This document shows, in pieces, positions 1-64,000 of a stretch of 64,000 nucleotides of DNA; within the stretch, counting starts at the first letter, position 1; the number at the start of each line of letters is the position of its first letter. This stretch comes from Prevotella sp. (lineage in GTDB: Bacteria; Bacteroidota; Bacteroidia; Bacteroidales; Bacteroidaceae). Below the pieces are notes generated by a model. The model was given only the letters and a program-made list of their open reading frames with translations, was not told the origin of the DNA and did no database searches. Made by a program: the position numbers and the translations under genes. The stretch is from assembly GCA_017462915.1 (NCBI GenBank), contig JAFTQG010000048.1:1-64000 (forward strand), written 5' to 3'.

Positions 1-15
1 GTCCGAAGAAATGTG

Positions 16-105
16 TACTTTTGCCCATCGTTATTTATGTTTTGTTTTGCGACTGCTAAATAACGATAATGGGCTGACTCCTGCAAATGGAATCAGCCCT
101 AATTT
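16..105 (+). promoter_or_regulatory. Promoter-like -7 box with two hairpins; possible short transcript
   Basis: TACTTTTG at 16-23 fits the Bacteroidetes -7 box. It is followed by a long imperfect stem (CCCATCGTTATTTA at 24-37 pairs with bases near 57-73) and then by a GGGCTGA/TCAGCCC hairpin (71-99) with T-rich sequence after it. A transcript starting near 30 would end near 105 and contain no convincing reading frame. The -33 region lies outside the window. It could be a small RNA or a leftover regulatory leader. Confidence 0.35.
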
Positions 106-108
106 TTA
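71..108 (+). terminator. Probable intrinsic terminator
   Basis: The arms GGGCTGACTCC (71-81) and GGAATCAGCCC (89-99) form an 11-bp stem with one mismatch around a 7-base loop. AATTTTTATT follows. The orientation fits plus-strand transcription. Confidence 0.55.
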
Positions 109-312
109 TTCAACTCAAAATGTTTAGCGGACAGTAATAATCCGAAATCAATATTACCATTGGATTCCATTGGAGCCATAGTCATTTATGGAGATTACTA
201 TGATGGTGAGACTTTGGCGGCAGATGTAGCAATACTGCCACTTGACGACACTTTTGATGAAGCAAAAGCCAGCAAATATGCAAAAGAACACAATATTAGA
301 CTTGAGCCATAG
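103..312 (+). pseudogene. Open frame without a start; probable 3' gene remnant
   Basis: The frame is open from the TAA at 100-102 to the TAG ending at 312 and has no ATG. From about 163 it reads like real protein: a run of I, V and Y followed by an acidic, lysine-rich tail ending HNIRLEP. The frame begins directly after a terminator-like hairpin, so this looks like the truncated C-terminus of a lost gene. I do not recognise the family. A TTG at 160 could start a 50-residue peptide, but nothing else supports that. Confidence 0.35.
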
Positions 313-772
313 CTCTATAATCAACTCTTTTCTATTACATTATTAGAGCTCATTTCGTAATTAATCTATAGTCGACTATCGGTGTCGAGATTTACCATAT
401 TTTCTACATATTAGGCCGAAATTCACTTTTTAAATTTCCCTATAAAAGCAATGATGGTTCGTTTGGCTTTTCCCCAAACGAACCATCTGGCTGTTTTGCC
501 ACCATAAAAGAAAATAAGGTGGCAGAAACTTACATAGCTTGTCTCACGACAAACTGCCTAATTACCTTAATATCTAATACCATGAAAAACACGTTACAAA
601 ATTAAACAATAATATCTATAATCACAAAAGATATTATCATATTTTGTCGACAATAAATATTATTTAACAAAACATACCTTTATTAATGACAAATAGGCCT
701 ACATTCAGAAATTAGGTCATGCTGTATGCTCACAATTCTCTATAACCAGAAAGAGTATTCAGTTAAATACAC
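313..772. other. AT-rich non-coding stretch with two perfect hairpins
   Basis: No gene is visible. A perfect 14-bp inverted repeat (GATGGTTCGTTTGG at 453-466, complement at 474-487) is followed at once by a second stem (TGCCACC at 497-503, GGTGGCA at 518-524). They may be terminators or structured RNA. The rest, 540-770, is AT-rich and featureless. Confidence 0.5.
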
Positions 773-808
773 AAAAAAGTCATAATACCTTTTTATGGGT
801 ATTATGAC
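773..808 (-). terminator. Intrinsic terminator of the thrS-infC-rpmI-rplT unit
   Basis: GTCATAATACC (779-789) and GGTATTATGAC (798-808) form a perfect 11-bp stem. On the minus strand it is followed by six T residues (A773-778 on plus). It lies 33 bases beyond the rplT stop. Confidence 0.85.
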
Positions 809-840
809 TTTATGCTGGTAAATGTAGTTTTCTGACTAAA

Positions 841-1185
841 TTACTTTACCTTGGCAACGATTGCCTTAAAAGCCTCTGGGTGATTAACGGCGAGGTCAGC
901 GAGAACCTTACGGTTAATCTCGATACCGGCCTTGTGAAGAGCACCCATCAACTGTGAATAGCTGAGACCCTCAAGACGGGCAGCAGCATTGATACGCTGA
1001 ATCCAAAGTGCACGGAATGTGCGCTTCTTGTTCTTACGGTCACGGTAAGCATAGGTGAGACCTTTCTCCCAAGTATTCTTGGCAACAGTCCAAACATTTT
1101 TACGCGCTCCGAAGTAGCCACGGGTGAGCTTAAGGATTCTCTTGCGCTTTGCGCGAGATGCAACGTGATTTACTGATCTTGGCAT
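841..1185 (-). CDS. rplT: 50S ribosomal protein L20
   Basis: This is a 114-residue basic protein that binds 23S rRNA and is needed for early assembly of the large subunit. The N-terminus [19 protein letters not shown] and the internal [18 protein letters not shown] block are hallmarks of bacterial L20, and the length is normal for the family. It is the last gene of the translation cluster, 34 bases after rpmI, and is followed by a strong intrinsic terminator. L20 represses this operon in several bacteria; I do not see a recognisable L20 leader here, so that regulation is not claimed. Confidence 0.97.
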
Positions 1186-1219
1186 AGTTTTCTTACTTTT
1201 AAAAAGTTAGACAATAAGA

Positions 1220-1417
1220 TTAACGGAGACGCAGCAAGTCACGAACCTGCTTTGTATTAGAAGAATCAACGATTTCGAAACCGAGAAGATTTCTCTTCTG
1301 CTTCTTTGTCTTCTTTGTCAGAATGTGGCTGTGAAAAGCATGACGACGCTTAATCTTACCTGATCCGGTGAAAGAAAAACGCTTCTTTGCAGCGGAATTA
1401 GTCTTTACTTTTGGCAT
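1220..1417 (-). CDS. rpmI: 50S ribosomal protein L35
   Basis: This is a 65-residue, highly basic large-subunit protein. [20 protein letters not shown] at the N-terminus and the [20 protein letters not shown] segment are diagnostic for L35. It sits between infC (89 bases upstream) and rplT (34 bases downstream), the conserved infC-rpmI-rplT order, so all three are presumably co-transcribed. Confidence 0.97.
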
Positions 1418-1506
1418 TTTTTTTATTGTTTAATTAATTATTAATATATTGTGGCAACGCATATACCGGGCGTTACGCACGTATCTTCTGTAAATCAGTA
1501 TGAGGA

Positions 1507-2220
1507 CTATTCCTCGAATTTCAGATTTGCTAAAGCCTCAGCACCTTTTGCATTTGCGGCAAGTCCACCATTTGCAGGTGTCTCGGCATCAGCTGGCTGA
1601 GATGATTTCTTTGCTTCGGCCTCCCGACGTTCACGGTCAAGTTTCTGCTGTGACTTCTTTGCAACACCTGATTTCTTAGGTGCTATAAAGAGGAACATCT
1701 TCTTGCCTTCAAGTTTTGGCATTTGTTCAACCTTGCCGTATTCTTCCAAATCATTCGCGAAGCGTAACAGAAGCACTTCTCCTTGCTCTTTGAAGAGAAT
1801 GGAACGTCCACGGAAGAAGACATATGCACGAACCTTATTTCCTTCTTCAAGGAATTCTTTCGCATGCTTGAGCTTGAAATTATAATCGTGCTCATCAGTC
1901 TGAGGTCCGAAACGGATTTCCTTAACCTCAACCTTAACCTGCTTCTGCTTCATCTCCTTTGCCTTTTTCTTCTGCTGGTAAAGGAACTTGGAGTAGTCTA
2001 TGATGCGACATACCGGCGGCTCGGCATTTGGCGAAATCATCACGAGATCTTCCTCACGGCTTCGAGCCATCTGAAGTGCCTCACGAGTAGAGACAACCAT
2101 TGCCCCGTCATCGCCTACAATACGTACCTCCTTGCAACGAATCTGCTCGTTGATACGGTATTGATTTTGTTCTTTCTTTTTGTCTATCTTCATTAAACGT
2201 TGTGGTTTGGCTGTTGCCAT
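1507..2220 (-). CDS. infC: Translation initiation factor IF-3
   Basis: IF-3 binds the 30S subunit, keeps it apart from 50S and proofreads the start codon and initiator tRNA. The N-terminal domain begins with [19 protein letters not shown], and the C-terminal domain carries [20 protein letters not shown] and [13 protein letters not shown] start at 2220 (MATAKPQ, 237 residues). The longer frame from 2250 would begin inside a -7-like box at 2248-2255, and a third candidate is 2193 (MKIDKKK). The C-terminus has a low-complexity Ala/Lys/Glu tail longer than in many homologues. It lies downstream of thrS across a structured spacer. Confidence 0.93.
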
Positions 2221-2245
2221 TAATATTGATTCTGCAAAAATCGGA

Positions 2246-2296
2246 TGCAAAGATACTAATTTTCATTAACATACGTAGTATGATAGTATCTTTGCA
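2246..2296 (-). promoter_or_regulatory. 13-bp perfect inverted repeat in the thrS-infC spacer
   Basis: TGCAAAGATACTA (2246-2258) is the exact complement of TAGTATCTTTGCA (2284-2296). A smaller stem CATAC/GTATG lies inside the loop. Each arm contains TATCTTTG, a -7-like box, so the element could be an internal promoter for infC, a readthrough hairpin after thrS, or both. Confidence 0.5.
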
Positions 2297-2327
2297 CCAC
2301 GATATTTAACATTATTTAGAATAAAAT

Positions 2328-4301
2328 CTAATTTTCAGGTTTCAAGTTGGTTGCCTCAAGCATTTCCGCTACCTCATCCAATATACGTTGGGCAAAAGCC
2401 TCCTTAGGCATGACAGCCTGATCTCCACCACCCTGTTGACGCATAGCGACGGTGCCTTCTGCAGCTTCTTTCTCGCCAACAATAACCATATAAGGAACAC
2501 GCTTCAACTCGTTGTCACGAATCTTACGACCTATCTTTTCGTTTCGGTTATCAACTGTCGCACGTACTCCTACACTGTCAAAATACTTTGACACTTCCAT
2601 TGCGTAGTCATTGTATTTTTCTGAAATAGGAAGGATAGCCACCTGCTCAGGGGCGAGCCAAAGCGGGAAATGGCCGGCTGTATGCTCTATGAGAACAGCT
2701 GTAAAACGTTCCAAAGATCCGAACGGAGCACGGTGAATCATCACAGGACGACGCTTAGAGTTATCCTCTGCCGTATATTCCAGATTGAAACGCTCAGGCA
2801 GATTATAATCTACCTGGATTGTACCAAGCTGCCAACGACGGCCTATGGCATCCTTCACCATGCAGTCAAGTTTCGGACCATAGAATGCCGCCTCACCTAA
2901 CTCACAGCGTGCCTTTATGCCTTTTTCCTTACAAGCATCGATAATGGCTTGCTCTGCTGAAGCCCAGACTTCATCGGAGCCTATATACTTGTCTGTGTCT
3001 TCCGGGTCACGGAGTGAAATCTGAAATTCCACCTGTTCCTCTCCGAAGCCGAATATCTTGAATACAGTCTGGATGATGGAAAGAACACGAAGGAACTCTT
3101 CCTTCACTTGATCCTGACGACAGAATATATGCGCATCGTCCTGTGTGAAAGAACGAACACGGGTAAAACCGTGAAGCTCGCCAGACTTCTCATAACGATA
3201 AACCGTACCGAACTCTGCACAACGGAATGGCAAGTCCTTGTATGAACGAGGTTTCCAAGCGAACACCTCGCAATGATGAGGACAGTTCATCGGCTTGAGC
3301 ATGTATTCCTCATCCTCTTCCGGAGTATGTATAGGCTGGAATGAATCCTTTCCATAATGTGCATAATGTCCAGATGTCACATACAGATTCTTAGAACCGA
3401 TATGTGGAGTAATCACCTCCTGATATCCGAAGTTCTTCTGTATCTTACGAAGCATATCCTGCAGACGGATACGAAGGTCTGTACCCTTTGGCAACCAGAT
3501 TGGAAGACCCTTGCCTACTCTTTCCGAGAACATGAAGAGTTCCATCTCCTTGCCTATCTTGCGGTGGTCACGTTTCTTAGCTTCCTCAAGCATCAAGAGA
3601 TACTCGTCCAGCATCTTCTTTTTAGGAAATGATATGCCATAGAGACGCTGCATCTGGTCTTTAGTTGCATCGCCACGCCAGAATGCACCGGCAATAGCTG
3701 TCAACTTGATAGCTTTGATATCGCCAGTAGACACAAGATGAGGACCCTTACAGAGGTCGGTAAACTGTCCTTGAGTATAAGTTGTGATGGAACCGTCATC
3801 CAGATCTTGCTCAATATGCTCACATTTATATGTCTGACCAGCAGCACCGAACTTTGCAAGGCAGTCGTCTTTTGATATCTCCTGACGTACAACCGGCTCA
3901 TTCTTACGTGCCAGTTCTATCATCTTGTCTTCTATTTTCTTGAAATCTCCCTCTTTTATCATCTCACCGCCAGGGAGAAGCACATCATAGAAAAATCCAT
4001 TTTCAACAGCAGGACCGAAACCGAACTGAATACCAGGATACAACTCTTGAAGAGCTTCTGCAAGCAGATGGGCACTGGTATGCCAGAATGTATGCTTTCC
4101 TTGCTCATCATCAAACTTATACAGAGCAATACGTGCATCAGCATTGATTGGTCTGTTAAGCTCAACTGTTTCCCCATTTACGCCGCAGGATACAACGCTA
4201 CGTGCGAGAGCAGGAGAGATGCTCTCTGCAATTTGAAAACCAGTAACGCCTGCATTATATTCACGCACGCTACCGTCTGGAAATGTTATTTTTATCATCA
4301 T
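2328..4301 (-). CDS. thrS: Threonyl-tRNA synthetase
   Basis: This cytoplasmic class II enzyme charges tRNA-Thr. The 657 residues contain an N-terminal TGS domain (1-65), the editing domain with [11 protein letters not shown] (about 75) and [13 protein letters not shown], the catalytic core with the zinc-site region [10 protein letters not shown] (about 340) and the motif 2 [11 protein letters not shown], and the C-terminal anticodon domain starting near [10 protein letters not shown]. The length is normal. The second codon is also Met, so the start may be 4298. It leads the infC-rpmI-rplT cluster and has its own promoter upstream. Confidence 0.97.
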
Positions 4302-4358
4302 TATGTTGTTTTTATAGGCAAATCGTACGGATGATCAGCCCTTATTGTTATTCAGATG

Positions 4359-4388
4359 CAAAATTACTATATTTTTCTTAAAACCAAA
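4359..4388 (-). promoter_or_regulatory. Promoter of the thrS operon
   Basis: On the minus strand a TAATTTTG -7 box (4359-4366 on plus) is preceded by a TTTG -33 box (4385-4388) with an 18-base gap. This is the Bacteroidetes primary-sigma pattern. It separates thrS from the upstream def/TPR unit. Confidence 0.65.
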
Positions 4389-4421
4389 GAAAAAGCAAGT
4401 TTTTTTTGCTTACCTTCCCTT

Positions 4422-5984
4422 TTAATGTACATTTTTCTCCTTATTGAACTTCTTCATCACACTGTAAGCACTGTAAAGCCCGAGCTCTCCAGCCTTGCTC
4501 AGATCGTTCAGTCCCTCTTTCCTCTTGCCAGAGAAGATATAGCAAAGACCACGATTGAAATATGCTTCCTGCATACGAGGGTCTTTTCCTATCGCGACTG
4601 TAAAGGCTTCTATTGCGTCCTTATAGTCACCAGCCCTAGCATACCGAGTGCCTGTAACATAATATTCTGCAGCCTCTGTCGGCTCCAGACTTGAAGAGAA
4701 ATCCTCTGGAAGGAGTTCGATATTAACCTTCCTGTTTTGAATCTTGCCACGGTACTCACTCTTATACTCATGCTCTTTCTGCTCCTCGTCCTCAACCACA
4801 AGAGAGTTATATTTATTAGGATCTATGTCGCTCTTCTTGCGCATTTCCTTCAGCTTGGATTTACTCCAACGATTTTGGATGCCAAGATGCTTGTCCATCT
4901 GGGCTTTCAATATCCTGAATTCATCTTTTTCCGCCTTACCTGTCATACCAAGCCTGCGATAGCAACTTGCACGACGTGACAATCCTGTCCAGAAATTAGG
5001 AAATTGTTCTATCACCTTAGAGTAATCCCTTATGGCCCCTCGTAAGTTTCCTGTTGCATCAAGGAGGATGGCACGGTTGAATAATGCCATGACATTCCCT
5101 GGCTCCATCTGCAACACATAGTCAAAATCCTCTATGGCTCTATTGTCATCACCTACTTGCTGACGAAGGAGACCACGGTTATAATGTGCGAGAAAATTGT
5201 TAGGGTCTATGTCAAGGGCTATATCGTAGTCAGACATCGCTCCGCGAAGATTATTTATATTGCAACGCGCAAGCGCTCTATTGATATAGCCTGCCACAAA
5301 CTTCGGACGAAGATGCAAAGCCTTTGAAAGTTGCAAGTCAGCATCCTTCCATTCTTTTCTGTTCATGGATATGCTTGCACGTGTCATCCATGCATCGGCA
5401 TTGTACGGATCGATCTCGATGCTTTTGTCCAGACACTCGGTTGCAGCCAAAGTATCTTTCTGGTGTATATACACTTCTGCCTTTACATTATACGCATTGG
5501 AGAATGTCTTCCATTTTCCGATAATCGTATCAAGTTCAAGATGCGCCTTATCATATTCCTTATTCTCCATACGACAGACAGCACGGTTATACCAATAGTT
5601 CTTATTGTCAGGATTAAGCCCTATCGCCGCGGTATAGTCTACAATCGCCTTGGAGAAATCTTTCTGCCTGATACGGACAATGCCTCTTAAATCGTACAAC
5701 TCGGATACATAAGGATTCAATCGCAAAGCCTCTGTGGCATCCTGTTCCGCACCGCTATAATCATCAAGGTAGAATTTGGCAACAGAACGCATATACCACG
5801 GTTCATACAGATGTGGCTTAGCAGTGATTATCTGCGAAAAATACTGGATAGATAAGGCATAGTCTTCATAATGCAACGCAATCTTTCCGGTCGTCATGAG
5901 ACGATCGGTATTAAATTGTGCTTTTCCCGTCAAGAAAAAGCACAATAATATTACTATGGCCACCACCCTATATTGGCAATGCAT
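4422..5984 (-). CDS. Secreted or periplasmic TPR-repeat protein
   Basis: The protein has 520 residues. An N-terminal hydrophobic segment ending near TGKAQ looks like a cleavable signal peptide, so it is probably periplasmic. About ten tetratricopeptide repeats follow, with recognisable helix pairs such as ALRLNPYVSELYDLRG, IGLNPDNKNYWYNRA, LDIDPNNFLAHYNRG and IGKDPRMQEAYFNRGL. Between the main array and the last repeats (about 350-420) is a charged linker. TPRs bind partner proteins; the partner is unknown. It is the last gene of a minus-strand unit with def, ruvX and a SPOR lipoprotein, 24 bases after def. Confidence 0.85.
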   Translation of the reverse strand: MHCQYRVVAIVILLCFFLTGKAQFNTDRLMTTGKIALHYEDYALSIQYFSQIITAKPHLYEPWYMRSVAKFYLDDYSGAEQDATEALRLNPYVSELYDLRGIVRIRQKDFSKAIVDYTAAIGLNPDNKNYWYNRAVCRMENKEYDKAHLELDTIIGKWKTFSNAYNVKAEVYIHQKDTLAATECLDKSIEIDPYNADAWMTRASISMNRKEWKDADLQLSKALHLRPKFVAGYINRALARCNINNLRGAMSDYDIALDIDPNNFLAHYNRGLLRQQVGDDNRAIEDFDYVLQMEPGNVMALFNRAILLDATGNLRGAIRDYSKVIEQFPNFWTGLSRRASCYRRLGMTGKAEKDEFRILKAQMDKHLGIQNRWSKSKLKEMRKKSDIDPNKYNSLVVEDEEQKEHEYKSEYRGKIQNRKVNIELLPEDFSSSLEPTEAAEYYVTGTRYARAGDYKDAIEAFTVAIGKDPRMQEAYFNRGLCYIFSGKRKEGLNDLSKAGELGLYSAYSVMKKFNKEKNVH

Positions 5985-6008
5985 TGCAATTACTTATACT
6001 TATAAGCA

Positions 6009-6572
6009 CTATACCTTTGGCGCCTTCGTCTTATATCCGCAACGGAAACGTCCTTGCAAAAGGGCTTTCAGCTTCGATTTGATAAGTTGCTTGCGCAGTG
6101 GAGAGATACGGTCAATAAACATATGTCCCTCCAAATGGTCAAATTCGTGCTGCATGACACGGGCGAGATATCCCTCCACCCACTCGTCATGATGATTGAA
6201 CTCCTCGTCTACATACTCGACATGTATGCGTGTCGGACGAGTAACATTCTCATGAATGGCCGGCAATGACAGACATCCCTCCTGCAGAGTTTCCTTCTTT
6301 GCATTGTCATCAGACTCTATGATATGGGCATTTATATAAACTTTCCTGAATCCCTTATATTCAGGAAAATCATCCGCCATCGGGTCAAGGTCTATTACAA
6401 CAACCCTGACAGACTTGCCGACCTGAGGCGCGGCAAGGCCGATGCCTTCGCTCAAGGCAAGCGTCTCCCACATATTCTGAATGAATTGTTTCAACTCCGG
6501 ATAGTCTGGAGTTATATCTTCGGCAACCTTTCTCAATACAGGCTGTCCATATGTATATATAGGTAATATCAT
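6009..6572 (-). CDS. def: Peptide deformylase
   Basis: This metalloenzyme removes the formyl group from the N-terminal methionine of new proteins. All three family motifs are present: [10 protein letters not shown] (about 43-52), EGCLSLP with the metal-ligand cysteine, and QHEFDHLEG with the two metal-binding histidines and the catalytic glutamate. At 187 residues the length is normal. It lies 22 bases downstream of ruvX and 24 bases upstream of the TPR gene. Confidence 0.97.
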
Positions 6573-6594
6573 ATCAATTTATCGTTATATCAGA

Positions 6595-7014
6595 TTATAC
6601 ATGAAAGCGACGTGACTCCATATAGTCCTGGAGTATTATCGTCGCCGAGATTTCATCTACAAGGCTCTTGTCCTGACGTGCTTTCTTATGCAAGCCAGCA
6701 TCAATCATTGTACGATGAGCGATGACAGATGTAAAACGCTCATCATAGAGCACAATCTCCTTGTCCGGGAAATTCTTCTTCAGAAGCTCCACAAACGAGC
6801 GTACACGTTGGAGATTCTCGCTCGGCTGGCCATTTGGCTGCCAAGGTTCACCGACAACGATTGTCGAGACATCCTCCTTTGCACAATATTCTTTCAAGAA
6901 GCGCATCAAATCAGATGTAGCAACAGTCACCAATCCATTTGCAATAATCTGCAATGGGTCAGTGACTGCCAAACCTGTACGTTTCTTTCCGTAGTCAACA
7001 GAAAGTATCCGCAT
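6595..7014 (-). CDS. ruvX: Putative pre-16S rRNA nuclease / Holliday junction resolvase-like protein
   Basis: The 139-residue YqgF/RuvX protein has an RNase H-like fold. The N-terminal SVDYGKKRTGLAVTDP supplies the first catalytic aspartate, VVGEPWQPNGQPSE the middle motif, and YDERFTSVIAHRTM plus the DEISATIILQDY end the remaining acidic residues. The E. coli homologue matures the 16S rRNA 5' end; a resolvase role has also been proposed. It sits between the SPOR lipoprotein and def, where def-linked YqgF genes are common in Bacteroidetes. Confidence 0.93.
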   Translation of the reverse strand: MRILSVDYGKKRTGLAVTDPLQIIANGLVTVATSDLMRFLKEYCAKEDVSTIVVGEPWQPNGQPSENLQRVRSFVELLKKNFPDKEIVLYDERFTSVIAHRTMIDAGLHKKARQDKSLVDEISATIILQDYMESRRFHV

Positions 7015-7049
7015 ATAAATTATCTAAATATGCAACATTCATGAATATC

Positions 7050-7526
7050 TTACTTGCTGTACAGCAACCAAGCATCTGGGTACTGAGCTCTCAGATTGTT
7101 GCGGCTCTGCACAGCATCAGCCTTATTGTCAAATGTCGTAGCAATGACACGATACATATTGTTGGCTGGATTAAACACGATCTGCGAACCAGCGATACGG
7201 CTCTGGAGATTCTCGGCATTAGCTTTCAAGCCAAAAGAGCCGACAACCACGCCAAAACCTTTAATACCGGAACCGCTGACAAGTTCCACCTTCTCTGCGC
7301 GAACGGAAACATTGTCGCTATTGTCCGTTGTCTGGTTATCCGTCACCTGACGCTCCACAACAGGAGCCACCACCTGTGCAGATGTCTGCTGCTCTATTAC
7401 CGTGGTGTTTTCCTGAGCCTGTGCCTTTTCATACGCCTTGCGGTATGCAGATTCCTTACTTGAACCACAACTTGCCAACACAAAACCTGCGCAAATTACT
7501 GCGCAAATCGTCATACACTTCTTCAT
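7050..7526 (-). CDS. SPOR-domain lipoprotein
   Basis: The 158-residue protein begins with a lipoprotein signal, with the lipobox LASC placing the lipidated cysteine at about residue 20. A low-complexity Gln/Thr/Val linker follows, and the C-terminal 75 residues (YVVVGSFG-like GFGVVVGSFGLKANAENLQ through the YPDAWLLYSK end) match SPOR domains, which bind denuded glycan strands of septal peptidoglycan. It is the first gene of the SPOR-ruvX-def-TPR unit. A cell-division or envelope role is inferred from the domain. Confidence 0.85.
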   Translation of the reverse strand: MKKCMTICAVICAGFVLASCGSSKESAYRKAYEKAQAQENTTVIEQQTSAQVVAPVVERQVTDNQTTDNSDNVSVRAEKVELVSGSGIKGFGVVVGSFGLKANAENLQSRIAGSQIVFNPANNMYRVIATTFDNKADAVQSRNNLRAQYPDAWLLYSK

Positions 7527-7567
7527 GATATTATTATGTTTACTATAGATTTTCTAATGTTTGGGTA

Positions 7568-7602
7568 CAAAATTAATAATAAATCATGACATATACAACA
7601 AA
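7568..7602 (-). promoter_or_regulatory. Promoter for the SPOR-ruvX-def-TPR unit
   Basis: On the minus strand a TAATTTTG -7 box (7568-7575) lies 42 bases before the SPOR start. CAAC/CAAA elements at 7596-7602 (plus view) give candidate -33 boxes with gaps of 20-23 bases. Confidence 0.5.
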
Positions 7603-7667
7603 AAACTGTGTAAAAACAATAAATTCAACAAATTCTACAATGTTTTAATAAAATTTTAGACGGAATA

Positions 7668-7699
7668 TTTGGACGTATATGAAATCTTTTTTACTTTTG
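7668..7699 (+). promoter_or_regulatory. Promoter for the YtxH operon
   Basis: A TTTG -33 box (7668-7671), a 20-base gap and a TACTTTTG -7 box (7692-7699) form a near-ideal Bacteroidetes promoter. The ATG follows 43 bases downstream. It is divergent from the SPOR promoter. Confidence 0.75.
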
Positions 7700-7742
7700 C
7701 GAAAGAATTCCAATTTATTATCCACTTAAAAAACTAAGAATT

Positions 7743-7955
7743 ATGAAAGCATTAGGTTACATCGGCGCATTTTTAGGTGGCGCTATTGCAGGTGCAGCTA
7801 TAGGTCTGCTCGCTGCTCCGGAGTCTGGAAAAGACACACGCAAGAAGATTTCCTCAACAATCAAGGATTTCTGCGACAAGCACAATCTTGAACTTACCAA
7901 GAAAGAGATGGCAGAACTTGCTGAGGATTTGGTAGATATAAACGTTACAGACTGA
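7743..7955 (+). CDS. YtxH-domain small membrane protein
   Basis: The 70-residue protein has a Gly/Ala-rich transmembrane segment (YIGAFLGGAIAGAAIGLLAAPESGKDTR) that is typical of YtxH proteins, followed by a charged helical tail. Family members are stress- or envelope-associated but biochemically undefined. It is the first of three closely packed genes; the next starts 3 bases after its stop, so they are surely one operon. Confidence 0.85.
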   Translation: MKALGYIGAFLGGAIAGAAIGLLAAPESGKDTRKKISSTIKDFCDKHNLELTKKEMAELAEDLVDINVTD

Positions 7956-7957
7956 TA

Positions 7958-8305
7958 ATGTTCAGCAACGACAAGAACATAGAGAAGCTGGCTCTCATCA
8001 TAGAGTCTCTGAAAGATTACATTGGGTTGCAGAAAGATTTTCTGCAACTCAATGCAATTGAGAAAACTGTGCGCATATTGACATTTGTCTTGCTCGCCAT
8101 CAGTTTATCCTTCTTCATTCTCCTGTTTATCATATTCTTGTCGTTTGCAGGAGCCTATGCATTAGGCGAGTTCATGTCTACCCCATTGGCTTTCCTTGCT
8201 GTTGCCGGATTCTATCTGTTGCTGTTCATCCTTGTGTATTCGAAGCGTAAGGCATGGATACAGCGTCCATTAGTGAAGCTTTTTGCAGAAATCCTAACAA
8301 ATTGA
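7958..8305 (+). CDS. Phage holin family / Holin-X-like membrane protein
   Basis: The protein has 115 residues: an amphipathic N-terminal helix with LIIESLKDYIGLQKDFLQL, then two hydrophobic spans (about 46-70 and 75-100) separated by a short turn, ending in a basic tail. This matches the small two-span proteins found behind YtxH genes in Bacteroidetes and named after holins. A lytic role is unlikely in this chromosomal context; an envelope role is inferred. It is tightly packed between the YtxH gene and the next small gene. Confidence 0.7.
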   Translation: MFSNDKNIEKLALIIESLKDYIGLQKDFLQLNAIEKTVRILTFVLLAISLSFFILLFIIFLSFAGAYALGEFMSTPLAFLAVAGFYLLLFILVYSKRKAWIQRPLVKLFAEILTN

Positions 8306-8312
8306 GAACGTC

Positions 8313-8540
8313 ATGTATAACGACATCAACGACATAATACAAAAGAAAGAGGAGCTGCGCAAGGCAATCACACAGAAAGAAAAGGAAATCAATATTCTTT
8401 GGGATGATGTCTTTCACCCGAAAGAAGAAAACACCTTCAGCACTCCATCACAGCGACTCTTGAGATATGCAAATACAGGCCTCGGTCTCATGGACGGAAT
8501 GCTTCTTGGATGGAAACTTTATAGAAGACTGAAGAGATAA
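8313..8540 (+). CDS. Small hypothetical protein, third gene of the YtxH operon
   Basis: The 75-residue protein has an N-terminal coiled-coil-like half (KKEELRKAITQKEKEINILW), then a less charged C-terminal half with NTGLGLMDGMLLGWKLYRRL. I do not recognise a named family, but its position 7 bases after the holin-like gene and its amphipathic nature suggest it works with those two membrane proteins. Its stop codon lies inside a terminator-like hairpin. Confidence 0.75.
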   Translation: MYNDINDIIQKKEELRKAITQKEKEINILWDDVFHPKEENTFSTPSQRLLRYANTGLGLMDGMLLGWKLYRRLKR

Positions 8541-8558
8541 GCTTTTTGGGCTTATCTC
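8534..8558 (+). terminator. Hairpin at the end of the YtxH operon
   Basis: GAGATAAGC (8534-8542) pairs with GCTTATCTC (8550-8558), a perfect 9-bp stem. No strong T-run follows directly; T-rich sequence begins about 15 bases later. The stem includes the stop codon of the preceding gene. Confidence 0.5.
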
Positions 8559-8659
8559 CATATTTCTCAATTCAATTTTTACCAGCAACCATACTACGCA
8601 CGGTATATGGTTTCTTGTTATGTATGTATACCAGAAAGGCTTTGGTATACATTTTTTAT

Positions 8660-8852
8660 CCCAAATCGGCCATTAGATTTCACATCGTTTCGTTTTTATC
8701 TCCGTTGTATTGCAACCATTGCGTCGAAGGCATAGCGGGCTATGTCGAGACGGAACGGGAAGCAAGACAGCGAAGAGAAAGACGAAACGGAGGAAAAGAC
8801 CGTATAATAATAACAGAGCATTACCTTATGTCGGTCTAATGACCGATTTGGG
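8660..8852 (+). mobile_element. 193-bp MITE-like element, copy 1
   Basis: The ends are CCCAAATCGGCCATTAGA and its near-complement TCTAATGACCGATTTGGG. The element is flanked on both sides by the 5-bp sequence TTTAT, a perfect target-site duplication. It is the reverse complement, with small differences, of the elements at 43011 and 58427, all exactly 193 bp. It contains no plausible transposase, so a transposase elsewhere would have to mobilise it. It fills the spacer between the YtxH operon and the convergent membrane-protein gene. Confidence 0.9.
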
Positions 8853-8876
8853 TTTATTTTCACTCACCTATTATCG

Positions 8877-9968
8877 TCACTCTGTATAATAGTAATTCCA
8901 ATACGTAGCTTGATAATTCTTGCGCAGATTGTCGCGACGCAGGTTACCTGTCTTGCTGGAACGCATCAACTGCTGCAAGTCATGGTAATCAGCCTCAACA
9001 ATACTGTCACTATAAGCCACAACCGGATTTGAACGTTGATGCTGATACAATACAAGAGCTTCTCTATAGTGAACAGGAATAGAATCACAAATACCAGGTT
9101 TTGTCAGATCTATACTGTCAGCCAGCAGATGTGCAAAGGCATCCAGATTCTTATCGCAAAGGAAAGCACAAAGATGATAATCAAAACCCTTGTAGCGCGA
9201 CAGCATCTTTTTCTTGCAGAGGAGAGGTTCTATCCCTTCCAGACGACACAATGAGGCCGTAGAACCCATGACAGGCTGTGTGAACAATCTCTCTGCCAGT
9301 TCTCCACGCTTGTCCAATGCTATATAGCGCAGAAGCGTCAATGTCGGATTAGTTTCCGCGTAACAATATCCTCCCCTATTCAGTCCCTCGTTGGCAAGGT
9401 TCTCGTAATCCTGTGCTACAAGTTGCTTCTCGGCAATAACCTGCCGATGCAAAAGGCTGTCACTATTTGCAGTCTTTACAACAAACAGCATCATGAGCAC
9501 CATCACTCCCAGGTTAAGAGTAAGCGTCCTTGACGACAAGAGGATATCACTCGAAGGTGCAGAGTAAGTCAACCATCTCCGAGCAATAGCCATACAAGCA
9601 AGGTATATGACAAGAGACACTGCCACTATCCATATCGAGGTTCCTACCGTCAGACCACCATTCCCGTCAGCTTCTCCACAAGTCAGGAAAGCGAGCAAAG
9701 CCATGGAAGGAAAGTATGTCAAGGCATGACATCCCCTTGCAAATCTGCACACATTATGCACAAGCATCTGAATCATCCATCCGACGACAGTTATAATGAT
9801 CGCACTGATGAGCGGATGATAGACAGTAACGCCACCAGACAGGACATGCTGTTCATAAGTCAACACCGGAGTCTGGTAGAAATATATGTATACAAACGAG
9901 AACAGTATAAAAACGATAGCACACACAACCTTTATTGTTGTGGTGCTATCTTTTCCATTATTAGTCAT
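8877..9968 (-). CDS. Multi-span membrane protein with large soluble C-terminal part
   Basis: The 363-residue protein has about five hydrophobic segments in the first 180 residues (spans near 12-30, 52-70, 82-98, 105-125 and 150-165). A soluble 190-residue tail follows, with helical, cysteine-containing sequence such as GGYCYAETNPTLTLLRY and FDYHLCAFLCDKNLDAF. It resembles Bacteroidetes-specific DUF6057-type proteins from memory; the function is unknown. It has no close partner: glgB ends 75 bases upstream on the same strand. Confidence 0.75.
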   Translation of the reverse strand: MTNNGKDSTTTIKVVCAIVFILFSFVYIYFYQTPVLTYEQHVLSGGVTVYHPLISAIIITVVGWMIQMLVHNVCRFARGCHALTYFPSMALLAFLTCGEADGNGGLTVGTSIWIVAVSLVIYLACMAIARRWLTYSAPSSDILLSSRTLTLNLGVMVLMMLFVVKTANSDSLLHRQVIAEKQLVAQDYENLANEGLNRGGYCYAETNPTLTLLRYIALDKRGELAERLFTQPVMGSTASLCRLEGIEPLLCKKKMLSRYKGFDYHLCAFLCDKNLDAFAHLLADSIDLTKPGICDSIPVHYREALVLYQHQRSNPVVAYSDSIVEADYHDLQQLMRSSKTGNLRRDNLRKNYQATYWNYYYTE

Positions 9969-10043
9969 TGAGAAGAATATTTCTTAAAATAACGTTGTCA
10001 ATCTTCACTTCATTCAGATAAAGCCCAACAACAATATCCGAAT

Positions 10044-12125
10044 TTAGTTCTTTTTCAATACCATAGCTGAGCGGGCTGGAATATACAATTTCAGCCACTC
10101 CTTGTGATCCTGCACATACATCGGGTCGTAGTTTGTCGTATGCACGACAGTGTCATCACAACTGCCGAAGCCTCCGAAAGCTGGATTATCAGAGTTCAAC
10201 ACGACACTGTAAGAACCCGTCGGCACAAGGAATCCATAACCTGTAAACGACTTTGTAGGATTGAAATTGAAGACAAAGACAAGGTCACCGCGTGAGAAGG
10301 CTATGACCTGATCGCCATCATTATGCCATATCTCCTGGACAGGAGTCTTGTTGAAGGCCTTTTCCATCTTCAACACCTCAAGCATCTTGGCATCAAAATC
10401 ACCGAGCCAATGGTAACACAGTTCCTTATTGTCTACCAGATTCCACTGTCGGCGCGCGTATTTGCAGCTCCATCCATTACCTTCACGAGGGAAGTCGATC
10501 CACTCAGGATGCCCCCATTCATTACCCATGAAATTCAGGTAGCCGCCATTGATTGTCGCAGCCGTAACGAGACGAATCATCTTGTGCAAGGCTATGCCAC
10601 GTGTAGCGACAGCGTTCTCGTCTCCCTTCTTGAAATGCCAGTACATGTCACTGTCTATCAATCGGAAGATTATCGTCTTGTCACCGACAAGAGCCTGGTC
10701 ATGAGACTCTGCATAAGAGATGGTCTTCTCATCCGAGCGACGGTCCGTCATCTTCCAGAAGATGTCAAACACGCCCCAGTCCTCATCGCGCTTCTCCTTG
10801 ATCATCTTTATCCAATAATCAGGAATACCCATAGCGAGACGGTAGTCAAAGCCAAGTCCTCCATCCTCAAACTTTGCAGCAAGTCCCGGCATACCTGACA
10901 TTTCCTCGGCAATCGTGATAGCATTCTTGTTTACCTCATGAATAAGCTTATTTGCCAAGGCAAGATAACAGATGGAGTTGTCGTCCTGTCCACCGTTGAA
11001 GTAATCTCCATAACCGCAGAAGTCTACACCGAGACCATGATTATAGTACAGCATTGATGTCACGCCATCAAAGCGGAATCCGTCAAAATGGAATTCATCA
11101 AGCCAATACTTACAGTTCGAGAGCAGGAAATGCATCACCTCATCCTTGCCGTAGTCAAAGCAAAGTGAATCCCACTGGTTATGCTCACGACGGGCATCAG
11201 GATAGAAATACTGGTTCGGATCACCACAGAAGTTTCCGAGACCTTCCACCTCATTCTTCACAGCATGTGAGTGGACAAGGTCCATGATGACAGTTATACC
11301 ATTCTGATGTGCTGTATCTATAAGGTCTTTCAGTTCTTCTGGAGTACCGAAACGACTTGAACATGCAAAGAAGTTGGACACATGGTATCCGAATGACCCA
11401 TAATAAGGATGCTCCTGGATAGCCATGATCTGGATACAGTTATATCCGCCTTTTATCACACGAGGCAAGACATTTTCCTTAAACTCTGTGTAAGAGCCCA
11501 CCTTCTCCTCATCCTGTCCCATGCCGATATGGCATTCGTAGATAAAGAGCGGGTCTTTTTTAGGGCGGAATGTCTTCTTTTTCCATTTGTACTCCTCAAC
11601 AGGAGCCCACACCTGAGCGGAAAAGATTTTTGTTTCCTCATCCTGCACAACACGACGTACCCAGGCTGGAATACGTTCACCTTCACCACCTTCCCACTTT
11701 ATCTTCAGCTTATACAGATCGCCGTGCTTCATCGCCGTGGCAGGAAGTTTCAATTCCCAGTTACCAGTACCCTTTATCCTCTTGCAGGCATACTTCTTCT
11801 GCTCTTTCCAGCCGTTAAAGTCGCCGATAAGATAGATTTCGGTTGCATTGGGAGCCCACTCGCGGAACACCCATCTTCCCTTGTCGTCGCGATGAAGTCC
11901 GAAGTAAAGATAACCGCTCGCAAAATCGGAAAGAGACTGCTTTCCTCCATTTGTGAGCTTGTTTATCATCCACTCTGCATGGTCATGACGTCCACAGATG
12001 GCAGCTTCATAAGGCTCCAGCCATGAATCGTTCTTCACCAAGCCTATATGCTGTGGCTTTTTAGGTGCTTTAGGCGCCTTTGGGGTGACAGCCTTCTTTG
12101 AGGCAGTCTTCTTTGCGCAAGTCAT
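10044..12125 (-). CDS. glgB: 1,4-alpha-glucan branching enzyme
   Basis: This enzyme introduces alpha-1,6 branches in glycogen. The 693 residues start with a Lys/Ala/Pro-rich leader, followed by a CBM48 domain (about 75-170, GRWVFREWAPNATEIYLIGD) and a GH13 barrel. Catalytic regions seen: HFDGFRFDGVTSM (nucleophile Asp), AEEMSGMPG (acid Glu) and YAESHDQALVGDKT. The domain layout and motifs resemble the eukaryotic-type branching enzymes (GH13 subfamily 8) common in Bacteroidetes rather than E. coli GlgB. The downstream all-beta domain ends at the stop. No other glycogen gene is adjacent. Confidence 0.94.
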   Translation of the reverse strand: MTCAKKTASKKAVTPKAPKAPKKPQHIGLVKNDSWLEPYEAAICGRHDHAEWMINKLTNGGKQSLSDFASGYLYFGLHRDDKGRWVFREWAPNATEIYLIGDFNGWKEQKKYACKRIKGTGNWELKLPATAMKHGDLYKLKIKWEGGEGERIPAWVRRVVQDEETKIFSAQVWAPVEEYKWKKKTFRPKKDPLFIYECHIGMGQDEEKVGSYTEFKENVLPRVIKGGYNCIQIMAIQEHPYYGSFGYHVSNFFACSSRFGTPEELKDLIDTAHQNGITVIMDLVHSHAVKNEVEGLGNFCGDPNQYFYPDARREHNQWDSLCFDYGKDEVMHFLLSNCKYWLDEFHFDGFRFDGVTSMLYYNHGLGVDFCGYGDYFNGGQDDNSICYLALANKLIHEVNKNAITIAEEMSGMPGLAAKFEDGGLGFDYRLAMGIPDYWIKMIKEKRDEDWGVFDIFWKMTDRRSDEKTISYAESHDQALVGDKTIIFRLIDSDMYWHFKKGDENAVATRGIALHKMIRLVTAATINGGYLNFMGNEWGHPEWIDFPREGNGWSCKYARRQWNLVDNKELCYHWLGDFDAKMLEVLKMEKAFNKTPVQEIWHNDGDQVIAFSRGDLVFVFNFNPTKSFTGYGFLVPTGSYSVVLNSDNPAFGGFGSCDDTVVHTTNYDPMYVQDHKEWLKLYIPARSAMVLKKN

Positions 12126-12165
12126 AGTATTTCAGTTTATTTGTTAAGGTTCATTCAGGAAACAA

Positions 12166-12609
12166 TCAGCACTTCACCTTGAAGACTGCCTTATGGATTG
12201 TTCCTGTGCCTATACAAGGCTGGTGTCCGTCCTGTGGCCAGAATATAGCCATCATGCCTGGATGGCATGTGCAGAATCCCTCAGCCATTGTACCAGGATA
12301 TTTTGTCGCATCCTTCTCTGCATTATACTCACAGTCAGGAAGGAGTTCTGTTGGAGTATATCCGTAAGTCTCGTCAGCATTCAAAGGAATCTGGATGTCA
12401 AGCATATTCTTATGTGTCTCCATGACAGCCTCTTCCTTTGTCTTGCCGTTGGTATCCATGATATTGACAAAGCAATTCTTACCGTCAATTTCATGCTTTC
12501 CGTTTTCCAGCGCGTTAAGATCAGTATTCTCGATGAACTCTATAATCTGTGGGAAATAAGGGTTCAATGATGCATACTGCTTGAGATTCTCGATTTTGTC
12601 AATTACCAT
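12166..12609 (-). CDS. YhcH/YjgK/YiaL family protein
   Basis: The 147-residue cupin-like protein fits the DUF386 family. Seen: the central HKNMLDIQIPLNADETYGY block, the EGFCTCHPGMMAIFWPQDGH stretch and the C-terminal HKAVFKVKC, with conserved His and Glu residues that bind metal in the family. Homologues occur in sialic acid and other sugar gene clusters and may act on sugars; the reaction here is unknown. It lies 40 bases upstream of glgB on the same strand and may share its transcript. Confidence 0.88.
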   Translation of the reverse strand: MVIDKIENLKQYASLNPYFPQIIEFIENTDLNALENGKHEIDGKNCFVNIMDTNGKTKEEAVMETHKNMLDIQIPLNADETYGYTPTELLPDCEYNAEKDATKYPGTMAEGFCTCHPGMMAIFWPQDGHQPCIGTGTIHKAVFKVKC

Positions 12610-12686
12610 AATGATTAGATTTTATGAGTTGTTGTTATTGATGTTATGTCTTTATATAGTCCGTTGTGTTCCCTTAGAAACCCCGT

Positions 12687-13793
12687 TCAATATTTTCCTT
12701 TCTTTGTAACATTGCCGTTACGGTCCTTCATCACGTATGCGCCGTCACGTTCTCCGTCACGGTAAGACCCTTCAAAACGGTTGCCGTCCTTGTCTTCCTC
12801 TATCGCCTTGCCGTGAGGATAGCCATCCTTATATGTTCCCTTGAACTTGCTGCCGTCGGCAAAATGTATAATCATCTCGCCGTTCATCTTGCCGTTCTTG
12901 AAATAACCGTCAAAAGTATCACCGGTCTTTTTCCTCAGAGTGCCCCTGCCGTCATATTTGTCAGCCTTCCACTGTCCTGTATACGAGTCGCCGTTTCTCC
13001 ATACGAGAGTGCCCTGACCGTCTTTTTCTCCGGCCTTGAAATGACCTGTATAGACATCGCCATTAGCATAACGGAAGATGCCTTCGCCATCACGCTCGCC
13101 CTGAACATAGTTGCCTTCATAGACATCCTTATTGGCATAGCGGTAGATACCCTTACCATGCTGAATGTCATTCTGCCACATTCCGTTATATACATCGCCG
13201 TCGGCATAGCGGTAGATACCCTTGCCGGAACGCTGGTTGTTGAGCCACTGGCCGTCGTATACTGAGCCATCACCCCAGTCATACTTGCCCTTGCCGTTCT
13301 TCATGTCATTCTGCCACTCTCCCTCATAGTATGCACCGGAAGCGAAAGTGTAGCGTCCCTTGCCGGAACGCTTGTCCTGAAGCCAGTTTCCGTCATATAT
13401 ATCACCGTTGTAATAATACATCACACCGTGTCCCTGCTGATAGTCACGATACCAGAAACCGTCATATTTGTTGTTGTTGGCGAAATAGAATATGCCCTTG
13501 CCATGTTGCTGATCCTGAAACCACTGGCCCTCATATTTCTCACCGTCCGAGAAAGAATATACTCCGTATCCTTGACGTTTGCCCTTAGTATAGCTACCCT
13601 CGTACGTATCGCCGTTCTTGTATGTCGCCATACCCTTGCCGTTTGCCTTTCCCGAGACCATTTCGCCCTTGTATAGTCCTCCATCCTTCAAGGTGTAAGA
13701 CCCGAGCATTATCTTCTGCGCAAGAGCCGTTCCATTAAAAGCAAACGCTCCGAACGCGAACGACAACAGCATTTTACATATCCTATGTTTCAC
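12687..13793 (-). CDS. Exported MORN-repeat protein
   Basis: The 368-residue protein has a signal peptide ending near ALAQ. About 13 MORN repeats of 23 residues follow, with the pattern YEGxxxxGxxxGxGxxxxxxG (for example YEGQWFQDQQHGKGIFYFAN, YDGNWLQDKRSGKGRYTFAS). Such beta-strand solenoids bind membranes or proteins; in bacteria their role is mostly unknown. The repeats run almost to the C-terminus, with no other domain. A TATCTTTG -7 box lies upstream on the minus strand at 13828-13835. Confidence 0.9.
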   Translation of the reverse strand: MKHRICKMLLSFAFGAFAFNGTALAQKIMLGSYTLKDGGLYKGEMVSGKANGKGMATYKNGDTYEGSYTKGKRQGYGVYSFSDGEKYEGQWFQDQQHGKGIFYFANNNKYDGFWYRDYQQGHGVMYYYNGDIYDGNWLQDKRSGKGRYTFASGAYYEGEWQNDMKNGKGKYDWGDGSVYDGQWLNNQRSGKGIYRYADGDVYNGMWQNDIQHGKGIYRYANKDVYEGNYVQGERDGEGIFRYANGDVYTGHFKAGEKDGQGTLVWRNGDSYTGQWKADKYDGRGTLRKKTGDTFDGYFKNGKMNGEMIIHFADGSKFKGTYKDGYPHGKAIEEDKDGNRFEGSYRDGERDGAYVMKDRNGNVTKKGKY

Positions 13794-13885
13794 AATAATA
13801 ATTTCTTAGTTTGACAATTCATTTCTACAAAGATACCTAATTTTTATCTAAGTAGAGGCACCGAGACCTATTATTTCAACTTTTT

Positions 13886-14395
13886 TCACTTTTCCGCACG
13901 CTCTTCGAGGAAACGCATATAGATTCTTATAGCCGTCTCCACCATCCTCACGCAAGGGCGCTTCTTATAGTATTCATCTGTCCTTGCCTCAGGAGTCGCG
14001 CTGATGACGATATCAGGAATGACACCGTCTGCACGTTTCTTGTTCAGCCCAAGCAGTTCCTTACAGCAGATGCTTCCCGTCTGAGCCTTGAAATCCGCTG
14101 CCAGTTTCTGGACAGCCTCATAGTTTTTCTTCTTTGTTTCCTGGCTGGCTTCCACGCTGGCTATCTCAAGACCGGCAAGCATGAACATGCCAAGGGCAGA
14201 CCCGCAAGTCTCTCGCATACGTCCGATGCCTCCTCCATAGCTTGCCGATATACGGGTCATGAGAGGGAGAGGTACATCATACCATTCTGCAAATGCCATG
14301 GCGACACTCTGCGAACAGTTGTATCCCTGCTTGAAATATCCCACTCCACGCTCCACCATACGTTCCGTTTCCTCTTGCCAATTCATATTTATCAC
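13886..14395 (-). CDS. C_GCAxxG_C_C family protein
   Basis: The 169-residue protein shows the family cysteine pattern: YNCSQSVAMAFAEW, then GGGIGRMRETCGSALGMFML, GSICCKELLG and KKRPCVRMVETA. These cysteines probably bind a metal or redox cofactor. The function is not established; relatives are often linked to redox enzymes. It stands alone here between the MORN gene and the kdsB/ugd pair. The start at 14395 gives MINMNWQEE; 14386 is an alternative. Confidence 0.88.
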   Translation of the reverse strand: MINMNWQEETERMVERGVGYFKQGYNCSQSVAMAFAEWYDVPLPLMTRISASYGGGIGRMRETCGSALGMFMLAGLEIASVEASQETKKKNYEAVQKLAADFKAQTGSICCKELLGLNKKRADGVIPDIVISATPEARTDEYYKKRPCVRMVETAIRIYMRFLEERAEK

Positions 14396-14474
14396 AATAG
14401 AAAGTTAACTTTTCAGATATCCGACACTGCAGATATTCATCCTTATACACAACTTATTACATCACCGACATCTA

Positions 14475-15239
14475 TCACAGATTCCTTGAAGAAAGAAACT
14501 TCTCGGCATTCTCCAAATCACTTGGCGTATCAATGCCTATCGTCTCAACATCCGTAAGTCCGACCTTTATCCTGTAGCCGTTCTCCAGCCAGCGGAGCTG
14601 TTCAAGGCTTTCAGCCAATTCAAGAGGCGACTGCGGCAAGCGTGTCACCTCGCCGAGCACGCTTCTCCGATAGGCATAAAGCCCTATATGCTTGAGATAA
14701 GGGAAGGCGGACGACCATTCTGCCCTTTCTCTTCCTCTGCAGAAAGGTATGACAGAGCGTGAGAAATACAAGGCGTAGCCCTGTTGCGACACTGCTATCT
14801 TAGGGGAATTAGGATTCTCCACAGCAGCCATATTATCGCCGAAAGGCTTGCCGAGGGTAGCAATCTGTGTACTGTCGTCCTCAAAACACCGCATCACGGT
14901 CTCTATCTGTGACGGCTGTATGAAAGGTTCGTCGCCTTGCACATTTATCACTACATCGTCTGCAGAGAGACCCAGTCGTGCCTCAAGCAAGGACACAGCC
15001 TCCTCTATCCTGTCTGTACCGCTTTTATGGTCGGAACGAGTCATCACCACTTCTCCGCCGAACTCCATTACAGCACGCTGTATGCGCTCGTCGTCCGTTG
15101 CGACAAAGACATTTTCTATGACCTTTTTCGTCTGTGTATAGACACGCTCTATGACAGTCTTTCCGCCGAGCATGGCCAGCGGCTTGCCGGGAAATCTTGT
15201 AGAAGCGTATCGCGCAGGTATTACTGCTATGAATTTCAT
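14475..15239 (-). CDS. kdsB: 3-deoxy-manno-octulosonate cytidylyltransferase
   Basis: The enzyme activates Kdo with CTP to CMP-Kdo for the inner core of lipopolysaccharide. The 254 residues open with the nucleotide-binding AVIPARYASTRFPGKPLAMLGGK, and further on carry VATDDERI, GEVVMTRSDHKSGTDR, NVQGDEPFI and FSRSVIPFCR, all typical of KdsB. The length is normal. It lies 42 bases downstream of ugd on the same strand, so an envelope-sugar unit ugd-kdsB is likely. Confidence 0.96.
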   Translation of the reverse strand: MKFIAVIPARYASTRFPGKPLAMLGGKTVIERVYTQTKKVIENVFVATDDERIQRAVMEFGGEVVMTRSDHKSGTDRIEEAVSLLEARLGLSADDVVINVQGDEPFIQPSQIETVMRCFEDDSTQIATLGKPFGDNMAAVENPNSPKIAVSQQGYALYFSRSVIPFCRGRERAEWSSAFPYLKHIGLYAYRRSVLGEVTRLPQSPLELAESLEQLRWLENGYRIKVGLTDVETIGIDTPSDLENAEKFLSSRNL

Positions 15240-15281
15240 GAGTCCGTTTGTTTTAGTTGGTCTTCACGATAGAGACATCTA

Positions 15282-16628
15282 TCAGTCACGCTGGAAAATA
15301 TCCCGGGTATATACTTTATCGCGGACATCGTCAAGCATTGAGTCATAACGGTTTGCGATAATGACCTTAGACATTGACTTGAACTTGTCCAAATCATTGA
15401 CTACGGTGCTGCCGAAGAACTGTGTACCGTCCTCCAGCGTCTGCTCGTAGATGATGACATTGGCCCCTTTAGCCTTGATGCGCTTCATGATTCCCTGTAT
15501 CGCGCTCTGACGGAAATTGTCCGAATTGCTCTTCATCGTAAGGCGATAGACACCTACCGTCGGTGCTTCTTGCCGGGCAGCATCACAATGTTCAAACTGG
15601 TTGTTATGCGAATATCCGTACCATCCAGCTTTCTGCAATACAGCATCGGCGATATAATCCTTACGTGTGCGGTTGCTCTCCACTATGGCCGTCATCATCT
15701 GCTGAGGCACATCCTGATAGTTGGCAAGCAACCGCTTCGTGTCCTTAGGCAGACAATAGCCACCATAACCGAACGAAGGATTGTTGTAATGCGTTCCGAT
15801 ACGCGGGTCAAGGCCCACGCCGTCAATGATGGCCTGTGTGTCAAGCCCCTTCATCTCGGCATAAGTGTCAAGCTCGTTGAAATAGGATACACGCAGCGCA
15901 AGATACGTATTTGCGAACAGCTTCACGGCCTCTGCCTCTTTCAGTCCCATGAAAAGGACGGCGATGTCCTCCTTCTCGGCACCCTCCTTCAGCAGTTCGG
16001 CAAACGTCCTGGCATAAGTCTCGGCATGATTGCTGCCGATAGCCACCACTGCGGCGTTCTCCTCTCCTTCCCCTGCTATCATCTTTGGGTATCCGACGAT
16101 GATACGTGAAGGATACAGATTGTCATACAAAGCCTTTGACTCACGCAGGAATTCCGGCGAGAACAGCAGCCTGAACTTACAGTCGACAGGGCGGTTCTCC
16201 GCCTTGAACCTCTGCGCATATTTCACATAAAGCGAACGTGTATATCCTACAGGTATAGTGGACTTTATAACCATGACCGCCTCTGGGTTAACCTCCAGTA
16301 CAAGGTCTATGACTTCCTCGACATGGGAAGTGTCGAAATAGTTCTTCACCGGGTCATAGTTTGTCGGCGCGGCTATCACCACAAAGTCGGCATCGGCGTA
16401 AGCGCTCCTGCCGTCAAGCGTAGCGGTAAGCCTAAGATTCTTCTCCGCAAGGTATCTTTCTATATACTCGTCCTTTATCGGACTCTTGCCATGATTGATG
16501 AGGTCAACCTTCTCCTTCACCACATCGACAGCCACCACTTCATGGTGCTGGGCGAGAAGCGTGGCGATGCTCAGGCCTACATAGCCTGTTCCTGCCACCG
16601 CTATCTTTATGTCTTTGAATTCACGCAT
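15282..16628 (-). CDS. ugd: UDP-glucose 6-dehydrogenase-type nucleotide-sugar dehydrogenase
   Basis: This NAD-dependent enzyme oxidises a UDP-sugar, probably UDP-glucose to UDP-glucuronate, for surface polysaccharide. The N-terminal Rossmann motif [14 protein letters not shown] and the catalytic region [18 protein letters not shown] with the nucleophile Cys are visible. I start at 16628 (MREFKDI, 448 residues) because the ATG at 16652 only adds an unconserved [17 protein letters not shown] -7 box lies upstream (16734-16741, minus). The exact substrate is inferred from the family. Confidence 0.92.
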
Positions 16629-16814
16629 AGTATTACAGTTAAGAACACACATACAATCCTCCTCTGCGGAATCACGCTCTCAAGCATGTGCCTTGCAACC
16701 TGATTCCCGAGCAGGACATTGATGTATTTTCTGCAAAGATAAAAAAAATATTTGATATCTGTCCATTATTTCAAAAATTATTCATAGTTTTGTAAAAATA
16801 TTTTTAACAACACC

Positions 16815-17948
16815 ATGTCTGAGCCTTCAAATAACTTCACGAAATGGGTTGCCTGCTGGGGCAACGCCACATCATTCACTGACAGGAAAGAGTGCATCTA
16901 CGCCAAGGACATCACCCTACGCTACCCTATAAGGATAGTCTTCTCCGGCAACAGACTCAGGTTCCGCTTCTCAAACCTCACAGGAACAGAGCCGGTCACT
17001 ATCTCTGCCGCGAAAGTCAACCGTACTTCCATCACATTCGGAGCGTCTGAAAGCGTCACCATCGAACCGGGAAAAGAGACGACAAGCGATGAGATACCGT
17101 TCTGCGTGACTGCCGGAGAGACTGTAGAGATAAGCATCTATCTCGCCGGATACACACAGATGAACGCCGGGACGCTCATCACCGGACCGCTGTCGAAAGG
17201 GAAATATGCCTATGGAAATTTCATTGACGCGGAGAAATTCCCTGTAGAACTGTCCAGAAACACTAACTGGTTTTACTTCCTCAACACAATAGACGTCTTC
17301 ACGGAGGATAAAAACCGCGCGCTGGTATGTTACGGAGACTCCATCACGGCACAGAGCTGGCCCGACTATCTCGCCATGCGTGCCTGGGACAACGGCTTCA
17401 GGAACGTCGCCGTTATACGGCGTGCCGTGAGCGGGACACGCATACTGCGCCAGTATGACTGCATCACTTATCAGGCTTACGGACTGAAAGGCGAGACGCG
17501 TTTCCCCATAGAACTCAATGTCGCCGGTGCTACCGACGTAATCATACAGCATGGCATAAACGACATAATCCATCCTGTGGGAGTAGAGACAAACATCTTC
17601 CGCCCATGGAGCGACATGCCTACCGTGGAGGAAATGGAACAGGGCACCGAGAATCTGTACATCAAGCACGCAAGAGAGCTTGGCCTGAGGGTATGGAGCG
17701 GCACACTGCTTCCTATTTACGGATGGCGCACTTACGACTCCAGACGTGAGGCCATGCGATGTGAGTTTAACGAATGGCTGCGCACCTCCCCGCTCTTTGA
17801 CGGTTGCATTGACTTCGACAAGGCCGTGCGTAACCCTGAGAAACCGGAGGCATTCAATACAGATTTCGACTCCGGCGACCATCTTCACCCGAGCGAGGTA
17901 GCATACAAGGCTATGGCAGACTGTGTTATGAGCGAGTTGTTGATGTAA
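16815..17948 (+). CDS. SGNH/GDSL-type esterase with N-terminal beta domain
   Basis: The 377-residue protein has an N-terminal beta-sandwich (about 1-165) and an SGNH hydrolase domain. Block I is VCYGDSITAQSW with the nucleophile Ser, block III QHGIND, and block V DSGDHLHPSEVAY with the catalytic Asp and His. There is no signal peptide, so it is probably cytoplasmic, unless exported otherwise. Likely substrates are acetylated or acylated sugars. A TAGTTTTG -7-like box lies at 16784-16791. Confidence 0.88.
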   Translation: MSEPSNNFTKWVACWGNATSFTDRKECIYAKDITLRYPIRIVFSGNRLRFRFSNLTGTEPVTISAAKVNRTSITFGASESVTIEPGKETTSDEIPFCVTAGETVEISIYLAGYTQMNAGTLITGPLSKGKYAYGNFIDAEKFPVELSRNTNWFYFLNTIDVFTEDKNRALVCYGDSITAQSWPDYLAMRAWDNGFRNVAVIRRAVSGTRILRQYDCITYQAYGLKGETRFPIELNVAGATDVIIQHGINDIIHPVGVETNIFRPWSDMPTVEEMEQGTENLYIKHARELGLRVWSGTLLPIYGWRTYDSRREAMRCEFNEWLRTSPLFDGCIDFDKAVRNPEKPEAFNTDFDSGDHLHPSEVAYKAMADCVMSELLM

Positions 17949-18047
17949 CACACGAGCACCAAAACACACCATCAGCCTTATGCTCCGTGACATCCGGAAA
18001 CATGGATGCCATTGAGTACAAACCCGACAGCAATGGGACATGTCGCA

Positions 18048-18132
18048 AAAGGTGACCCTTTACACGACAGAAGGTAACCTTTCACCATGTCAAGGGTGAC
18101 GTTTCACACCACGAAAGGTCACCTTCCGCAAA
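18048..18132. repeat. Four diverged 22-bp repeat units (GGTnAC family)
   Basis: GGTGAC (18051), GGTAAC (18073), GGTGAC (18095) and GGTCAC (18117) recur at exactly 22-base steps, with similar TTTACAC/TTTCACAC words between them. The same unit forms arrays at 42662 and 57723. It lies between convergent genes, and no coding sense is visible. Confidence 0.75.
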
Positions 18133-18159
18133 AGCATCCATAAAGGCACACAAGACAAA

Positions 18160-18196
18160 CAGACGGGAGCAGGCATACAAAACCTGCTCCCGTCTG
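18160..18196. terminator. Bidirectional terminator-like hairpin
   Basis: CAGACGGGAGCAGG (18160-18173) and CCTGCTCCCGTCTG (18183-18196) are a perfect 14-bp inverted repeat with a 9-base loop. It lies between the convergent SGNH and acetyltransferase genes. The T-runs on either side are weak. Confidence 0.65.
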
Positions 18197-18257
18197 TTGT
18201 ATATACCATACATCGAGACTTATAACATCAGGCAAATGATGCCCGAAGCGACACCTG

Positions 18258-18827
18258 TCACTCTATCTTGCGCCGCGGCTTGCATGGGTTGCCGTATGCC
18301 ACGACCCCGGCAGGGATATCCCTCGTCACGACACTTCCTGCACCGATGACAGCGCCGTCGCCGATGGTCACGCCGGGCAAGACCACGACATTAGCACCAA
18401 TCCATACATTGTTGCCCACCCGGATAGGCTTGCAGGTCTCGAGACCGGCATTCCTCTGCTCTATGTCTAAAGGATGGGCGGCAGTGGTGAAACAGCAGTT
18501 CGGAGCGATGAAACAGTTGTCTCCGAATGTCACCGGTGCCGGGTCAAGGATAACAAGATTGTAGTTCGCAAAGAATCCCTCGCCGACACGGATGTTGCAT
18601 CCATAGTCGCAGACGAAAGGCTGCTCTATGAGAATCCGCTCGCCGGTGCTTCCGAGCAGCCGTTTCAGTATCGCCACACGTCCTGCCTCGTCGGAAGGAC
18701 GCGTATGATTATAGTCATAGCACAACTCTTTTGCCTCAAGCCTCATCCTGTTGAGTTCAGGATTGAAATTGGCGTCATAGAGCATTCCTGCACGCATTTT
18801 CTCAAGTTCTGTCATATTTTCCATCAT
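18258..18827 (-). CDS. Sugar O-acetyltransferase (maltose/galactoside acetyltransferase type)
   Basis: The 189-residue left-handed beta-helix enzyme transfers acetyl from acetyl-CoA to a sugar hydroxyl. Seen: an N-terminal helical part with MRAGMLYDANFNPELNRMR (mac domain), then hexapeptide repeats including TAAHPLDIEQRNAG with the catalytic His, and IGANVVVLPGVTIGDGAVIG. The end has VVAYGNPCKPRRKIE, typical of Maa/LacA. The start could also be 18815 (MTELEKMRAG). A minus-strand TAACTTTG box at 18853-18860 probably drives it. The substrate is not predictable. Confidence 0.92.
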   Translation of the reverse strand: MMENMTELEKMRAGMLYDANFNPELNRMRLEAKELCYDYNHTRPSDEAGRVAILKRLLGSTGERILIEQPFVCDYGCNIRVGEGFFANYNLVILDPAPVTFGDNCFIAPNCCFTTAAHPLDIEQRNAGLETCKPIRVGNNVWIGANVVVLPGVTIGDGAVIGAGSVVTRDIPAGVVAYGNPCKPRRKIE

Positions 18828-19005
18828 CTTCTGTTCTGTTTCATTTCAAATGCAAAGTTACAAAATACGGCGGCATCTCCAAGGAAATAATCATTTTTGT
18901 GATGAATAATTTCATTTTTTGAGGATTATTTCGTATTTTTGCATTTCGAATCCAATAGGTCCGGCAGGGCTCCTGCTGCGGAGACATTACAGGATAAGCC
19001 AGACA

Positions 19006-19401
19006 ATGATAGCCACCATACCATATATAGAGCATAAGTTTCAGGAATACAACATGCTGATGTTTGACGGCAAGTTGCCAGAACTGCCGATAAAGCTGAG
19101 CCGGGCAAAGACCTCGCTCGGCCAACTTGCATTCAAGCGCAAGCGGACATGGTACGGCAAGGTGGTGCTTTATGACTTCCGTCTACGCATAAGTACACAG
19201 TTCGACCTTCCCGAAAAAGAACTGGAGGATGTCATAATACACGAGATGATACATTATTATATATTTGTCAGCAAGCAGAAAGACAAGAGTGCCCACGGGC
19301 CTCTGTTCAGACAAATCATGAAAGAGATAAACGCCCGGTACGGCAGGAGCGTCTCCATCTCGCGCAAGCAAAAGGACCTTACGGCAACGACAGACATCTG
19401 A
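19006..19401 (+). CDS. SprT-like zinc metalloprotease-fold protein
   Basis: The protein has 131 residues from the ATG at 19006 (MIATIPYIEHKF); the longer frame from 18919 overlaps the promoter. The HExxH motif is HEMIHYYIF (about residue 80), with a later His in SAHGPLFRQIM. The family includes SprT and the human DNA-protein crosslink protease Spartan; bacterial members are little studied. A TATTTTTG -7 box is at 18934-18941. It is the first gene of a likely unit with purN 24 bases later. Confidence 0.85.
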   Translation: MIATIPYIEHKFQEYNMLMFDGKLPELPIKLSRAKTSLGQLAFKRKRTWYGKVVLYDFRLRISTQFDLPEKELEDVIIHEMIHYYIFVSKQKDKSAHGPLFRQIMKEINARYGRSVSISRKQKDLTATTDI

Positions 19402-19425
19402 CATCACGCAAAAAGACTATAGCAA

Positions 19426-20109
19426 ATGAAAAAGAAAATAGCCATCTTCGCAAGCGGCAACGGCACTAACTGCGAGAATATCATACAGTATTTCAAGAAC
19501 CATGGAGGCGCAGAGGTTTCTCTCGTCGTCTGCAACAAGAAGGACGCGTTTGTTCGTCAGCGTGCAGAGCAACACGGTGTGCCGTCTGTCGTCATTACCA
19601 AGCGACAGTTTGAGGAGGAGCAGGAGCATGTGCTGGAAAGCGTGGCAGGAGCAGACCTCATCGTGCTTGCCGGATTTCTCCTGCGCATACCCGACTATCT
19701 CATAGAGAAATTCCCGAACAGGATTATAAACATCCACCCTTCCCTACTGCCGAAGTTCGGAGGCAAAGGCATGTGGGGACACCATGTGCACCAGGCGGTG
19801 AAGGATGCAGGAGAGACCGAGACGGGAATAACGATACATTATGTCAGTTCGGAGATAGACAAGGGCGGACATATCGCACAGTTCAAGGTGGCATTGCAGG
19901 AGAGCGACAGCGTAGAGGATATAGAAAAGAAAGTCCATCTCCTCGAGAAAGAGCATTTCCCGAAGGTCATAGGCCAGCTGTTGTCTGACGCTGGACTGAC
20001 AGAATACGAGCGTTACTGTCGTGAACAGGCTTTGCAGCAGGAAGAGGAATTTGACGACGGACGATGCTTTCCTGATATGCCGGAAGGGCAATTCGTCAGA
20101 GGACATTGA
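19426..20109 (+). CDS. purN: Phosphoribosylglycinamide formyltransferase
   Basis: This folate-dependent enzyme formylates GAR in purine synthesis. The N-terminal IAIFASGNGTNCENIIQYF binds the substrate; INIHPSLLPKFGGKGMWG contains the catalytic histidine and loop; GITIHYVSSEIDKGG follows with the conserved His and Asp. The 227 residues exceed the usual 190-210 because of a 35-residue acidic C-terminal tail after the last helix. It lies between sprT-like and a membrane-protein gene, all on the plus strand. Confidence 0.95.
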   Translation: MKKKIAIFASGNGTNCENIIQYFKNHGGAEVSLVVCNKKDAFVRQRAEQHGVPSVVITKRQFEEEQEHVLESVAGADLIVLAGFLLRIPDYLIEKFPNRIINIHPSLLPKFGGKGMWGHHVHQAVKDAGETETGITIHYVSSEIDKGGHIAQFKVALQESDSVEDIEKKVHLLEKEHFPKVIGQLLSDAGLTEYERYCREQALQQEEEFDDGRCFPDMPEGQFVRGH

Positions 20110-20157
20110 CAGCATAATGCCGTCAGCATAAACAGGACACAGATATAAATATATTTA

Positions 20158-20892
20158 ATGAACAAGAAAGACAGGATAATATCATTCTTCTGGCAACACA
20201 TCCTGCTGCTCGTCTCACTGTATATCATGACACTCGGCGTTGCCGTATGTGTCCGCTCTGGAGTCGGTTCAAGCGTGATAAGCGTGTTGCCGTATGTATT
20301 TGAAAGTGCAGGAAAGGCCTTCGGCAATGTCCCGGCACTTACCATCGGGCAGTATACATACATCATGAACGGCATATTGGTGGCTGGGCAAATAGCCATT
20401 CTCCGCAGAAGATTTGAGTGGGTACAGCTTTTCCAGCTTGTCATCGGGACAATCTTCGGTTTCCTCATTGATGTAAACATGTCGCATACGGCATGGCTGG
20501 CTCCCGATGCTGTATGGCAAAAGGGCATTGCACAGCTTGCCGGATGCACTATTCTCGGCATAGGTATAGCCTTCGAGGTAAGATGCGGCAGCGTGACGAT
20601 GCCCGGCGAAGGCTTTCCCGTCGCCATAAGTAAAGTCACTGGCAGACCTTTCCCCAAGGTGAAGATAGCGGTCGACATCACCTTTGTTGTCCTTGGAGTC
20701 ATGGCGAGTTTCATGTTCTTCGGCCAATGGATGTGGCATATCATCGGAGTGGGCACGCTCTTTGCGATGTTTTATGTAGGGATGGCAGTGCGTATGGTAG
20801 GCAAGCACATCGGGTGGTTTGACAGGGTACTTGTATATAAGCCGGGATTCAGACGATATATCTACGGTCTGGCAAAACATATTTACAGATAA
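20158..20892 (+). CDS. YczE/YitT-like integral membrane protein (DUF6198 type)
   Basis: The 244-residue protein has about six hydrophobic spans. The first is LLLVSLYIMTLGVAVCVRSG, followed by GVGSSVISVLPYVF, a pattern shared with YczE/YyaS proteins. A loop with MPGEGFPVAISKVTG and a late basic end KPGFRRYIYGLAKHIYR are also visible. It is presumably a transporter or permease of unknown substrate. It is followed by a cupin gene and queF; whether it handles a queuosine precursor is open. Confidence 0.8.
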   Translation: MNKKDRIISFFWQHILLLVSLYIMTLGVAVCVRSGVGSSVISVLPYVFESAGKAFGNVPALTIGQYTYIMNGILVAGQIAILRRRFEWVQLFQLVIGTIFGFLIDVNMSHTAWLAPDAVWQKGIAQLAGCTILGIGIAFEVRCGSVTMPGEGFPVAISKVTGRPFPKVKIAVDITFVVLGVMASFMFFGQWMWHIIGVGTLFAMFYVGMAVRMVGKHIGWFDRVLVYKPGFRRYIYGLAKHIYR

Positions 20893-20925
20893 GACGCTTT
20901 TTAACAATACTAAGCAACAAATACG

Positions 20926-21255
20926 ATGGTCATAGATTTCAACACGATGGAAGACGCCGCCTTCCCTAATTTCAAAGGCGGAGAGAAGGAGTTGCAGGCG
21001 AAGATGTTCTGGGACGGTACAAACAGGATAATGCGAGGTATGCTGATTCCCGGTGCAAGTATCGGCGAGCATCTGCATGACACCAACTCGGAGATACTGT
21101 TTGTAATAAAGGGCGAGGGAACTGTCATAGACGATGGCACGGCGCATCCTGTCCGAGAAGGCCAGTGTGTCTATTGCCCGAAAGGACATTCGCACAGCCT
21201 TATAAACTCCGGCAACGAGGATTTGATATTTTATGCCGCAGTGCCTAATCAATAA
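20926..21255 (+). CDS. Small single-domain cupin
   Basis: The 109-residue protein has a cupin barrel with motif 1 [21 protein letters not shown] (two histidines and a glutamate as metal ligands) and motif 2 [12 protein letters not shown]. It has no extra domain, and the substrate is unknown. It lies 33 bases after the membrane-protein gene and 20 bases before queF, so all three are probably co-transcribed. Confidence 0.88.
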
Positions 21256-21275
21256 CCAAAATAAAACACAAGGAA

Positions 21276-21743
21276 ATGAGTAACGACAGAGAGCAAGAAG
21301 GGCTGACACAGCTTGGCAGAAAGACCGAATACAGAAGCGACTATGCTCCAGAGGTTCTGGAGACATTCCAGAACAAACATCCTGAGAACGATTACTGGGT
21401 GCAGTTCAACTGCCCTGAATTTACATCACTATGCCCTATCACAGGACAGCCGGACTTTGCCGAGATAAAGATAATGTATCTGCCTGACGAGAAGATGGTA
21501 GAGAGCAAAAGCCTGAAATTATACCTCTTCAGCTTCCGCAATCATGGAGACTTCCACGAGGATTGCGTAAACAAGATAATGAAGGACCTTGTCCGTCTGA
21601 TGGACCCGAAATACATTGAGGTGACGGGACTCTTCACCCCACGTGGCGGCATAAGCATATATCCGTTTGCCAACTACGGTCGTCCCGGCACGAAATATGA
21701 AAGGCTTGCGGAGGAGAGGCTTATGAGCCACGGGCTCGTGTGA
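21276..21743 (+). CDS. queF: NADPH-dependent 7-cyano-7-deazaguanine reductase
   Basis: QueF reduces preQ0 to preQ1 in queuosine biosynthesis, the only nitrile-to-amine reduction known in biology. The 155-residue unimodular type is seen: [20 protein letters not shown] with the catalytic Cys, [20 protein letters not shown] with the QueF signature ESKS, and [15 protein letters not shown] with the catalytic His/Asp. No other que gene is near. It ends the sprT-purN-membrane-cupin run. Confidence 0.96.
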
Positions 21744-21751
21744 GGTTATAC

Positions 21752-21860
21752 GGGTATGAGTTGGGAGTTGTGCGGTTGGACGGTTATACGGTTATACGGT
21801 TATACGGAGATTACTCTCCTATAACTCATAACTAACAACTCATAACTAACAACTCATAAC
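21752..21860. repeat. Short tandem repeats between convergent genes
   Basis: Three copies of the 8-mer CGGTTATA (21781-21804) are followed by a small GGAGA/TCTCC hairpin (21806-21820) and nearly three copies of the 14-mer AACTCATAACTAAC (21823-21860). The left half is G/T-rich and the right half A/C-rich, so the two can pair imperfectly. This may act as a bidirectional terminator between queF and the M64 gene. Confidence 0.7.
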
Positions 21861-23099
21861 CTACTCCGTGTAGAATCTTATAAGATTTGTTATCGCCTGT
21901 TTGCAGGCTGGGCAGAAATCAGGGTTCTCATTCGTGCGCATACGGCAATCCAGACATGCACGATAGACACCTTTTAATGAATAACCTGCACCTTCAAACT
22001 TCCCGACTGTAGGGTCTTTACCTATAAGATTCTCCCACTTTCCCGTAAAATCAACGTTTGTAGTTATATTTTTCTCCCATGGCTCCACATCAAGAGGATA
22101 CATGGGGATGTCTTCCGTCTCATAGGCATACTCGTCTGCCAGTCCTGCGAAACTGTGCCCGAACTCATGGACGACGACAGGACGGTATTTCGGATGGTGG
22201 GTCATGGCGAGATTATAGGAGTTAAGAATACCTCCGCCACCGTATTTGTCCGTGTTTACAAGGACTATGATATGCTCGTACGGTATGCCTGCAAGCCAAT
22301 CATGAAGGTCTTTCAGATGCAACGTGGTAAGATAACGGTCACTGTAGAAAGTGTCAAAATTGGAATGTAGGGCGGTATTCAACCATTTGCCGTTCCCAGG
22401 TTCGCTCGTACCGCTGTCTACAGATGGAGACTTTACGGCAACAACGCTGAAACAGTCGCGGAAAGACTTGAACGGTTCATGCGCAAACAACGCTTCCACT
22501 GCTATGCGTGCATCATTGAGAAACACAGGCATTTCATCTTTTTTGTAGCCTTCTGCCACAAAAGCGATGCGGATACACCTTGCAGAGTCTGCCGGAGACT
22601 GCAATACATCATACGGTGTGGTGCCGCCTTTCGCCAACTGCCGAATAAGTATGTCTCTCGGCACGACGGTATGCGTCATCGTCGTCATCGTCTCTCGGCG
22701 GTTGTCCATAAGACGGACCGTGATATCTACAGTGTCCTTAGGCATAGGTATAAGAAAGACATTCTCGAAAGAACGGCTTTTCTCTTTCGCCTCATCATAG
22801 CTAAGCCACTCCTGGAACAATGTCGAGAAAGAGTTACGGTAGATGACATCTCCGCTTCTGTGTTTCCTTACTATTATCTGCCCATTGCCCTCTACCGGGA
22901 CTTCGGAAAGGCGCTTGCGTTTGCCAAACCATCCATCAAACGTAGACAACTCATCGACGGAAACCATCTGAGTAGTTGCGTTTCCCGAAAATGTGTAGTC
23001 GATACGCAATGTCTTGTCTACAAAATTATCATCAAAATCCTGTGCATCTGCCAGACAGGAAACCAGCAGGCATAGTATCAAAATCCTGTATTTCATCAT
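21861..23099 (-). CDS. Secreted M64-type metallopeptidase
   Basis: The 412-residue protein has a signal peptide ending LADAQ. An N-terminal beta-rich domain (about 25-150) precedes the M64 peptidase domain with IRIAFVAEGYKKDEM and the zinc site VVHEFGHSFAGLADEY (metzincin-like HExxHxxGxxD). A cysteine cluster, CLDCRMRTNENPDFCPACK, lies near the C-terminus and may bind another zinc or form disulfides. M64 includes a Clostridium IgA protease; the substrate here is unknown. Its start overlaps the folK stop by 4 bases (ATGA), so translation is probably coupled. Confidence 0.9.
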   Translation of the reverse strand: MMKYRILILCLLVSCLADAQDFDDNFVDKTLRIDYTFSGNATTQMVSVDELSTFDGWFGKRKRLSEVPVEGNGQIIVRKHRSGDVIYRNSFSTLFQEWLSYDEAKEKSRSFENVFLIPMPKDTVDITVRLMDNRRETMTTMTHTVVPRDILIRQLAKGGTTPYDVLQSPADSARCIRIAFVAEGYKKDEMPVFLNDARIAVEALFAHEPFKSFRDCFSVVAVKSPSVDSGTSEPGNGKWLNTALHSNFDTFYSDRYLTTLHLKDLHDWLAGIPYEHIIVLVNTDKYGGGGILNSYNLAMTHHPKYRPVVVHEFGHSFAGLADEYAYETEDIPMYPLDVEPWEKNITTNVDFTGKWENLIGKDPTVGKFEGAGYSLKGVYRACLDCRMRTNENPDFCPACKQAITNLIRFYTE

Positions 23100-23431
23100 T
23101 CCAACTCTTTCAATAACATTATATTATATTCACGCATCATATCGTCAGGCTTATAGCAATGCCCGTCATATTGCAGTATATCCACATCTATGGGGATAAC
23201 CTCCCTGTCCTCTGTCCTGCCAAGCCTTTTCTCTATATTCTTGGTACAGGTTCTCAGTTCTGCATAAGAAAGAGACGTCTCGCCTACTCCGACAGCATTG
23301 TAATATCCGTCACCTGTATATCGGGATGCAGAAAAACGAATTGCAGAGAAGGAACATGACAGTTCCCTCTCTGCAATTTCTATATTCTCCATTTGGTTCT
23401 TGTTCGAACCTAATGATATGATTACCTTCAT
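23096..23431 (-). CDS. folK: Short HPPK-like protein (folate pyrophosphokinase family)
   Basis: The frame from 23431 (MKVIISLGSNKNQ) has 111 residues, against about 160 for typical HPPK, which transfers pyrophosphate from ATP to hydroxymethyl-dihydropterin. The start IISLGSN, the GRTEDREVIPIDVDILQYDG metal-binding end and NAVGVGETSLSYAEL are visible. The stretch with the usual YET-PxG loop is shortened. It may be a compact active form common in Bacteroidetes or an inactive relative. The frame can extend to 23455 (MEYKVSTI). It lies 40 bases after proS and overlaps the peptidase gene. Confidence 0.75.
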   Translation of the reverse strand: MKVIISLGSNKNQMENIEIAERELSCSFSAIRFSASRYTGDGYYNAVGVGETSLSYAELRTCTKNIEKRLGRTEDREVIPIDVDILQYDGHCYKPDDMMREYNIMLLKELE

Positions 23432-23470
23432 AATCGTGGAAACTTTATACTCCACAAAGGAAGCCTTCTC

Positions 23471-24952
23471 TTAATAAGAGCGGGCTATGATGACACGATA
23501 CTTGGACGGCTTGCCTGATACCATATCGACACCCGGTGTCTGCTCGTATGCGAAAGGCACGCAACGGATTGTAGCCTGTGTCTCCTCCTTTATCTTCGCC
23601 TCGGTCTCTTCTGTACCGTCCCAGTGGCAAAGGAAGAAGCCGCCGTCTTTCACACGCTCCTTGAACTCTTCGTAATTGTCACATTCGTAGACATGCTCGT
23701 CACGGAACTTACGGGCTTTCTCGAATATATTCTTCTGGATATCGTCAAGAAGTGCCTCGACATGTTCTGCTATACCTTCAAATGGTACAGATTCCTTCTC
23801 CAGTGTATCACGACGCATCAGTTCGATAGTGCCGTTTTCTATATCACGTGCTCCCATGGCGAGACGTACAGGAACGCCCTTCAGCTCATAGTCGGCGAAC
23901 TTGAATCCAGGACGTTTGTTGTCTGCATCATCATACTTAACAGAGATGCCCTTTTTGCGAAGCTCGTCAATGACAGGCTGTATCTTCTCTGTCACGGCAT
24001 CCCTCTGCTCAGGCTTGTTGGCAATAGGGATAATCACTACCTGAATAGGAGCGAGTTTCGGAGGGAGTACCAGACCGTTGTCATCAGAGTGGGTCATGAT
24101 AAGTGCACCGATAAGACGTGTAGACACGCCCCAAGATGTAGCCCAGACGTATTCCGGCTTATTCTCCTTATTAAGGAATGTTACGTCGAATGACTTCGCA
24201 AAGTTCTGCCCGAGGAAATGTGATGTACCGCTCTGCAAAGCCTTACCGTCCTGCATCATAGCCTCAATGGTATATGTATCCAAGGCTCCGGCAAAGCGTT
24301 CCGTCTCAGACTTCACACCCTGCAACACAGGGACAGCCATGAAATTCTCTGCAAAATCAGCATATACTTTAAGCATCTTCTGTGCCTCTGCCTCTGCCTC
24401 CTCACGGGTAGCATGAGCGGTATGGCCTTCCTGCCACAGGAACTCTGAGGTGCGCAGGAACGGACGCGTACGCATCTCCCAACGCATCACATTACACCAC
24501 TGATTGCACATCAGAGGAAGGTCGCGATAAGAATGTATCCAGTTCTTGTATGTATTCCAGATGATAGTCTCTGATGTAGGACGTACTATCAGTTCCTCCT
24601 CCAGACGAGCCTCAGGATCCACAACGACGGAATTGCCGTCCTCTGAAGATTTCAGACGGTAGTGTGTCACCACAGCACACTCTTTGGCAAAGCCTTTTAC
24701 ATGCTCAGCCTCTCGTGAAAGGAAAGACTTTGGTATAAGAAGCGGGAAATAGGCGTTCTGGACACCTGTCTCCTTGAACATACGGTCAAGTTCCGCCTGC
24801 ATTTTCTCCCAGATAGCGTATCCGTAAGGCTTGATTACCATACAGCCACGCACAGCACTCTGCTCTGCGAGGTCTGACTTCACAATGAGGTCATTGTACC
24901 ACTGGCTATAATTTTCTGCTCGTTTCGTGAGTTCTTTTAATTCTTTTGCCAT
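23471..24952 (-). CDS. proS: Prolyl-tRNA synthetase, short (eukaryote/archaeal-like) type
   Basis: This class II enzyme charges tRNA-Pro. From the ATG at 24952 ([18 protein letters not shown]) it has 493 residues; the open frame continues to 25159 but the extra part is not protein-like and covers a -7 box (24982-24989). Seen: [20 protein letters not shown] (motif 1 area), [26 protein letters not shown] (motif 2), the [16 protein letters not shown] region, and a C-terminal zinc-type domain ending in a Tyr, RVIIARSY. The bacterial editing insertion is absent, as in ProS type 3. Confidence 0.96.
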
Positions 24953-25345
24953 AACTTTGTTTCTTTGTTCACATTTTGATGCAAAATTACAAAAAAAACT
25001 CGAATAACATGCCCATTGTTGAAAAAATCTTCTGTTTACTACAATATTAATATAATAATTGAAATATATTACGCCACGTCCTGATGAGAATGGCTGCATA
25101 TTCAGACTTTGCCTGAAACAGCCAGCAACTACACTGCTCTTTATTCCATCAACAGACAAACACGGTCAAATACAGCCTACAAAGTTGACTACCTACAAGT
25201 TTATCGCCCAAAATAAACGAACCTCTTTTGCATTAAATGACGTTTTTTATATAAATAGGCAAAAAAACAATGTATTTTTGTCTTGATTTAGAATAATTTT
25301 TAGTAACTTTGAACCCAAAATAGTTAAACTAACATATACTAAAAA
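24953..25345. promoter_or_regulatory. Divergent spacer with promoters for proS and the arabinose locus
   Basis: No gene is visible. On the minus strand TAATTTTG at 24982-24989 is the likely proS -7 box. On the plus strand TAACTTTG (25304-25311) is the likely -7 box for araM, with TTTG at 25277-25280 or CTTG at 25282-25285 as -33 candidates. AraR operators would be expected here; I could not identify one by eye. Confidence 0.55.
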
Positions 25346-26521
25346 ATGAATTTCAAAAAAAACTTCCTGTTTTCCGCAGTAGCAATAATGGCCTTAACTG
25401 CCTGTACATCAGACGATAGTACGCAACTGACAGTATCAGGGCTCAATCCTGCGGCATTTGACTCCATCATCAACAACAAACCTGTAAAGCTATATACGCT
25501 TAAGAACAATAACGGCATGGAGGCGTGCATAACCAACTATGGTGCACGTGTAGTTTCCCTTGTCGTTCCAGACAAAGACGGCAAGCCTACAGATGTCGTA
25601 CTTGGCTTTGACAATCTCAAGCAATACACGGACACCCTCAACTCTCCAAGTGATTACGGCTCTTCTGTAGGACGTTATGCAAACCGCATCAATCAGGGAA
25701 AAGCGACTATCGACGGTAAGGAGTATCAATTCAAGCAGAACGACGGCAAGCATTGTCTTCACGGCGGCGGCACGACCGGATGGATGAATAAGGTCTATGA
25801 CGCAGAGCAGATCGGAGACTCAATCCTTAAACTTACCATCGTCGCCGAGGACGGAGAGAACGGTTTCCCTGGCACAGTAACTGCTACCACTACATATAAA
25901 GTAACGGCTGACAATACCCTTGATATTGTCTGGGAAGCAACTACTGACAAGGAAACCATCATCAATCAGACAAATCACAACTACTACAACCTTAACGGTG
26001 ACTTGTCAAAAGTCGGCACAGACATGATACTTTATGTCAACGCTGACGACTTCACACCTTCTGACAATACATTCATGACTACTGGTGAGATTGTGCCTGT
26101 AGAAGGCACGCCTATGGACTTCCGCACTCCACACGCTATAGCCGATTCAATAAACTCGGAATACATACAGGTGAAGAATGCCGGAGGATATGATCACAAC
26201 TACTGCCTTAATACATATAAGGACGGTAAGGGTGACGACACCACTGTATGTGCCTCCCTCTACTCGCCAAAGACTGGAATATTCATGGAAATGTTCACCA
26301 ACGAGCCTGGTGTTCAGGTTTACAGTGCTAACTTCCAAGGTGTAGGTAAAGATGCGGAGATTATACGCAAGCATGGTCTGAAATATCCAAAACATGTCAG
26401 CGTATGCCTTGAGAGCCAGAAGTATCCTGATTCTCCTAACAAAAAGGATTGGGCACAGCCGACTCTAAAGCCAGGAGAGAAATATTACAGCCATGCAGCT
26501 TACAGATTCTCTGTAAAATGA
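25346..26521 (+). CDS. araM: Aldose 1-epimerase, lipoprotein
   Basis: Mutarotase interconverts alpha and beta anomers of free sugars, here probably L-arabinose. The 391 residues begin with a lipoprotein signal, lipobox LTAC, so the protein is membrane-anchored in the periplasm. GalM features: RYANRINQG, NQTNHNYYNL with the catalytic His, GGYDHNYCLN and CLESQKYPDSPNK with the catalytic Glu. It opens the arabinose locus, in the araM-araP order known in Bacteroides. Gene name by analogy with the Bacteroides thetaiotaomicron locus. Confidence 0.9.
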   Translation: MNFKKNFLFSAVAIMALTACTSDDSTQLTVSGLNPAAFDSIINNKPVKLYTLKNNNGMEACITNYGARVVSLVVPDKDGKPTDVVLGFDNLKQYTDTLNSPSDYGSSVGRYANRINQGKATIDGKEYQFKQNDGKHCLHGGGTTGWMNKVYDAEQIGDSILKLTIVAEDGENGFPGTVTATTTYKVTADNTLDIVWEATTDKETIINQTNHNYYNLNGDLSKVGTDMILYVNADDFTPSDNTFMTTGEIVPVEGTPMDFRTPHAIADSINSEYIQVKNAGGYDHNYCLNTYKDGKGDDTTVCASLYSPKTGIFMEMFTNEPGVQVYSANFQGVGKDAEIIRKHGLKYPKHVSVCLESQKYPDSPNKKDWAQPTLKPGEKYYSHAAYRFSVK

Positions 26522-26592
26522 CAGAGAAACGCCATGGTATAACATCATGAAAACTAACAACTAACAACTAACAAACAAAAACCATAAAACCA

Positions 26593-28575
26593 ATGAGCGT
26601 AATTGAAGCATTACAGAACAACGGCTTTGCGACCATCGACTATGTCGTATTTGCCGCCTACATCGTCCTGCTTGTAGGTCTCGGTATATTCTTGAGCCGT
26701 AGCAAGAAGGGTGAAGAGAAATCATCAACAGACTATTTCCTTGCCGGCAACACACTGACATGGTGGGCAGTCGGCGCATCACTTATCGCAGCGAATATAT
26801 CTGCTGAGCAGTTTATCGGAATGTCCGGTTCGGCATTCGCATCAGGAATAGCCCAGGCTGCATACGAACTTATGGCAGCGGCAACACTGCTTGTTGTCGG
26901 CAAATTCCTCCTGCCACTGATGATTGAGAAGAAAATCTTCACCATACCACAATTCCTCCGCGAGCGTTACAACTGGGGAGTCGGACTCGCCTTCTCACTG
27001 TTATGGCTCTTTCTGTATGTCTTTGTGAACCTGACATCTGTAGCTTGGCTCGGCGCACTTGCCATACAGCAGATTCTCGGTCTTCCGACAGATATGATAA
27101 TACAGTTCGGCGGTATGGAGATTGACCAAGTCCGTATGGTCATCATTCTCGTGCTCTTCGTCATCGCCGGCCTATATTCTATATATGGTGGACTCGCATC
27201 TGTAGCATGGACAGACGTCATGCAGGTTACATTCCTTGTCGGCGGTGGTCTGATTACAGCATACGCCGCACTGTCTGTGATTGGTGCTGAAGTCTGGGGT
27301 TGTGGAGCTTTTGAAGCCCTTGGAAACATATACAGCTGGTGTATAGACCAGGCTGGCGACAAGCATTTCAACCTTGTTGTCACAAGAAACGAGGAGCTTT
27401 ATCCTGTCATCAACGGTGTTGTCGAGAATGGCGTGACAATCCAGAAGGAAGACCCATACTTCACAAACCCAGGTATTGTGCTTATATTCGGTGCACTGTG
27501 GTTGACAAACCTCGGCTATTGGGGCTTCAACCAATACATCATACAGAAGGGTCTTGCAGCCAAGTCTCTTGATGAAGCTAAGAAAGGTATGATTTTCGCA
27601 GCATTCCTTAAGATTCTTATCCCATTCATCGTCTGCATCCCTGGTGTATGTGCATTCTATATCATGAACGGTGACGGCGAAGCCCTTGAAGCACTGCGCC
27701 TTACTTTAGCCGGAAGCATCGAGCGTTCTGATGATGCATATCCATTCCTTATACGCAACTTCACTCCGACCTTTGTAAAAGGCCTTTCTTTCGCAGCACT
27801 TGCAGCTGCTGTAATATCCTCACTTGCGTCAATGTTCAACTCTACTTCTACATTGTTTACAATGGATATCTACAAGCAGTTCATCAACAAGAACGCCAGC
27901 GAGAGACAGCTTGTTACAGTCGGCCGTATTACTTCCGTAAGTGCGCTTCTTATAGCTCTCATCGCCGTTTATCCATTGATGGGCGGCATTGACCAGGCAT
28001 TCCAGTTCATACAGGAGTATTCTGCATTCGTATATCCAGGCGTTGTCGTAATCTTCGGCCTCGGTCTACTTTGGAAGCGTGCTTCCGGTGCAGCAGCCGT
28101 AGCTGCCGCATTCGGTACATTCTTCTTCTCAATACTGTTCAAGTTCACATTGCCGGATGTACCGTTCCTCATCCGCTCCGGCTATGTATTCATTGTGCTT
28201 ATCGTGATGTTTGTCACCATATCACTCTACAGCAACAAGGCTGTAAAAGCAGACGAACTCAGCGAGGATACAATAAAGACACAGCTGTTCTGGAGCAAGG
28301 TCCTTTATGCTGTATCAATACTCTCTGTCGTATTCCTCGTACTGTCATTCTTCGACCACACATTGGCAATCCATGGTGTTCAGGGAGCAATGATATTCTT
28401 CGCGGCCATGACGGCAACAATAGGATTCTACCTCCGTTCCAATGCACTTGACACAGTACAGGATCCTAAGCTGGTTGCTATCGATCTTGATATATTCAAG
28501 ACAGACAAAGCATTCAACTTTGGTGCTGCAGGAGTAATCATCATCCTCACAATACTTTATATTGTACTTTGGTAA
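26593..28575 (+). CDS. araP: Sodium/sugar symporter (SSS family)
   Basis: The 660-residue inner-membrane transporter is of the SGLT type with about 14 predicted spans. Seen: the N-terminal DYFLAGNTLTWWAVGASLIA and ISAEQFIGMSGSAF signature, the sodium-site helix SFAALAAAVISSLASMFNST and the long helix near the C-terminus. It probably imports L-arabinose with sodium. The context supports this: araM upstream and araR-araD-araA-araB downstream. The name follows the Bacteroides locus. Confidence 0.9.
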   Translation: MSVIEALQNNGFATIDYVVFAAYIVLLVGLGIFLSRSKKGEEKSSTDYFLAGNTLTWWAVGASLIAANISAEQFIGMSGSAFASGIAQAAYELMAAATLLVVGKFLLPLMIEKKIFTIPQFLRERYNWGVGLAFSLLWLFLYVFVNLTSVAWLGALAIQQILGLPTDMIIQFGGMEIDQVRMVIILVLFVIAGLYSIYGGLASVAWTDVMQVTFLVGGGLITAYAALSVIGAEVWGCGAFEALGNIYSWCIDQAGDKHFNLVVTRNEELYPVINGVVENGVTIQKEDPYFTNPGIVLIFGALWLTNLGYWGFNQYIIQKGLAAKSLDEAKKGMIFAAFLKILIPFIVCIPGVCAFYIMNGDGEALEALRLTLAGSIERSDDAYPFLIRNFTPTFVKGLSFAALAAAVISSLASMFNSTSTLFTMDIYKQFINKNASERQLVTVGRITSVSALLIALIAVYPLMGGIDQAFQFIQEYSAFVYPGVVVIFGLGLLWKRASGAAAVAAAFGTFFFSILFKFTLPDVPFLIRSGYVFIVLIVMFVTISLYSNKAVKADELSEDTIKTQLFWSKVLYAVSILSVVFLVLSFFDHTLAIHGVQGAMIFFAAMTATIGFYLRSNALDTVQDPKLVAIDLDIFKTDKAFNFGAAGVIIILTILYIVLW

Positions 28576-28592
28576 ACATTAGACTATATATT

Positions 28593-28630
28593 AAGGTGTA
28601 GCTTCTGGTTCTGTCCACAGGCTACACCTT
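28593..28630 (+). promoter_or_regulatory. Hairpin between araP and araR
   Basis: AAGGTGTAGC (28593-28602) and GCTACACCTT (28621-28630) form a perfect 10-bp stem with an 18-base loop. No T-run follows, so it may weaken or process the transcript rather than end it. Confidence 0.5.
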
Positions 28631-28663
28631 CACCCTATTCTTTCGGAAAAAACATATATATAA

Positions 28664-29329
28664 ATGAGCGATTATTATAAAGAATACTCACAGGCCTACA
28701 TATCTGTAGACTGCATTGTATTCGGATTTGACAATGGAAAGTTAAAAATACTCCTGGGACATAGAAAGATGGATCCAGGACGAGGAGAATGGGCCCTATA
28801 CGGCGGATTTGTCGCAGAAACAGAAAATCTCGAGAACGCCGCAGAAAGAGTTCTGACAAGCCTTACTGGCCTCAAGGATATATTCATGCGCCAAGTAGGC
28901 GCGTATGGTGCCGTAAACCGTGACCCGGGTTCACGAGTTATCTCCGTAGCGTATTGTGCTCTTATAAATGTAAAGGACTATGACGAAGAACTACGCAAGT
29001 TATATGGTCTTGAATGGGTAAGTCTTAATGAGATTCCCCCACTCTTCTCCGACCACAGGGATATGGTCGAAGATGCGCTCATTATGCTGAGGAGACGTAT
29101 TTCACATGAACCTATATGCTTCTCTCTCCTTCCGGAACTGTTCACTCTGACGCAACTGCAGAATGTATTCGAGGCGATAATCGGCAAGGAGATTGACAAA
29201 CGAAATTTCCGCAAGCGTGCAAAGCAGAGCAATGTAATAGAGGAAACCAAGATTATCGACAAGTTGACCTCAAAACGTGGAGCGGTCATGTACCGCTACA
29301 ATGGAAACGAAACAGATTTCAGACTCTAA
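28664..29329 (+). CDS. araR: Nudix-domain arabinose regulator
   Basis: The 221-residue protein has an N-terminal Nudix-fold domain (about 10-145) and a C-terminal winged helix (about 150-215, LTQLQNVFEAIIGKEIDKRN). The Nudix box is degenerate: after GGFVAETENLENAAER the usual REUxEExG glutamates are replaced by VLTSLTG, which argues against hydrolysis. A Nudix-type AraR is known to repress arabinose genes in Bacteroides thetaiotaomicron and respond to L-arabinose. Its place between araP and araD fits. Confidence 0.92.
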   Translation: MSDYYKEYSQAYISVDCIVFGFDNGKLKILLGHRKMDPGRGEWALYGGFVAETENLENAAERVLTSLTGLKDIFMRQVGAYGAVNRDPGSRVISVAYCALINVKDYDEELRKLYGLEWVSLNEIPPLFSDHRDMVEDALIMLRRRISHEPICFSLLPELFTLTQLQNVFEAIIGKEIDKRNFRKRAKQSNVIEETKIIDKLTSKRGAVMYRYNGNETDFRL

Positions 29330-29361
29330 AATAAATATATCACCTTAAAAAATATAGAACT

Positions 29362-30060
29362 ATGTTGGAAGAACTCAAAGAAAAAGTATTCCAGGCTAAC
29401 CTTGACCTTGTGAAACAGAATCTCGTGATTTTCACATGGGGCAACGTAAGTGGAATAGACAGGGAAAAGGGACTTATTGTCATAAAGCCGTCAGGAGTCT
29501 CGTATGACGACATGAAGGCAGAAGACATGGTTGTTGTGGAACTTGCGACAGGAAAGGTAGTTGAGGGAACAATGAATCCTTCTTCAGACACTCCGACACA
29601 TATCGAACTGTACAAGGCTTTCCCAAACATTTCCGGTGTTGTGCATACACATTCCACATATGCGACTGCATTTGCACAGGCTGGCATGAGCATCCCGAAT
29701 ATCGGTACCACACATGCAGATTATTTCTATAAGGACATACCATGTACCCGTGATATGGTGGAGAGCGAGATGGCTGAGTACGAGAAAGAGACAGGCACTG
29801 TTATCATTGACTCTTTCAAAGATATCAATCCAGATCATACGCCAGGAGTTCTCGTAAAATGCCATGGTCCTTTTTCATGGGGCACATCCCCAGCCAATGC
29901 AGTATACAATGCGAAAGTCATGGAACAGTGTGCCAAGATGGCTTTCATCTCTCTCACACTTAATCCTGACACAAAGATGAACCCTCTCCTCATTGAGAAG
30001 CATTACCTACGCAAGCATGGTCCTAATGCATATTATGGACAGCCTGGGCAGAAGCATTGA
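29362..30060 (+). CDS. araD: L-ribulose-5-phosphate 4-epimerase
   Basis: This class II aldolase-fold zinc enzyme converts L-ribulose 5-phosphate to D-xylulose 5-phosphate. The 232 residues contain [34 protein letters not shown] with the two zinc histidines, and [13 protein letters not shown]. The C-terminal [12 protein letters not shown] matches AraD. The length is normal. It is 32 bases after araR. Confidence 0.96.
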
Positions 30061-30205
30061 TGTCTTGTGTGGACAGGGATGATGCAAAACTGCATCAAGA
30101 ACAATGGAAACAAGTCACAAATGTGTTCCGGAAATATCAAAAAAGACGATTGTCACTGATATAAACAGGATACAAATACACGAACAGATACAAAAACTAA
30201 CCAAT

Positions 30206-31753
30206 ATGAAACCATTTGAAAATTTAGAGCTTTGGTGGATTACCGGAGCACAGCTTCTTTACGGAGGCGAGACAGTGAAGATAGTAGACGGCCACTCACA
30301 AGAAATGGTAGACGGTCTCAATGCTACAGGTATCATTCCTATAAAAGTTGTATACAAAGGCACAGCCAATTCAGACAAGGAGGTAGCCGCCATAATGAAG
30401 GCTGCCAATAACGAGGAGAAGTGTGTCGGTGTCATCACATGGATGCATACATTCTCTCCTGCAAAGATGTGGATCCATGGCCTACAGGCACTAAACAAGC
30501 CTCTGCTCCACCTCCACACACAATACAATCAGGAGATTCCATGGGATACCATGGACATGGATTTCATGAATCTCAACCAATCAGCACACGGTGACCGCGA
30601 GTTCGGACATATCTGCTCACGTCTCCGCAAACCACGCAAAGTCGTTGTCGGCTACTGGAAAGAGAAGAAGACACAGGAGCATATCGCCGTATGGGCACGC
30701 GTTGCTGCTGCTGTAGCAGATGCGAAGGATATGCTTATCATCCGTTTCGGTGACCAGATGAACAATGTTGCCGTGACAGACGGCGACAAAGTCTCTGCCG
30801 AGCAGGTGTTGGGCTACCACGTGGACTACTGCTGTGTATCTGAATTGATGGATTACTGGAAGAAGGTGAACCCTGCCGATGTAGATGCACTTGTTGAAGA
30901 ATATCACAAGCTATATAAGATTGTGCCTTGTGAAGCCGGCGAGGAAATAGGAAACAAGAAAATATGGAATGCAGCACGTGCAGAACTCGCACTGCGCGCT
31001 ATACTCAAAGCGAAAGGTGCTAAGGGCTTCACAACAAACTTCGATGACCTTGGCTCTTGGGACGATCCAGACACAGAAGGCTTTGTAGGCTTTGACCAGA
31101 TTCCAGGTCTTGCTTCCCAGCGTCTCATGGCAGAAGGCTATGGCTTCGGAGCCGAAGGCGACTGGAAGTCAGCTGCTCTATATCGTACACTCTGGTACAT
31201 GACACAGGGATTGCCGACAGGCTGTTCTTTCCTTGAGGACTATACACTCAACTTTGACGGCGAAAACTCTTCTCTTCTTCAAAGCCACATGCTTGAGGTT
31301 TGCCCACTTATTGCTGTAGATGACGAACCTGTACGTCTGGAGGTTCATCATCTCGGAATCGGTGTCCGCAAGCAACAGACAGCACGTCTTGTTTTCAACT
31401 CAAAGGTTGGTGACGGTGTTACTGCAACTGTCGTCGATATGGGAAACAGATTCCGTCTCATCGTAAACGACGTACACTGCATAAAGCCGAAACCGCTGCC
31501 AAAACTCCCTGTGGCCAACGCGCTCTGGATTCCGCAGCCTAATTTCGAGATCGGTGCCGGCTCATGGATTTTAGCAGGTGGTACTCATCACTCTTGCTTC
31601 TCATACGACATCACTCCTGAATACTGGGAAGATTATGCAGAAATGCTCAATATCGAGTATCTGCATATAGACAAGGACTCTACGTTCGAATCTGTAAAGC
31701 GCGATCTCCGCATCAATGAGGTTTATTACATGCTTAATAAAGCATTAATGTAA
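30206..31753 (+). CDS. araA: L-arabinose isomerase
   Basis: The manganese enzyme converts L-arabinose to L-ribulose. I start at 30206 ([14 protein letters not shown], 515 residues); the open frame begins at 30104, but the first 34 residues look non-native. Seen: [51 protein letters not shown], and [20 protein letters not shown] near the end with metal-binding histidines. It sits 145 bases after araD. Confidence 0.96.
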
Positions 31754-31785
31754 TCAGACCAAAAACACTGAAACTCACTACTATT

Positions 31786-33375
31786 ATGAGTGCAAAAGAA
31801 ACTATTATTGCAGGTAAAGCCATTCTCGGTATAGAGTTTGGCTCTACCCGCATAAAAGCCGTTCTCATTGACGAGAGCAACAAACCGATAGCACAGGGTT
31901 GCCATGAATGGGAGAACTCCCTTGTTGACGGCCTTTGGACATATTCTATCGAGGAGATATGGTATGGATTACAGGACTGCTATGCAAACCTGCTGAAAGA
32001 TGTGAAGGCGCAGTATGACTGTGTAATAGAGCATCTGTCTGCCATCGGTATCTCCGCAATGATGCACGGCTATATGGCATTTGACGAGAACGGAAAGATA
32101 CTTGTCCCCTTCCGCACTTGGCGCAATACAAATACAGGTAAGGCGGCTGCGGAACTTTCAGAACTGTTCGTATACAACATACCGCTACGATGGAGCATCT
32201 CTCACCTCTACCAGTGCATCCTTGAAGGAAACGAGCACGTTAAGGACATAAAATATCTCACCACACTTGCCGGCTACATACATTGGCAGCTGACAGGCGA
32301 GAAAGTGCTCGGTATCGGTGACGCATCCGGTATGCTTCCTATCGACTCTACAACAAAGGACTACAACAGCGAGATGGTCGAGAAGTTCGACAAGCTCATT
32401 CAGGGGAAGGGCTATCCATGGAAGCTGATTGACATCCTGCCAAAAGTGCTCTGTGCTGGTGAGCAAGCAGGCACACTTACTGATGAAGGAGCTAAAAGAC
32501 TCGATGTATCAGGGAATCTGAAAGGCGGCATACCACTCTGTCCTCCAGAAGGCGATGCCGGCACAGGAATGGTTGCTACGAATGCTGTAAAACAGCGTAC
32601 AGGAAATGTATCAGCAGGAACATCATCCTTCTCAATGATTGTCCTTGAGAAAGACCTCAGCAAGCCATCAGAGATGATTGATATGGTAACGACACCTGAC
32701 GGTTCTCCAGTCGCAATGGTTCACTGCAACAACTGCACCTCTGACATCAATGCATGGATAAAGCTGTTCAAAGAGTATCAAGAACTGCTCGGGGTGCCTG
32801 TGGACATGAATGAGATTTACAGCAAATTGTACAACAACGCACTGACAGGCGATGCAGACTGCGGCGGCGTACTGGCATACAATTATATATCCGGCGAGCC
32901 CGTGACAGGACTATCAGAAGGACGCCCTATGGTTGTGCGGTCCGCTAATGACAGATTCAATCTCGCGAACCTGTTCCGCTCACATCTCTATGCCACCGTC
33001 GCTGTACTGAAACTTGGAAACGATATCCTCTTCAATGAAGAGAAAGTCAAAGTAGACCGAATCACTGGACATGGAGGACTTTTCAAGACCAAAGGTGTAT
33101 GACAGCGTATCCTTGCTGCGGCACTCAACTCTCCAATCTCCGTCATGGAAACAGCTGGAGGAGGTGGTGCATGGGGCATAGCACTTCTTGCCGGTTATCT
33201 CATTAATAAGGAGTCCAAATCCCTTGCTGACTATCTTGAGTATGTCGTTTTTGACGGCAATACTGGCGTAGCCATATCCCCTACTCCTGAGGATGTGGAA
33301 GGCTTCAATAAATATATGGAGCATTATAAAGCCGGACTTGCCATCGAACAGGCTGCAATAGAAAACAAGAAATAA
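31786..33375 (+). pseudogene. araB: Ribulokinase interrupted by an in-frame TGA
   Basis: AraB phosphorylates L-ribulose. The FGGY-kinase frame runs from 31786 to a TGA at 33100-33102 (residue 439) and continues in the same frame to 33375. The joined product would be 529 residues, the usual length. N-terminal [17 protein letters not shown] and [18 protein letters not shown] are normal. The stop falls in TKGV-stop-QRILAAALNSP, where homologues have TKGVGQR, so a GGA to TGA change (one base) explains it. The rest, ETAGGGGAWGIALLAGY, is intact. araD nearby ends in TGA, so TGA is a stop here. Confidence 0.9.
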
Positions 33376-33399
33376 TTAAATAAAAACAATAATTTAACC

Positions 33400-35424
33400 A
33401 TGAACGACAACAAGACAATGAAACTTGCTGCAGACAATATCCGTATTCTTGCAGCATCTATGGTAGAGAAAGCTAAGTCAGGCCATCCGGGCGGTGCCAT
33501 GGGCGGTGCAGACTTCATCAACGTGCTCTACTCTGAATATCTTAACCACGATCCACAGCATCCTGAGTGGATAGGCCGCGACCGTTTCTTCCTTGATCCA
33601 GGCCACATGGCTCCTATGCTTTACTCCCAGCTTGCACTGACAGGCAAGTTCACTCTTGACGAACTTGCACAGCTCCGCCAGTGGGGTTCACCTACAACAG
33701 GACATCCAGAGTTTGAGATTGCCCGTGGCATAGAAAACACATCAGGTCCTCTCGGACAAGGCCATGTATTCGCCATCGGTGCAGCCATCGCCGCCAAGTT
33801 CCTTGCAGAGCATACAGGCAACCCAACATTCAAGAAAGAGACCATCTATGCATACATCTCCGACGGAGGCATTCAGGAAGAAATTTCACAAGGTGGTGCG
33901 CGCATCGCTGCTGTGCTCGGACTGGATAATCTCATCATGTTCTACGACTCCAATGACATCCAGCTTTCCACAAAGACAGAGGAAGTCATGTGCGAAGATA
34001 CAGCTGCCAAATATAAGGCCTTTGGCTGGGAAGTGATTGAGATTAACGGCAACGATATTGACCAGATACGCAAAGCTATTGAAACAGCAAAGACTGTCCA
34101 GGGAAAGCCGACTCTCATCATCGGCAAATGTATCATGGGCAAGGGCGCGCTGAAAGCAGACGGCACATCCTACGAATGCGACTGCAAGACCCACGGAGCT
34201 CCTCTCGGCGGAGACGCTTATGTAAACACAATAAAGAATCTTGGCGGAGATCCTGAGAACCCATTCGTTATATTCCCTGAAGTACAGGCAATGTATGCCG
34301 CACGTGCAGAAGAGCTCAAAGGCATTGTTGCACAACGCTATGAAGAAGAGAAAGCATGGGCAGAGGCAAACCCAGACAAGGCGCAGCAACTGGCAGACTG
34401 GTTTGCAAACAAGGCTCCAGAAGTAGACTGGACAAAGGTTGTGCAGAAAGCCAATGATTCTACACGCTCTGCATCTGCAGCTTGTCTCTCTGCCTTGGCA
34501 GAGCAAGTGCCAAACATGATTTGCGCTTCAGCCGACCTCTCTAACTCAGACAAGACAGACGGTTTCCTCAAGAAGACACATGCACTTACAAAGGATGATT
34601 TCTCCGGTGCATTCTTCCAGGCAGGTGTAGCTGAGCTCACCATGGCATGTTGCTGTATCGGTATGGCTCTCCATGGTGGTGTCATCCCAGCTTGCGGAAC
34701 ATTCTTCGTATTCTCCGATTATATGAAACCGGCAGTACGTATGGCCGCCCTCATGCAACTCCCTGTCAAGTTCATCTGGACACACGATGCATTCCGCGTC
34801 GGCGAGGATGGTCCTACACATGAGCCTGTAGAGCAGGAAGCGCAGATACGTCTCATGGAGAAGCTCAAGAACCACGCAGGCAAGAACTCTGTCCTTGTCC
34901 TCCGTCCAGCAGAAGCCAAAGAATCAACAGTAGCCTGGGCTATGGCTATGGAGAACACTGACACACCTACAGCACTTATCTTCTCACGCCAGAACATCAA
35001 CGATCTCCCCGAGGGAAATGACTATGAGCAAGCCCGCAAGGGAGCATATATAGTAGAAGGCTCTGACGAGAACCCTGATGTCGTCATGGTTGCATCCGGC
35101 TCTGAAGTATCTACACTCATCAGTGGAGCAGAACTGCTTCGCAAAGACGGCGTGAAGTGTCGTATCGTAAGTGTTCCGTCTGAAGGTGTCTTCCGCTCAC
35201 AGCCGATAGAATACCAGCAGTCCGTTGTTCCTGCAGGTGCTAAAGTCTTCGGACTGACAGCTGGCCTTCCTGTAAATCTTCAGGCATTCCTCATCGGAGC
35301 AGATCCTAAGTCTACAGTCTGGGGACTCAACAGCTTCGGCTTCTCCGCCCCTTACAAGGTACTTGACGAGAAACTCGGATACACTGCAGAGAATGTCTAC
35401 AACCAGGTGAAGACAATCCTCTAA
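33400..35424 (+). CDS. tkt: Transketolase
   Basis: The thiamine-diphosphate enzyme moves two-carbon units in the pentose phosphate pathway, taking xylulose 5-phosphate from arabinose onward. The 674 residues have MVEKAKSGHPGGAMGGADF, the substrate region GPLGQGHVFAIGAA, the TPP/metal part YISDGGIQEEISQGGARIAA and a pyrimidine domain with SADLSNSDKTDGF and FRVGEDGPTHEPVEQE. The length is normal. It follows the broken araB by 24 bases. Confidence 0.96.
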   Translation: MNDNKTMKLAADNIRILAASMVEKAKSGHPGGAMGGADFINVLYSEYLNHDPQHPEWIGRDRFFLDPGHMAPMLYSQLALTGKFTLDELAQLRQWGSPTTGHPEFEIARGIENTSGPLGQGHVFAIGAAIAAKFLAEHTGNPTFKKETIYAYISDGGIQEEISQGGARIAAVLGLDNLIMFYDSNDIQLSTKTEEVMCEDTAAKYKAFGWEVIEINGNDIDQIRKAIETAKTVQGKPTLIIGKCIMGKGALKADGTSYECDCKTHGAPLGGDAYVNTIKNLGGDPENPFVIFPEVQAMYAARAEELKGIVAQRYEEEKAWAEANPDKAQQLADWFANKAPEVDWTKVVQKANDSTRSASAACLSALAEQVPNMICASADLSNSDKTDGFLKKTHALTKDDFSGAFFQAGVAELTMACCCIGMALHGGVIPACGTFFVFSDYMKPAVRMAALMQLPVKFIWTHDAFRVGEDGPTHEPVEQEAQIRLMEKLKNHAGKNSVLVLRPAEAKESTVAWAMAMENTDTPTALIFSRQNINDLPEGNDYEQARKGAYIVEGSDENPDVVMVASGSEVSTLISGAELLRKDGVKCRIVSVPSEGVFRSQPIEYQQSVVPAGAKVFGLTAGLPVNLQAFLIGADPKSTVWGLNSFGFSAPYKVLDEKLGYTAENVYNQVKTIL

Positions 35425-35495
35425 CCCCTCATAGAACCACGTACTCTGAGGATATCCCTCAGAGTACATCCCTATAAACCTAAATACTTACAATT

Positions 35496-35957
35496 ATGGA
35501 AATTAAGAAAGTAGGACTCGCAAGCGACCATGCTGGCTACCCATTGAAGAAATTCGTTGAGCAGTATCTCGAAGACAAAGGCTATCCTGTACAGGACTAC
35601 GGCTGCTGGAGTGATACAAGTGTTGACTATCCCGATTATGCCCATGCTCTCGCAGAAGGCATTGAGGACGGTATTTGTAATGTAGGTATCGGCATATGCG
35701 GCTCTGGCGAAGGTATGGCCATTGCTCTCAACAAGCATCAGGCAGTACGTGCTGGTCTTGCTTGGTGTCCAGAGGTTGCAGAACTATGCCGCCAGCACAA
35801 CGATGCGAATGTCATTGTCCTTCCAGGACGCTTCCTCAACAACAATGAAGCTGAGAAAATCCTTGATACTTTCTTCAGAACTAATTTTGAAGCAGGCCGT
35901 CACCAGCGCCGTGTAGAAAAGATTTCCGGCAAGTTTAAACTTGTCTTCGAGAAATAA
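35496..35957 (+). CDS. rpiB: Ribose-5-phosphate isomerase B
   Basis: The enzyme interconverts ribose 5-phosphate and ribulose 5-phosphate. The 153 residues hold GLASDHAGYPLKKFVEQYL, DVDYPDYAHALAEGI-like SVDYPDYAHALAEGIEDG, and GIGICGSGEGMAIALNKH with the catalytic Cys. The C-terminal VIVLPGRFLNNNEAEKIL and GRHQRRVEKI close the family pattern. It is the last gene of the arabinose/pentose locus, and a strong terminator follows. Confidence 0.95.
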   Translation: MEIKKVGLASDHAGYPLKKFVEQYLEDKGYPVQDYGCWSDTSVDYPDYAHALAEGIEDGICNVGIGICGSGEGMAIALNKHQAVRAGLAWCPEVAELCRQHNDANVIVLPGRFLNNNEAEKILDTFFRTNFEAGRHQRRVEKISGKFKLVFEK

Positions 35958-36027
35958 ACATTTCAGAACTCTCCCCTATCTTGCCAGACATGCCGGATAA
36001 AGAGAGAAACACATTCGTAAAAATAGC

Positions 36028-36068
36028 AAAAGTCCACAATGCAGATATTGAGCATTGTGGACTTTTTT
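36028..36068 (+). terminator. Terminator of the arabinose locus
   Basis: AAAAGTCCACAATGC (36028-36042) and GCATTGTGGACTTTT (36052-36066) form a perfect 15-bp stem followed by T residues (36063-36068). It lies 70 bases after the rpiB stop. Confidence 0.9.
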
Positions 36069-36104
36069 GTTTGCATTGTTAATACATGTACACGTTATTA
36101 CTCC

Positions 36105-36402
36105 ATGCATGATGCTGTGGACAACTATCTGGAATCATGTGGCGCAAACCGCCCCTCCATCGGTGGCGAAGAGACCATCCTTGCACACAGAAAAATAGCA
36201 GCCAACCGACGAACGAAGCATGGGCAGAGTATCGAGCAATGCTCGAATACTATGCCATGCAAGGAGGAGGAAGAGGACACTCAACCAACTGGCGATTGAC
36301 TGCATATATGCGTTGTCCAAGGAAGAACTGTCCAAGGTGGACAGGGAATTGGAGGGGATCGTTAGCAACGTGCCAAGGCTAAATGTCGGAATGAGAATGT
36401 AG
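36105..36402 (+). pseudogene. Frameshifted gene remnant at the edge of the AT-rich island
   Basis: Protein-like stretches appear in three frames in turn: HDAVDNYLESCGANRPSIGG from 36105, then EAWAEYRAMLEYYAMQGG near 36218-36270, then LNQLAIDCIYALSKEELSKV and the end LNVGMRM up to 36402. This pattern suggests one ancestral gene with two frameshifts. I cannot name the family; transposase or mobile-element origin is possible but unproven. Confidence 0.4.
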
Positions 36403-36405
36403 CCA

Positions 36406-37167
36406 TTACCTACAATCTTTCTCTTTACATTTATCACCTAACATATTGTGATAAACGGATAAAGGGGTCGTGGTCTCTTCTATTCTCAATGCGTGCCTTT
36501 GTATTTTGGGGTTTACTATTGTATCATACTGTATAATATCACGTGACATAATGTTTTGTATTGGTTCTAATGCCAAAGCCATATTGTTCCAGCAAATTGA
36601 ACTATTGTTGTTTACGGAATATACAATCTTTGTGGCGATTGATAATAGTGAGATGATTTTTTGTATCTCACTTTCAATTATAGTTGCACCAGTGGATATG
36701 TTTTGACCACATGAAATTTTAGTATTATCAATGATATTGACATGCATTTGTTCGTCAACACATAAAGCCTTGTATCTATCTTCACTGTCTTTTTCAATGA
36801 AGATACCGCAATAAATAGATGAAATACATAATATTCTATCTAAAGAACCATTAATGACAATGCGCACTACCTTGTCTTTGATTCTATCATGACCATGCTT
36901 TCCCGCATTATCATCAAACTTTGCATAATATACAATATAATCACCTATAGAATCCTTTTCATAAATTAAAGTATGCCCATCTTCAGAATATACATAACAA
37001 TAGCCATTGACATTTGGCGTATATCCTATATAATTCCTTGTCTCAGAACTAACAGAAGGACTGTTCTTCCTGTTGTTACAACCACATACAACCAATAAGA
37101 TTGTCAAAATTATACAGATAAAACCTAAATTCTTCAATTGTGCAGATTTGAGAAACCGACCACCCAA
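36406..37167 (-). CDS. Lipoprotein, last gene of the CXXX peptide operon
   Basis: The frame has 253 residues and an N-terminal signal LKNLGFICIILTILLVVCGC with a possible lipobox (VVCGC). The ATG at 37167 overlaps tatC by 34 bases; a TTG at 37137 overlapping the tatC stop (TTGA) would give a better-shaped signal peptide of about 20 residues. The rest is beta-rich with no motif I recognise. It is AT-rich like its neighbours. As the last gene after tatC it may be a periplasmic partner or immunity-type protein for the exported peptide; this is inference. Confidence 0.65.
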   Translation of the reverse strand: MGGRFLKSAQLKNLGFICIILTILLVVCGCNNRKNSPSVSSETRNYIGYTPNVNGYCYVYSEDGHTLIYEKDSIGDYIVYYAKFDDNAGKHGHDRIKDKVVRIVINGSLDRILCISSIYCGIFIEKDSEDRYKALCVDEQMHVNIIDNTKISCGQNISTGATIIESEIQKIISLLSIATKIVYSVNNNSSICWNNMALALEPIQNIMSRDIIQYDTIVNPKIQRHALRIEETTTPLSVYHNMLGDKCKEKDCR

Positions 37168-37928
37168 ATGCTAACTTCATAAAGGAGATATAGTGGGATT
37201 GTCACAAGAATCAATGTTATTAAATCAGGAGGGGTTATTATAGCGGCAACCAACATTATTATTATCAATGAGTGTTTACGATACTTTCTTAAAATTTTGG
37301 ATGTTAGCAACCCCATTTTCCCAAGGAAGAAAGATACTATGGGCAGTTGGAAGACAACCCCCATTAATAACGTTAGTGTAGTAAACGTTGAAATGTAGGA
37401 ATCAATCGTAATTGTACTATGTATTTTTTCAGCCACACTGTATGTTCCCAAAAACCTGAACGATATAGGGAATAACACATAATAGCTCATCAAAATACCC
37501 AACATAAATAGTATATAGACGATAAATACAATTTGTACCGAATACTTTTTCTCAGTTTCATAAAGAGCGGGAGATATGAAACGGAATAATTCAAACATTA
37601 CATATGGAGAAGCCCCAAGTAACCCAAGATAAAGTGAAGTCGTGATGTGAGTCATAAACTGGCTTGAAAGGTCAGTGGCTATCAAATCGACCTTGAAAGG
37701 AGCAAAATGAAAATCGACTCCAATTGCAGATAAAATACTTTCTATACTTTTGTAGGTACAAAAAGTGTACTCGCTCGGTGCCAGCAACAACTCCCATGTA
37801 AAATTCTTAAAACAGAATATCACAATACCAAGTGTGCTGGCAATAGCAATGATTCGGAAAAGCATCCATCGAAGCACCTCTAAATGTCCGCTGAATGGAA
37901 GCACTGTATTACTTATATCCGTTTCCAT
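37134..37928 (-). CDS. tatC: Sec-independent protein translocase TatC
   Basis: TatC recognises twin-arginine signals and forms the receptor of the Tat pathway in the inner membrane. The 264 residues show FSGHLEVLRWMLFRI (family HLxELRxR region), a periplasmic loop, FELFRFISPALYETEKKYS and six hydrophobic spans. It overlaps tatA by 20 bases and is part of the radical SAM peptide operon, which includes a twin-arginine substrate, so a dedicated Tat system is suggested. The sequence is AT-rich. Confidence 0.93.
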   Translation of the reverse strand: METDISNTVLPFSGHLEVLRWMLFRIIAIASTLGIVIFCFKNFTWELLLAPSEYTFCTYKSIESILSAIGVDFHFAPFKVDLIATDLSSQFMTHITTSLYLGLLGASPYVMFELFRFISPALYETEKKYSVQIVFIVYILFMLGILMSYYVLFPISFRFLGTYSVAEKIHSTITIDSYISTFTTLTLLMGVVFQLPIVSFFLGKMGLLTSKILRKYRKHSLIIIMLVAAIITPPDLITLILVTIPLYLLYEVSIWVVGFSNLHN

Positions 37929-38163
37929 CTATTTCCTTATTTGATGTCTCCGCTTTCTTACTTTCTTCAGTATCTTCGCCATCTGCTTTTGTGTCCTTAT
38001 TGTCAGATTCGTTAATTTCATTAACTCCTTTTTTAAATTCCCTTACACCTTGTCCCAGACCACGCATCATTTCTGGCAGTTTTTTCCCACCAAAGAGCAA
38101 AAGTGCAAGACCTCCTACTAACAGGAGTTCTGTTGTTCCGATAAATAATAATTGTGTATGCAT
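37909..38163 (-). CDS. tatA: Sec-independent protein translocase TatA
   Basis: The 84-residue protein has an N-terminal span (LLFIGTTELLLVGGLALLLF) followed by the Gly-Lys-Lys-Leu-Pro motif GGKKLPEMMRGLGQGVREFK, an amphipathic helix and an acidic/Lys tail, as in TatA. It forms the pore with TatC. It lies 5 bases after the 91-residue accessory gene. No TatB-like gene is present, which is usual for Bacteroidetes TatAC systems. Confidence 0.93.
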   Translation of the reverse strand: MHTQLLFIGTTELLLVGGLALLLFGGKKLPEMMRGLGQGVREFKKGVNEINESDNKDTKADGEDTEESKKAETSNKEIDGNGYK

Positions 38164-38168
38164 ATTGT

Positions 38169-38444
38169 TTATTGAGTTACCAAATAGATTTCACATGTCT
38201 CAAAGCTTATTTGCCATCTACCGTCTTCGGCTGATTCCCAGTTGTATTTTTCCCCTTTCTTGTTCCACCAATCTTGAAATTTTGTATTGGTTTCACCTAA
38301 GTCACATACAACTTTTTCATAGAGCTCAACATTGTCAGCAGAAACAATCTTTGCCAAATCTACCAAGCCAGAATGACGCTTGTAGAGTTTTTGTATCTCG
38401 TCACGTTCTTCGAGAGTGACGATTCCAACTTTTTTCTTTACCAT
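38169..38444 (-). CDS. Small accessory protein of the CXXX-repeat peptide system
   Basis: The 91-residue, charged cytoplasmic protein has MVKKKVGIVTLEERDEIQKL and a WWNKKGEKYNWESAEDGRWQ stretch. It lacks a signal and metal motifs. Its size and position, between the second maturase and tatA, match what I recall as the family named CXXX repeat peptide modification system protein. Its role, perhaps precursor recognition or chaperoning, is unproven. Spacing is 5 bases on both sides. Confidence 0.7.
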   Translation of the reverse strand: MVKKKVGIVTLEERDEIQKLYKRHSGLVDLAKIVSADNVELYEKVVCDLGETNTKFQDWWNKKGEKYNWESAEDGRWQISFETCEIYLVTQ

Positions 38445-38449
38445 ATTAT

Positions 38450-39415
38450 TTATATTTTATGCCAATCAATTCTTACGTCATAAGGGTCAAGATAATTGAT
38501 TTCTTTAATATCTTGTTCAGGATAGAAATCCTTTTTTTTCCTCACATTTTCCAGTACTTTGCGGCTGGAGTTCCGTTCGATATGAGATAGAACACATTGT
38601 TCGTGACTTGGTGTCGTTATGTCGTATGTCATATTTCTATTAAGCCAAACACAACGTTTACACTGGTAAGCATCACAATTCCTGCACAGAGGAGCATATT
38701 GTAATTTATATAGATGGGCAGCTTTTATGGATAAACCATCATGTAAATTACCCACATTGAATATTTCTTTATCTTCCTCTGAATAATAGAATGCGGGGCA
38801 AATATAAAACCTGCCATCTGGAGCCAATGTGATATTGTTGCATCCTGCATTGCAATTGTTCATTTGCGTCAAAGCAATGCGGTCTGTTATAACATTTAGC
38901 TGAGGAGAAAGACCTGCTTTATACAAGCATTCTATTTCTTCGCCTAAAATGTCTATGACATTCTCGTATTTTTGAAAATCCTCATCCTTTAATGTGTCTA
39001 TATCAGTTATAACGATATTTAATCGTTGGATTTTTTTTATAAACCCTTTAATTGTATATCTTTGTGCGAAAAGTTCTTCTTTGGAGATACGCAAGACACA
39101 GGGTGATGGATAATCTGATGTGTTATCAACAAGTTCTTTCCAATCATTAAACACAACAACATCTGCTCCCTGAGCTAAAGGAGATGTTGAAGGTATAATC
39201 TTTGAGTGGTCTATTGTCTCTATTACTTGCTTATATTTTTGAGGAATATCACTTTCGGGATAAACGAATTGAATCATAAGATTTTGCTTCATCGCAAATC
39301 TTATACCTGCCTTCAAATTACCAAAATCTATTAGGCGTTGGTTCTTGTTCCTTACTTCGTAGTGACAATATGACGTACTGCTGTCACCTAATAATATTAT
39401 AAGATATTGTAACAT
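38450..39415 (-). CDS. CXXX-repeat peptide maturase, SPASM-like without radical SAM motif
   Basis: The 321-residue protein lacks the CxxxCxxC that binds the radical SAM cluster. It has a C-terminal SPASM-like cysteine set: NNCNAGCNNITLAPDGRFYICPAF, CRNCDAYQCKRCVWL and HEQCVLSHIERN. This could bind auxiliary iron-sulfur clusters. It matches, from memory, the family named CXXX repeat peptide maturase. It starts 3 bases after the radical SAM gene and may work with it as a heteromer. Confidence 0.75.
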   Translation of the reverse strand: MLQYLIILLGDSSTSYCHYEVRNKNQRLIDFGNLKAGIRFAMKQNLMIQFVYPESDIPQKYKQVIETIDHSKIIPSTSPLAQGADVVVFNDWKELVDNTSDYPSPCVLRISKEELFAQRYTIKGFIKKIQRLNIVITDIDTLKDEDFQKYENVIDILGEEIECLYKAGLSPQLNVITDRIALTQMNNCNAGCNNITLAPDGRFYICPAFYYSEEDKEIFNVGNLHDGLSIKAAHLYKLQYAPLCRNCDAYQCKRCVWLNRNMTYDITTPSHEQCVLSHIERNSSRKVLENVRKKKDFYPEQDIKEINYLDPYDVRIDWHKI

Positions 39416-39418
39416 ATT

Positions 39419-40591
39419 TTAGCAAATTTCATTTTTAGGAATAGGGCGGTTTGCCTCAAATTGCTCTCGCTTACCTTCCAACTCTAGTTTGCGATAAAGT
39501 TTGTTCCAGTAATAATTATTAACTCTCACTTGTGCTTTGTGCATTTTGCAAATTGCTGTGGCACGTTGATATACTGTGGGAATCTCTGCTGTGTCATAAT
39601 TTTCTCCTTGACACCATGCACAGCCACTTGCAACCTCACAGTCTATACACTTTTGTGGGCTTTGAGTACAACGGTCAAGTAGTAAAAACGGACGAAGTTT
39701 GTTCGGGTCAATGCCACGATTAACATCACCAATTATCCAAGCCTTTTTGTCTCGAAGAGAGTATTGTGCAAAACGAGTACAAGGATAAAAATTACCTCCA
39801 GCATCAACTGAAAGCATTCTTCCAGCACCGCACCAATTATTATTGCGCTTTATAGGATCCAGTGGCTTTCCAATTCTCTCATCAAAGAAGGAACATGTAT
39901 AATCTTTATAATATCCTTTATCAATAATCTCATCTGCAAGCATTTCAAGTTGTTCTTCAAAAAGAATGTCATCACCTTCCTTAAAAACATCTTCAAATAC
40001 ACAGTTAATATGTACTTCATGTATTCCCAATTTATACACGTGCATTACGCTTTCTTTTATGTATGGGATGTCCGCACTACTAATCGTGATTTTTGTGCCA
40101 ACGGTTGGGAATTGTTCAAGCCATAGAGGAATATTTTTTAAAACATCCCTGTATGAGCCTTTTCCACTTCCTTTGTATATTCTATTTAGGTCGTGCTTCC
40201 TTTCTGTGCCATCTATTGTAATAGTAATGCTTAAATGATCTTTATTCTTTGCAATATAATTCTGAATCTTATTGCTATTGTAGTTTAGACCATTAGTCGT
40301 GAAAGAGAAAATATAGTCATTAAACCAATGATGATTTCGGATAAACATTTCCGATTTGATATAGTCACATATTCTGTCAATCAAATCGATTTCCAAAAAT
40401 GGCTCTCCACCGATGAAGTCCCATATTACTCCTTCATCTTGGAAGTCACTTTCGTGATCAAGGATATAATCAACAGCCGATTTTGCAACATCCCATGTCA
40501 TTCTCTCTTTGTTGTTTTTCCCAACAAGATAACAGTATTTGCAGGCTAATTGACAATCCTTTGTAACGATAAAAGTTATTGATTTTTTCAT
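39419..40591 (-). CDS. Radical SAM-SPASM peptide maturase
   Basis: The 390-residue enzyme has the radical SAM motif CQLACKYCYLVG (CxxxCxxC) at about residue 13-24, the GGEPFLEIDLI motif 2 (about 67) and a C-terminal SPASM domain with WCGAGRMLSVDAGGNFYPC, CTQSPQKCIDCEVASGCAWC and ATAICKMHKAQ, enough ligands for auxiliary clusters. Such enzymes cross-link cysteine thiols to carbons in precursor peptides. With the ten-cysteine precursor gene immediately upstream it fits the CXXX-repeat-target radical SAM family. The product is inferred. Confidence 0.9.
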   Translation of the reverse strand: MKKSITFIVTKDCQLACKYCYLVGKNNKERMTWDVAKSAVDYILDHESDFQDEGVIWDFIGGEPFLEIDLIDRICDYIKSEMFIRNHHWFNDYIFSFTTNGLNYNSNKIQNYIAKNKDHLSITITIDGTERKHDLNRIYKGSGKGSYRDVLKNIPLWLEQFPTVGTKITISSADIPYIKESVMHVYKLGIHEVHINCVFEDVFKEGDDILFEEQLEMLADEIIDKGYYKDYTCSFFDERIGKPLDPIKRNNNWCGAGRMLSVDAGGNFYPCTRFAQYSLRDKKAWIIGDVNRGIDPNKLRPFLLLDRCTQSPQKCIDCEVASGCAWCQGENYDTAEIPTVYQRATAICKMHKAQVRVNNYYWNKLYRKLELEGKREQFEANRPIPKNEIC

Positions 40592-40609
40592 TTGCTTGGA
40601 GTCTTTATT

Positions 40610-40643
40610 AGAGGGTATGTAAAAGACGCATTACACACCCTCT
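40610..40643 (-). promoter_or_regulatory. Hairpin between precursor and maturase genes
   Basis: AGAGGGTATGTAA (40610-40622) and TTACACACCCTCT (40631-40643) form a 13-bp stem with one G-U pair. It lies in the 68-base spacer between the precursor and radical SAM genes. No T-run follows, so it may only attenuate the transcript or protect the precursor mRNA, letting the peptide exceed the enzyme. Confidence 0.65.
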
Positions 40644-40659
40644 AAACCTTTAATTAGGA

Positions 40660-40941
40660 TTAACTCTTGTACTTTGATTCACAGTAAGCCCAGCAGTCAC
40701 CGCCACACAAGCCGTCACAGTTGTTAGTGCAACCACCATCGCAGTCACCAGAGCAGGAAGACTGGCAGCCACCTGTACACTTAGAGCTACAACCCTTTTC
40801 ATCATCATCATCATCGCCACAGGACGTGAGGAAAGATGTTCCCAACACTGTGAATGCCAAAATAGGCAAAGCACCCTTGGCGGCATTCTTGAAGAACTCT
40901 CTTCTTGACAGGAGATCTTCATTCTTAATTTCTTTTTTCAT
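40660..40941 (-). CDS. CXXX-repeat peptide precursor with twin-arginine signal and lipobox
   Basis: From the ATG at 40941 the peptide has 93 residues; the ATG at 40965 is less likely. A twin-arginine signal, SRREFFKNAAKGALPILAF (12-30), is followed by LTSC (38-41), a possible lipobox. A GDDDDDEKG linker leads to ten cysteines at residues 51, 55, 59, 63, 67, 71, 75, 79, 83 and 87, exactly every fourth position, with Gly, Ser, Asp and Asn between. It is the substrate expected for the adjacent radical SAM enzyme. Confidence 0.9.
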   Translation of the reverse strand: MKKEIKNEDLLSRREFFKNAAKGALPILAFTVLGTSFLTSCGDDDDDEKGCSSKCTGGCQSSCSGDCDGGCTNNCDGLCGGDCWAYCESKYKS

Positions 40942-40979
40942 TGATCTAAAAATTAAATTTGACAATATGCCTTTCGGCG

Positions 40980-41660
40980 TTATTTGATAATCTCAATAAA
41001 ATCAGTAGGAATATACGCAGTAGCAACAAGACACAATCCGGAAATCTCAACAACAATTCTTTGCTGTCCTGCTATTCTGGCAACTTTGCCTACTACACCT
41101 TTGAAATCACCTGCTATTACCCGAACATTATCTCCATGTTTATAGTGACACTGTTCCGATGTAACGATGCGCACATGGTCACTGTCAGTGCTCGTTGCTT
41201 TGATAAAATTTATCATTGCATTGTATGGTATAATAAGCGGAGGATTTTTACCGTTTGCCTCTGGTGGAAGCGTTTTGTCCAAATAATATTTGATAAAAGA
41301 GGTAGGCTCATCAACTGTCTTCTTCACAAAAAAATCTGCTTGTTCCCTTGTAGCATATATAAAAAGAAAGTTGGGAAGAAGAGGCTGTTGTATTCGCTTC
41401 TTCTTCCCAGCTATTACTTTTTGCACATAGTGCATCGGCACGTATGTCTTTATTCCAGTCTTCTTTGCTTTCTCTACAGCTGCATTTACCCTGTTATAAG
41501 TAGCACGAAGAACAAACCAGTCGTGACCATCCTGCTGGACATATTCCGAGGACACCCCTGTTTGTGAGCTTTGGGCTTCGGGGGAGACATAGGAGGCAAA
41601 TCCAATGTGAGGAGGTGAATCGCAACCTCGTTTGGTATGCGCATTAAGCAATGCGTTCAT
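40980..41660 (-). CDS. NusG/UpxY-type transcription antiterminator
   Basis: The protein has an N-terminal NusG domain (WFVLRATYNRVNAAVEKAKK, LLPNFLFIYATREQADFF) and a C-terminal KOW domain with GDNVRVIAGDFKGVVGKVAR. This is the layout of UpxY-like NusG paralogues, which let polymerase read through long operons. The open frame reaches 41897, but I prefer 41660 (MNALLNAHTKR, 226 residues); 41702 is possible. It lies 38 bases before the precursor ATG, so it probably controls the CXXX operon. The usual polysaccharide genes are absent. Confidence 0.85.
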   Translation of the reverse strand: MNALLNAHTKRGCDSPPHIGFASYVSPEAQSSQTGVSSEYVQQDGHDWFVLRATYNRVNAAVEKAKKTGIKTYVPMHYVQKVIAGKKKRIQQPLLPNFLFIYATREQADFFVKKTVDEPTSFIKYYLDKTLPPEANGKNPPLIIPYNAMINFIKATSTDSDHVRIVTSEQCHYKHGDNVRVIAGDFKGVVGKVARIAGQQRIVVEISGLCLVATAYIPTDFIEIIK

Positions 41661-42160
41661 ATCGGCTTCTGTGTCGTTGCTCGTTAATAGCAATATAGAC
41701 ATAAAAAGAGCGTGGAAACGTCTGTTGTCCGTCCCACACACTGAGGCTCTCGCATTGCCTATTATAGTTGAACAGACAACGTCAGAGCCCACGCCGATAT
41801 GAATAATCATTTCCATTAGGAGACCATAATAAACAATCATTGTGCCCGAAAAGGTACAATCCGTGCTTACAGGTCTCCGCAGGAGTGATATAATCACACC
41901 CGGGACATCTACCGTTGGCTTTGTTCAAGACTATAATGCACTTTCATTTGCGAGATTCCAGTGTGTCTCAAACACAGCGTAAAGTAAACGCCTTCAATAT
42001 GTCTGGACTATCTTTCCCGCCCAATGCCCGCTTTGTACCGCTTTGTCATTATGACTCCGCCATACTCATCACGGCGTAGGCTGCCTTGTATGCCATCCTG
42101 AAAGAACACGTCTAACCTCGATGACTATAAGCAGGGCGATAATAGTCCGTTGCAAAAGTA
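41661..42160 (-). promoter_or_regulatory. Promoter and long leader of the antiterminator/CXXX operon
   Basis: On the minus strand TACTTTTG at 42153-42160 is a good -7 box. The next likely start is near 41660, leaving a leader of about 480 bases, long enough for antiterminator recruitment. It holds small inverted repeats (CTCC/GGAG at 41875-41885; GTGAT/ATCAC at 41885-41897) but no strong terminator that I can see. No -33 TTTG is at the right distance. Confidence 0.5.
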
Positions 42161-42536
42161 CAAAGAAAAATCAATAAAAAACCCTTTTGTAATGGAAAAG
42201 TTTATATAAACCTTAAATTTAACTGAAATTAACCCAATTTTTACTCAAATCTCGAATTTTGGTTAGGCACTTAAAGCGCACTAACCCAATTAAACGATAC
42301 TATCTATGATAAAGCAAGTACTTACATCTTGTATGTATGAATTTGGTCGTTTGGATATTGGTTGTTTAGTTATTTCGTTGTCAGCAAAAGCACTAACGAC
42401 TAAACCACCAAACAACTAAGATTTATACTATACATTAATTTGGGTGACTTACTTATGACAGATATTCTTTTACTATTTTTTTCTGCGAATTTTGGTGTAC
42501 GACACTAAACGAATAACCTTAAAACAAGAAAGAAAC
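42161..42536. other. AT-rich spacer with G/T versus A/C pairing hairpin
   Basis: No gene is visible. GTTGTTTAGT (42361-42370) can pair with the ACTAAACC...AAACAAC words around 42399-42416, an imperfect hairpin of the kind seen at 50177 and 21752. Shorter inverted words (GGTTAG/CTAACC near 42263-42287) also occur. Confidence 0.45.
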
Positions 42537-42662
42537 ATGCATGAGTTTTCAAACGTGCTATTTATCATAATGTGGGGAATGGCTGTATGGGCAGTGGAGA
42601 AAGGTACTTTTGCGTCCCTAAAGTGGCTCTTTCGTTTCAGAAAGAGCCACTTTGCGGTATGA
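42537..42662 (+). CDS. Possible small membrane peptide
   Basis: A 41-residue frame starts at the ATG at 42537. Residues 7-20 (VLFIIMWGMAVWAV) are strongly hydrophobic and the end is basic (WLFRFRKSHFAV). A perfect hairpin (42620-42653) overlaps its 3' part, which is unusual for a coding region and more like a terminator. It could be a small toxin-like peptide or chance. I see no clear promoter. Confidence 0.3.
   Translation: MHEFSNVLFIIMWGMAVWAVEKGTFASLKWLFRFRKSHFAV
42620..42653. terminator. Perfect 13-bp hairpin, terminator-like
   Basis: AAAGTGGCTCTTT (42620-42632) and AAAGAGCCACTTT (42641-42653) pair perfectly with an 8-base loop. The T-run lies inside the stem rather than after it. It lies inside the end of the small reading frame above. 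Confidence 0.5.
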
Positions 42663-42730
42663 AAGGTAACGTCTTGCCAGATGAAAGGTTATGGATAATA
42701 TTATAAAAGGTATCGAATGGCGTGGAGAAA
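42662..42730. repeat. Three diverged 22-bp repeat units
   Basis: GGTAAC (42665), GGTTAT (42687) and GGTATC (42709) recur at exactly 22-base intervals, each preceded by AAA. This is a decayed version of the array at 57723. A 193-bp element begins 280 bases downstream. No gene is seen from here to 43011. Confidence 0.6.
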
Positions 42731-43010
42731 TGATACCTTTTGAATCGGGAAAAGCAGGAAAAATCCTGCATTTCGCTATTTTTTATCACTAAAAAGGCTG
42801 TAAAATGTGGGAGTATATGTGTCCAGTCTACGCGCAAACAAAGGTATCTCATTGATAGACAACAATATAAGAAAAACAGCGTAAATACATGACGGAAAAC
42901 GTAAAAATATGAGAATTTTCCAGATCCGTAACATCAAGCACGGAAATTCGCGAGTTCTGAAGCGCAAAAATGCCGTAAGTTTTCTAATTGACATGTCACA
43001 AATCGTTAAA

Positions 43011-43203
43011 CCCAAATCGGTCATTAGACCGACATACGGTAATGCTCTGTTATTGTTATACGGTCTTTTCGTTCGTTTCGCCTTTCTCTCTGCTGTCTTG
43101 CTTCCCGTTCCGTCTCGACATAGCCCGCTATGCCTTCAACGAAATGGTTGCAATACAACGGAGATAAAAACAAAACGATGTGAAATCTAATGACCGATTT
43201 GGG
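43011..43203 (-). mobile_element. 193-bp MITE-like element, copy 2
   Basis: The ends are CCCAAATCGGTCATTAGA and TCTAATGACCGATTTGGG, perfect 18-bp inverted repeats. The flanks are TTAAA on both sides, a 5-bp target duplication. It is in the opposite orientation to copy 1 and the same length. It contains no transposase. Confidence 0.92.
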
Positions 43204-43299
43204 TTAAAGGAAGATATATCTCTATGGGGAAAAATCGTATCGGCTACAGCAAGAAGACGAGACCTACGCCTACATGATTCAGCACTCTCACGTCTGCTT

Positions 43300-44130
43300 T
43301 CACAGCGGACTTTTTTTGATGCATCCTATCTTCATGCCGTATTTCTCTGCCACTCTACGGAGCTGGTTCTCATAATAAAACGCAATGCTGCCCACAAACG
43401 AGACAGGCAAGTCCGGACGGCCGTAGGGCAGGATATTCTTCTCGAAAAACGCAGAAATGTTTTCTGTAACAATATCTGCTACAATACTGCTATCCAGATG
43501 TCTATGCACAAAAGGAGACAACGAAGCAAGCCATCTGTTAGGGAGAGGATTGCTGTATACATTCTCTATGACGCCCATCATATCGATGCTGAACTCCCTC
43601 TCAAACTCAAGTCTGAGTTCTTTCAACAAAGGATTCTTGTATAATGCATTGATAAACAATTTGCCGAGAACAGCCCCAGAGCCTTCATCTCCCAGCACAT
43701 AACCAAGTGCCGGCGTCTGAGAAATAATTTCCTCGCCATTCCAAAGACATGAATTGGCTCCTGTGCCAAGAATACATGCTATGCCTTCACTATCGCCACA
43801 CACAGCCTTTGCTGCCCCTATGATGTCACTGCCTACAACAACATCCACGGTTTCCCCGAAAACTCTATGCAGACAACGCTTCATTTTCGCCGCAGGATGA
43901 GACATGCAACCACTACCATAAAATTCCACAGCCGAAACATGATGCATGTCTACATGCTCTGAGACAAGTTCCTCAAGCACACGCTCGATCTCCTGTTCCG
44001 AAACATGGACAGGATTCAGTCCCACAGTCGTACATTTTTCAACAAAGACATCACCATCACGCAACACCCAATCTACTTTCGTGCTGCCTCCGTCTGCCAA
44101 TAATATCATCTTTTTTGCTGTTTTTACCAT
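43300..44130 (-). CDS. N-acetylglucosamine kinase-like protein (BadF/BadG/BcrA/BcrD ATPase family)
   Basis: The protein of about 276 residues from 44130 (MVKTAKKMILL) has the ASKHA phosphate-1 motif LLADGGSTKVDWVLRDGD, then VVGSDIIGAAKAVCGDSEG, CILGTGANSCLWNGEE and LGYVLGDEGSGAVLGKLFIN, all features of GlcNAc-kinase relatives. The likely role is phosphorylation of an amino sugar from cell-wall or mucin recycling; the substrate is inferred. The 44109 ATG (MILLADGG) is another possible start. Confidence 0.85.
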   Translation of the reverse strand: MVKTAKKMILLADGGSTKVDWVLRDGDVFVEKCTTVGLNPVHVSEQEIERVLEELVSEHVDMHHVSAVEFYGSGCMSHPAAKMKRCLHRVFGETVDVVVGSDIIGAAKAVCGDSEGIACILGTGANSCLWNGEEIISQTPALGYVLGDEGSGAVLGKLFINALYKNPLLKELRLEFEREFSIDMMGVIENVYSNPLPNRWLASLSPFVHRHLDSSIVADIVTENISAFFEKNILPYGRPDLPVSFVGSIAFYYENQLRRVAEKYGMKIGCIKKSPL

Positions 44131-44193
44131 TATTATTTCTGCAAAAATAACAAAAATACACATAAGTCACAATAGATTACAAATATTTTTTTG

Positions 44194-44201
44194 TAACTTT
44201 G
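44194..44201 (+). promoter_or_regulatory. Promoter -7 box for mscS
   Basis: TAACTTTG at 44194-44201 fits the Bacteroidetes -7 box 89 bases before mscS. No good TTTG lies about 20 bases upstream. Confidence 0.5.
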
Positions 44202-44289
44202 CAGATTATTAAGCATTGAAACCTTACAACAACAATACGCAAACCGGCAACGCATACGATACAAGAAGCCATAAAAGCAAATACGAAAT

Positions 44290-46656
44290 ATGAAAATACG
44301 AACCATCATACTGCTTATCCTACTGACCGCGGCGGCACTCCCGTCGGGTGCGGTGCTGAAGGAAAAAGACCTAACCCAGACTCTGTCGATATTACGTCAT
44401 GAGTTGGAGAAGGCGCACAACGACCTTGGAGAAGAACAAAAGCGTCTGACGGAAATCAGCAACAAGATGCGCAAGCAGATCGTGGAGACCATGAGCCGTG
44501 CCAATCAAAACGCACTGATGCTCTACTCCCAGAAACAGGATTTCGTATTTGATCTTACATACGCTTGCCATGAGGCTACCGACCAGTACAACAAGTTCCA
44601 TAAAGATGTGCTGCCGTTCCGCCAATGGGTAAACAAGTCCAATGTAGAAGTGGCACGCTATGATTCATTGATACAGAGCCTCTCGACGATGCCTGTCATG
44701 ATGCTTGACGACAGGGCAAAGATAGACCGCAACGTATGTCTGACCCTTGCCGTCAATATACGACGCATGGTACTTGAAAATTCCCAGACACTACAGGAAT
44801 ATATGAGATATTATCAGATGTCCGAAACACATCTGAAGAATCTTAATGACTACGCCCAGAAAAGATACAGCGACATACAGAACAACATCTTCCGGAACGG
44901 AGATGAGAATTACCTGACCATAATCAGTAATCTCGGCAGCCATATTAACAGCACCAAACTTACTGTTGAAGATAAGTATACGACAGACAAGAAAGTAAGG
45001 TCTCAGTGGGACGCTGGAGTCATCGGCTTCCTCTTCGGCGCAATAATCATCTATGGCATCATCGCGGTCATACTCAACCAGATTGTCATGCGCCTCATTG
45101 TGACACGCCTGATGCACAGAGGCATGTTCAATGATAATATAAAGAAGAAATTCTTTGCCAAGCGCGCCTGCATCATAATGACGACAACTGTTGTTACCTT
45201 TGCTGTCATCCTGAATATTGTCAGTGCTGTAATGGAGCAGAACTTTATCCTCATGGCAAGCAATCTGCTCACACAGTTCGCATGGCTCATGAGCGTGATA
45301 CTCATCTCCATACTTATAAGGGTAGAGAGCGAGCGCACGATGAAGACATTCTTCATATACCTGCCGCTACTGTTTATGGGATTCATAGTCATTGCTTTCA
45401 GGATAGTGCTGATACCCAATGACCTCGTCAACCTTTTCCTTCCGCCATTGCTCCTCGTCTGCATGGTCTGGCAAGGATATACACTGCGCAAATACCGTAA
45501 GCTGGTACAGAAGAGCGACAGCTATTTTGCACTGATTTCGCAGATGGTCTTCATAATGTCTGTAGTCTGTTCATGGATAGGATATACACTGCTGTCCGTA
45601 CAGATACTCATCTGGTGGATAATGCAACTCACATGTATCCTCTCCATCACTTGCCTACGCGACTGGTACTCGGAATTCGCAAAGCGGAAGAACATCGACA
45701 CCATGCCCATAACGAAGACGTGGTTCTATTATTTCTTCACAAAAGTCATTACACCGACAGCAGCGGTAGCATCATTCCTGCTGAGTATATACTGGGCAGC
45801 GGAAGTGTTCAACCTGACAGACATGACACGGAAGATATTCCTTGAAAAGTTCATCAATTCCGAGAACTTTGTTGTCTCTCTCAACAGCATATCCATTGTC
45901 ATCATACTGTGGTTCGTCTTCAGCTACCTCAACTTCCTGATGAAATCTCTGGTACGCTACCATTATGACAAGATTGACCGTCAGAATGCAGAGAGCCGCT
46001 CTGTAATGTTTGTCAATGTCATACAAGTATTCATACTCGGAGCATGGTTTCTTATCTCACTTTCCATCTTCCATGTCTCCAACGAATGGCTTGTTGTCAT
46101 ATCAGGAGGCTTCTCTACCGGTATCGGCTTTGCATCCAAGGACATCATCGAGAATATATACTACGGCATATCACTCATGGCCGGCCGAATACGCATCGGC
46201 GACCTCATTGTCTGCGACGGCACACGCGGCAAAGTGAAGAGCATATCCTATACATCTACAATGATTGAAGCCGTCGACGGCTCTGTCATTGCATTCACAA
46301 ACTCCCAGCTTTTCACAAAGAATTACAAGAACCTCACCCACAACCATGGTTTTGAAGTATCTGTCGTGGAGGCAGGCGTCGCATACGGAACAAGCATTGA
46401 CTTTGCCCGCAAACTTATAGTCGATGCCGTTTCGGCACTGCCATGCGTAGACAAGACCGACGGACATACTGTCAGCGTATTGCTCAAAGAACTTTCAGAC
46501 AGCTGCGTGACACTCAAGATTGTCAGCTGGGTAAATGCGCAGACTGCGGCAGCAGACAATTGCACAATCCTTGAATGCGTATACAACACCCTCAACAAGC
46601 ACAACATCGAGATACCGTTCCCACAACGCGACATACACATTATCCCTGCAGAATGA
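44290..46656 (+). CDS. Large MscS-family mechanosensitive channel
   Basis: The 788-residue protein has a signal-like start ending near SGAV, then a periplasmic coiled-coil domain (about 25-230). Several transmembrane spans follow from about 240. The MscS core has VISGGFSTGIGFASKDIIEN (pore helix), then RIRIGDLIVCDGTRGKVKSI and a cytoplasmic domain to the end. These channels release solutes under osmotic downshock. The extended periplasmic part makes it a large MscS type. It overlaps the phospholipase D-like gene by 4 bases. Confidence 0.93.
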   Translation: MKIRTIILLILLTAAALPSGAVLKEKDLTQTLSILRHELEKAHNDLGEEQKRLTEISNKMRKQIVETMSRANQNALMLYSQKQDFVFDLTYACHEATDQYNKFHKDVLPFRQWVNKSNVEVARYDSLIQSLSTMPVMMLDDRAKIDRNVCLTLAVNIRRMVLENSQTLQEYMRYYQMSETHLKNLNDYAQKRYSDIQNNIFRNGDENYLTIISNLGSHINSTKLTVEDKYTTDKKVRSQWDAGVIGFLFGAIIIYGIIAVILNQIVMRLIVTRLMHRGMFNDNIKKKFFAKRACIIMTTTVVTFAVILNIVSAVMEQNFILMASNLLTQFAWLMSVILISILIRVESERTMKTFFIYLPLLFMGFIVIAFRIVLIPNDLVNLFLPPLLLVCMVWQGYTLRKYRKLVQKSDSYFALISQMVFIMSVVCSWIGYTLLSVQILIWWIMQLTCILSITCLRDWYSEFAKRKNIDTMPITKTWFYYFFTKVITPTAAVASFLLSIYWAAEVFNLTDMTRKIFLEKFINSENFVVSLNSISIVIILWFVFSYLNFLMKSLVRYHYDKIDRQNAESRSVMFVNVIQVFILGAWFLISLSIFHVSNEWLVVISGGFSTGIGFASKDIIENIYYGISLMAGRIRIGDLIVCDGTRGKVKSISYTSTMIEAVDGSVIAFTNSQLFTKNYKNLTHNHGFEVSVVEAGVAYGTSIDFARKLIVDAVSALPCVDKTDGHTVSVLLKELSDSCVTLKIVSWVNAQTAAADNCTILECVYNTLNKHNIEIPFPQRDIHIIPAE

Positions 46657-47912
46657 AATATATTGTATCCATAATACTCCTATATACTTTCTCTCTGGCA
46701 ATGTATGCCGATGAACTTTCAGCCACATCGGACAGCATTGTCGTAAACGAGTTGCGCAAGGAAGGCATCACATTCTCCCATGACAATGATGTCAAGCTGC
46801 TAATGACAGGTCAGGAGAAATTTGACGATATGTTCGAAGCCATACGCCATGCTCGCCAGTCCGTACATCTGGAATATTTCAATTTCAGGAACGACTCCAT
46901 CGCCATGCTCCTCTTCGACATCCTGGCAGAAAAAGCAAAAGAAGGCGTAGAGATAAGAGCTTTGTATGACGCATTCGGCAATTCGTCAAATAACCAGCCA
47001 CTGAAAGCAAAACACATCAAGGCCCTCCGTGAGCGTGGAATACAGATTTACGAATTTGACCCTATAAAGTTCCCGTGGCTGAACCACATATTCGGGCGCG
47101 ACCACCGCAAGATTGTCGTCATCGATGGCGAGATAGCCTATACCGGCGGCATGAATGTCGCCGACTATTACATCAAAGGCACGCCGGCAGTAGGTGCTTG
47201 GAGAGACATGCACTGCCGCATTGTAGGTACCGAAGTCAATACCCTGCAGAAGATATTCCTCCGTGCATGGCATAAGGTGACTGGTGAGATTATCGTCGAC
47301 AGAAAATATTTCAATGCCGTTAAAAGAGACCGCTCCGACGGAGGCATAGCCCTCAAAGGCGACATGATGTGCGGCATTGTCAACCGCGAGCCACATATAT
47401 CGCCTAAAGCCGTAAGGCAGTTCTATCTGCATGCACTTGATGCGGCACAAGACACGATAAGGCTTATAAACCCCTACCTCACCCTCATCCCGAAAGTCAA
47501 GAAAGCCATCGTACGCGCAGTGAAAAGAGGTGTCGTGGTGCAAATCATGGTTGCAGAGCCAAGCGACATTCCCCTTACACCCGACTGCGTATTCTACAAC
47601 ATCAACAAATTGCAGAAGAAAGGATGTCAGATATGGGTATACCAGCCAGGCTTCCATCATACAAAAGTCATAATGGTTGACGGAAAATTCTGCACAGTTG
47701 GCTCGACAAACCTTGATGCCAGAAGCCTGAAATGCGATTACGAGGAGAATGTCGCCATTATCGACAAGAGAGTGACAAAGCAGTTGTCAGACATGTTCGA
47801 CCGCGACAAGAAAGATTCATTCCAACTCACAGAAGGGATGTACAAGAAATGGAGAACCCCCTGGCAACGATTCCGCGGATGGTTTGCACACATATTGAGT
47901 CCTTTCCTGTAA
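46653..47912 (+). CDS. Exported phospholipase D / cardiolipin synthase-like protein
   Basis: The protein has 419 residues from the ATG at 46653 (MKYIVSIILLYTFSLAM), a signal peptide, and two HKD motifs: RDHRKIVVIDGEIAYTGGMN and GFHHTKVIMVDGKFCTVGST. This is the PLD superfamily. Members make cardiolipin or cleave phosphodiesters. The signal peptide makes cytoplasmic cardiolipin synthesis less simple; it may be anchored to face the periplasm. It starts inside the mscS stop (ATGA), so the two genes are translationally coupled. Confidence 0.9.
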   Translation: MKYIVSIILLYTFSLAMYADELSATSDSIVVNELRKEGITFSHDNDVKLLMTGQEKFDDMFEAIRHARQSVHLEYFNFRNDSIAMLLFDILAEKAKEGVEIRALYDAFGNSSNNQPLKAKHIKALRERGIQIYEFDPIKFPWLNHIFGRDHRKIVVIDGEIAYTGGMNVADYYIKGTPAVGAWRDMHCRIVGTEVNTLQKIFLRAWHKVTGEIIVDRKYFNAVKRDRSDGGIALKGDMMCGIVNREPHISPKAVRQFYLHALDAAQDTIRLINPYLTLIPKVKKAIVRAVKRGVVVQIMVAEPSDIPLTPDCVFYNINKLQKKGCQIWVYQPGFHHTKVIMVDGKFCTVGSTNLDARSLKCDYEENVAIIDKRVTKQLSDMFDRDKKDSFQLTEGMYKKWRTPWQRFRGWFAHILSPFL

Positions 47913-47926
47913 AAAAACTTACTATC

Positions 47927-48337
47927 ATGACACTTACAATAAAAAGCATCGATACGATTCACGATACAGCACGTGAATTCATCAACAACCTCGGCAGCCA
48001 TCGGGTCCTTGCATTCTATGGAAAGATGGGAGCAGGAAAGACAACATTCACTAAAGCCGTCTGCGAGGCACTCGGCGTGGAAGATGTCATCACCTCACCA
48101 ACATTCGCAATAGTCAACGAGTATACAGCCGGCAACGGTGAGCCTATATATCATTTTGACTTCTATCGCATAAAAAAACTTGAAGAAGTCTATGACATGG
48201 GCTATGAGGACTATTTCTACAGCGGACATCTCTGCATCATGGAATGGCCGGAACTCATCGAAGACATTCTGCCTGACGACACTCTGCGTATCACCATAGA
48301 GGAGAATGACGACGGCACACGCACCATATCGTTCTGA
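47927..48337 (+). CDS. tsaE: tRNA threonylcarbamoyladenosine biosynthesis ATPase TsaE
   Basis: TsaE is the ATPase of the TsaBDE complex that adds threonylcarbamoyl to A37 of tRNAs reading ANN codons. The 136 residues from 47927 have the Walker A motif YGKMGAGKTTFTKAVCEA, a switch region SPTFAIVNEY, then HFDFYRIKKLEEVYDMGYED and IMEWPELIED (Walker B region), typical TsaE. The frame open from 47732 overlaps the PLD gene and is not used. It follows that gene by 14 bases. Confidence 0.95.
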   Translation: MTLTIKSIDTIHDTAREFINNLGSHRVLAFYGKMGAGKTTFTKAVCEALGVEDVITSPTFAIVNEYTAGNGEPIYHFDFYRIKKLEEVYDMGYEDYFYSGHLCIMEWPELIEDILPDDTLRITIEENDDGTRTISF

Positions 48338-48342
48338 TTGTT

Positions 48343-48450
48343 TTGGGTTTTAGGTTTTGGGGAAATTACCTACAACCAAAAACCGACAACCCACAACCCC
48401 AAAGGGCGGAAGCCCGACCGACAACCCACAACCGTACAACACCTTAAAAC
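48343..48450. repeat. Low-complexity G/T then A/C word tract
   Basis: GTTTTGGGTTTTAGGTTTTG is followed by repeated words such as CAACCCACAACC and CCGACAACCCACAACC, with a GGGCGGAAGCCCG hairpin-like word between. The two halves are roughly complementary, so the spacer between tsaE and birA can fold. No gene is visible. Confidence 0.55.
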
Positions 48451-48459
48451 TATAACACT

Positions 48460-49203
48460 ATGCTGAGATCTTCTGTCAAATACATCCATCTCCAGGAGAC
48501 GGATTCCACAAACAACTACCTTCGTAAGTATTCAAACGAGAAAGGAAAAGAAATGACTGTTGTCAAGGCAGAATACCAGACTGCCGGGAAAGGTCAAGGC
48601 AAGAATGTATGGGAAAGCGAGGCAGGAAAGAATCTGCTTTTCAGCGTACTCACCCACCCCACAACCGTTCCTGCCAACAGACAGTTTATCCTCTCCATGG
48701 CCATAGCCCTTGCCGTAAAGGATACCCTGCACCATATCATAGGAGATGTACAGATCAAATGGCCTAACGACATCTACTGGCACGGTCACAAGATGGGCGG
48801 AATCCTCATAGAGTGCACCCTCTCAGGCGGCATGGTAAAAGACTGCATCATGGGCGTCGGCATAAATGTCAATCAAGAAGAATTCACCAATCTGGAAAAA
48901 CATCCCCTTTCCCTTATACACATCGTACACCGCAAGACCAACCGTGAAGTCCTGCTGCACGACATCATACACAATCTGCATGACTATCTGTGCAGGATAG
49001 AGCACAAGCAATATGATTTCATACTTGCAGAATACGAACAGTCTCTTTACAGAGGACGCGGATACCATCAGTACAGAGATATCAACGGAACATTTATGGC
49101 ACGTTTCATATCCATAGACCCTACCGGGCACATAAACCTCAGGGACGATGATGGTATGCTCAGGACATACGCATGCAAGGAAGTGGAGTTTCTTGATGAA
49201 TAG
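48460..49203 (+). CDS. birA: Biotin--protein ligase
   Basis: The enzyme attaches biotin to acetyl-CoA carboxylase. The 247 residues begin at once with the ligase domain: YIHLQETDSTNNYLRKYSNE, AEYQTAGKGQGKNVWESEAG (biotinyl-AMP loop), IKWPNDIYWHGHKMGGILIE and GIGINVNQEE. There is no N-terminal winged helix, so it is a ligase only, without the repressor function of E. coli BirA. The C-terminal SH3-like part ends normally. Confidence 0.95.
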   Translation: MLRSSVKYIHLQETDSTNNYLRKYSNEKGKEMTVVKAEYQTAGKGQGKNVWESEAGKNLLFSVLTHPTTVPANRQFILSMAIALAVKDTLHHIIGDVQIKWPNDIYWHGHKMGGILIECTLSGGMVKDCIMGVGINVNQEEFTNLEKHPLSLIHIVHRKTNREVLLHDIIHNLHDYLCRIEHKQYDFILAEYEQSLYRGRGYHQYRDINGTFMARFISIDPTGHINLRDDDGMLRTYACKEVEFLDE

Positions 49204-49220
49204 TATAGTGTCCCCTTTAT

Positions 49221-49407
49221 ACCGAACCGGTCATTAGATTTCTATTCGGGTCGTTTTTATCTCCGCTACATTACAAAATGTTTCGCCGACGACATGGCAG
49301 GCCATGACGAAACGGAAAGAAAACCGCGAAAAGAAAGGCAACACGTATGAAAAGACCACCGACAATAGATAAGGATATCCTTATCTCAGTCTAATGATTG
49401 ATGTATG
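49221..49407 (+). mobile_element. Decayed MITE-like element, copy 4
   Basis: The left end ACCGAACCGGTCATTAGA and a right end beginning TCTAATGATTGAT resemble the ends of the 193-bp element. Internal words such as TCGTTTTTATCTCCG also match. The length is about 187 bp and no clear target duplication remains. It lies between birA and pyrH. Confidence 0.7.
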
Positions 49408-49451
49408 ATTATACAACAACGAAGAATATATAACAAAAAAATAGAATAGCA

Positions 49452-50162
49452 ATGGCAAGATTCAAACGTATTTTACTTAAGCTCTCAGGCGAAAGCCTTG
49501 CGGGAGAGCAGAAGCAAGGCATCAATGTGGAACGTCTTAACGACTACGCACGACAGATAAAGGAAATAGCCGAGACAGGCGTACAGATAGGCATCGTCAT
49601 CGGAGGAGGAAACATCTTCCGTGGACTTTCAGGCGCAGGAAAAGGCTTCGACCGTGTCAAAGGCGACCAGATGGGCATGTGTGCGACAGTCATCAATTCA
49701 CTGGCTCTCTCCAGTGCACTCGGTGCTATCGGTCAGAAAAACCGCGTCCTGACGGCTATACGCATGGAACCTATCGGTGAGTTCTATTCAAAATGGAAAG
49801 CCATCGAAGCCATGGAAAACGGAGAGGTCGTCATCATGTCTGGAGGCACAGGCTCCCCTTATTTCACGACAGACACAGGTTCTTCACTCCGAGGCATAGA
49901 GATTGAGGCTGATGTCATGCTAAAGGGTACACGAGTCGACGGTATATATACTGCTGACCCGGAAAAAGACCCAACAGCAACAAAGTTCCACGATATCACA
50001 TATTCTGACGTCATAGCTAAGGGACTGAAAGTAATGGACATCACGGCAACAGCCATGTGTATGCAGAACAATCTCCCTATCTATGTATTCAACATGGATA
50101 TCCTCGGCAATCTGAAAAAGGTCATTGACGGTGATGAGATAGGAACACTTGTACATAACTGA
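49452..50162 (+). CDS. pyrH: Uridylate kinase
   Basis: The bacterial hexameric UMP kinase makes UDP and is allosterically controlled. The 236 residues carry KRILLKLSGESLAGEQKQGI, IGIVIGGGNIFRGLSGAGKG, DRVKGDQMGMCATVINSLAL, VVIMSGGTGSPYFTTDTGSS and YTADPEKDPTATKFHDITYS, the normal PyrH layout and length. It has no adjacent frr gene, which is often its neighbour. The decayed 193-bp element lies just upstream. Confidence 0.97.
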   Translation: MARFKRILLKLSGESLAGEQKQGINVERLNDYARQIKEIAETGVQIGIVIGGGNIFRGLSGAGKGFDRVKGDQMGMCATVINSLALSSALGAIGQKNRVLTAIRMEPIGEFYSKWKAIEAMENGEVVIMSGGTGSPYFTTDTGSSLRGIEIEADVMLKGTRVDGIYTADPEKDPTATKFHDITYSDVIAKGLKVMDITATAMCMQNNLPIYVFNMDILGNLKKVIDGDEIGTLVHN

Positions 50163-50175
50163 TGTGCTTTTTTAC

Positions 50176-50243
50176 GGTTGTTGGCTTTAGGTTTCCTGTT
50201 ATTTTTGTCATTTCCCTGTAACAAGAACCTAAATCCAACAACC
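50176..50243. promoter_or_regulatory. Imperfect 18-bp inverted repeat after pyrH
   Basis: GGTTGTTGGCTTTAGGTT (50176-50193) and AACCTAAATCCAACAACC (50226-50243) pair with one mismatch around a 32-base T-rich loop. It may terminate pyrH transcription before the M6 protease gene. Confidence 0.55.
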
Positions 50244-50269
50244 CAAGACCTCATCACCAATAACACACT

Positions 50270-52816
50270 ATGAAATACAATCATATAAGAACTATCGCTA
50301 CAGCATTTATCTCATTACTGACTGTAGCAGCTTTTTCCGTCCCTGCCAAACGTGTATGGCGAACGGCACAGCTCGCCAATGGAACCGCCATCGAAGTCAT
50401 GCTCATCGGCGACGAGAATGGCCATTGGTATATAGACAAAGACGGGAAAGCCCTTGCCAAAGACAAAGATGGCAAGCTGTATTATCTTACAGCCGAACAG
50501 GCAGAAGCAAGAAAATCGACACGCATCCAACGTGCCAACAAGAATAATGCGCGAAGGACAAGCCAGCGGAAATCCTGTCAGACAGAGACATCCAACGGCA
50601 AGAAAAAGACATTCGGAGTCCCCACTACACTCATCGGAGAAAAGAAAGGTCTCGTGATACTTGTCAATTTCTCCGACAAAGCATTCCTGCCCAAGAACAC
50701 ACAGGATGTATTCAATGAGCGCTTCAACAAAGAGGGGTACAACGCCCCTGGATACATCGGTTCCGTACACGACTATTTCCACGACCAGTCATACGGTCTC
50801 TTTGACCTCTCTTTCGATGTCATCGGCCCTGTTACCGTGAGCAAGTCACACAGCTACTACGGCAGTAACGACTATTATGGCGATGACCAGCACCCATGTG
50901 AACTTGTCATCGAGGCCCTTAAACTTGTGGACAACACCGTGAACTTTGCCGACTACGACTGGGATGGCGACGGAGAAGTAGACCAGGTATTCATAATATA
51001 TGCCGGCACTGGCGAAGCATCCAGCGACATAGCCGACGATATCTGGCCACATGAGTGGGCTTTGTCCGAGGGAAAGGCTGGAGGCGACGGCAGCGGCGCA
51101 CAGGTTATGGACGGTGTGAAGATAGACACATACGCCATGTCCTGTGAACTTGGTGACGCTAAGACTATTGACGGCATAGGTACTGCATGTCACGAATTCT
51201 CACACTGCCTTGGATACGCCGACCTGTATGACACCGATTATTCCGGCGGACAGGGCATGATGAGCTGGGATCTGATGGACTCAGGCTCATACAACGGTCC
51301 AAATAACCTTGGAGAAGTACCGGCAGCCTTCACGTCCTTCGAACGCTGGTGGGCTGGCTGGCTTGATTTTACCGAACTGACATCGCCGACATACATTACA
51401 GACATGCCAGCATTGAATGACAAGCCTGTCGCATACAAAATTACCAACGATGCCCACAAAGACGAATACTACCTCCTTGAAAACCGTCAAGCAAAAGGCT
51501 GGGACAAATATACTGCAGGTAATGGCAACGGCACCGGACACGGAATGCTGATACTCCATGTAGACTATGACAAGGCGACATGGCAGGGAAATGCACCTAA
51601 CGACATCGTATCAAGACAACGCATGACTTACTTCGCCGCCGATAACAGCTACGGCACACAGGTAAGTCTCGGAAGCGGCATGAAAGCATACTCGGCAACA
51701 TACGCCCAGCTGGCAGGCGACCCGTTCCCCGGTACAAGCGGAAACACCGCGTTCACAGACGACACACGCCCTGCCGCAACACTGTACAATGCCAATGTCG
51801 ACGGCTCAAAATACATGCACAAGCCTGTCACGGATATCACAGAGAGCAGCGACGGACTTATATCGTTCACCTTCATGGGAGGCATAGAGGTTCCAGATGT
51901 CACTGACGTGGAAGACATAACATCCAACAGTTTCACAGCAACATGGTCTGAGGTGAAAGGTGCTGACAGCTACACGCTTAAAGCCTATCCTCACACCATT
52001 TCTGCCATAGAAAGAGCGGCGTTGCTCAGCAAGACATTCAGCTACGACGTAACATCAGACGGCAGCACCGACATCTCCAGCAAAATGACCGATGACTGGA
52101 GCGGAGCAAAACTATATGAGTCTCCTTACGGCATCAAGATAGGAAACAGCAAGAACGTCGCACACTATATCATAACGCCTACTGTATCTCCAGCTTCAGG
52201 ACATATCACCATCTACACGGAGACAAAGCAATACTCCAAAGACAGCAAAAACATAATAGCCTACCTTGTAGACCCGGACACGAAGCAAGCCTTGACAAGA
52301 CCTGACGGCACACTCTATGTAAAGGACTTCACTACCGATACGGAAATGACATCATCTGCCGTCTCGATAGACTACGGTAATCCTTGCCGCATAATGATTG
52401 AACCGACAAAGCGTATATATCTCAAGAAGATTACCATCTATGACGGAGACTTCACACTTGAGGAGATAATGGAAGCATCTCCAGCCAAGGCTATGCCCGT
52501 ACTTGCATCTGCAACAGAGAACGACGGCACAATCATCATTGAAGGAATCACAGACTGCCACTATACCCTCACCGGACTCACTGCACCGCAATACCGGTTC
52601 ATGGTGAAAGCCATAGTGGACGGCAAAGACTCCAACTGGAGCACAGCCAAGACTGTCACACTGACAGGAACGGGGATTACATCCATACAGGCAGGAGACA
52701 ACACAGCCAGACACAGCTATTACAGCATCGACGGACGTAACCTCGGCACCGACAAGTCACGGTTGAAGCCTGGCATCTATCTGTTTGACAAAAAGAAGAT
52801 TATCATAAATAAGTAA
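50270..52816 (+). CDS. Secreted M6-family metalloprotease
   Basis: The 848-residue protein has a signal peptide ending near AFSVPAK. The M6 domain includes RGRLVILVNFSDKAFLP-like KGLVILVNFSDKAFLPKN, the DYDWDGDGEVDQVFIIYAG calcium-like loop, and GTACHEFSHCLGYADLYD with the HExxH zinc site. A fibronectin-like domain (about 545-660) and another (about 740-820) follow, and the C-terminus has the YYSIDGRNLGTDKSRLKPGI end with a basic tip, a pattern typical of secreted Prevotella proteins and perhaps a sorting signal. M6 includes immune inhibitor A. Confidence 0.9.
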   Translation: MKYNHIRTIATAFISLLTVAAFSVPAKRVWRTAQLANGTAIEVMLIGDENGHWYIDKDGKALAKDKDGKLYYLTAEQAEARKSTRIQRANKNNARRTSQRKSCQTETSNGKKKTFGVPTTLIGEKKGLVILVNFSDKAFLPKNTQDVFNERFNKEGYNAPGYIGSVHDYFHDQSYGLFDLSFDVIGPVTVSKSHSYYGSNDYYGDDQHPCELVIEALKLVDNTVNFADYDWDGDGEVDQVFIIYAGTGEASSDIADDIWPHEWALSEGKAGGDGSGAQVMDGVKIDTYAMSCELGDAKTIDGIGTACHEFSHCLGYADLYDTDYSGGQGMMSWDLMDSGSYNGPNNLGEVPAAFTSFERWWAGWLDFTELTSPTYITDMPALNDKPVAYKITNDAHKDEYYLLENRQAKGWDKYTAGNGNGTGHGMLILHVDYDKATWQGNAPNDIVSRQRMTYFAADNSYGTQVSLGSGMKAYSATYAQLAGDPFPGTSGNTAFTDDTRPAATLYNANVDGSKYMHKPVTDITESSDGLISFTFMGGIEVPDVTDVEDITSNSFTATWSEVKGADSYTLKAYPHTISAIERAALLSKTFSYDVTSDGSTDISSKMTDDWSGAKLYESPYGIKIGNSKNVAHYIITPTVSPASGHITIYTETKQYSKDSKNIIAYLVDPDTKQALTRPDGTLYVKDFTTDTEMTSSAVSIDYGNPCRIMIEPTKRIYLKKITIYDGDFTLEEIMEASPAKAMPVLASATENDGTIIIEGITDCHYTLTGLTAPQYRFMVKAIVDGKDSNWSTAKTVTLTGTGITSIQAGDNTARHSYYSIDGRNLGTDKSRLKPGIYLFDKKKIIINK

Positions 52817-53239
52817 GCGAACAAAATCAACACATCTTATAAATCAGACGATGCGCGATGTAACGAAATGAATGGCTCACATGCCATACATTTCCAATAA
52901 AAAAGCAACAAGTGTGTACCGAGAAAATATCATTAACATATTTTCAAGTACACACTTGTTTTTTGTCCTGTTCATGCGACTACACGTTAGCTTTGATTGA
53001 CACATATCAAGGTTTTAACATTATAAGTGCTTATTTAATACCTTTGTAATAGGTTTTATAAAATATTTTAACTAATTTTGCACCGAAATATGACATGCAA
53101 AAAAAATAAAGACTCTATAAGACAAAGAAAAGCGCATAATATATTAATGTGTCGATAAAGACACCCCATCATGACTTTATTACATACGAAACCCTTTATT
53201 TTTTATAATAATTCAATTTTATCACTTACAAACAAAGTT
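52817..53239. promoter_or_regulatory. Spacer with terminator and TonB receptor promoter
   Basis: No gene is visible. It contains the terminator at 52907-52966 and, near the end, a -7 box TAATTTTG (53073-53080). Candidate -33 boxes are GGTTTTAT around 53051 and TTTG at 53043, neither at ideal spacing. The leader before the ATG at 53240 is about 150 bases. Confidence 0.5.
52907..52966 (+). terminator. Terminator after the M6 protease gene
   Basis: AACAAGTGTGTA (52907-52918) pairs perfectly with TACACACTTGTT (52949-52960). The inner arms GAAAATAT/ATATTTTC extend the stem, and T residues follow (52959-52964). Confidence 0.85.
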
Positions 53240-56200
53240 ATGCAGAAAAGATTTTTCTTTCTGGTTGCCGCAGTAATGATGATGGTATCATCAGCTATGG
53301 CACAGGTAACAACTTCTGGCATTAACGGTAAGGTCACACTGCGAGCCAACGGTGAGGATATCATCGGTGCGACAGTGGAGGCCGTACATGTGCCATCAGG
53401 TACAAAGTACAATGCTGTTACTAATGTTAAAGGTATGTACTCCATTCAGGGTATGCGTGCCGGCGGTCCTTACACAATGACCGTATCTTATATCGGCGCA
53501 CAGACCAAGAAGTTCGAGAACATCACCCTCCAGCTCGGTGAATCTTACAATCTTCAGGTATGGCTTGAGGATGACACACAGCAGCTTGGCGAAGTCGTTG
53601 TGACAGGACAGGCAGGAATCAACAACACCCGCAACGGTGCCGCACAGTCCATCAGCAGCCGTCAGATTCAGGAGTTGCCAAGCATCAATCATAGTGTCGC
53701 AGACATCGCACGCATCAACCCGTTCGTAAAGGTTTCTGAAGGTGGCGCAATGTCTATCGCCGGCTCAAACAACCGCTACAACGCCATCCAGATTGACGGT
53801 GCTATGTCTAACGACGTCTTCGGTCTGACAGCAAACGGCTCTAACGGCGGACAGGCAGGCACACAGCCATTCTCTATGGAGACCATCGAGCAGCTCCAGG
53901 TATCTATCGCTCCATTTGACGTTCGCCAGTCAGGATTCTCCGGAGGCGCCATCAACGCCATCACAAAGTCTGGTACAAACGACTTCCACGGAAGCGTTTA
54001 CACATACTTCCAGAATGGTGACCTCGTGGGCGACAAGTACCAGAAGCACGACAAGTCTGGCGACTCTGAGGACTACGGCAAGATGACCGACTACACTATC
54101 GGCGCTACTCTCGGTGGCCCGATTGTAAAGGACAAGCTGTTCTTCTTCGCAAACTTCGAGCGCACAAGCAAGGAGTATGACAACGCATTCTCTGCAGACA
54201 ACGGCATGTCTAAGGTAGACTTCAATATTGCAAACGACATTCTCGATGTCGTCAAGAACCGCGCCGCTCAATATGGCGTGACATATCGTGGCACTCTCGG
54301 CACACCGAAAGAGTACACATATTCTGACAAGGTAGGCTTGAAACTCGACTGGAACATCAACGACCGCAACCACGCCGCTCTGCGCTGGAGCTACGTTGAC
54401 GCTAAGCAGAACAACAACACTACCACTGCTTCTAATCTCCGTACCAACGATTATGCTTACGACTTCGTATCAAAGACAAACTCTCTCGTATTCGAACTCC
54501 AGAGTCGTATCGGCAAGAACTGGAACAACGAGTTCCACGCAAGCATGATCAACGTGCGCGACAAGCGTAACCCTGGCGATCCGTTCCCAATGATTCAGAT
54601 TTCAGATGTCGGCGACGGTACTCTCCAGATTGGTAACGAGCGTTCTTCTATGGCAAATGGTCTCAATCAGGACATCTATACCTTGACAGACAACCTCACA
54701 TTGTCTCTCGGTCGTCACGCCATCACTCTCGGTACACATGACGAGCTCTATAAGTTCGGCAACCTCTTCTGCCAGGACGCATACGGATATTTTGAGTATG
54801 CCTCTGTAAGCGATTTCTATGCTGGCAACATCAAGCGTTACCGTTATGGTCAAGGGGTGAACGAGCGCAGATGGATTCCAGAGTTCAGCGCTGCCCAGCT
54901 CGGCTTCTACCTTCAGGACAAGTGGGATGTGACAAACAACTTCCAGCTCACCTACGGTATCCGTGCTGATCTTCCAATAATGCTCGATACTCCTATGGAG
55001 AACACAGATTTCAACAATTGGGCTAAGGATCATGGCTATGACCTCCGTACAAATCAGAAGATAGCCGTCAAGCCTATGTGGTCTCCACGTCTCGGCTTCC
55101 GTTGGGATGCCCTCAACAACCGCAATCTCGTGGTTCGCGGCGGTGTAGGTATCTTCACTGGTCGTGTCCCTTATGTATGGCTTTCCAACAGCTTCTCTAA
55201 CGCAGGTGTAGGACAGTTCGCTTATGATTCAAACAGCAATAAAAGCGATCTCTCTAAGATTGAGAACATCTACAGTCCAGACCAGAGCCAGAACCTTGCA
55301 AATATAGGTATCACTCCTTCTGCCCCTGCATTCCGTTTCCAGACTATCAATGTCTTCGACAAAGACTTCAAGTTCTCACAGCAGCTCCGTGCCGACCTCG
55401 CTGTCGACGCTAAGTTCCTTGGCATAGACTGGACCGTCGAGGGTATCTACTCTAAGACCCTCAACGACATGATGGTCGAGAAGCTCAACATCGAAGGCAC
55501 AGGCAAGACATGGGCAGAGGATAAGGGTATTACGATTGGTGATAACCGTCCTATGTTCCAGCCAATGTCAAACACAGCGAACATCTATTATCTGCGCAAC
55601 GTATCCAGGGGATACTCATACAATGTATCTGTAAAGGCTGAGAAGAGCTTCGACTTCGGTCTCGACGTTATGGCAAGCTATACATACGGCAAGGCAAAGA
55701 CCATCAACAACGGTGGCTCTTCAGTAGCAGCTTCCAACTGGCAGTACAACTACACTCACGGCAATCCTAACGACCCAGAGCTTTCATACTCTGCATTCAA
55801 CGTGCCTCATCAGGTAATGGCTTCCGCATACTATCACCTGAACTGGAACAACAACCCAGGCCGTACTATAGACAACAAGACTACTATCGGCCTTATCTAT
55901 ACAGGCAACTCCGGTTCACCATACTCTGTTTATGTCAATGGTGATGTCAACGGTGACGGCGGATACAACGATCTGATGTATATCCCAACAGATACAGAAA
56001 TAGATGCTATGTTTGCCAAGGGTCTGTTCTCACCAATTACAGATAAATCAGGTAATATCACAAAGACTGTTGAGCAGCAGGTTGCTGACCTCAAGCAGTG
56101 GCTCGGTAGTCAGGAATACATAAGCGAGCACCGTGGCGAGTTCTTCGAGCGCAACGCCGCTAACGAGAAGTGGGAGAACCGTCTTGATCTCCATGTCGAC

Positions 56201-56452
56201 CACAAGTTCGGCTTCAAGTGGGGTAAGGATGTACGCTACCTCCAGATCGGTCTCGACATCCTCAACTTCACCAACATGCTGAACAAGAAGTGGGGTGCTA
56301 CACTCTCACAGAACGGATACAACTACTACTCTCCGCTCACTTTCAGCAAAGGAAAGTACCAATTCTCACACTCAGGCACCTACGACATGCGTTCATGGAG
56401 CGACTACTACAGCCGCTGGCGTATGCAGCTCTCAGCAAAACTGACATTCTAA
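53240..56452 (+). CDS. TonB-dependent receptor, Oar-like, with carboxypeptidase-like domain
   Basis: From the ATG at 53240 (MQKRFFFLVAAVMMMVSSAM) the protein has 1070 residues and a signal peptide ending AMAQ. An N-terminal carboxypeptidase regulatory-like domain (about 25-105, GINGKVTLRANGEDIIGATV) is followed by the plug with GEVVVTGQAGINNTRNG and the SGGAINAITKSGTNDFHGSV segment typical of Oar-type receptors. The barrel ends in SRWRMQLSAKLTF with a C-terminal aromatic. It is probably an outer-membrane transporter. No SusD partner is adjacent, which separates it from glycan SusC systems. Confidence 0.92.
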   Translation: MQKRFFFLVAAVMMMVSSAMAQVTTSGINGKVTLRANGEDIIGATVEAVHVPSGTKYNAVTNVKGMYSIQGMRAGGPYTMTVSYIGAQTKKFENITLQLGESYNLQVWLEDDTQQLGEVVVTGQAGINNTRNGAAQSISSRQIQELPSINHSVADIARINPFVKVSEGGAMSIAGSNNRYNAIQIDGAMSNDVFGLTANGSNGGQAGTQPFSMETIEQLQVSIAPFDVRQSGFSGGAINAITKSGTNDFHGSVYTYFQNGDLVGDKYQKHDKSGDSEDYGKMTDYTIGATLGGPIVKDKLFFFANFERTSKEYDNAFSADNGMSKVDFNIANDILDVVKNRAAQYGVTYRGTLGTPKEYTYSDKVGLKLDWNINDRNHAALRWSYVDAKQNNNTTTASNLRTNDYAYDFVSKTNSLVFELQSRIGKNWNNEFHASMINVRDKRNPGDPFPMIQISDVGDGTLQIGNERSSMANGLNQDIYTLTDNLTLSLGRHAITLGTHDELYKFGNLFCQDAYGYFEYASVSDFYAGNIKRYRYGQGVNERRWIPEFSAAQLGFYLQDKWDVTNNFQLTYGIRADLPIMLDTPMENTDFNNWAKDHGYDLRTNQKIAVKPMWSPRLGFRWDALNNRNLVVRGGVGIFTGRVPYVWLSNSFSNAGVGQFAYDSNSNKSDLSKIENIYSPDQSQNLANIGITPSAPAFRFQTINVFDKDFKFSQQLRADLAVDAKFLGIDWTVEGIYSKTLNDMMVEKLNIEGTGKTWAEDKGITIGDNRPMFQPMSNTANIYYLRNVSRGYSYNVSVKAEKSFDFGLDVMASYTYGKAKTINNGGSSVAASNWQYNYTHGNPNDPELSYSAFNVPHQVMASAYYHLNWNNNPGRTIDNKTTIGLIYTGNSGSPYSVYVNGDVNGDGGYNDLMYIPTDTEIDAMFAKGLFSPITDKSGNITKTVEQQVADLKQWLGSQEYISEHRGEFFERNAANEKWENRLDLHVDHKFGFKWGKDVRYLQIGLDILNFTNMLNKKWGATLSQNGYNYYSPLTFSKGKYQFSHSGTYDMRSWSDYYSRWRMQLSAKLTF

Positions 56453-56531
56453 ACCATACAGGCTCCGCCTGCGCCACACAAAAGGATGTGGGCGGAGCAA
56501 GTATCTATAAAAAAATACAATAAGTAACATC

Positions 56532-57605
56532 ATGAAGAAGATATTCATAACCGCATTGACAGCTGTACTCGCAGTGATGTCAGTAAACGCGCAGTGCAAC
56601 GAGAAGAAAGGTGCATGCTGCGGTGGTTTCACCCCAAGCTGGTTCGTACAGTTCCAGGGTGGCGTGCAGATGCCTTACACTCCTGGTGACAAGGGCGACC
56701 TGCTCTCACCGGCATGGGCAATCAACTTTGGCAGAAACATCTCTCCACTTGTCAGCGCACGCATCGGCATTGAGGGTGTAAACTCAAAGGTCTTCAACGC
56801 CTACACTGGCGAGAAGGAGAACTTCAAGTATGCAACAGGCTCTTTTGACGCCATGCTCAACGTGACAAACATCTTCACAAAGAAGTATTGCCACCCTGTA
56901 AACTTCTACCTCATCGGTGGTGTAGGTTGCAACTGGTCAGGCATGGAGACAAAAAACTCCAGCAAGTTCTCCCCTACTGTACGCCTCGGAGCGCAGGTAG
57001 ACTGGCGTGTTGCAAAGAACGTTGCCCTCAACCTCGAGTACCGTGCAAACAACACCAACGACCAGTTCAACGGACGTCTTGAGTCCGGTTCACACGACTG
57101 GTACTCTTCAATACTCCTCGGTGTGTCTATCGTACTCCCAGACCGCAAGGCTGTGAAGGACCGCAGCGGCGAGATTGACGCGCTCAACGCACAGATCAAT
57201 GCACTCCGTGCCGAGAACGAGGCTCTCAAGAACCGCAAGGCTGAGGTACAGGTTGTAGAGAAGGTGAAGACTGTTGTCGAGAAGGAAGCTATCCTCCCTA
57301 ACGTATTCTTCTCTATCTCCAAGAGCAATATCTCCAAGCAGCAGTCTGCTAACGTCAAGGCTATCGCCGACTATCTCAAGGCTAATCCAGAGGTTAAGGT
57401 TACTATCAACGGCTATGCATCTCCTGAAGGAAATGCCAAGTTCAACCAGAAGCTCTCAGAGGCACGTGCCAAGGCTGTGGCTGACATGCTTGTCAAGAAG
57501 TACGGCATTGATGCATCACGCATCACAACTACAGGCAATGGTCCTACAAGCGACATCTATCCTGAGAACGAGCTCAACCGTGTCGCTGTCTCTGTAGCAA
57601 AATAA
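56532..57605 (+). CDS. OmpA-family outer-membrane protein
   Basis: The 357-residue protein has a signal peptide ending VNAQ, a beta-barrel N-terminal half (about 25-210), a short coiled coil (ALNAQINALRAENEALKNRK) and a C-terminal OmpA domain with FFSISKSNISKQQ, VTINGYASPEGNAKFNQKLS and the peptidoglycan-binding Asp/Arg in the AKFNQKLSEARAKAVADMLV and NRVAVSVAK parts. It anchors the outer membrane to peptidoglycan. It follows the TonB receptor gene by 79 bases and ends at a strong terminator, so the two may share a transcript. Confidence 0.93.
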   Translation: MKKIFITALTAVLAVMSVNAQCNEKKGACCGGFTPSWFVQFQGGVQMPYTPGDKGDLLSPAWAINFGRNISPLVSARIGIEGVNSKVFNAYTGEKENFKYATGSFDAMLNVTNIFTKKYCHPVNFYLIGGVGCNWSGMETKNSSKFSPTVRLGAQVDWRVAKNVALNLEYRANNTNDQFNGRLESGSHDWYSSILLGVSIVLPDRKAVKDRSGEIDALNAQINALRAENEALKNRKAEVQVVEKVKTVVEKEAILPNVFFSISKSNISKQQSANVKAIADYLKANPEVKVTINGYASPEGNAKFNQKLSEARAKAVADMLVKKYGIDASRITTTGNGPTSDIYPENELNRVAVSVAK

Positions 57606-57642
57606 GCAAAACAGATAAAACATATTTTCATATAAAGAAATT

Positions 57643-57678
57643 CGCCGGATGATTCAATCTATCATCCGGCGTTTTTTT
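57643..57678 (+). terminator. Terminator after the OmpA gene
   Basis: CGCCGGATGA (57643-57652) and TCATCCGGCG (57662-57671) form a perfect 10-bp stem followed by seven T residues. A textbook intrinsic terminator. Confidence 0.92.
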
Positions 57679-57722
57679 GTTCCTGTCACTAATCATGTCA
57701 ACAGCTTGCAAGATGGAAGATT

Positions 57723-57964
57723 ACTGGTCACCTTCCACCATGCAAAAGGTGACGGTTGACACGATGAAAGGTAACGGTTGACACGATAAAAGGTGACGGT
57801 TGACACGATGAAAGGTGACGGTTGACACGATAAAAGGTGACGGTTGACACGATGAAAGGTAACGGTTGGCACGATGAAAGGTGACGGTTGACACGATGAA
57901 AGGTAACGGTTGGCAAGGCGAAAGGTGACCTTCCACCCGCTAAACGGTCACCCTCAGCACAAAA
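57723..57964. repeat. Tandem 22-bp repeat array, about 11 units
   Basis: The unit contains GGTGAC or GGTAAC, then GGTTGACACGAT, and is 22 bp long. Units start at 57723, 57745 and every 22 bases to 57943; the outer units are diverged. Short open frames cross it only because 22 is not a multiple of three, and they read as repeats in every frame. It lies downstream of the OmpA terminator. Confidence 0.92.
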
Positions 57965-58426
57965 AGAAAAAATATTACTGTTCGCTAAACATGTAGAACT
58001 TCCCGTATTGATATGATTGAGTGATTGACAAGCACATTCTATTGTCTTCACCGTGCAAAACCCGAGATGGTTTCTTGATGGATACAGTGCGCTCTGAAAG
58101 AGCAGCAAGCGCAAAGCCCAGGGCAGAGCGTAGCGACACCCTGGGTGGCGTCAGGTAATAAAAAAAAACGTAGCTGGCGCGCTGAAAGTACAAAAGCGTA
58201 GCTCAGTCGTTTTGTTGTTTAGCCGTCAAGGGCTCCCCATAAAACCGTAAAACCTCATAACCGCCCAACCGTATCTATTATGCTTTTGCGCTTACAGCGC
58301 GCCTACATATATATAATTTTGCTTTCCCTGGGTGTCGCTACGCTCTGCCCCGGGCTTTGCGCTCATTGGACTTTCAGTCCGTGGAAATGCTGTAGCAATC
58401 TTGTTTTTTTAGCAGACACACATAAA
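57965..58426. other. Non-coding region with a long-range inverted repeat
   Basis: No convincing gene is visible. It holds two GC-rich 38-base arms (58108 and 58326) described separately, with A/C-rich words (CATAACCGCCCAACCG) in the spacer, and ends at the 193-bp element. Confidence 0.6.
58108..58363. repeat. 38-bp inverted arms separated by 180 bases
   Basis: The arm at 58108-58145 (starting AGCGCAAAGCCC) matches the complement of 58326-58363 (ending GGGCTTTGCGCT) at 36 of 38 positions. Flanking words such as GCGCGC and TGAAAG also mirror each other. I recall similar words being frequent in Bacteroidetes intergenic DNA, but I cannot check that here. Confidence 0.75.
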
Positions 58427-58619
58427 CCCAAATCGGTCATTAGACCGACAGAAAGCAATATTCTGTTATCGTTATACGGTCTTTTCATCCGTTTCACTTT
58501 TCTCTTCGCTGTCTTGCTTCCCGTTCCGTCTCGACATAGCCCACTATGCCTTCGCCGAAATGGTTGCAATACAACGGAGATAAAAACGAAACGAAATGAA
58601 ATCTAATGACTGATTTGGG
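58427..58619 (-). mobile_element. 193-bp MITE-like element, copy 3
   Basis: The ends are CCCAAATCGGTCATTAGA and TCTAATGACTGATTTGGG, with flanks ATAAA on both sides, a 5-bp target duplication. It has the orientation of copy 2 and the same length, with scattered base differences. No coding capacity for a transposase. Confidence 0.92.
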
Positions 58620-58641
58620 ATAAAAGAAAAACCCTCCAAAG

Positions 58642-58696
58642 AAAAAATTCTCCCTGCAATCCAGCCAGTCTGTAACCGACTGTATTGCAGGGAGAA
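58642..58696 (-). terminator. Terminator after eno
   Basis: TTCTCCCTGCAAT (58648-58660) and ATTGCAGGGAGAA (58684-58696) form a perfect 13-bp stem. On the minus strand a T-run follows (A642-647 on plus). It lies 95 bases beyond the eno stop. Confidence 0.85.
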
Positions 58697-58791
58697 GAGT
58701 TTATACTGTCATCATGTAGGCCTTACTGCGATTACCGATACAAGGCGAATGCTTTACCGACATGCCTGCATGACTGACAGACACATAATCA

Positions 58792-60120
<1,329 letters not shown>

Positions 60121-60184
60121 TTATAAAAAAATGCCTGAAAAGGCAAGAATCATCATATTAAGAACTACTGCAAACGCCAACACG

Positions 60185-60994
60185 TCATGCCCTCTGTCGC
60201 ACAGCCTCAAACATCAGTATTGCGGCAGAGACGGAGACATTCAGCGAATCGAGCCTGCCAAGCATCGGGATACGTATGTGTGCATCGGCCGCCTCACGCC
60301 ACTGGCTGGTAAGGCCTGTAGACTCCGTGCCCATGACGATGGCGGTCGCTCCTGTCATCGGCGTGTCGTAGTACAACCGCGAGTCCTGCAACTGTGCCGT
60401 GAGTATCTGTATCTTCCTATCTTTTAGGAAGGAGATGCACTCCTCGGATGTGCACGCCACCGTAGGAACGGTAAATATCGCCCCTATCGAGGAGCGTATG
60501 AGATTAGGGTTGAAGAGGTCGGTCAGCGGATCGCAGACTATCACCGCGTCGGCCTTTGCCGCATCGGCACTGCGGAGCACGGCACCGAGATTGCCCGGCT
60601 TCTCCACGCTCTCAAGGACGACAATCAGCGGATTGTCAGGGAGGGAAAGGCCGTCAAGAGCAGCATGGCGCACCTTCATCTCAGCCATTACGCCCTCCGT
60701 ACTGCCACGATATGCCACCTTCTCATACAGCGTCTTGCTTATGTTCACGCACTGAACGCCGCCAATGCCGTGAGGAAGCAATGCCGAGAAACGCTCCATT
60801 TCCTCTTCGCCGGCAATATCAGGGCAGCAGAACAATGTCTCCACCTCATACCCTGCATTGAGACAATGCATCAGTTCCCTCTGTCCCTCGACGACAAAAA
60901 GACCATGCTTCCTGCGCTCCGAACTTTTCTGCTGTAGCTGCAGGAGGCGTTTTATCTTGGGATTCTGGGCGGATGTTATCATTTCCTTTTCCAT
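60185..60994 (-). CDS. TrmH/SpoU-type RNA 2'-O-methyltransferase
   Basis: From 60994 (MEKEMITSAQNPKIKRLLQL) the protein has 269 residues. The N-terminal substrate-binding domain (to about 100) precedes the SPOUT domain with VVLESVEKPGNLGAVLRSAD, ADAVIVCDPLTDLFNPNLIR, VMGTESTGLTSQWREAADA and IPMLGRLDSLNVSVSAAILM, the trefoil-knot motifs. The target, an rRNA or tRNA ribose, is not predictable. It overlaps the permease gene by 16 bases. Confidence 0.9.
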   Translation of the reverse strand: MEKEMITSAQNPKIKRLLQLQQKSSERRKHGLFVVEGQRELMHCLNAGYEVETLFCCPDIAGEEEMERFSALLPHGIGGVQCVNISKTLYEKVAYRGSTEGVMAEMKVRHAALDGLSLPDNPLIVVLESVEKPGNLGAVLRSADAAKADAVIVCDPLTDLFNPNLIRSSIGAIFTVPTVACTSEECISFLKDRKIQILTAQLQDSRLYYDTPMTGATAIVMGTESTGLTSQWREAADAHIRIPMLGRLDSLNVSVSAAILMFEAVRQRA

Positions 60995-62175
60995 ATCAAT
61001 GTAATCTTCCTTCTTATGACAATATAGTTGAGTGAGGAGACAAATGCCCAAATGGCGACACCGAGGACAGCGGCCGGCATGAGACTTGTCTCTGAAAGCT
61101 CAGGGAACAACTGGTATATGAAGCTCATGTAATAGCCTCTGACAAGGTACAGGAGCACCAGCGACACGACAAGCACCACGGCATTGAGCCCTACGGTGAG
61201 CAACTGATATGGCATAGCCACACGTGCCGGCGAATAACCTATAAGGAGCAGGTTTTCAAGTTTTTCGGTATTCTTCTGCACAAGGAGGTAAACCGAGAGC
61301 ATGAGTATATAAAACGACAACACGCTTATCACTGCCCCGATAAGCATAACGATAGTGACCACCATGCGGAGGAAGTATGTCGTCTTCTCGGCATCCAGCC
61401 TGTCGGTCTCCACCTCGTATCCATGCTGGTCGAGATATGCCGTAATATTCTCGTCGGCAGGGTTGCCAACCTCCAGCAGAAGGCGGTTGGGAGCACTCTC
61501 ACGTCCGTCGGCAAGCACGCCGTTACTCCACTCCATAAATGCCTGTGGCACAAGGATTGTATTCAGTCTGTTGGAGAATCCTATCACCTTTCCCTTGAAC
61601 TCCTTCATTCCAGCACCGGAATGCGCAAAGATACGGAAGTCTATCATCGAGACAAGTCCGTCTGAAATCTTCGGCAAGGAATGGCTCTGGGCAAAGCCGA
61701 AATTATACATATTTATATAACTTCTCGGCAGGATGACAGGCACGGCATCGTTTCCGGCTGTGTACGTCCAGTCTTTCAGCGGCACGTCTATAAACTCATC
61801 GGGCACAGACTCGAGGAATATCTCGGAGTTGAGTATCGTCTGTCCCTCTATGCCCATCTGCGCCTCGACCTTGTACTCCACAGAGGAGAAGCGCCCTACC
61901 CTTGCCGCGAACGGCTGACGGCGTAGGTCATCGATTTCCGAAGAAGAGAAAGTGTTGGCATTTCCGCTTACAGTCGTCGCCATGCTTATCTTCTTCGACA
62001 CTATGAGGTAGTCGCTTTTCATGAACGAGTCCTGCTGGGTGAATACAGGCAACACGTCATTATAGAACTGATACCCCAATAACACAATAAGCATACCGAA
62101 CAGATTGGCAAGGACAAACCCTGCAAACTGTGGTATGCTTATATGCTGACGAAGTAATTTCCAGACTAAACCCAT
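60979..62175 (-). CDS. FtsX/MacB-type ABC transporter permease-like protein
   Basis: The 398-residue protein has an N-terminal span (about 17-38), a long periplasmic domain (about 45-270) and three C-terminal spans (about 278-305, 325-350, 370-392), which is the layout of MacB-like permeases. The ATPase partner is not adjacent. It may move lipoproteins or peptides; the substrate is unknown. The gene overlaps the methyltransferase gene by 16 bases, so the pair is probably coupled. Confidence 0.8.
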   Translation of the reverse strand: MGLVWKLLRQHISIPQFAGFVLANLFGMLIVLLGYQFYNDVLPVFTQQDSFMKSDYLIVSKKISMATTVSGNANTFSSSEIDDLRRQPFAARVGRFSSVEYKVEAQMGIEGQTILNSEIFLESVPDEFIDVPLKDWTYTAGNDAVPVILPRSYINMYNFGFAQSHSLPKISDGLVSMIDFRIFAHSGAGMKEFKGKVIGFSNRLNTILVPQAFMEWSNGVLADGRESAPNRLLLEVGNPADENITAYLDQHGYEVETDRLDAEKTTYFLRMVVTIVMLIGAVISVLSFYILMLSVYLLVQKNTEKLENLLLIGYSPARVAMPYQLLTVGLNAVVLVVSLVLLYLVRGYYMSFIYQLFPELSETSLMPAAVLGVAIWAFVSSLNYIVIRRKITLIWKRK

Positions 62176-62234
62176 CTGCTTATCTATATTTTACTTCAGG
62201 TCTTGATAATCTCCTTCTGTCGCTCACATCCTGT

Positions 62235-62624
62235 TTAGAATGGGAGGTCGTCCGTGCTGTCACCTGATGCAGGCTGTGCAAAAGGATCGGCTGGGGCTGC
62301 TGCCGGGGCCGGCTCTGCGAATGGAGGCATGTCGCCTGCTGCAGGAGCGGTGTTGGCAACAATCTGGCGAACATCAAACGCACGGATACTGTTGAACCAG
62401 CGGCCGTTATACTCGCGGGCGTCAATGTCGAAAGAGACATTAACTTCCTGACCTACCTGGATATTGAAACGCTGCAGACGGTCCTCGCCAAACACCGAGA
62501 ACACCATCTTGCGTGGGAAACTGTCGTGAGTCTCTATAACAAAATCCTGCGCAGCCCATGTGCCACGAGCACTCTCGCCTGTACGCTTTTCTGCTGCATA
62601 AATGACTTTTCCTTGTAATTCCAT
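62235..62624 (-). CDS. DUF3127 protein with SSB-like C-terminal tail
   Basis: The 129-residue protein has an OB-like N-terminal domain (about 1-90, MELQGKVIYAAEKRTGESAR) typical of DUF3127, then an Ala/Pro-rich linker and the tail STDDLPF. The end DDLPF closely resembles the acidic tip of SSB that recruits replication and repair proteins. A DNA-binding or replication-linked role is therefore plausible but inferred. It lies 55 bases upstream of the permease on the minus strand and divergent from dnaN. Confidence 0.85.
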   Translation of the reverse strand: MELQGKVIYAAEKRTGESARGTWAAQDFVIETHDSFPRKMVFSVFGEDRLQRFNIQVGQEVNVSFDIDAREYNGRWFNSIRAFDVRQIVANTAPAAGDMPPFAEPAPAAAPADPFAQPASGDSTDDLPF

Positions 62625-62750
62625 AGTTGCTTATTCTTAAATTATAGTCCTTTTATTCTTTAATGTCAAAAACAATTCAGTTAGATTTCCTGAATTCGTT
62701 TGCGAAATTACTAAAATATTTTTAAAAGGGTCGGAATTTAATGTCGTTTT

Positions 62751-62782
62751 TTTGTTTTATTATAAATAAATGCGTAAATTTG
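62751..62782 (+). promoter_or_regulatory. Promoter of dnaN
   Basis: A TTTG -33 box (62751-62754), a 20-base gap and a TAAATTTG -7 box (62775-62782) form a near-ideal Bacteroidetes promoter 48 bases before the dnaN ATG. Confidence 0.75.
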
Positions 62783-62830
62783 TACCTTGAAGAACTGAAA
62801 ACAACAACTAAAAAAAACAAATATAAGATT

Positions 62831-63955
62831 ATGAGATTCACAGTTTCCAGCACAACACTTAGCAGTCGGCTGAATACTCTTTCAAAAGTCATCAACAGCA
62901 AGAACTCCATGCCTATTCTTGACTGTTTTCTTTTCGAGGTTCAGGATGGCGTGCTGACCATCACAGCATCAGACAGCGAGAACACGATGAAGAGCAAGAT
63001 CTCCCTCGACGAATACGATACAAACGGGGCTTTCTGCATCACCAACCGCACCATACTCGATGCAATGAAGGAACTTGCTGAGCAACCTGTCACGATAGAC
63101 GTCAACCTCGAAACATTGCAGACTAAGATAGTGTATCTCAACGGTATGTATAACATCGTCGCACTGTCTGCCGACGAGTATCCGCGCACTGTCGCCATGC
63201 AGGACGATGCCACTGTGATTACCATGCAGTCGAGCATCATCGCCGAGAATATAGCTCGCTCGCTGTTCGCAACAGCACAGGACGAGTTGCGCCCTGTAAT
63301 GAATGCGATATACTTTGACCTCAAGCCTGACAGCCTCGCCATCGTGGCAAGCGACGGACATAAGCTCGTGCGCAACCTCAACTTCACCGTAAAGAGTGAG
63401 CAGCCGGCATCGTTTATCCTGCCGAAGAAGCCTGCATCTCTCCTCAGGAATGTCCTTGCAAAGGACGAGTCGGAGGTCGTAATAAGATTTGACAGCCGCA
63501 ATGCGGAAATCACATATACCGACGGTACACTCATCTGCCGTCTTACAGAAGGACGCTACCCGAACTATGCCAGCGTAATACCGCAGAACAACTCCAACAA
63601 GATGACCATCGACCGCAAGGTATTGCTCGGCGCACTGAAGCGCGTACTGCCTTTCGCAAGCGACGCAAGCCAGCTCGTACGCCTGCATATTGAGAGCGGA
63701 AAGATTGAAATCAGCTCCGAGGATATAGACTTCTCTACAAGTGCGAAGGAGGAATCCATCTGCGAATATGACGGCATTCCGATGAACATCGGCTTCAAGG
63801 GAACGACTCTTACTGAGGTGCTCAACAACCTCGACAGCGAGGAGATAATCATGGAACTGGCAGACCCTGCACGTGCAGGACTTATCATCCCGGCACAGCA
63901 GCCTGAGAACGAGGACATCCTCATGCTTCTCATGCCTATGCTCCTCAACGACTAA
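62831..63955 (+). CDS. dnaN: DNA polymerase III beta sliding clamp
   Basis: The clamp tethers the polymerase and other enzymes to DNA. From 62831 (MRFTVSSTTLSSRLNTLSKV) it has 374 residues; the open frame from 62741 starts before the promoter and is not used. Three clamp domains are present, with VINSKNSMPILDCFLFEVQD, SDGHKLVRNLN and the C-terminal LLMPMLLND region, which forms the hydrophobic protein-binding pocket. The length is normal. It is not next to dnaA here, unlike in many bacteria. Confidence 0.97.
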   Translation: MRFTVSSTTLSSRLNTLSKVINSKNSMPILDCFLFEVQDGVLTITASDSENTMKSKISLDEYDTNGAFCITNRTILDAMKELAEQPVTIDVNLETLQTKIVYLNGMYNIVALSADEYPRTVAMQDDATVITMQSSIIAENIARSLFATAQDELRPVMNAIYFDLKPDSLAIVASDGHKLVRNLNFTVKSEQPASFILPKKPASLLRNVLAKDESEVVIRFDSRNAEITYTDGTLICRLTEGRYPNYASVIPQNNSNKMTIDRKVLLGALKRVLPFASDASQLVRLHIESGKIEISSEDIDFSTSAKEESICEYDGIPMNIGFKGTTLTEVLNNLDSEEIIMELADPARAGLIIPAQQPENEDILMLLMPMLLND

Positions 63956-63974
63956 ACCTACAGGAATCAATAAT

Positions 63975-64000
63975 ATGCATAGGATGAAGACATATAAGGC
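63975..64000 (+). CDS. Possible start of the next gene, cut by the window end
   Basis: An ATG at 63975 (or 63984) opens a frame with MHRMKTYK that runs off the window. In related genomes a DNA polymerase III epsilon-type exonuclease gene often follows dnaN. Too little sequence is seen to support that here. Confidence 0.3.

Follow-up and report, generated by a model that had tools for sequence, protein, structure and literature searches.

RiPPs are usually exported by ABC transporters or, for some families, by Sec. In the maturation of quinohemoprotein amine dehydrogenase (QHNDH), which involves QhpD, QhpE and QhpF, thioethers are formed by a radical SAM enzyme in the cytoplasm and an ABC transporter then carries out export. 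The CXXX-repeat families TIGR04114-TIGR04119 reportedly go back to Haft and Basu in 2011; in NCBIfam these systems combine maturase, SPASM partner and accessory families with Cys at every fourth residue. Period-four Cys motifs are also found in the PapB/PapA ranthipeptides, where the Cys of PapA is linked to Asp or Glu in CX3D/E motifs, and the excerpts of the two papers available here mention no Tat signal (PMC9413430, PMC10470005). Two other groups share features with such peptides. Bufferins are Cys-containing RiPPs with signal peptides, some of them predicted lipoproteins, but they rely on MNIO enzymes and Sec export (PMC12452194), and Csp1 copper-storage proteins are Tat-exported and Cys-rich, with no maturase mentioned in the excerpt of the source (PMC7558416).

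Here we compare with these systems a locus in a window of 64,000 nt, the window being the whole stretch of DNA that was analysed. The locus shares with the NCBIfam CXXX systems the families of its maturase, SPASM partner and accessory protein, as well as the four-residue Cys spacing, but differs from them in having TatAC in the operon, a lipobox, an acidic run and a precursor that scores below the TIGR04117 cut-off. Export would be by Tat, as opposed to the ABC transporter of the Qhp pathway. No MNIO family was found among the NCBIfam and Pfam matches of the eight window proteins. The maturation family is already catalogued in NCBIfam, whereas no description of a Tat-coupled CXXX variant, or of a CXXX product, was found among the titles and abstract openings that our literature searches listed.

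Gene content of the operon

Eight genes lie within 36406..42160, all on the minus strand, and those from the precursor to the lipoprotein (40941-36406) form a same-strand block. The host is a bacterium from a gut-associated group. The precursor gene (40660..40941) encodes 93 aa and is followed by genes for a radical SAM/SPASM peptide maturase (39419..40591; TIGR04115, 611.4 bits, cut-off 350), a SPASM partner (38450..39415; TIGR04119, 230.7 bits, cut-off 150), an accessory protein of CXXX systems (38169..38444; TIGR04116, 88.4 bits, cut-off 50), TatA (37909..38163, 5 bp after the accessory gene; TIGR01411, 60.6 bits, cut-off 53.9) and TatC (37134..37928, overlapping tatA by 20 bp; TIGR00945, 154.4 bits, cut-off 132.7). 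These coordinates and matches agree with a sequence-only reading of the same DNA, which had described one minus-strand run of eight genes forming a complete radical SAM peptide operon with its own Tat genes, in families that already had database names. With maturase, partner and accessory protein all above curated cut-offs, the operon is placed among the CXXX-repeat radical SAM peptide systems. Only the operon is filed in this way: at 45.6 bits (E 5.6e-12) against a cut-off of 50, the precursor is no trusted member of TIGR04117, which 117 of 119 homologous precursors scanned matched at E<=0.01, and it had no Pfam match at E<=1.

The sequence-only reading had further proposed two maturases, and this held for the first, the radical SAM enzyme of TIGR04115. 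The second protein retains a single N-terminal Cys and is therefore without CX3CX2C; its structural model (pLDDT 89) matched 5why (Foldseek E 3.4e-10) and anSME 4k39 (E 2.8e-7), and it is better read as a partner with a pseudo-radical-SAM fold. The accessory protein was modelled as beta-alpha-alpha-beta-beta (pLDDT 92) and compared for a winged-helix RRE fold, and no PDB match was found at E<=0.001.

Two further genes had been counted as parts of the system, and this did not hold up, as they were detected in only three (antiterminator) and four (lipoprotein) loci, the window counted in. The UpxY-type antiterminator ORF (40980..41897; NF033644, 129.5 bits, cut-off 100) is a local addition whose homology to NF033644 starts at residue 127 (homologous part about 40980-41520), and nucleotide similarity between the window and loci L031-L034 ends by 40950, short of it. 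The lineage-specific lipoprotein (36406..37137) has homologues in L032, L033 and L034 only among the loci examined; it matches nothing in NCBIfam at E<=1, and in Pfam it has a single weak match below cut-off. Its inferred start is more likely the TTG at 37137, which overlaps the tatC stop, than 37167.

Leader, lipobox and cysteine array of the precursor

The window precursor runs through LLSRREFFKNAAKGALPILAFTVLGTSFLTSC-GDDDDDEKG into ten Cys at an exact spacing of four (40681..40791). Such a run was produced by 0 of 100,000 shuffles of the window mature core, and across 159 distinct homologous precursor ORFs the Cys interval was exactly four in 2368 of 2686 cases, so that the spacing noticed in one sequence is conserved in homologues, and the sequence-only reading is not refuted by the unconserved spacing that it had named as a counter-finding. 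Since +4 after each Cys is thus usually another Cys, the locus does not match PapB-type CX3D chemistry. A single core may hold up to 74 Cys, and the precursor of locus L035 has a non-array domain lying between two arrays. The core of the window precursor shows strong conservation in its closest relatives, and the precursor appears to be under constraint: its dN is 0.08-0.14, with a dS of 1.6 in one of four pairs and saturation of synonymous sites in the other three.

Ahead of the hydrophobic stretch, the precursor carries the motif SRREFFK within a Tat signal and presumed RiPP leader (SRREFFKNAAKGALPILAFTVLGTSFLTS; 40822..40908), and the lipobox FLTSC follows, with its Cys C41 at 40819..40821. 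The twin-arginine signal and lipobox LTSC noticed in the sequence-only reading are therefore both present. In a leader-blind scan, with frames chosen by a six-Cys array, RRx[FLIVM][FLIVM] lay upstream in frame in 140 of 148. Among 149 precursors, which had been selected for RR and for one of FLIVM at +3 but at no other position, F+3 and F+4 were each conserved in 99%, K+5 in 90%, L+12 in 90% and P+13 in 93%. FF at +3/+4 and L-P at +12/+13 go beyond the usual Tat consensus. The TIGR01409 Tat model gave two weak matches in the whole genome at E<=1, and the window precursor was not among them.

Membrane anchoring, which had also been suggested, fits the window precursor with its lipobox and Tat signal but is not general, as most precursors are without a lipobox: a strict one was found in 34 of 152 RR precursors, and 42 were counted by a looser rule. 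Following the lipid Cys of the window precursor is a GDDDDDE run (40798..40818), a candidate lipoprotein export signal (LES) given its acid enrichment and likeness to SDDDD, the hypothesised LES of B. fragilis (PMC5080379, in the part consulted). Together, FLTSC-GDDDDDE fits the lipobox and acidic LES next to the +1 Cys of Bacteroidetes surface lipoproteins, and the acidic +4/+5 of the lipobox precursors resembles the same signal, with D/E at these positions in 74% and 68% of the 34 as opposed to 5% in cores. The enrichment is only moderately specific when set against generic flanking lipoproteins, as acid follows the lipid Cys in 25 of 34 lipobox precursors and in 7 of 21 other flanking lipoproteins (Fisher p 0.005). 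The acidic run points to display at the surface and not just to anchoring in the membrane, and the window product is probably anchored at the cell surface.

Recurrence of TatAC and distant versions

The order precursor(s), radical SAM maturase, SPASM partner, accessory protein, tatA and tatC recurs in most of 86 related loci. TatA and TatC were present in 66 of the 72 loci having at least 4 kb downstream of the maturase gene, or 66 of 73 when L021 is counted in, an excluded locus above the family cut-off without TatAC. Wherever both genes were found (75 loci), tatA lies behind the accessory gene in the same orientation, at most 3 kb away, and in 69 of them at most 60 bp away. Judged from this gene order, close relatives as a rule have the Tat link, and this holds for close relatives only, since the 80 named loci were those with the highest scores out of 345 found. 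The precursors of the six loci without TatAC still carry RR, and a dedicated translocase would therefore not be strictly required. Operon TatC appears to form mostly one operon-specific clade, though not a single clade: 61 rows, the window TatC among them, fall in one clade (100/99), outside which lies the standalone TatC of the same genome (L020), and ten operon rows cluster with two standalone TatC. Rows L023, L031 and L069 were placed elsewhere in the first tree and omitted from the second, in which the bootstrap had not settled.

Two distant systems, L021 and an Anaerococcus plasmid, have a fused radical SAM-pseudoSAM protein, an ABC transporter and a precursor without RR (presumed, in the case of the plasmid), and export route and leader thus seem to change together in them. 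L021 also encodes an S8 protease whose best match is QhpE (111 bits, cut-off 165). In phages, Cys-array proteins adjoin tail or tail-fibre genes and a TIGR04115 maturase.

Proposed pathway and its alternatives

The recurring same-strand block of Tat-signal precursor, maturase, pseudo-radical-SAM partner, accessory protein and TatAC leads us to favour, with some confidence, a RiPP-like system with cytoplasmic maturation, dedicated Tat export, lipidation and surface display, in which the Tat signal would serve as the maturation leader. While still in the cytoplasm, the Cys array would be modified by the enzyme, its partner and the accessory protein, most likely through thioethers that join Cys to residues nearby. 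The modified precursor could then presumably not pass through Sec and would exit via the dedicated TatAC instead. For the window precursor, and for roughly one precursor in five, lipidation would follow at the lipobox Cys, and the acidic run would then carry the product to the outer face of the outer membrane; the remaining precursors would be cleaved by signal peptidase I and released. The product may be a stiff cross-linked rod that has a structural role at the surface and is not a small antibiotic that diffuses away, given the up to 74 Cys per core, the two-array precursor of L035 and the phage-tail neighbours.

The export could be the same and the radical SAM reaction a different one, such as Cys to formylglycine (as by anSME), epimerisation or carbon-carbon links. 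This is possible but doubtful. The partner fold has matches to anSME and to the thioether enzyme 5why/5wgg alike, and the residues after each Cys include no constant acceptor, the CX3D pattern of PapB being absent as a rule. Nevertheless, the next-best score of the maturase after TIGR04115 is with the thioether-forming PapB family (NF047865, 193.8 bits, cut-off 340), and it matches the SCIFF thioether maturase with E 3.5e-30, also below cut-off. That TatAC lies nearby only by chance, or duplicates the general translocase with no special link to the precursor, seems very improbable: its absence from six loci and the presence of TatC in 246 of 295 Bacteroidales genomes would allow it, but the genes occupy the same place in the other 66 of the 72, their TatC is mostly a separate clade, and in 21 of 36 genomes the operon TatC is additional to a standalone one.

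The nature of the product could also be read otherwise. It is unlikely, in our view, that the precursor is a metal-storage or scavenging protein, i.e., a Tat-exported Cys-rich chelator in which the radical SAM enzyme tunes only a few thiols. Tat signals do occur in Csp1-type proteins, and each Csp1 monomer binds 13 Cu(I) (PMC7558416); bufferins are exported copper-chelating RiPPs, and about 16% of Buf2 have predicted lipoprotein signals (PMC12452194; both sources in part). Against this, the precursor has no Pfam match at E<=1, the residues between array Cys are mostly G, S and T in homologous precursors, which is unexpected for a helical bundle, and inspection by eye of the 25 neighbour clusters with the widest distribution (four of them scanned) showed no metal pump or sensor. 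A secreted antimicrobial or signalling RiPP, like many Cys-rich radical SAM families, is less probable again. Of the 86 loci, 43 hold two to six divergent precursors, which together with the variable cores suggests diversification, and next to the Anaerococcus non-Tat version lies a locus for a class III lanthipeptide with an ABC transporter. However, neither an immunity gene nor a leader protease that recurs was seen by eye in the same neighbour clusters, a lipid anchor and such long arrays fit a diffusible antibiotic poorly, and the core of the window precursor is highly conserved in its closest relatives.

Extending the surface-display reading, we tentatively propose that CXXX arrays may be genetically encoded, enzymatically cross-linked peptide rods that are displayed as structural parts, a single maturation core supplying three outlets: in Bacteroidales, Tat combined with surface export of lipoproteins; in other systems, ABC transporters; and in phages, virion tails. 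If the Bacteroidales Tat signal also acts as the RiPP leader, Tat proofreading would pick matured rods for the surface. A Bacteroidales group appears to couple radical SAM peptide modification with its own Tat genes, and partly with a surface-lipoprotein signal. Tat has been used artificially for the phage display of nisin (PMC11048544, as far as the excerpt goes). If true, the present system would allow Tat proofreading of a RiPP modification to be tested directly, provide a natural model of how cross-linked peptides are displayed at the surface and open a first way into the CXXX-repeat peptides.

The gene block and its relatives

The sequence-only reading had described a CXXX-repeat peptide operon with its own Tat system, and all eight genes that it named are present on the minus strand of the window, from 41897 to 36406. 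Six score above the curated cut-off: the UpxY antiterminator (NF033644), the radical SAM/SPASM maturase (TIGR04115), the SPASM-only protein (TIGR04119), the accessory protein (TIGR04116), TatA (TIGR01411) and TatC (TIGR00945). The 93-aa precursor (40660-40941, minus strand) matches TIGR04117 at E 5.6e-12 and 45.6 bits, below the cut-off of 50, and no curated family model was above cut-off for the 3'-most lipoprotein. In order, the precursor carries a twin-arginine signal, the lipobox FLTSC, an acidic run (GDDDDDE) and the ten cysteines exactly four apart already noted, a run that none of 100,000 mature-core shuffles gave. A long untranslated or poorly coding leader (41520-42160), with no Rfam match at E ≤ 0.1, lies between TACTTTTGC (42160-42152), which we take to be promoter-like from the Bacteroides -7 consensus, and the homologous part of UpxY.

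Six aligned maturases, used to scan genome contigs, yielded 345 relatives, the best 80 of which were kept with flanks of up to 10 kb; by record names, 75 of these 80 are Bacteroidota (three via Candidatus names), three Clostridia and two undetermined, and animal gut samples are named for many. Together with five genomes from a scan of the order and the window itself this gave 86 loci, and two loci were set apart from the counts: L021, with a fused maturase and without TatAC, and the edge-cut L019, the second locus of the window's own genome, with TatAC. Where at least 4 kb lay 3' of the maturase (72 loci), the SPASM partner and the accessory gene were found in all 72, and TatA and TatC in 66 each. 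In all 75 loci with both genes found, tatA shares the strand of the accessory gene and comes no more than 3 kb after it (60 bp or less in 69); tatC follows tatA in all 74, at 60 bp or less in 72. Loci hold one to six precursor frames, the exception being a locus that ends just short of the maturase and has none. UpxY was detected in three and the lipoprotein in four of the 86 loci, the window being counted in both, and the nucleotide similarity of the window to stretches fetched from five relatives (L031-L034, L037) is confined to 36858-40950. Within the order, TIGR04119 was found in 11 of 295 genomes and was over cut-off in seven, the own genome among them. By these sequence comparisons the system first noticed is real, and well conserved among close relatives.

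The SPASM-only protein has as invariant columns one N-terminal Cys (C17) and seven later Cys in the SPASM part, and its model (pLDDT 89) matches 5why/5wgg, an enzyme that forms thioethers, at E 3.4e-10 and anSME at E about 3e-7; with a single N-terminal Cys and these fold matches, it is therefore best read as a putative pseudo-rSAM partner.

A 70-aa protein, helix-turn-helix-like by eye and without a Pfam match at E ≤ 0.1, is encoded in flanking DNA at 13 of the 86 loci (e.g., L061:13752-13964). L019 (contig C51, 1-2573) lies at a contig edge and includes TatAC of its own; 5' of its SPASM gene, no more than a few rSAM-like codons precede unrelated sequence, so that either the gene is broken or the sequences were joined in assembly.

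Leader and predicted export route

The precursor profile yielded 163 ORFs (159 distinct), 152 of which carry RRx[FLIVM] near the start. Because this profile contains the leader, a leader-free search was made for stop-to-stop frames with at least six Cys at exact spacing four, and RRx[FLIVM][FLIVM] stood in frame upstream in 140 of these 148 frames. By eye, the other eight comprise three apparently spurious antisense frames, three that seem to be truncated or to be fragments of a longer protein, one interrupted by the end of its contig, and one in which RR stands apart from the rest of the leader. TIGR04117 matched 117 of 119 precursors scanned (E ≤ 0.01). Cys intervals across homologous precursors are exactly four in 2368 of 2686 cases (88%) and three in 171; the first residue after a Cys varies, and the second and third are mostly G, S or T. 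Among 149 leaders, whose selection had required RR plus one of F, L, I, V and M at +3, F occupies +3 and +4 in 99%, K +5 in 90%, L +12 in 90% and P +13 in 93%. The general Tat consensus asks for less than this FF/K/L-P pattern, so the maturase probably makes use of the leader as well.

The own genome encodes TatC three times: in the window, in the edge-cut second locus and as a standalone gene; near the standalone gene lies a Tat-signal protein, presumably an aldo/keto reductase. TatC occurs in 246 of the 295 genomes of the order and in all 36 other genomes examined, most of them drafts: 21 have operon and standalone copies, eight operon copies only and seven standalone copies only (tree labels, L148 corrected), these seven being the genomes of the six loci without TatAC and of L021. 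In a first TatC tree of 104 rows, one of them mislabelled and with a program warning of long branches, most operon rows form one clade and the operon label changes five times, compared with 26.4 in shuffles. A second tree, whose bootstrap had not settled, keeps 94 rows after the mislabelled copy and rows that were long or distant had been dropped, and has two label changes; a 61-row clade (support 100/99) holds the window TatC, and ten further operon rows group with two standalone rows. In the 104-row tree with its long-branch warning, the operon TatCs of two relatives, L031 (maturase 90% identical to that of the window) and L069, group together outside the main operon clade, and there are hints that Tat genes may have been swapped there.

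Two more distant systems have the SPASM partner and the maturase as a single fused protein: L021, whose genome belongs to the same order, and the Anaerococcus prevotii plasmid pAPRE01. Neither Tat genes nor an RR precursor were found in the 18 kb covered of L021 or at the pAPRE01 locus (10.4 kb from the first base of the plasmid record, the upstream side lying outside). L021 carries an ABC transporter, a precursor resembling TIGR04118 (33.4, cut-off 35) and an S8 protease with QhpE as its top match, at a score below cut-off; at the Anaerococcus locus a 56-aa peptide with CKLMCVHTCRYSC, presumably the precursor, accompanies an ABC transporter. In these two non-Tat examples, therefore, leader and export route change together while Cys spacing is constant. 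The fused maturase on pAPRE01 (L170, 44-2517) is accompanied by a short peptide resembling the accessory protein start by eye and adjoins a class III lanthipeptide cluster; the plasmid is typed as conjugative.

Candidate surface signal, phage arrays and the product

A strict lipobox is present in 34 of 152 RR precursors (42 under a looser rule). D or E stands at +4 in 74% and at +5 in 68% of these 34, compared with 5% in cores, and at least two acids at +3 to +7 occur in 25 of 34, against 29 of 118 other precursors in the matched stretch and, among generic lipoproteins encoded in the flanks, 7 of 21 (Fisher p 0.005). Passages of PMC5080379 give C-X-K-(D/E)2-X as the optimal Capnocytophaga surface signal and SDDDD as a hypothesised B. 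fragilis consensus, active on testing in Capnocytophaga. Nineteen of the 34 have K at +3, among them several with CSKDD or CSKDE, and the window precursor reads CGDDDDDE from the lipobox Cys. Given this acid enrichment and likeness to surface signals, with a moderate contrast to generic lipoproteins, surface display is a prediction of moderate strength.

Cys arrays also occur in viral records. IMG/VR contigs (L112:5412-11278, L111 with the same coordinates; L113:3-7212) encode a 397-464 aa Cys-array protein without a Tat signal, adjoining tail or tail-fibre genes (PHROGs) and then a maturase. The L112 and L113 maturases score 514 and 483 bits against TIGR04115 (cut-off 350); the latter (795 aa) matches in two stretches, and its residues 378-512 match an RNR model, which may point to an intein. 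In the jumbo Erwinia phage pEa_SNUABM_43 (L171:3121-7308), three Cys-array frames, with 133, 133 and 71 residues between stops and 21, 20 and 4 Cys respectively, lie upstream of two annotated radical SAM genes, with one hypothetical gene between and a putative virion structural gene nearby. Maturase relatives were found in 80 phage records, 79 of them below 60% identity; in the unannotated record labelled Bacteriophage sp. (MT835573.1; L172:6435-9122), a 197-residue Cys-array frame with 22 Cys precedes a relative 33% identical to the window maturase.

In the open-access literature we found no paper on CXXX-repeat radical SAM peptides or TIGR04115, which is no proof of novelty, and no Tat-coupled RiPP/radical SAM system by title or abstract start among the matches listed. 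The main text of a Bacteroidales RiPP survey (PMC10352776) does not mention CXXX, twin-arginine, TatC or TatA, and the terms sought do not occur in PMC12710340.

The chemistry, lipidation, surface exposure and function of the product are what we infer. The main rival is that the product chelates metal, for which Tat- or Sec-exported Cys-rich precedents appear in parts of PMC7558416 and PMC12452194. Homologous precursors reach 74 Cys per core, that of L035 places a non-array domain between two Cys arrays, the shorter one of L039 has a weak Lcl_C match, and the nearest relatives of the window precursor are under protein constraint (dN 0.08-0.14). Because of the Cys number, the L035 layout, the constraint and the phage cases, we think a displayed structural element likelier than a small antibiotic. 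The system is a Tat-coupled variant of the catalogued CXXX-repeat kind, and its gene context lends good support to the predicted Tat export step.
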